Below are positions 1 through 23,371 of a stretch of DNA of 23,371 nt, one piece after another. The notes beneath the pieces are model-generated. The model had not been told where the DNA came from. It did no database searches and was given only the letters and a program-made list of their open reading frames with translations. The stretch comes from Vairimorpha ceranae (Eukaryota; Microsporidia; Nosematidae): contig NW_020169358.1 in the NCBI RefSeq assembly GCF_000988165.1, forward strand, positions 1 to 23,371. Reading direction: 5' to 3'. Position 1 is the first letter of the stretch. Each line of letters starts with the position of its first letter. A program made the position numbers and the translations under genes.

Positions 1-297
1 CCTGGGAAGGGTTTGGCTTAAAGCTGCATATTATGACGTAGCATTCCGCTTGACTGAGTTGTGTCCTTAAATGGTGTATTGAGCCGGGCATTAAACCTCA
101 AATCCTGCTGGGCGGAGGTCTTGGTCTTTATGACTAATGGATTTTAATAAATCCTACGGGGTTCTATATCTTCCTAAAAGCAAGGCCCTAGAGAGGTATG
201 CTAGTGTGTGTCACTGATTATTTGATTTTGAGTTTTGGTGCCGTAGAAGCTTTCTTAAAGGATAATAAACTTATTTTATTTTATTACTTTTTTTTTA
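1..297 (+). repeat. Dispersed repeat copy 1 (retroposon-like 3' region)
   Basis: This GC-richer block resembles three other places in the window: 3561-3625, 5106-5304 and, inverted, 23217-23371. Shared landmarks are CCTACGGG, CTTCCTA, GCAAGGC, a TGTGTGTC run and GTAGAAGCTTTCTTA, followed by AATAAAC and a TTATTTTATT tail. The AATAAA plus simple tail at the same end of every copy, with variable 5' ends, is what a non-LTR retroposon 3' end would look like; that identity is inferred. Similarity to copy 3 begins near base 92. The first 90 bases may be further element sequence but have no partner here. One frame of bases 2-60 is open, but I recognise no protein in it. Confidence 0.7.
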
Positions 298-461
298 ATC
301 GATTTGTAATAATTTACATTGGGGTAATAATAGCGTTTTTTGTTGTTTTTTTAGTTGTGATTTTTATGAAGTTAATATTTTCTGTTGACAGAAGATTCAA
401 TTCATTTTACAGTAGACTAAAAAAATTGAGGGATGATTTTAAAAAAAATGATCATCATTAA
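198..461 (+). CDS. Small membrane ORF with repeat-derived N-terminus (hypothetical)
   Basis: This is an 87-residue ORF whose first 30 or so residues are translated from the dispersed repeat. The unique part has a strongly hydrophobic stretch at about residues 28-61, rich in Phe, Ile and Val, and then a basic, charged tail ending in two histidines. That layout suggests a one-pass (possibly two-pass) membrane protein. An ATG at 366-368 would give a shorter protein lacking most of the membrane segment, so it is an unlikely start. Either a retroposon replaced the original 5' end of a small membrane-protein gene, or the ORF is fortuitous in AT-rich DNA. A CCC at 187-189, inside the repeat, lies near the start codon. 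I do not recognise a family. Confidence 0.35.
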   Translation: MLVCVTDYLILSFGAVEAFLKDNKLILFYYFFFNRFVIIYIGVIIAFFVVFLVVIFMKLIFSVDRRFNSFYSRLKKLRDDFKKNDHH

Positions 462-1085
462 AGTTTTTAAAGGTAATTTGTATTATTTTATAACATAGTT
501 GCTCATTGCATCTATTCTTTTAAATAGTATATTAATATGTTTTGTAATAAAATTTGCCAGTAAAAAGCATTTTTATGCCTAAGACATGCATAATGCCTAT
601 ATGCACAAACTTTTCCTTAGTAATTATAAACCGTAAAGGGTTTAACTTATGACTCAATCTTTACAATTTATACGTAGAAAAGATTCGAAAATTGGAAATA
701 AATAATTCTGCGTTATTAATATTTATACACGATGCAAAATTCATTTTTTTTTATATTTTAAAAAAAATAAATTTTATTTTTTACTTCTAACAGCGTAACT
801 AATAAACGAAGTTAAGCTTCACACAGTTTAGTTTTAACAATCTACAAAACCTTACATAGGCCAAAAATGGCCATGCTGTAAAATTTTTATGAACTGTTAG
901 CAAACGAGGTTTGATTTTTTACAAATATGTCAGATTCTTATACTTGTCATAAAGTAACGATAGTTTAATAATATTTAACACGAAAACAAAGAAACGAGGT
1001 TTAAAAATAAATAACAATTAATTAACTATAAAAAATTTGGTCTTAATAGAATAGCATTTTTATACCAAACTTAGTAGTTTTTTAG
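462..1085. other. AT-rich non-coding stretch
   Basis: No open frame of useful length, tRNA-like fold or similarity to other parts of the window was seen. A small inverted GGCC pair lies around 858-872 and is not significant on its own. Confidence 0.6.
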
Positions 1086-1092
1086 GATCCGA

Positions 1093-1223
1093 TTCTCTCA
1101 GTCCCCGATTTGTATTCAAGCTCTCTCAGTCCCCGATTTGTATTCAAGCTCTCTCAGTCCCCGATTTATATTTAAGCTCTCTCAGTTCCCCGATTTGTAT
1201 TCAGATTCTCTCAATCTCCCGGT
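1093..1223. repeat. 28-bp minisatellite, about 4.6 units
   Basis: Units start at 1093, 1121, 1149, 1177 and 1205 (partial). The core is CTCTCTCAGTCCCCGATTTG followed by TATTCAAG. Units 1 and 2 are nearly identical, unit 3 has two changes, unit 4 has an inserted T and a lost A, and the fifth is truncated and diverged. The array is far richer in C and G than its surroundings. There is no spacer between units, so it is not a CRISPR array. Its function is unknown. Confidence 0.9.
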
Positions 1224-1927
1224 AAAAAAAAACAATTTAATAATTTAATAAAAAATAAAAATTTTTCTACAGTATACCGCTATCTAAACATAAAATCTAA
1301 TAGAAAGAGCCCTTTTTAAGCTCTAGTTAGTCTATTTTTTTCCTTTTATTTTAATTTTAAGCTTGTATTTTAAAATAAATAAAGAACATGTGGTGAATAC
1401 CATACTTATATATATATATTTCTTTAAATATGTAGAATGAATAAAATTATTTAAATTTAAAAAGACAATTTAATTTTATTATACTAAAAAGTAATCTTAT
1501 TATATAATCAAAAACTGCTCTAGCTTTTTTTTAAAAATCAGTGAATTATACGCATTTACTCGTATACAAAAAATTATTAAAAAAGAATTTAAAAAGTTTT
1601 TTGTTTTTTATCCTGTTTTAAATTTATATTGATTAAAGATTTATATTAATATTACAATATAAACTATAAACAAATATACAAAATTGCTAAAAGTTATTTT
1701 TCTGATAAATTGATAAAATACAGTTTATTTTTATATTTACACCCGTTTTATTTTATAATAATTTATTTATTTAAAATTAAAAAATATTTTTATTTTTACA
1801 TTACAACGTACTTATGTTTTCCCCACACGAAACGCAAATAAAATTTAACCAATAAAAATATTATTTTTTATTTGTAATTTGTTTGTTTACTAATATTAAA
1901 AATAAAACGTTTTACAAAAACAATCCA
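1224..1927. other. AT-rich non-coding stretch
   Basis: This is very AT-rich sequence with homopolymer runs and a short TA run near 1409-1418. No gene, RNA or repeat was recognised. The last part presumably holds the promoter of the small acidic gene at 1928. Confidence 0.6.
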
Positions 1928-2218
1928 ATGAATGAATCTGAAAAAAATCCCAAAATTTACAAAATAAACAACTTAAGTACAAAAGGTGAAGTGTATGAAA
2001 TATCATTTGGACAAAATCCATCACACAAGCAAAATGTCAAGCCTAAGGTAGAAATAAAGCCCGTGGTACAAGAAGAATTTTTTATAGAAGAAAAAAGTAT
2101 TATTTTAGAACCAGAAGAGAATTTAGAAGATGCTGTAGTCTATGAAGAGGAGGAAGTTAAGAAAAAAAGATCTTTTTTTTATAGAGTACTTGGAAAATAT
2201 TTTTTATGTTGTCAATAA
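1928..2218 (+). CDS. Small acidic protein with C-terminal Cys-Cys-Gln (hypothetical)
   Basis: The encoded protein has 96 residues from the ATG at 1928. The frame is open upstream to a TTG at 1883, but the ATG is preferred because it opens a polar, coding-like sequence. The middle is acidic (EEFFIEEKS, then EPEENLEDAVVYEEEE). It is followed by a basic KKKRS and a hydrophobic, aromatic end (FFYRVLGKYF) closing in LCCQ. Basic residues next to aromatic residues and paired terminal cysteines suggest a peripheral membrane protein anchored by palmitoylation. The end is neither a CaaX box nor a Rab-type CC or CXC terminus. There is no recognised family. It converges on PUS10 with a 124-base gap. The base composition of the frame and its charge pattern make a real gene likely. 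Confidence 0.6.
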   Translation: MNESEKNPKIYKINNLSTKGEVYEISFGQNPSHKQNVKPKVEIKPVVQEEFFIEEKSIILEPEENLEDAVVYEEEEVKKKRSFFYRVLGKYFLCCQ

Positions 2219-2342
2219 AATTAATTTGTCTCTAACTTTTTTATATTACATTTGATTTATCTTTTAATTAAATGCCTTTTATAAAATGTCTTTTATTAAA
2301 TCTGTTTATCTTTTAATTAATTGTCTTTTATTCAAATATCTT
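2219..2342. repeat. Short degenerate repeats between convergent genes
   Basis: The gap holds several imperfect copies of a phrase like TGTCTTTTATTAAAT or TCTTTTAATTAA (near 2260, 2286, 2308, 2324 and 2338). It probably carries the 3' ends of both convergent transcripts. Confidence 0.5.
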
Positions 2343-3314
2343 TTATTTAATCTGTATCTTTCGTATTATTAACGATGAATCAATAATTTTTTTTTCTACT
2401 TTAAGAACATCTAAAAATAATAAGTCACATAAATTATCATTAGTTGAAAGTGAAGGACATGTCCTTCCTAAATCTCCATGTACAAATTCTTTAATGTATG
2501 TCCCTGCCGATGCTTTAAGAATAACAGTGTAGTAGTAAAAATCTACTGGTAGAATATTTTCGCTAAATTCCTTTTTTAAGTCTTCACTGTAGCAAAAATC
2601 ATTTTGCAAATCTTTACATAAATTAGTCTCTAAAATTTCAATATATTTTTTTCTAACTAAATTAGCTCTCCTATGGAGAACTCTTAAAGGTGTTTTTTGC
2701 AATAATTTATATTCCTTTTCAAATATAATTTCTTTTTTACTTGCTATAAATAATCTATAAACCTTATTTTCTTCTTTTTCACCACACAAAATAAGTTTTT
2801 TTATGTCTTTTGTGACTTGCATAAAATTTTGTATTTTTACATTGTCGTACAAATGTAAACTAATACGATCATTAAATAAATTACAAGTTGGTTCTACTAC
2901 TTTAAGAAGAAAAGGACGACCTCCTATCATTTTTACATCTATATCTTCTCTACCAGATGGTATAAATTTTACATCTTTAGATTTATAGTGTTCTTTAATT
3001 TGATTAATAAAATCTGATACACTTCTTTTACACTTCAATTTTCCTTTTATTTTTAAAGGTGTCTGTGTCATTTCCCTTGATAATTTAATATATTCTCCAT
3101 ATAAAAAAATAGGACTATTTTTATGATAAATATTTTCTTCTTCTATAAATATTTCTGTATAATTATCTACCTGTGGATTTCCTTGTAGTAGTGTAGGTTT
3201 TAAAAGATCTTTTAAATATTCATTTTTAAAACAGTAAATTATATTTTCATGCACATTACTTTTTTGAGATTTTATATAATTTTCTATTTTTTCAGAAAAA
3301 AGCTTAATATTCAT
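2343..3314 (-). CDS. PUS10: tRNA pseudouridine synthase Pus10
   Basis: The product is a 323-residue member of the archaeal/eukaryotic Pus10 family, which makes pseudouridine 54 and/or 55 in the T arm of tRNA. The core motif GREDIDVKMIGGRPF spans residues 121-135; Asp124 is the expected catalytic residue. The second family signature AGTYIKEFVHGDLGRT lies at residues 270-285. The protein is shorter than most eukaryotic Pus10, and I see no N-terminal CxxC pairs of the zinc-binding part, which fits microsporidian reduction. Its 120 N-terminal residues may be a degenerate THUMP-like region. GGG at 3329-3331 on plus, which is CCC on the coding strand, lies 14 bases before the ATG. It is divergent from VMA6 and convergent with the small acidic gene. 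Confidence 0.93.
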   Translation of the reverse strand: MNIKLFSEKIENYIKSQKSNVHENIIYCFKNEYLKDLLKPTLLQGNPQVDNYTEIFIEEENIYHKNSPIFLYGEYIKLSREMTQTPLKIKGKLKCKRSVSDFINQIKEHYKSKDVKFIPSGREDIDVKMIGGRPFLLKVVEPTCNLFNDRISLHLYDNVKIQNFMQVTKDIKKLILCGEKEENKVYRLFIASKKEIIFEKEYKLLQKTPLRVLHRRANLVRKKYIEILETNLCKDLQNDFCYSEDLKKEFSENILPVDFYYYTVILKASAGTYIKEFVHGDLGRTCPSLSTNDNLCDLLFLDVLKVEKKIIDSSLIIRKIQIK

Positions 3315-3537
3315 TTGTTACTAAATAAGGGTTTTATTTTTTTAATAAGAACTATTTAATCTTTATTTGTTTCAAAGAAAATAAACTTTTTACAAGTAAG
3401 TGTTCTACTATGATTTTTTATAAACAATAAAAAATTACTATAAATTGTTCATTTTTAAAAATAAAAAAATCATTAACATAAATTGTTAAAAAATAATCAT
3501 TTTTATAACCTAATAATAATTATTTATTGGTTCTTTA
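3315..3537. promoter_or_regulatory. Divergent PUS10/VMA6 intergenic region
   Basis: This AT-rich spacer lies between two divergently transcribed genes. The PUS10 start signal (CCC on minus) is at 3329-3331. TTGTTA-type short repeats occur around 3440-3490. No conserved upstream site beyond the CCC motifs can be named. Confidence 0.45.
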
Positions 3538-3645
3538 TTTATTTATTTACAAATAATAACACTGATTATTTGATTTTTAGTTTTTGTGCCGTAGAAGCTT
3601 TCTTAGATGACAATAAATTTATTTTATTTATTTACAAATAATAAC
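3538..3645 (+). mobile_element. 5'-truncated retroposon insert with 23-bp target duplication
   Basis: Bases 3561-3625 match the 3' end of the dispersed repeat, from ACTGATTATTTG through GTAGAAGCTTTCTTA and AATAAATTTATTTTATT. The insert is flanked by a perfect 23-base direct repeat, 3538-3560 and 3623-3645, each ending ACAAATAATAAC. The left part of the right copy overlaps the element tail, so the true duplication could be as short as about 14 bases. This is the signature of target-primed integration of a 5'-truncated element. The right copy runs directly into the CCC start signal of VMA6. Confidence 0.85.
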
Positions 3646-3647
3646 CC
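3645..3647 (+). promoter_or_regulatory. CCC start-proximal motif of VMA6
   Basis: CCC lies 5 bases before the ATG at 3653. The same motif precedes RRS1, the Utp12-like gene, the DHHC gene and PUS10. In microsporidia CCC- or GGG-like motifs next to the start codon are a known transcription signal. The element insertion ends at this motif without breaking it. Confidence 0.6.
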
Positions 3648-3652
3648 TACTT

Positions 3653-4603
3653 ATGAATTATCAATTTGAGTGTACAGAAAATTACGGATATTTAATATCT
3701 TCTATTTTCGGTAAAGAACTTTCACTTTATAAAGAAGAAGACTACAACAGTCTCAAACAGTGTGAGAATATAGAAGAATTTTCTATAAAACTTATGAAAA
3801 ATTATAAATTTATTACAGAAGACATGGAGTTGACTAAAAATGAGATTAGAAAGAGACTTAATAAGACTATATTACAGGAATATAATAGCTGTATGTCTTT
3901 TTGTAATGATAATACACTAAAAATATTACTTGATTATTGGATTGAGAATCACATGATACACAACTTCTTTTTTCTTCTACAGTCTAAGATGGGAGACCCA
4001 GAACTAGAAAAATCATATAATAAAATAGAGATAGGAGATTTTAACGCACTTAAGACCCTTAAGTTTTGTAAAGATATGCATGATGTAAGAATGTTCTGTG
4101 TTGAAAATTCATTTCTTAAGAAATATTTCTACAGAGTGAAATGGGCTACTGATTTTAAAGATAATGATTTCCAAAAATATCAGGCTTTATTTCTTAAGTA
4201 TCTTATAGAAGATACATATGAGTCACTAAAGGATACAGATATTTTTATGAAAGAAATCCTAAGAGTAGAAGCAGATAGATATATTTTAGATATGACTATT
4301 AATACACTAAATACTAACACTGATAGAAAGAGTCTATTTCCTAATATAACATCTTTTGATGGTAAGACTATCGAGTTATTTATAAAAGCTGAAACATTAG
4401 ATGATATTGTAAATTTTAAGTACAGTGACTTTATGGAAAGGGAATTAGAAAAATATAAGGAGTCATTTAGAATACATAATGATGTAACATGTGTTTATGC
4501 ATATTTGAAACTTAAAGAGCAAGAAGTAAAAAATATTTTGTGGATAATTGAGTGTGTACTACAAAATAGAAGATCAGAATTAGAAAATATTTTTAATAAA
4601 TAA
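3653..4603 (+). CDS. VMA6: V-type ATPase V0 subunit d
   Basis: The product is subunit d of the vacuolar proton pump. It sits on the cytosolic face of the V0 ring and couples it to the central stalk of V1. The 316-residue frame shows the family start (GYLISSIFGKEL at residues 12-23, then SLKQCENIEEF at about 33-43) and the characteristic end (VYAYLKLKEQEVKNILWIIE near residues 281-300, then an arginine pair). Usual length is about 340-350 residues, so it is slightly reduced. There is no membrane segment, as expected for this subunit. It is divergent from PUS10. Its promoter has been interrupted by a short retroposon copy that ends 7 bases before the ATG, but the frame itself is intact. Confidence 0.93.
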   Translation: MNYQFECTENYGYLISSIFGKELSLYKEEDYNSLKQCENIEEFSIKLMKNYKFITEDMELTKNEIRKRLNKTILQEYNSCMSFCNDNTLKILLDYWIENHMIHNFFFLLQSKMGDPELEKSYNKIEIGDFNALKTLKFCKDMHDVRMFCVENSFLKKYFYRVKWATDFKDNDFQKYQALFLKYLIEDTYESLKDTDIFMKEILRVEADRYILDMTINTLNTNTDRKSLFPNITSFDGKTIELFIKAETLDDIVNFKYSDFMERELEKYKESFRIHNDVTCVYAYLKLKEQEVKNILWIIECVLQNRRSELENIFNK

Positions 4604-5105
4604 AATTCTTACTTTAATGTAAAATAGTAATTGTACCGTTGTCTATAAAATGTTTTAAACAGAAACTTTTTGTTGAGAAACAATAAAATTTTATAAATTT
4701 CAATAATTTTCTGCCCATTTCAGGAAGAAAGCAAAACCAATAAAAATATTATTGATACTTTTCATTTATTTTTTTACGTCTAGATGTCATTTTTAGATAG
4801 TTGGTTGTAAAGCATTTATTATTCTTATATAAAATTGTAGATGTATTGCTTATATAAAATTGTAGATGTTTTGCTACAATATTTCGTTTTAACTGTCAAT
4901 AAAGCAATTAAGCAGTTTTTTTCAATAATGAAATTAAAAATACAATGAAATTAGGAGGATTAAAGGTGCCAAAGCCTTAATAATTATTTATTTGTTAACA
5001 AACACCGAGCTAATCTATAATAGACAAGTATGTCCACCCTTACAGCATTTTCTAATCCTATTATTTATTTTTAATTTTAAGGCATTAAAAATCTTTTCAA
5101 TTTTT
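4604..5105. other. AT-rich non-coding stretch after VMA6
   Basis: No gene was seen. It contains the 25-bp direct duplication at 4824-4873. Bases 5078-5105 form the left member of an imperfect direct repeat flanking the dispersed repeat copy 3. Confidence 0.6.
4824..4873. repeat. 25-bp tandem duplication
   Basis: The two units are 4824-4848 and 4849-4873. Each begins CTTATATAAAATTGTAGATG and they differ at one position (TATTG versus TTTTG). This looks like a recent local duplication. Confidence 0.85.
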
Positions 5106-5304
5106 GAAACTCAAATTCCGCTGATTGCAGGTCACAGTCTTTATGACTGTTGAATTTTATCAAACCTACGGGATTCCCCATCTTCCTACAAACAAGGCTC
5201 TAGTGGTGTGCTGGTGTGTGTCAATAATTATTTGATTTTGAGTTTTGGTGCCCTAGAAGCTTTCTTAGATGACAATAAACTTATTTTATTATTTTTAACT
5301 TCTC
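5106..5304 (+). repeat. Dispersed repeat copy 3 with imperfect flanking direct repeats
   Basis: This copy is about 200 bases and matches copy 1 from about base 92 to 297, including CTTTATGACT, CCTACGGG, CTTCCTA, TTTTGAGTTTTGGTGCC, GAAGCTTTCTTA and AATAAACTTATTTTATT. It is flanked by 5078-5105 and 5305-5333, which share most positions (TAAGRCATTAAAAATC, then TTTCA and T-rich). They could be an aged target duplication. It is more diverged from copies 1 and 4 than those are from each other. Confidence 0.75.
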
Positions 5305-5569
5305 TAAGACATTAAAAATCATTTCACTTTTTTCATTATGCATCAAAAAGTTGGCTTAAAAATAAATATTTGTAGTTAAATAAAATCGTAAATATATTTG
5401 TCATAAACATTTCTATCAAAATTGTATATCACAACTAAAAATTTTCTTTTTCTGTACAATCCATAAAAACAGCAAATTAATTTATATTAACTTAAGTAAT
5501 ATCTTATTTCTTCAGTTTAATTCTAAAATTTAGTTAATATTTTATAATTCAAATTATTTTATTATTAAT

Positions 5570-5572
5570 CCC
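5570..5572 (+). promoter_or_regulatory. CCC start-proximal motif of RRS1
   Basis: CCC lies 2 bases before the ATG at 5575, as at the other host genes. It supports this start codon. Confidence 0.6.
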
Positions 5573-5574
5573 TT

Positions 5575-6033
5575 ATGAAAGCGTATCTTAATTTACTAAC
5601 TGTCACAAAAAATGTAGACTTCCCTTTAAAAGATAATATACACACAGAAATAAATAAAGAAGCATCTGCTATGATAGCATTTTTTAAGAAGGAAGTGAAA
5701 AAACACAAAACAGTTCAAAAAGATCTGGATCTTGTATATGTACTGGACCAGAATGATTACCAAATACCTATGCAGTATTCAGAAAAACAAGCTAAAACTA
5801 AATGGGAGGCATTTGCTGCTAAAAAAGGAATTAAAAAGAAAAAGGGATCTTTAGTGTACGATGAAGAGTTAAAAAAATACATACCACGATTTGGTCCGTA
5901 CAGTAAAAAAAATTTACTGTTGAAATCAGCTGTTTTAGAAGGAGAAAAGTCATTTAACGAATTGAAAAAGGAGAAAAAAGAAAGAATAAAAGTTAATATT
6001 AAAAATCAGAGAGCAAATAAAAAACGTAAATAA
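5575..6033 (+). CDS. RRS1: Ribosome biogenesis regulatory protein Rrs1
   Basis: The product is a nucleolar factor needed for assembly of the 60S subunit; in other eukaryotes it recruits the 5S RNP together with Rpf2. The 152-residue protein carries the family's most conserved block: TKWEAFAAKKGIKKKK at residues 75-90, then LVYDEELKKYIPRFG at 93-107. The tail from about residue 128 is very lysine-rich, as expected for a nucleolar protein. Yeast Rrs1 is about 200 residues, so this is a reduced form. The start is supported by the adjacent CCC motif. No frame damage was seen. Confidence 0.92.
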   Translation: MKAYLNLLTVTKNVDFPLKDNIHTEINKEASAMIAFFKKEVKKHKTVQKDLDLVYVLDQNDYQIPMQYSEKQAKTKWEAFAAKKGIKKKKGSLVYDEELKKYIPRFGPYSKKNLLLKSAVLEGEKSFNELKKEKKERIKVNIKNQRANKKRK

Positions 6034-6469
6034 AATTTAATTTTATTTGTGCTTTAGCTGTTTTAAATTTATTTTAATAACTAACTTTTTGAAAAAAAAT
6101 TATAATATTGTTGTATTCATTACATTTTTATGCTAAGGATCATATTGTAATTTATCATATACTTAATGTCTTATAAGAACAAATTTACAATATTTTTTAC
6201 TTTGATAACAAATAAAGAAAAATTTTCTTTATTAAAGTTAATTAATAAAGTAAAAATAAAAAATATGGACGAAAAATAGTAAAAGGGAAGGTTGTAGTTG
6301 TAAAAATATTAGTTAACTAATAATAAACTTAAAAGTTATAAAATTGTAATATATTTTATTTAAAAGTAAATTAAATAACAAAGTTAATTTATATACAGTT
6401 AGTCTGTATATTGTACAATATATATCTCATATGTATAAAAATAATATATATACAAATGCAATATTTAAT
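6034..6469. other. AT-rich non-coding stretch between RRS1 and the DHHC gene
   Basis: It lies between two convergent genes and would hold both 3' ends. No gene or structured RNA was recognised. The last 100 bases are TATA-rich. Confidence 0.6.
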
Positions 6470-7099
6470 TTATATTATCCGTACAGTTTTACATACTATC
6501 GGTAGCACAACACACAAAATTCCATTCTTATTCAAGTTTTTCATATTTTTTATCTTAAAATCGGCAATATAAAAATTTTTAATCAATTCACCTGTTGTTT
6601 TATCACTCAAACATAGAAGAGTAAGCCACACGAGTAAAAATCCACTAAGAAAACACATATACTTATAAAAAAATATAAATTCTTTTAAACAACTAGATCG
6701 AAATAAAGCTAAAATAGAATATAAGAACATAAACAGTACAGTAAAATACAAGTCTGGTGTATTATCTGCCGATATACACTTCCCTGTAATTACACAATGG
6801 TGATCTCGTTTATAAAAACACTTGTTGCAAATTTCGCAATGTACACTCTTTCGTCCTGTTAAACGGTTACATCGTTTACATACATTATCTACACAATTAA
6901 AGTCTAAATATATATCTGGGTGTTTTGTAAGAAGCCTGATGTAATAATAAAAAGACAGCAGACAGAAATATAATGGCAGTATTTTGTGAGAAGATGTAAT
7001 TGTATCATAAATAGAAAGAATATAGAAACATACTACACATGATATAACAAGATATTCTAACTTTCTTGTGCATTTATTTACCAGTGCATATAATTCCAT
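6470..7099 (-). CDS. DHHC-type protein S-acyltransferase (palmitoyltransferase)
   Basis: The enzyme transfers palmitate to cysteines of target proteins at an internal or surface membrane. The 209-residue protein has the full cysteine-rich domain at residues 74-118: paired CxxC zinc ligands, HC, then the catalytic DHHC at 99-102, and a downstream Cys and Asn in the usual spacing. The normal PWVNNC stretch is replaced by VITGKC. Four hydrophobic segments lie at about 16-34, 40-57, 117-133 and 141-164. The TTxE motif is present as TTGE at 168-171 on the cytosolic side. The frame is open up to 7204, but the ATG at 7099 is chosen because CCC (plus 7102-7104) lies just before it and no other upstream ATG exists. 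It is a short, minimal member of the family. Confidence 0.9.
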   Translation of the reverse strand: MELYALVNKCTRKLEYLVISCVVCFYILSIYDTITSSHKILPLYFCLLSFYYYIRLLTKHPDIYLDFNCVDNVCKRCNRLTGRKSVHCEICNKCFYKRDHHCVITGKCISADNTPDLYFTVLFMFLYSILALFRSSCLKEFIFFYKYMCFLSGFLLVWLTLLCLSDKTTGELIKNFYIADFKIKNMKNLNKNGILCVVLPIVCKTVRII

Positions 7100-7101
7100 T
7101 A

Positions 7102-7104
7102 GGG
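7102..7104 (-). promoter_or_regulatory. CCC start-proximal motif of the DHHC gene
   Basis: GGG on plus is CCC on the coding strand, 2 bases before the ATG. It decides the start between this ATG and the longer open frame reaching 7204. Confidence 0.6.
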
Positions 7105-7327
7105 TATAGCAAAAGGTGTTTTTATGTGTTAAAAAGGGGTAAATCTTTATTTGTTCATTTAAAGGGGTTATAAATAAAATGTATTTATAACAATAAAAAA
7201 ACAATTTAAAACTACCTATAAGAATGTATTAACAAAAAAGATATTTACAACAAAATTAATTAAAAAATTTAAAGCCAAGTTAAAAAAATGTAAAAATCTT
7301 CTTAATTGTGTATTGTTCGACAAATGT

Positions 7328-8779
7328 TTACATTGAAAAATTGAGACTGTTTATATCGCATATAACTTTTTCTATATTATCTACTAATTCATCGCATCCA
7401 GTATTGTCACGCGAACCCGACAGATTTCCGCGATAATCCTTCGTTCTTCTCATCGGATCACAGCCATCACAAGGATCATTAGATTCGGGAATTAAACCAT
7501 GTGGGTAATTTTGAATGCTATTAAAATTAGGGTCTTCGTGTCCCCAGATACCAGGATGTGATGGTTGACTTGGATAAAAGGGACTATTGGATGGATATTG
7601 GCCCGGAAATTCAGAACACTGATCAAATGAAGGCCTACCAGATGATGGATCGTTAGGATAATACGATGGTCTTCCAAAAGATGGATCATTAGGATGATAC
7701 GATGGTCTTCCAAAAGATGGATCATTAGGATGATACGATGGTCTTCCAAAAGATGGATCATTAGGATGATATGATGGTCTTCCAAAAGATGGATAATTCG
7801 ATTCCTTAAAATGTGGAGGCTTACCAAAATTTGGATCATTTATATACGAACCTTGTGGTGGTCTTCCAAAAGATGAATCGTTAGGATGATATGGCGGCCT
7901 TCCAAATGATGGATAGTTGGGGTTATAAGATGGTCCTCCAAATGATGGATAATTGGGGTTATAAGATGACCCTCCAAATAATGGATCATTGGGATGAAAT
8001 GACGGTCTTCCAAGTGACAGGTCATTAGAATGATATGGCGGTCTTCCAAATGATGGATCATTTATCAATGAATCGTAAGACGGGTTTGCAAGATCACAAT
8101 CAGGACTGTATAATGGATGCCCAGGTTGATTAGAAGGATGGTACGGGTGCCCCGATGGATATCTTGGTGGTTTGTATGGCGGAACAAAACTACTGTCTTC
8201 ATCATGTCTCGGTGGTCTTATTGGTCTAAATCTAGGAGGATAGTACAAATCATCGCCTATATCGTATCCATGTGGTTTCTTGTGTCCTCTCCATCCTCTT
8301 ACTACACCTCCATGCCTTTCCACAAACTCTTCTACTACAAACCTATCTTTAAATGGAATCCACCGGTATAACTGTTTATCATTATCTTTACAAGATCTTG
8401 CTCTTACATAACCTTCATCTTCTGCTTCTACACATTTTTCTTTGACAACTATTTTTATCATATTTTCTGGAAGTAGTGCAAATGTAAATTTTTCACTTTG
8501 CCATTCTGTGGGATCGTGTAAAATAAGCCTGTGATTATTAGTCCACCAATCTTTATCAATAACCTGGTCTCCTTGGTGTGGATATGGCCTGATTTTTAGT
8601 TTGTATGATTCATCACCACCTCTTTTTTCTATGTCAAAGACTTCAGGCATTTCATGTTTAGGAAGAATACGAATGTGATCACCGTCCAATGATAGGAACT
8701 TTTTCATACCCACTGAATAAATAAAGCCTTTTTCTGATATTTCTACAGCTAATAAAAATGAAATATGTAAAATTATCAT
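7328..8779 (-). CDS. Secreted ricin-B-lectin-like protein with proline/tyrosine-rich tandem repeats
   Basis: This is a 483-residue protein in four parts. A short signal peptide (about residues 1-15) comes first. A ricin-B-lectin-like beta-trefoil region spans about 16-150; its clearest mark is CVEAEDEGYVRARSC followed by QLYRW, the C...QxW pattern of that fold. A proline-, tyrosine- and histidine-rich linker covers about 165-238, and twelve imperfect copies of a 12-residue repeat (core DPSFGRPSYHPN) cover about 239-386. The C-terminal region has several cysteines and ends FSM. Microsporidia have families of secreted RBL proteins, and some polar tube proteins (PTP4-like) carry this domain. A spore-wall or polar-tube role is therefore inferred, not shown. 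Only the sugar-binding type of domain is present; nothing resembles a ricin A chain. No CCC motif precedes the ATG. Confidence 0.85.
   Translation of the reverse strand: MIILHISFLLAVEISEKGFIYSVGMKKFLSLDGDHIRILPKHEMPEVFDIEKRGGDESYKLKIRPYPHQGDQVIDKDWWTNNHRLILHDPTEWQSEKFTFALLPENMIKIVVKEKCVEAEDEGYVRARSCKDNDKQLYRWIPFKDRFVVEEFVERHGGVVRGWRGHKKPHGYDIGDDLYYPPRFRPIRPPRHDEDSSFVPPYKPPRYPSGHPYHPSNQPGHPLYSPDCDLANPSYDSLINDPSFGRPPYHSNDLSLGRPSFHPNDPLFGGSSYNPNYPSFGGPSYNPNYPSFGRPPYHPNDSSFGRPPQGSYINDPNFGKPPHFKESNYPSFGRPSYHPNDPSFGRPSYHPNDPSFGRPSYHPNDPSFGRPSYYPNDPSSGRPSFDQCSEFPGQYPSNSPFYPSQPSHPGIWGHEDPNFNSIQNYPHGLIPESNDPCDGCDPMRRTKDYRGNLSGSRDNTGCDELVDNIEKVICDINSLNFSM
7623..8065 (-). repeat. 36-bp coding minisatellite in the lectin-like gene
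   Basis: There are about twelve units of 36 bp, with two slightly longer ones in the middle. Units starting at plus 7671, 7707 and 7743 are nearly identical, and the unit at 7779 starts the same way before diverging. The outer units at both ends have drifted further. Because 36 is a multiple of three, unit gain or loss keeps the frame and also keeps a second minus-strand frame open; that second frame is not a gene. Confidence 0.9.
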
Positions 8780-9080
8780 AATTTGTAACGTATTCTTTAT
8801 TTAATGGAAAAAAAATGAAACTTATGTCTTGTACATGTTTTAGGAATGATTTGTACCGTTATTTTAATATTTATATGTTTTTTATTAATACATTATATTA
8901 ATATATAGAAGTTAATTTATTAATACGTTATAGAAATTATACTTTTAAAAGAATAAATTGGCAATCAATAAGAAACGCTTCCTTTACATACATGAATTAA
9001 CAAAAGTAAATTTTTAATATAGTCTTTACATTTCCAGTGACAATAATCATTCACTAGTTTTTAAATATTAAACCCCTTCA
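8780..9080. promoter_or_regulatory. Divergent promoter region, lectin-like gene and Utp12-like gene
   Basis: This is a 301-base AT-rich spacer between divergent genes. CCCC at 9073-9076 serves the plus-strand gene. No CCC precedes the lectin-like gene, which may use a different signal. Confidence 0.5.
9073..9076 (+). promoter_or_regulatory. CCCC start-proximal motif of the Utp12-like gene
   Basis: CCCC lies 4 bases before the ATG at 9081, in line with the other host genes, and supports that start. Confidence 0.6.
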
Positions 9081-9467
9081 ATGTCTAAAAGCAATAAAAA
9101 GAAGAAAATTTTTAGTACTGAAGATGACGAAACATCTGCCACTTTACTTAAGTCCTCAATACAATCTGAAGACACCACATACCTATCAGAATATTTAATG
9201 CAGAAGAATGCACATAGACAACTCAAATATCTGGAAGCTAAAGATTTAGAGAAATTAAGTCTTTTATTGGTTGATTTTTTAACTACCCCATTAAGACTTT
9301 TAGCCCTTGATGTTTTGAAAAAAATAGCCAATAATAAAGTGTTACAAGCTTTAAAACACAGAGCTATTGATTTTGAAAAGTTAGTGTACCTTAAAGGAAA
9401 AATTGATTTTATAAAAATGAAAAATTTAAAAAACGTAAGACACGAACCAGAGACTACAATTAATTAA
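9081..9467 (+). CDS. Small Utp12-domain-like protein (probable ribosome-processing factor)
   Basis: This protein has 128 residues. It has a basic, serine-rich start (residues 1-20) followed by an all-helical part. The pattern in the helical part resembles the C-terminal Utp12 domain of the UTP-A/UTP-B subunits of the small-subunit processome: alternating leucines from about 47-92, then FEKLVYLKGKIDFI at 98-111, matching the family's L..L.GRLDLL ending. In other eukaryotes this domain follows WD40 repeats, which are absent here. The tail is basic and polar. It could instead be an unrelated helical protein. The next gene lies 99 bases downstream on the same strand. Confidence 0.6.
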   Translation: MSKSNKKKKIFSTEDDETSATLLKSSIQSEDTTYLSEYLMQKNAHRQLKYLEAKDLEKLSLLLVDFLTTPLRLLALDVLKKIANNKVLQALKHRAIDFEKLVYLKGKIDFIKMKNLKNVRHEPETTIN

Positions 9468-9566
9468 ATTTTTGATTTTTTAAAACAATTTTTAAAACAG
9501 TTTACAATGTGAAACAATGTGTTTTATAAAAAAATATAAAAATTTTTTTTTAGAAAAATAATTAAT

Positions 9567-9890
9567 ATGGCTGATACTGAACAACAAACTGGTAATAATG
9601 AAGAGACGCAGATAGGTGGATTTGGATTGAAAAAAATATTTCTTTTTATAGGGTTAGTGGTTTTAGTAGCTCTTGTTACAGTTGTATCTCTTATGTTTTT
9701 TTTCAGCGATGAAGGTAATGGCACTAAGCCTGAGGCACTTGCGAAAGGAGATGATGAAGGAGATTCACAAGCAAGTTTGAAGAGTAAAAAATCCTCTGGT
9801 AGTAAAAGTAGCTCTGCGACAGATGAAGAAAGCAAAGGAAAGAAGAGTTCTAAATTTGCAGAAATAATCGACCACAGCTTAGTTAATTAA
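9567..9890 (+). CDS. Small single-pass membrane protein (hypothetical)
   Basis: This 107-residue protein has a polar N-terminal tail (1-20), one strong membrane segment at about residues 24-47 and a long serine/lysine/aspartate-rich tail. Two lysines (22-23) before the membrane segment suggest that the N-terminus faces the cytosol or that the segment acts as a signal anchor. The tail has many serines in charged context (KSKKSSGSKSSS) and may be phosphorylated. There is no recognised family. No CCC motif is seen before the ATG; the upstream sequence is a T-run followed by AATTAAT. The composition is clearly coding, unlike the surrounding AT-rich DNA. It is the last host-type gene before the repeat region. 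Confidence 0.7.
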   Translation: MADTEQQTGNNEETQIGGFGLKKIFLFIGLVVLVALVTVVSLMFFFSDEGNGTKPEALAKGDDEGDSQASLKSKKSSGSKSSSATDEESKGKKSSKFAEIIDHSLVN

Positions 9891-10333
9891 ATATTTTATA
9901 TTTTAAATTGTTTTAAAGTTTGTTTATTTTTCCAATATAAATAATTTAGATAATTGAAGTAAATAAAATGGAACTAATAAAAACAGTTATTGGTTTGGAG
10001 TAATTTTAGAAATTAATTATTACAACTAAATTGTTATAACATAAATTATTACAGCATAAATTGCTATAATATAAATTATTATCACAATATAAACTGTTAT
10101 AATATAAATTATTCAACATAAATTGTAAAAAAAGTTGCTATAATTTAAATTATTACAATAAAAAATTATCACGACATAAGCTATTTTAACATAAACTACT
10201 ACAATAAAAAATTGTTAAAAAAAAACTGCTATAATATAAATTATTACAATAAAACATTGTTACAACATAAACTGTTATAGTATAAATTATTACAATTAAA
10301 TTATTACAAAATAAATTATTACAACACATTTTA
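9891..10333. repeat. AT-rich degenerate short-period repeat tract
   Basis: From about 10015 to 10325 the sequence is built of imperfect variants of ATAAATTATTACAA and TATAATATAAATTATT with a loose period near 14-30 bases. No gene is present. It directly precedes the 325-bp tandem array. Confidence 0.75.
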
Positions 10334-11356
10334 CAATTTTTAAAAAAGAAGGGTTAAAAAATAAATGTTCAGATTCAAGCTTTTTATATATATAAAAGAC
10401 TAGCTAACGCTATCCCGTTTGAAACGTGATCAAAATAATGTGTGTTCTTACATTTGTTGTGTATGATGCAACTTTATGCCTGTATTTATTATTTTATATT
10501 ACAAAATGATTTTTTTTATTATAAATTAAAATTTGCTATAAACACCTTATATAAGATTAATTTAACTAAATAAAAGCAAGGGAAAATGCACGAAAACACT
10601 GTGCTGTGCTTAGAAAAATAAACCCTACACTTATGCTACTTGTATTTAAAAAATACAAAGAATTTTAAAAAAGAGGGGCTAAAAAATAAAAAAATGTTCA
10701 GATTCAAACTTTTTATATATATTGACTAGCTAACGCTATCCCGTTTGAAACGGGATTATAAACACGACATATTCTTATTTTTCATTGTGTAACATGTCTT
10801 AAGGCTTGTGTGCATTGTTTAAAGTACAAAATGTCTTACATTGTAAAGTAAAATTTGCAATTACAAAAAAATTGAAAAATCCTCTATAAAATACAAAAAA
10901 CCCATAATATCCTTTTAGTAACAATTATATACAAATCTTAAAGTTGTATTTTTGTGCTTTTAAATAAAAATTAAAACAGAATTTCACAATTTTAAAAAAA
11001 AGGGTTAAAAAATAAATAAATATTTAGATTCAAACTTTTTATATATATTGATTGATTGATGATAGCTACTGCTTTTCCGTTTTAAACGGGATTATAAATA
11101 CAATATATGCTCTTTTTTCAACCTGCGTTGTGTCTTTGGGCTTGCATGTACTGTTCAAAATTATAAAATGCACTATTGTCAATGATTAAATTTTGCAATA
11201 GTCATTATTCTATGATTTAAATTATTCGAATAAAATAAAAGAAAATTCACAAAAATATTGTGCTGTCCTTACAGAAATAAACTTAATACTTGTGTTATTC
11301 TTGCTTAATAAAAAGTACAAAGAATTTTACAAATTTAAATAAACGAAGGGTTAAAA
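10334..11356. repeat. Tandem array of about 325-bp units, three copies plus a fragment
   Basis: Unit anchors (AATTTTAAAAAA..GGG) fall with GGG at 10351, 10676, 11002 and 11348, giving spacings of 325, 326 and 346. Each full unit then has AGATTCAA.CTTTTTATATATAT, a TAGCTA- or TAGCTAC-like stretch, and a palindrome CCCGTTT-N-AAACGGG. It continues with loosely matched sequence ending in GTGCTGT.CTTA and TACAAAGAATTTT. Units are strongly diverged except around the palindrome. There is no open frame. The fourth copy is cut off after about 30 bases where Merlin-related sequence starts. Confidence 0.8.
10740..10754. repeat. 15-base palindrome in tandem unit 2
   Basis: CCCGTTTGAAACGGG has 7-base perfect arms around a single G. 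In unit 1 (10414-10428) one arm base has changed (CCCGTTTGAAACGTG). In unit 3 (11077-11089) the outer pair is lost but 6-base arms remain around a T. It is followed in units 2 and 3 by GATTATAAA. It may be a hairpin or a dimeric protein site. Confidence 0.75.
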
Positions 11357-11359
11357 ATC

Positions 11360-11371
11360 ATCGCGAGCCCA
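11360..11371. repeat. 12-bp direct repeat, left copy
   Basis: ATCGCGAGCCCA occurs here and again at 12716-12727, bracketing the first Merlin copy. It is unusually GC-rich for this window. It is longer than the 8-9 bp target duplication usual for Merlin, so it may instead be part of a flanking repeat. Confidence 0.6.
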
Positions 11372-11394
11372 TCTTGTTACTTTTTTTGGATCAG

Positions 11395-12529
11395 GTGCTA
11401 TATGTCCCGGAAAAAAAATTATATTCCAATAATTTAATAAAAGATATAAACTTTTCTACAACAACTTCTTCCCTAAACATAAATTCTAATATAAGTTTTT
11501 CTCTTTGTATTATGCTTAAATCTTTTCCTGGCTCCGATTTCTCTTTTTAGTCTGTTATTATAAGATTCTACGTGCTGGGTATACACGCCTGATATAGGAT
11601 CAACAAAATTATACTTATGGCAGACAGTAGCGTAATAATATGTATCATTATCTGCTAAACTTCTATATGCTTTCCATTCATCAGAATGAATTATATTGCC
11701 GGCTTTAACCACTTAATTTATTATAGGAATTAGGACATTGGCCGAACGGGACTCAACTATAGTAGCGTATCCCAAGGCAAACTTATGGGAGGTATCAACA
11801 ATACAAAAACACCAACAAAGACCGGCAGATTTACCTCTGTGACTTTTAAAATCAAAGTTGGTGGGAAGATAAAGTCAACTGTCCCGTCTTAAAATATATT
11901 TTTAAGTAACTATTTATTAATGGTGCTTTATTGATTACCATGTTTTTCTCATCGTTATATAGGTATTCTTTCATGTTAAATTTTTGTGTATCCTTCTATC
12001 TAAAATTTTATTTTATAGAAAATAAAATTCTAGAAAATTCATAAAGATAAAAAATTTTTTATTGTGATATTCTACCACGAAGTTAAATTTAGTTTCACCT
12101 ATTTTTACTATAACATTTGGTCCCCAACTTCACCGGATTGGTCTAAAAATACATCTTAATACGTTCTAAAATTGAATTTTGTTAATTAATTGGTGGGGCG
12201 TTTTCCAATATCCAAATATTCAATAATATTTCTCTGACTATCTCCACATTAATAAAAGTATATGGCTCTAAGTAAGGTTTTAAAGTCTGTTCTAAAGGCG
12301 GACATCCAAGATTTAACCTAACAGAAAGAGTGGTTTGGTAACGTTGACAACTGTAATGACAACACCTTCATTCAGACCCATCTTGTATTTTTTTATTTGA
12401 TGTAAGGTGCATATTCACATTACAATGTATACATACCTGCCTGTCCTTAAAAAGCTTGTAACCAAAAAGAAGATAAATTATTTCTTCTTCATTTGTCTTG
12501 ATTATTTTTTCTAATAAGGTTTTCATCAT
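11395..12529 (-). pseudogene. Decayed Merlin-type transposase (DDE, IS1595/ISXO2-like)
   Basis: This is a broken reading frame of a Merlin DNA transposon, related to bacterial IS1595/IS1016 transposases. From the 5' end (right to left) come an N-terminal helical segment with a CxxC...DG zinc-ribbon start (12368-12529), then a middle in other frames carrying FKSHRGKSAG and ESRSANVL (about 11700-11860). The best-preserved block follows (11473-11712) with IHSDEWKAY, NFVDP and TQHVESYNNRLKRE. A C-terminal helical remnant reaches about 11395 after a frameshift. The order and motifs match the family. Several frameshifts and stops make it inactive. It is distinct in sequence from the second Merlin copy at 20591-21932. 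Confidence 0.85.
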
Positions 12530-12542
12530 CAAAAAGGTACAA

Positions 12543-12613
12543 AAAAGGGGCCAGGAGCCCAGTTGGTCACCCACCTACAGCCTACAGGGAGATCCAGAGC
12601 CCCGGCCCCTTTT
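12543..12613. repeat. GC-rich inverted repeat beside the Merlin remnant
   Basis: Perfect 10-base arms AAAAGGGGCC (12543-12552) and GGCCCCTTTT (12604-12613) enclose 51 GC-rich bases. It lies immediately upstream of the likely transposase start and may be part of the element's terminal or 5' region. Confidence 0.65.
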
Positions 12614-12715
12614 CCTTTATTTATTTTGCCCTTTTATGTTTTTTTAATTAGTTTACTCTACCTCTAATGACCAATTAGATAGATTGTGTACAGCCCTACG
12701 TATATTATGCTATAT

Positions 12716-12727
12716 ATCGCGAGCCCA
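12716..12727. repeat. 12-bp direct repeat, right copy
   Basis: This is the second copy of ATCGCGAGCCCA, 1356 bases from the left copy. It is followed by GCTCGCTTTCGAGC, itself partly self-complementary. Confidence 0.6.
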
Positions 12728-12937
12728 GCTCGCTTTCGAGCAACAACGCACATCGCATTTTTTGTTACAAATTTTGAAAGTCGATATTTTTTACATTATA
12801 GATAGACTTCTATTTTCAAAACCTATATTTAAATATTCTTATATGGAAACCGAAATCGAAAATGCTTTTACATGTAACAAGATGAATTCCACTGCGATAC
12901 TTGCCATGTATATCTCATTGAAATTTTAAATAAATAT

Positions 12938-12983
12938 AAGTGCTTAACATAATTGGGGTTTAATAATATAATAGAATATAACA
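12938..12983 (-). repeat. 46-bp inverted partner of 16106-16150 (candidate LTR terminus)
   Basis: It matches the reverse complement of 16106-16150 at about 43 of 46 positions, including TTAACATAATTGGGGTTTAA. Read on minus it starts TGTTATATTC, and the TG start would suit an LTR end. It abuts the truncated RT fragment at its active site. A fragment of a retroelement end in inverted orientation is the simplest reading. Confidence 0.6.
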
Positions 12984-14850
12984 CCAGATGATATTCTAGT
13001 GTTTAGCAAGAGCGTAGAAGAGCACCTTAAGCATCTAAAGTAGATGTTGGAAAGACTACATAACAACAACGCAGACGTCAATTTCGAAAAAGTAGCTTTC
13101 TAAAAGAACCCGTATCCTATCTAGGATATAAAGTAAGCGCAAAAAAACTCAACCCGACACGTCCAGAATTGACAGGCCAAAAAACAGCGCGCTTAAGACC
13201 GTTCAAAAGCTTAGATCGATCCTCGGATTGATAAATTGGTATCGACCGTTTGTCAAAAACTTAAGCAATAAACTTGTTAACATAAACGCAAAGTTAAAGA
13301 AAAACATAAAGTTTACATAAAGTAAAGAAGACAACAGCACTCTTGAAGATATAATTTGTCAGATAAAGAGGAAAACCTTACTACATACCCCAGATCCGAT
13401 AAAACCCTTCTCGCTCTCACAGGCGTGCCAGATAGCGCCATCGGAGCCCCATTTCAACAAGATGGAAACCCAACCGGCTTCTTCAGCAGAACATTATCGG
13501 ACACTAAAACAGATACACAACGACGGAAAAGGAATGCCTTGCACTCATTAAGGCACTAGAATACTTTAAACAAATAATTTTGTTAAGCGAAATCAGAGTA
13601 TATATATAGAAGATAAAAACCCATATTCACAACAGAAAGCAACGATCAAAGAGTACAACGATGGAAACTATTGCTGGAAGAATACGACCACGGGATTAGT
13701 CATATTAAATGCGAACAAAACCAAGTTTCCGACCGTCTCTCAAGAGTTTTAACAATCTAAACAATAACAAATTGTGCGCTTTCAATACAAGAAATACGAA
13801 AAGCGCGAAAACATCTCTGACAAAATTTATTAAAAATGTATAAATCCTTAGTTCTTGAAGACGAAGATGGTATTATTGTTGATAAAGGGTCACAAATAGT
13901 AATTCCTGATTCTCTAGTTGTATCGCTATTAAACTCCATCCATAGGTACCTGACACATTCGGGCTCGAATAAGCTTTATTACACTATAATAAATTGCCTG
14001 CATATTATGAGGATAAAAGAACAGATAGCGCAAATTAAAGCAAAATACCTTCCTACCAGATGATAAACATCTCTACATAAAATGCGGTCCACTGAAAGAA
14101 CGTATCGAAGCAAAGGCACCATTTAAAGACATTTCAACAGACATCTATGGCACATTCGCGTTACCAAAAACGCCTAATAAAAAAAAATCTTTCTGTTAAT
14201 CATAACAGATGTCTTTTAGATAATCAGGGTTTGTCATCTTCGTAGAATCACCACTATCTTTGTACAAAGATATCTAGACACTTAGAATAATCAACCACGG
14301 TGCACTTGACACAATTCTTTTCAATCAAAGAAGACAATACAAATCAAGAATTTAAACGAGCGCTACATGAATATAATATAAAGCATAAAATCACATCCAC
14401 CTACAATACAATAGGAAACAGCATTTCAGAGCGATTTAACTAAACGCTTGGAGACGTTATACGAATTTAAAAAAGCAAAAGCTCACAGCTATTCTACAAA
14501 AGATAAATATGCATTTAATTTAACACATTGCAGAACACTTAAATACTCCCCATACGATGTGCTTTATCGCACTAGCCAACTTGACCCGCTACACAAAACA
14601 CTTAAAATTAACCTCAAAGGCATAGCTTAAATATTAAACTAGGCGCCGACCAGTCGTTACTCACTCGTAATGCCTCCAGATTACAATTTTTTTATATGCC
14701 TGGCGAATACGTGTGGGTTAGAAATACTGTGGCGACAAAAACAAGCGGCCCATAACTAGGCCCTTTTCGAACACAAGCCATAAACAAAAATAACAACAGA
14801 GTATTAGTAAGCACAGATGACACAACTTAATGGATAAACATCAAAATACT
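12984..14850 (+). mobile_element. Ty3/Gypsy-like retrotransposon fragment 1 (RT to integrase)
   Basis: Decayed pol sequence in shifting frames. It starts at the RT active-site DD (DDILVFSKS at 12987), missing everything before it. An RT thumb remnant (VSYLGYKVS near 13115) follows, then RNase H (AIGAPFQQDGNPTGFFSRTL at about 13430-13500). The integrase zinc-binding domain is at 13900-14060 (HRYLTHSG..., with the two later cysteines lost), and the core is at about 14125-14440 (FKDISTDIYGTF, then STYNTIGNSISERFN). A GPY/F-like end is at 14690-14850 (GEYVWVRNTVA, LGPFRTQ). This order, RT-RNase H-integrase, is that of Ty3/Gypsy. Many stops and frameshifts make it inactive. No LTR pair was identified. 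Confidence 0.88.
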
Positions 14851-15040
14851 GCGCCTAATGAAGAAGAGGAAGGATGTTGTGCACACGAGCACCAATAGCA
14901 ATAAAGGTGTTATAAAAGGCGTATCTTTTGGTAACATCTAAGCAAATGATTGGTTCTGCTACATCGTTATTAATATCTTAGAAGTTGTTGGGTTCGATTA
15001 AGGAACCAAAACCATAAAAAGAAATTTATATCAAATAAAT

Positions 15041-16152
15041 ATGCCTTCCAGCAATTCTTATTCTTTTAAACAGCTTAGTCTGTTTGGTGTTTATATTCAG
15101 AACAAGCACCGTTCCGACCTAGGATCCATCAAATACGTTGACAGAAAAGAGATATGGGTTTTTAAAGCTGAAGAGAATGAGAGATTTCACCCGAGAAAAA
15201 TTGATTATTTATTGCCATTTGAAGTTAAACCATAGAAGTATAATTACAGTATATTAAGAGTTAAGAAAGTAATACTATTGGCCAGGAATAAAAGATCAGA
15301 TAAAAAAGTTTTAAAGAGATGCGAGACCTACCAGAAGTAGAACAGAAAGACGAGTGGAGGCAGTGATTTTATAAATACAATAAGATATTTTGAAAAGGTT
15401 GATATTGAATTTGGAGAAGAAGGAGTTTTTGTCATAGTTAGAGAAGATTATGGGGAAAAGTTATAAAAAGCAAGCATACATCTAAAGTAATTTCTTTTTG
15501 AAGTATTTATGTACTAAGGGTAAGAAACTAGAGAAAGTATTAACCGATAACAGCAAAGAATTTTGTAATGAAAACATGAGCAAGCTTTGCGGGATTTTAA
15601 GCATTGAACACAGGAAGATAAGCTTAGAGCAACACGGAAGTAATGGTAGGATTGAAAGAATTATAGGAAATAAGAAATGGAATATTGAGGAATAAGAAGG
15701 AATCATTTACAGAAAAAGTTTATAAAGCAATTGAGAAATGTAAGTTAAGTTTCTACGCAGGAATAAAGTGCACTCCAGTAGAAGCTGTAGGGATGAGACG
15801 GAACAGCTTTGATAGAGAATAGTCCCCAAGAATGTTATTCCAAGAGGTTTAGTCGTTGATATATGGAACAACTTTTTAAACACAAAAAGGTTAGAGTTGC
15901 TAAGAATGAGAATTTAAAAGGATATAATAAAAATACATTAAAGGCAGATTTTTAGATCTGAGTATAATGGTTGAGGACCATCCAGAAAATTCTTATAACG
16001 TGAGACTTGAAAATGGGAGTTATGCAAAGAAAAGAATTCATGACTCGAAAGGAATTAGTAAGGAAGTACCTTTTAAAAGACGAGACCAACCTTCTGTAGC
16101 GGGAGTATTATATTCTATTATAATATTAAACCCCAATTATGTTAAGTACTAA
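15041..16152 (+). mobile_element. Ty3/Gypsy-like retrotransposon fragment 2 (integrase)
   Basis: This is a second, different integrase remnant. An open stretch at 15041-15235 probably belongs to the region before integrase. It is followed by the zinc-finger part (YYWPGIKDQI near 15275 and KRCETYQK near 15311) and the core: FEKVDIEFG, VREDYG, VLTDNSKEFCNE at 15538-15573, then GSNGRIERIIG. KCTPVEA is at about 15770. A C-terminal domain follows at 15955-16152 (EDHPENSYNVRLENGSYAKK). Frameshifts and stops interrupt it several times. It shares little sequence with fragment 1, so the two are separate insertions, not one element. Confidence 0.85.
16106..16150 (+). repeat. 46-bp inverted partner of 12938-12983
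   Basis: It lies at the very end of the fragment 2 polyprotein frame, just where a 3' LTR would begin. The TG expected for an LTR start is TA here, which could be decay. The match to the other copy stops sharply on both sides. Confidence 0.6.
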
Positions 16153-17260
16153 TATTGCTCAATAATGTGACACGGCATAATAAGTAAATACCACCCTAAA
16201 AATGGTGGGGCTGGAAAGAGTGCTAAAATAGAAGCTTACATTTAATTTGTAAAGTTTAAGAAGACTCTTGGGGGAATTTCGATGTAGTATTGAAGAGAAT
16301 ACAAAATAGCGAAAGCCAAAGAGTAAGACCAACGAGAGCCGTTGTTTACACAAGGCTTATTTAGCATGATTAGAAAAAAATAATAAATTTGATATTTAAA
16401 TTAATAATTTATATATTAATTTAGATTCTTTTTGTTACTTGTAAATAATAATATTTAAACATTACATTTTTACTTTTTTTATAAATCACTTATATAATCC
16501 GTTTTTTAGCACACAAAGTTATCTTACGATTAAAAGTTCCGTACATGCTTGATTAATTAAGTTGAAAATGAAGAATGCAAAACTTTTGTGCTAGAAACTT
16601 AGACAAACATTTTATATCATATAACATATCAAATCTGTAATGTCATAAATAAAATTTAAAAGTGTAGGAATGCCTTCAACACATGTCAAAGATATCTTCC
16701 TATATCATGAGATATCTGACATGTTGTTAGTTAAATAATTTATAATAAATAAACCCATGTTTAATACCAACAAAAAGTTTTACTAAACCACATTCATGAC
16801 GCTTCTTTCAAGCTTATTGCAACAATACTCTCCATTTTCTTATATAAAGCAGCAATTTGTTTTCTTTCTTCTCTTTAAATCCGTCTCGCAGGATTTTTGC
16901 GAAAGTTCATTATCTTTTTACACCGCGTACTTAATTTCTGGTAAACGTAATTCGTAAAACTCCGCTTGTAATCGCTAGAAGTTATATAAATAAAATAATA
17001 TAACAACAAAGATATTTTTTATGATTTCATTGTAAATTTCTTGACTAAAGGAGATTTTGTGCCGTTTTTTGACTTTTAAAAAAAATCTACTAATGGTTTT
17101 TCGTAATCCAAGTAATATGTACTTAAGCAATCTTACATTTATTTACAATCTTTTTTAACAAATTCATTTTTGTAACAAAATTATAAATAAATATCTTATC
17201 AACGTATAATAAAATGGAGACATATTAGTTAATTTTAATAAAGGCGCTAAAAACTTATCA
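16153..17260. other. Non-coding stretch after Gypsy fragment 2
   Basis: Bases 16153-16375 are less AT-rich and may be the end of fragment 2 (a small hairpin CCACC..GGTGG lies at 16191-16208). The rest is AT-rich without a recognised gene. A long hairpin lies at 16678-16728. Confidence 0.5.
16678..16728. repeat. Long imperfect hairpin
   Basis: The left arm 16678-16697 and right arm 16710-16728 pair over about 17-18 positions (ACATGTCA-GATATCT against AGATATC-TGACATGT), with small bulges and a 12-base loop. No gene is nearby. It may be a miniature inverted-repeat remnant or a transcript hairpin. Confidence 0.65.
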
Positions 17261-17514
17261 TCAATTTTTTATCTTCCATGACTGTAAATTTAGTAAATTC
17301 TTTCTTTGAATTGAATTTTCCATTGTTTCTTTATCAATAACATTTAATTTGAACAAAATTTCGGCAAGGAATTTTTTTAAGGTTGAGTTTACTACTTAAA
17401 ACATGTGCTAGTAGTAAAAGCTTAAAAATTTCCCGTCTTTATATTAAAAACATAAAAATCAAAATCATTTCTAACCCTTCGCCTTCAAATTCTTCAATAT
17501 ATTCTATGCAATGA

Positions 17515-18405
17515 TTATTTTTTATAAGTCTTATCAATCCATTCTAGATGGGCATGTGCAGCTTTATTTGATAATTTTGCATTGAAAATTCCTTCTCTTA
17601 ACAACAATTTGTCTTTGCATTTTTCACAAGACAACTTTTTGAAATTTAATAGAACATATTTGTCTGATATTACCCTATCCACTAGCTCTTTGATATTAAA
17701 TGAATAAACAAAATCGAAATTAATTAAAAATTTGTATACTATCCCATTCTTGTCGTCAAACCTTTAGATTATATTATCCTTAAGCAATGGCTTAAAGTTA
17801 AAATAACTTAAATCTATATCAAATACAAAATAAAAATCTTTATCTACATCTCGTCTTATGTCTAAATTGCCATCAATATTAAATTTTTCTAACTGATTTT
17901 CCCATTCAATATTTTTTTTGCAAGTCCTAGCTATTAAGCTTTCCTCGTTGGACACATATCCTTTAAAGTAGTATTTTGGTCATGATTCTTTTTTCGACAA
18001 CATTCTTAGTGCAGAGATTAATCTCTCCTGCACATCTCCTCCGCATAAATGATTAAGATCATCTTTTACAATGTAAATAAAAACATTATCAACATTAAAA
18101 GATTTAGAAAAACCATGCATAAAAGTTCTAAACCTAGTCGTTAATTTATTTCCAGCGTAAGCGATTCCAAACATCTGCCCCTCACTTTTTTGTATCTCGA
18201 AATTCCAATAAGAACACAAAACAAATTCATCACGAATTCCCACACACACATACAAACTCTTAGAAGATTTTTTAATTAAAAAATATTCTTTACAATCCAA
18301 CTGACTACCAAAAAATGAACATAACTGTTGGCAAATATTCTGTTATTTACCAGAACTGGCCTTTTGATAAGCGTAACAAAAAAGCTGTAGAAAAATCGAT
18401 AGCAT
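17515..18405 (-). pseudogene. Broken secreted-type protein gene, three in-frame stops, no frameshift
   Basis: One reading frame of 297 codons runs from an ATG at 18405 to a stop at 17515. It is interrupted only by TAA at 18343-18345, TGA at 17980-17982 and TAA at 17764-17766. The first 15 residues (MLSIFLQLFCYAYQK) look like a signal peptide. The body has several cysteines (NICQQLC, LSCEKCKDK) and mixed helices. There is no recognised family. After a likely one-base slip, coding-like sequence continues to about 17261 (IEYIEEFEGEG, FLAEILFKLNVIDKETMEN), so the original protein may have been about 380 residues. Each of the three stops could come from a single C-to-T change. It could be a lineage-specific secreted protein or a transposon accessory gene. 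Confidence 0.6.
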
Positions 18406-19109
18406 GACAAGGTTAAAGTTTTTTTTCTTTTTAAGCTTAAAATTTAATTAAATTTATTTAAAAAAATCAATCCTTGTTTTTTTGTCTAAATAATTCACAT
18501 TTAAAACAAACAAAACTTATTAATTTAAATTCTTAAATTTTATAAAATAAGCTTAATTTTATTAAATTCAATTAAAGGCCGTAATTATGAAACATCCTTT
18601 TTGATTTTTTAAGAATAAACATGATTTTAAAGAATTTAATGTAATCTTTAATTACAATCAAATCAATTTTTCATAAGCATATTTTATTAAAATCTTTGTT
18701 TTGTTTTTTTAAAAATTACTTTAATGCAAAGAGAATGTTAATGCAAAAGCTTAAACTAATTAGCATATTTGATTGATGTATAAATAATCGTAAAAAAATA
18801 TTTAGATTTTAAAGGCAAAAGTCTAACAATAACATAAGCAATTGGAGTGATAAGAGAGTAAATACAGTTGTAAAATTACAAATAATTTGGTGGGTTTCTA
18901 TCAACATTTTCTTACAATAGTATGTGTTGAGAACTATAATTAAAAAATGAAACATGTTTTATTATGTTTTACAGTTGCAAATATGTTATAATTATATCTA
19001 GCAAAACATAATAAGAATTAGGAAGTTTTGGTATAGAAATCTAGTTCATGTTTCGATTTGACGTAAGATCAGGAAAAATGGCTTAAAAGAAATGATTATT
19101 TAATAAAAC
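18406..19109. other. AT-rich non-coding stretch before Gypsy fragment 3
   Basis: Mostly A and T, with no recognised gene, RNA or repeat. The last part may contain the leader of the fragment 3 gag gene. Confidence 0.55.
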
Positions 19110-20590
19110 ATGTTTAATGAAAATGTCTACGACAATTTGGCGTCAACGTCAAACAACTTGATCATAATTGAAGGTGATAAGCAAATAAGTCCAGAAGCAT
19201 ACACTGGGAACATGCAGTTGTTAAGTCACATTAATATCGGAATGAAATAAGAACTGTGTATGCTTTCGGGATGGGACTACTACGCGGAGAGCGAGAATTT
19301 TGGATACTGTTCTTTTGAATCGGCGAGGTTGTTGGATGGGCTGATATTTACTTTCAGAAATCATTTGTAAGAAAAATAGCAGCATTTACGATTATAAAAG
19401 AGCCGGCAAAAACGAAATATGACTGGCAAGAAACAATATTAGCATTTCTTGACCGAATGACGAGTATGGGTAGAAGAGCGACGATACCTGACGATGTGTT
19501 AGTAGCAATTGCACTAAACTTGTTACCGGAAGAAGTAGGAAAAAAGATTCTTATGAATGCACAAAGAGGAATCACATGAACATTTCTCTATCAGGCATAC
19601 AGTAGTATTGGGGTCGGCAAAACGTTTGAGCTTCCAATTGAGGCCTTAAAAGAAAGGACTTTTGAGAAAAGAAAAATTATTAAATGCTGGGCTTTATAAA
19701 AAAATAAGGGCACGGGCTAGAAGAGTGTAAATTTAACACTTCAAACAAGTTTGGGGAACCAAGGTTTATACGTGTTCGAAACCATTCAAAGATAAAACGG
19801 AGGAAGAAAATTTTAATAAAAATGATTTTGTTTGTGTTAAAATGTTAAATCATGTCCAGGAGTTTTAGTTTTGACAATTTCAAACCAATTTGGGGTTGTT
19901 ATATAGACTCGAGTGCTATGGTTAACATTTACAAGCCAATCTTGTAGGAAATTCAAAGACAGTAAAATCCAAAACAGGTTTAATTACAGTAAATAGTACT
20001 AACTTGGGAGTAATAGATACAATTAAGAAAAGCATAAAAATTGAAAAGCAAGAAATGACAATTGAATTTTTATATGTAAAGACGTAGAGGCAAAGTACGT
20101 TCTAGAAATCTTTTCTTAAAGGAAAATAGTGTTATACTAAAGTTTCTTAAAAAAGGGAATAAAGTTTTTTTTAAGCAAGAGAAAAGGATTGGGAATGGGA
20201 ACACATAAAATTTAAACATTAACCAATAGACCAGTTTGTACCCCTCTATACAAGCCGGGTTTGCACAAGGTAGTCGAAGCATCGAAAATTTTCAAGCAAT
20301 ATTTTAAAGATGGGATTATTCGACCCAATGAAAGCCACTGGCGGTCATTGGTTGGTATAGTATAGTAAATATAAAAAATAGTGAATGCAGACTTTGTGTG
20401 GACTATAGATGTCTTAACGATATTACAATTAAAGATGCATATTTAATGTCACGAACAGACAAATTTTTGATGAATTAGAAGGAGCAAAAATATTTACTGG
20501 GTTAGATGCAAAATCGGGATATCATCGGGTGAACATGGACCCCGGTGATATCGAAAAGACAGCTTTGGTTCTAAAGGGGCCTGGGTTATG
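19110..20590 (+). mobile_element. Ty3/Gypsy-like retrotransposon fragment 3 (gag, protease region, RT)
   Basis: A gag-like frame starts at ATG 19110 (MFNENVYDNLAS), is broken by stops and shifts, and is best kept at 19380-19580 (YDWQETILAFLDRM, PDDVLVAIALNLLPEEVGKK). A poorly preserved protease region follows (about 19880-20080). RT starts near 20230, with FKDGIIRPNESHW near 20300, a motif CVDYRCLNDITIKDAY (20397-20445), and AKSGYHRVNMDPGDIEKTAL (20507-20566). The RT stops abruptly where the second Merlin element begins, so the palm active site and everything after it are missing here. Confidence 0.85.
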
Positions 20591-21932
20591 GGACCCAGAT
20601 CGACCAAAAAAGTGGATCCTAAAATTTTTTTTTCTACCCAAAAATGAAATTTAGAAGATTAAAAAGAAAGGAATTAGAAAAAAGTGGTTTGGATGAATAT
20701 AGAAATCTAAAATTTATGGTTCTGTGTGTAAAAGCTGCACAAAGTCTGATTTTATTAAAATAGAGAAAAATAAAAATTTGTTAGATGTTATAATAAGCTT
20801 TGTCCAATTTATAGAAAAAAAGTCTCGGTTTGGAAGGACACCATTTTTTAAAATATAAATGTTCAAAATTGTTTTTTCTGAAATTATTGAACTATGGTTG
20901 GTGTGGTATAATTCTTATACCACATTTTAAGGTGACCAATGATTTACAATATCACGTTGAAACGTCATTCGTTTTAATAATTAAATTAATATATTGGTCC
21001 ATTTGCTAAACAAATATGTTTATTGGTTTACTATAAATATAAATAAGAAAATTTAATTTTAAAAATGATGACCCAAGGTAGCCACTACAACAAAAATCCT
21101 TCTACAAGTACAAGGTCCGATTTCAATAAAACACCCTACGTAAACATATTTCCCGCAGCATCCTAGAATGCTTTTTAGCCACAGGGACAATTCCTGGCAA
21201 ACACGCCAGTTAGCTAAAGCTAATACGTCTCTAATATATTTATTTTACGAATATCAAGAAAGTGTATATCTAGAGTTTTAAAAAAAGTTTTTGAACAATT
21301 AGTAATTAAATTTTATTTGAATATTAATTACATGGGAAATGAAATAATTGAAATTGACGAATCTTAAATCGGAAAAAGAAAATATAACAAGGGACACCTG
21401 TTAGAAGGTGTTTGGATTTTTGGAATGGTTGAAAGGGTATTTAAAAGGAGAATTTTATTATTTCGAGTTGATGACAGGACAAAATCGATCTTAAGATTGC
21501 ACTTAAGTAGGTGTGTAATACGAAATTCGATGAAATATGGCGACTGTTGGAAAGGTAACCAACTTACATTAGATTGGTGTTAAACACTCAACAATTAATC
21601 ATTCTAAATATTTAAAGGGTTCCAGCACCGGCGTTCACTCCAATACAATAGAAGGATGTTGGCCTGCTTTAAAAAAAGACATACCGTATAAGTGTAAAAC
21701 TAGAAAGCTTATAATCCTTATTTAGTTCGATTTATGTTGTCGAAAAAATACAAGATTAATTCATTATATAATTGTCTTGGGCTTTTATTAAATCAAAGCC
21801 TAGAAGGTTATGTTTTTATTGAATATTTTTTTTCTAATTCTTTTCTTTTCAATCTTCTGAATTTCATTTTTTTTAGGAGGGGGGTAAAAAAAAAAATTTT
21901 AGGACCCACTTTTTTTATCCGAATCTGGGTCC
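20591..21932 (+). mobile_element. Merlin-type DNA transposon copy 2 with long terminal inverted repeats
   Basis: This is a 1342-bp element. The left end 20591-20680 and the inverted right end 21831-21932 match over about 90-100 bases, starting GGACCCAGAT and including GTGG(A/G)TCCTAAAATTTT. The inverted repeats include the first codons of the transposase (MKFRRLKRKELEK from ATG 20644; mirrored on minus from 21867). Transposase remnants lie between, including FSEIIELWLVWYNSY near 20880. The catalytic core near 21345-21470 shows IIEIDES, GKRKYNKGH and GVWIFGMVER, and there is a stop right after the IDES Asp-Glu. VHSNTIEGCWPALKKD lies near 21632. No clear 8-9 bp target duplication is visible. 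It lies at the break in the Gypsy RT, so it probably inserted there. Confidence 0.87.
20902..20924. repeat. Perfect 10-bp hairpin inside Merlin copy 2
   Basis: TGTGGTATAA, a 3-base loop (TTC), then TTATACCACA. It falls inside former transposase coding sequence. Confidence 0.75.
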
Positions 21933-22329
21933 TATTAATCAAATTTTTGAAATAATTTAGCTGAAAATTAAATATTACAGTAGACAAGTTCAAAATGATA
22001 ACATCAATTATTGAATTAAAATTTAAATATCGGTTTTTTTTTGAAAAAATTTAAGTTTTACTCTATTCAAATAATATTTTTATGCCCGGTGGACATAAAA
22101 ATGGCAGTGATCTGAAATTTTAAATAAATTTACATGGCTTTTTAATAACACAGAAAATCAGTTTTTTAAAATTAAAAACTTGCTTAACAAACAATATATT
22201 CTCTATCTTGTTAGCTTTTTTAATCTTTCTTTAAATTTTTGTTTTCCTTTTTTTTACAACAATCAATGATTAGATGGACTCTTTCCCGCAATGTTGAAAA
22301 AATCTGTCTGACCCAAGAATTTAAAACCT
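21933..22329. other. AT-rich stretch between Merlin copy 2 and integrase remnant
   Basis: No RT sequence continues here, although the Gypsy fragment is broken on the other side of the Merlin element. No gene was recognised. Confidence 0.5.
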
Positions 22330-22625
22330 GGGTGGTGGATAAATTAGTCGGAATATATAAATTTAAATGAAAGCACGGAGCCCCATTCAATCTAACAACT
22401 ACAAGGTTGGTTGAGAGGGTTAACCAAACTTTAATGTCTAAACTAAGGAAAATCACGGAATTTGAAAAGTTTTATTGGGAAACTTTTTTTCCAAAGGCCA
22501 ATAAAGGTTGTCAACCAACTTATCGCATAGCTTTACAGTATTCCCATATGAATTTAGATACGGGCAATCTATATTAATCGTGGATGAACAGGAAGGATTA
22601 ATGGCAAACAGAGGACCCGAATATT
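22330..22625 (+). mobile_element. Ty3/Gypsy-like integrase remnant 4
   Basis: The integrase core remnant shows LVERVNQTLMSKLRKITEFE near 22408-22467, a following WETFFPKA stretch and a TYRIALQYSHM-like end near 22518-22552. The E of LVERVNQ would be the third catalytic residue of the DDE triad. It may be the far side of fragment 3, with RT-to-integrase sequence deleted between, or another insertion. Stops and shifts are present. Confidence 0.75.
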
Positions 22626-23216
22626 TTTAAGCAAAGATCAAGAGACAAAGAAAAAGTATGCTGATACTTATATTTTCCCATTTAACAATTTTTTTGCATT
22701 TTTGCAAAATTGTTATAATATATTAAAAATATTAATTTTTAATCCATATTATTCTGTTTGAAAAAAATATGTAAGAAACGAGATCAGTTGTAATTTTGAA
22801 ATTTCAATTTTCAGTTGTATTTTTTCCACGGTGTGAGAAATAATACAACTGATCCAAAAAAACGTTTGATGTTATTTTTTGTTAGAAACAGATGACATAG
22901 ACCAGGTGGAACTAGAAAAATATACTCAAATAGATTTTAATGTCTAAAAATTCTCCCAAGATAATTCAGCTATTAAAGTAATGGCTGGACAAAATTACTT
23001 AAAAAATTTGGCGATACTTCATCTTTCCACCCCGTCCAAATAATTACGTTCACTTTAAAAAATTCTGTAAGTAGTTATTCGAGGGGGTGAAAAGATGGAT
23101 TAAAGGTAAAAAAAGAATTGTTTTTTAATCCCTATTATGGATCAGCCAGCAGAAATAATTTTATGTTTTAAATATAGTGAAGAATTTTTTCTAGAAATTA
23201 ATATTATAAAAAAAAA
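22626..23216. other. Non-coding stretch near the right edge
   Basis: No gene was recognised. A cluster of short inverted motifs lies at 22782-22854 (see separate entry), and the far end passes into the A-rich tail of the inverted dispersed repeat. Confidence 0.5.
22782..22854. repeat. Three-part inverted repeat with two competing hairpins
   Basis: GATCAGTTGTA (22782-22792) is complementary to TACAACTGATC (22844-22854) over 11 bases. TCAGTTGTAT (22811-22820) can pair with the same right arm (22843-22852) over 10. Between the two left copies lies a 12-base perfect palindrome, TTGAAATTTCAA (22796-22807). Its role is unknown. Confidence 0.7.
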
Positions 23217-23371
23217 AATAAAATAAAATAAATTTATTGTCATCTAAGAAAGCTTCTCCGGCACCAAAACTCAAAATCAAATAATCAGTGACACACACTA
23301 GCATACCACTAGGGCCTTGCTTGTAGGAAGATAGGGAACCCCGTAGGATTAGTTAAAATTCATTAGTCGAT
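23217..23371 (-). repeat. Dispersed repeat copy 4, inverted, at the right edge
   Basis: The reverse complement closely matches copy 1 (CCTACGGGGTTC, CTTCCTA, GCAAGGCCCTAG, TATGCTAGTGTGTGTCACTG, GAAGCTTTCTTA, AATAAATTTATTTTATT). It is closer to copy 1 than to copy 3. Its 3' tail points into the window and its 5' part continues past the edge. Confidence 0.8.

Follow-up and report, generated by a model that had tools for sequence, protein, structure and literature searches.

A short LINE-tail retroposon directly upstream of the VMA6 start signal in Vairimorpha ceranae shares its 5' end with four other copies

LINE copies are usually truncated at random at their 5' ends, and some SINEs have their 3' end in common with a partner LINE. 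Among the microsporidia, V. ceranae included, LINEs are already known: in Table 1 of a 2014 survey, four families of LINEs are counted for Nosema ceranae and 15 for N. apis (PMC4202319). The scarcity of non-LTR elements in this lineage, assumed in the first-pass annotation of the DNA analyzed here, is thus not quite borne out by that table. For N. bombycis, figures of 1.04% of the genome for the Dong-R4 LINE and 0.18% for SINE are given in PMC3614468, and LINE repeats are described beside rRNA operons in PMC12449221. A CCC start signal is described for N. ceranae by Cornman et al. 2009 (PMC2685015) and for microsporidian genes by Peyretaillade et al. 2009 (PMC2803860).

The element that lies upstream of VMA6, which encodes V-ATPase subunit d, resembles the Nosema/Vairimorpha LINEs in its common 3' end, in target-site duplications of variable length and in the LINE-type coding sequence found upstream in longer copies. 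Unlike them, the VMA6-upstream copy comprises only the last ~62-74 nt and has a 5' end in common with four other copies. Like SINEs with LINE tails, the short copies are non-coding, have a fixed 5' end and carry the 3' end of a LINE; unlike usual SINEs, they lack a separate 5' head, are far shorter and number only five.

The insertion site and its direct repeat

In the window, by which we mean the whole 23,371-nucleotide stretch of DNA analyzed, positions 3538-3560 and 3623-3645 are identical 23-mers (Table 1). The perfect 23-bp direct repeat claimed around the insert is therefore exact in its coordinates. A pattern scan of the whole assembly (4,559,957 bases) found the 23-mer at these two sites only when zero to two mismatches were allowed; at exactly three mismatches there were five more sites, against six for a reversed control pattern in the same assembly. 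The first-pass annotation had held that its reading would fall if the 23-mer were a common simple repeat, and this is ruled out by the lack of any further match at zero to two mismatches in the 4.56 Mb. Chance flanking repeats around 20,000 random positions, drawn from intergenic stretches that we picked ourselves, were at most 17 bp long, a length reached five times; the same script rated the real site 22, owing to its search range. Sampling of the whole window gave a flanking repeat of at least 18 bp at 32 of 20,000 positions, a sample that may take in a coding tandem repeat and even the VMA6-upstream site. The observation of an insert within a direct repeat upstream of VMA6 is confirmed.

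Table 1. Features at the VMA6 locus, family-A copies and target-site duplications; positions without a contig handle refer to the window
Feature	Position	Strand	Remarks
Left target-site duplication copy	3538..3559	+	22 bp; 23 bp counting C at 3560
Insert, 3' end of LINE family A	3560..3622	+	begins at CAC; homology to other copies extends to 3633
Right target-site duplication copy	3623..3644	+	22 bp
CCC start signal of VMA6	3645..3647	+	single copy, 5 nt before ATG
VMA6, V-ATPase subunit d	3653..4603	+	PF01992, E 5.2e-37; 76% to V. necatrix V-type proton ATPase subunit d
Pus10 C-terminal domain protein, divergent neighbor	2343..3314	-	PF21238, E 3.1e-49; upstream region common with VMA6
Longer family-A copy, cut by contig start	1..285	+	
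Longer family-A copy (window 5227)	5105..5295	+	5' end about -117; 28-bp flanking repeat, 3 mismatches
Longer family-A copy, body reaching contig end	23216..23368	-	
Short copies	window 3560; C57:26812(-); C107:1676; C34:33001; C1:176464		upstream match lost
Duplication, C57 short copy			17 bp perfect, 21 bp with one mismatch; ends exactly at short form's first base
Duplication, C34 short copy	C34:33001		8 bp, ending at short form's first base
Duplication, C34	C34:27279		15 bp perfect
Duplication, C88	C88:17835		11 bp perfect, 28 nt upstream of assigned 5' end
Duplications, family C	C96; C64; C42		15 bp perfect; 23 bp, 2 mismatches; 19 bp, 2 mismatches
Duplication, C114			only 10 bp, with one mismatch
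Duplication, C26			11 bp perfect, 8 nt off assigned placement

The C at 3560 probably belongs to the insert, since C is the first base in other short copies too, and on that assignment the duplication is 22 bp long and stops right before the CCC. Compared with the majority of 17 aligned tails, the insert differs at 2 of 66 positions, T19 and T26 alone; given this and the identical repeats, the insertion looks recent relative to most family-A copies. A VMA6-based search of viral and genome contig collections for a relative with an empty site found none.

The window holds other repeats as well. An open reading frame of 483 aa at 7328-8779 contains a series of tandem coding repeats, each of 36 nt; its Pfam match was below threshold and we took it as chance. 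A unit of ~330 nt with TAGCTAACGCTATCCCGTTTGAAACG-like cores occurs in three copies at 10335-11159, and a tandem repeat of 28 nt is built of TCTCTCAGTCCCCGATTTGTATTCAAGC units at 1094-1219. A decayed RVT_1 fragment with two stops (12987-13103; E 3e-5, below the cut-off) adjoins an inverted repeat of 52 nt (12933-12984 with 16105-16156).

Dispersed copies and their LINE parentage

A DNA search of the assembly with 3480-3720 as query gave at least 19 matches; the repeated part of the query is 3560-3633. At least 18 other places thus match the insert (78-95% identity), and the homology extends to 3633, taking in the T-rich beginning of the right-hand duplication copy. The claim that the insert carries only the tail of a dispersed repeat holds: it consists of the last ~62-74 nt of a family-A LINE. 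When only these 74 nt served as query, the assembly yielded 21 matches with E values no higher than 10; its 3' part matched 16 places and its 5' part 11, each against 0 for the control, and none of the three queries added a placeable short copy. Twelve of the at least 19 matches extend upstream into common sequence, agreeing with GGTATGCTAGTGTGTGT at 12-17 of its 17 bases, while the five short copies agree at 3, 3, 4, 3 and 3 of these 17 upstream of the break. Two partial matches (C15:1882 and C22:69527) adjoin longer copies and are not placeable, so they were kept outside the short and long sets. The longer family-A copies that could be resolved have a common 3' end and 5' ends at about -90, -117, -480, -510 or further up; four longer copies reach contig ends, and the contig of the window itself ends within the family-A repeat on both sides.

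As to their surroundings, each of the five short copies precedes a gene that runs in the same direction, but one of them sits between divergent genes (n=5). Elsewhere, partial LINE tails are stacked head to tail after a longer copy (L018:1560-1970 and L079:1357-1747), as if new insertions preferred the T-rich tail of an old copy.

Because the longer copies carry LINE coding pieces upstream in the same orientation, we take the insert to be the 3' end of a LINE, here named family A. One such ORF piece is zf-RVT-like (E 0.003; 18.5 versus 27.5 bits, below the Pfam cut-off) and has eight matches in the assembly, itself included. Moreover, the C93 copy contains a segment that aligns, at 30% identity and E 7e-8, with the part of the C44 LINE that follows the reverse transcriptase (RT) core. 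Neither a family-A RT core nor an intact family-A parent element was found among the copies in the assembly. The C44 element (L039:358-3384) has an open LINE RT frame of 1008 codons, 80% identical to a V. necatrix pol polyprotein and 100% identical over the compared residues to "endonuclease-reverse transcriptase [Vairimorpha ceranae]". As a candidate parent it was rejected: a search with the 3' UTR region shared by families A, B and C misses C44, whose only tail match is a TTTATTTTATTT simple stretch, and since it is without the shared region we assign it to another family. The long LINE copy on C93 (L022) has for a neighbor, some 1660-2430 nt upstream from its tail, a broken transposase-like coding stretch, which by eye we take to be Tc1/mariner-like.

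Target-site duplications were examined at 24 copies, the VMA6-upstream copy included. Clear duplications of 11-28 bp were present at seven other copies and one of 8 bp at one more; at C107:1676, C1:176464 and most of the remaining copies among the 24 no clear duplication was seen. The varying lengths fit target-primed reverse transcription (TPRT) rather than a DNA transposon. Insertion by TPRT, as originally proposed, is well supported by the sequence comparisons: the VMA6-upstream duplication is unique in the assembly, the 3' end is common with longer, LINE-coding copies, and sister copies have duplications of their own. In the proposed course of events, a bottom-strand nick would fall in a T/A-rich stretch, and the U-rich 3' end of the RNA would pair with the target (both share TTTATTTATTT), whereupon the cDNA would be made. 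The other nick would fall 22 bp further on, directly before the CCC, and filling-in would then leave the 22-bp duplication.

The common 5' end of the short copies

In all five placeable short copies the break point is identical to the base, and the flanks are unrelated. A fixed 5' end, a feature of SINEs, is thus seen in 5/5. The first bases are CAC in four of them and TAT in the fifth (C34:33001), which is placed by its 8-bp duplication and by alignment. The 74 nt consists of LINE tail alone, with no other head, and no tRNA or Rfam family was found in the window at the thresholds used. T19 and/or T26 occur in four of the five short copies and are absent from all 12 longer copies (p 0.002 in a post hoc test). 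That test was made without the two unplaced matches, of which C15:1882 reads T at the ungapped position, and in it the T19 of L021 hinges on a one-base alignment gap. The first-pass annotation had called the insert 5'-truncated. Relative to the LINE this is right; random truncation, however, is not the whole story, since five copies break at one base.

We lean, with modest confidence, toward reading the short retroposon as the last ~62-74 nt of a family-A LINE, inserted by TPRT from what was most likely a discrete short RNA. A discrete template is preferred because five copies with unrelated flanks begin at the CAC position and because short copies have base changes in common; against it, five copies are few, two of them show no clear duplication and one reads TAT. 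The template RNA would most likely have started at CAC already, as a tail-only, SINE-like element. More tentatively, these copies may represent a tail-only retroposon of ~62-74 nt that has a fixed 5' end and its own RNA, is moved by LINE machinery and is able to land in a core promoter, as microsporidian start signals lie within ~10 nt of the ATG. Such an RNA would come either from an internal start site or from LINE RNA cut between GUGUGUGU and CAC. A narrow literature search found no tail-only element with a common 5' end, and we claim no absence wider than that search.

The main rival to a discrete short template is a fixed RT stop, which we hold to be less likely: the same TPRT would proceed from a longer LINE RNA, and the RT would leave the template at one preferred point next to GUGUGUGU, at the border on the 3' side of the conserved 3' UTR region. 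Indeed, the break sits exactly at this border, and the region upstream of it is conserved across the three families (A, B and C). For families B and C, which share this 3' UTR region with family A but have tails of their own, we read 19 stretches, and none of the 13 copies placed by eye ends at the break: the ends scatter from about -193 to +18, and 0/13 fall within 10 nt. RNA structure gives a mixed picture. One hairpin is kept through paired changes (13 cells versus a shuffled mean of 4.9, 0 of 500 shuffles), and the consensus fold has 31 pairs, 8 of them changed on both sides. However, two of five measures do not support the hairpin (254/500 for pairs changed on both sides and 500/500 for further pair types), and we chose the helix with the fold already in view. 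The fold of the single sequence is ordinary (z -0.30), with 76 of 200 shuffles folding as well. A stop caused by strong structure was therefore rejected, with partial support remaining from the one hairpin. Nor does an RT stop account for the bases common to the short copies only.

The shared 3' UTR region itself spans ~210 nt (L013:3624-3835, L081:48-277 and L103:177-383) and, with its kept hairpin, may be a binding site for the LINE protein. Family B has 6 matches and family C 28, several of the latter near contig ends and with no coding part seen. Five family-C copies (L103, L101, L085, L086 and L082) start alike at TGACCTGG, so family C too has a preferred upper end; it is possibly a ~300-nt SINE-like partner of a LINE.

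Ordinary random 5' truncation, with the common break point a coincidence or a sampling effect, is improbable. Truncation of this kind is seen in families B and C and in the longer family-A copies, but five unrelated insertions break at one base, with chance similarity beyond it. A non-retroposon origin is the least credible of all: DNA transposons and MITEs do occur in Nosema genomes (PMC4405373; PMC2685015) and the family-A repeat evidently troubles assembly, as the contig ends in it on both sides, but the duplications are not of fixed length (8-28 bp), the longer copies have LINE coding pieces in the same orientation, and a local duplication would not set a dispersed repeat between its copies. 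A MITE or TIR origin was also rejected, as no inverted repeat pairs one end of the insert with the other.

VMA6, its start signal and what the insertion means

The closest named relative of the VMA6 protein is that of V. necatrix. As the first reading had placed it, the insertion lies just before the start of this gene: the repeat ends by 3645, and the ATG of the PF01992 ORF is at 3653. In ORFs of at least 200 aa taken from the window and the fetched stretches, CCC occurs no more than 15 nt from the first ATG in 18 of 28, versus 166 of 3434 ATGs overall. VMA6 resembles other microsporidian CCC genes in the distance of its CCC from the ATG and in the A/T-rich stretch preceding it. It differs from them in the setting: behind its A/T-rich stretch there is now a LINE tail where the former upstream DNA used to be. 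Between VMA6 and the divergent Pus10-like gene the ATG-to-ATG gap is 338 bp, or, by subtraction, 253 bp without the insert and the second repeat.

The first-pass interpretation is amended in two points, the common 5' end described above and the start signal. The start signal was not duplicated, for VMA6 has one CCC. The duplicated target was also said to reach the first C of that signal; the A/T-rich 22 bp are indeed doubled, and the C is more likely the insert's own. The displacement of the old upstream DNA holds as geometry, this DNA being now 85 bp further from VMA6. We infer that VMA6 expression was unchanged, and the gene presumably kept working, because its single CCC and the A/T-rich 22 bp in front of it were left next to the gene.

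The class of mechanism is known, and the unusual part, the common 5' end, rests on five copies. Here retroposition has struck right in the core promoter of a proton-pump housekeeping gene in the compact genome of a honeybee parasite. The locus is thereby a natural test of the minimal microsporidian promoter, since everything beyond 22 bp upstream of the CCC has been displaced by 85 bp. If the common 5' end is confirmed, LINE machinery moves an RNA of ~70 nt without the rest of the LINE 3' UTR, which would bear on the smallest RNA that such a reverse transcriptase accepts. A tail-only retroposon, if true, would be among the smallest SINE-like elements conceivable.
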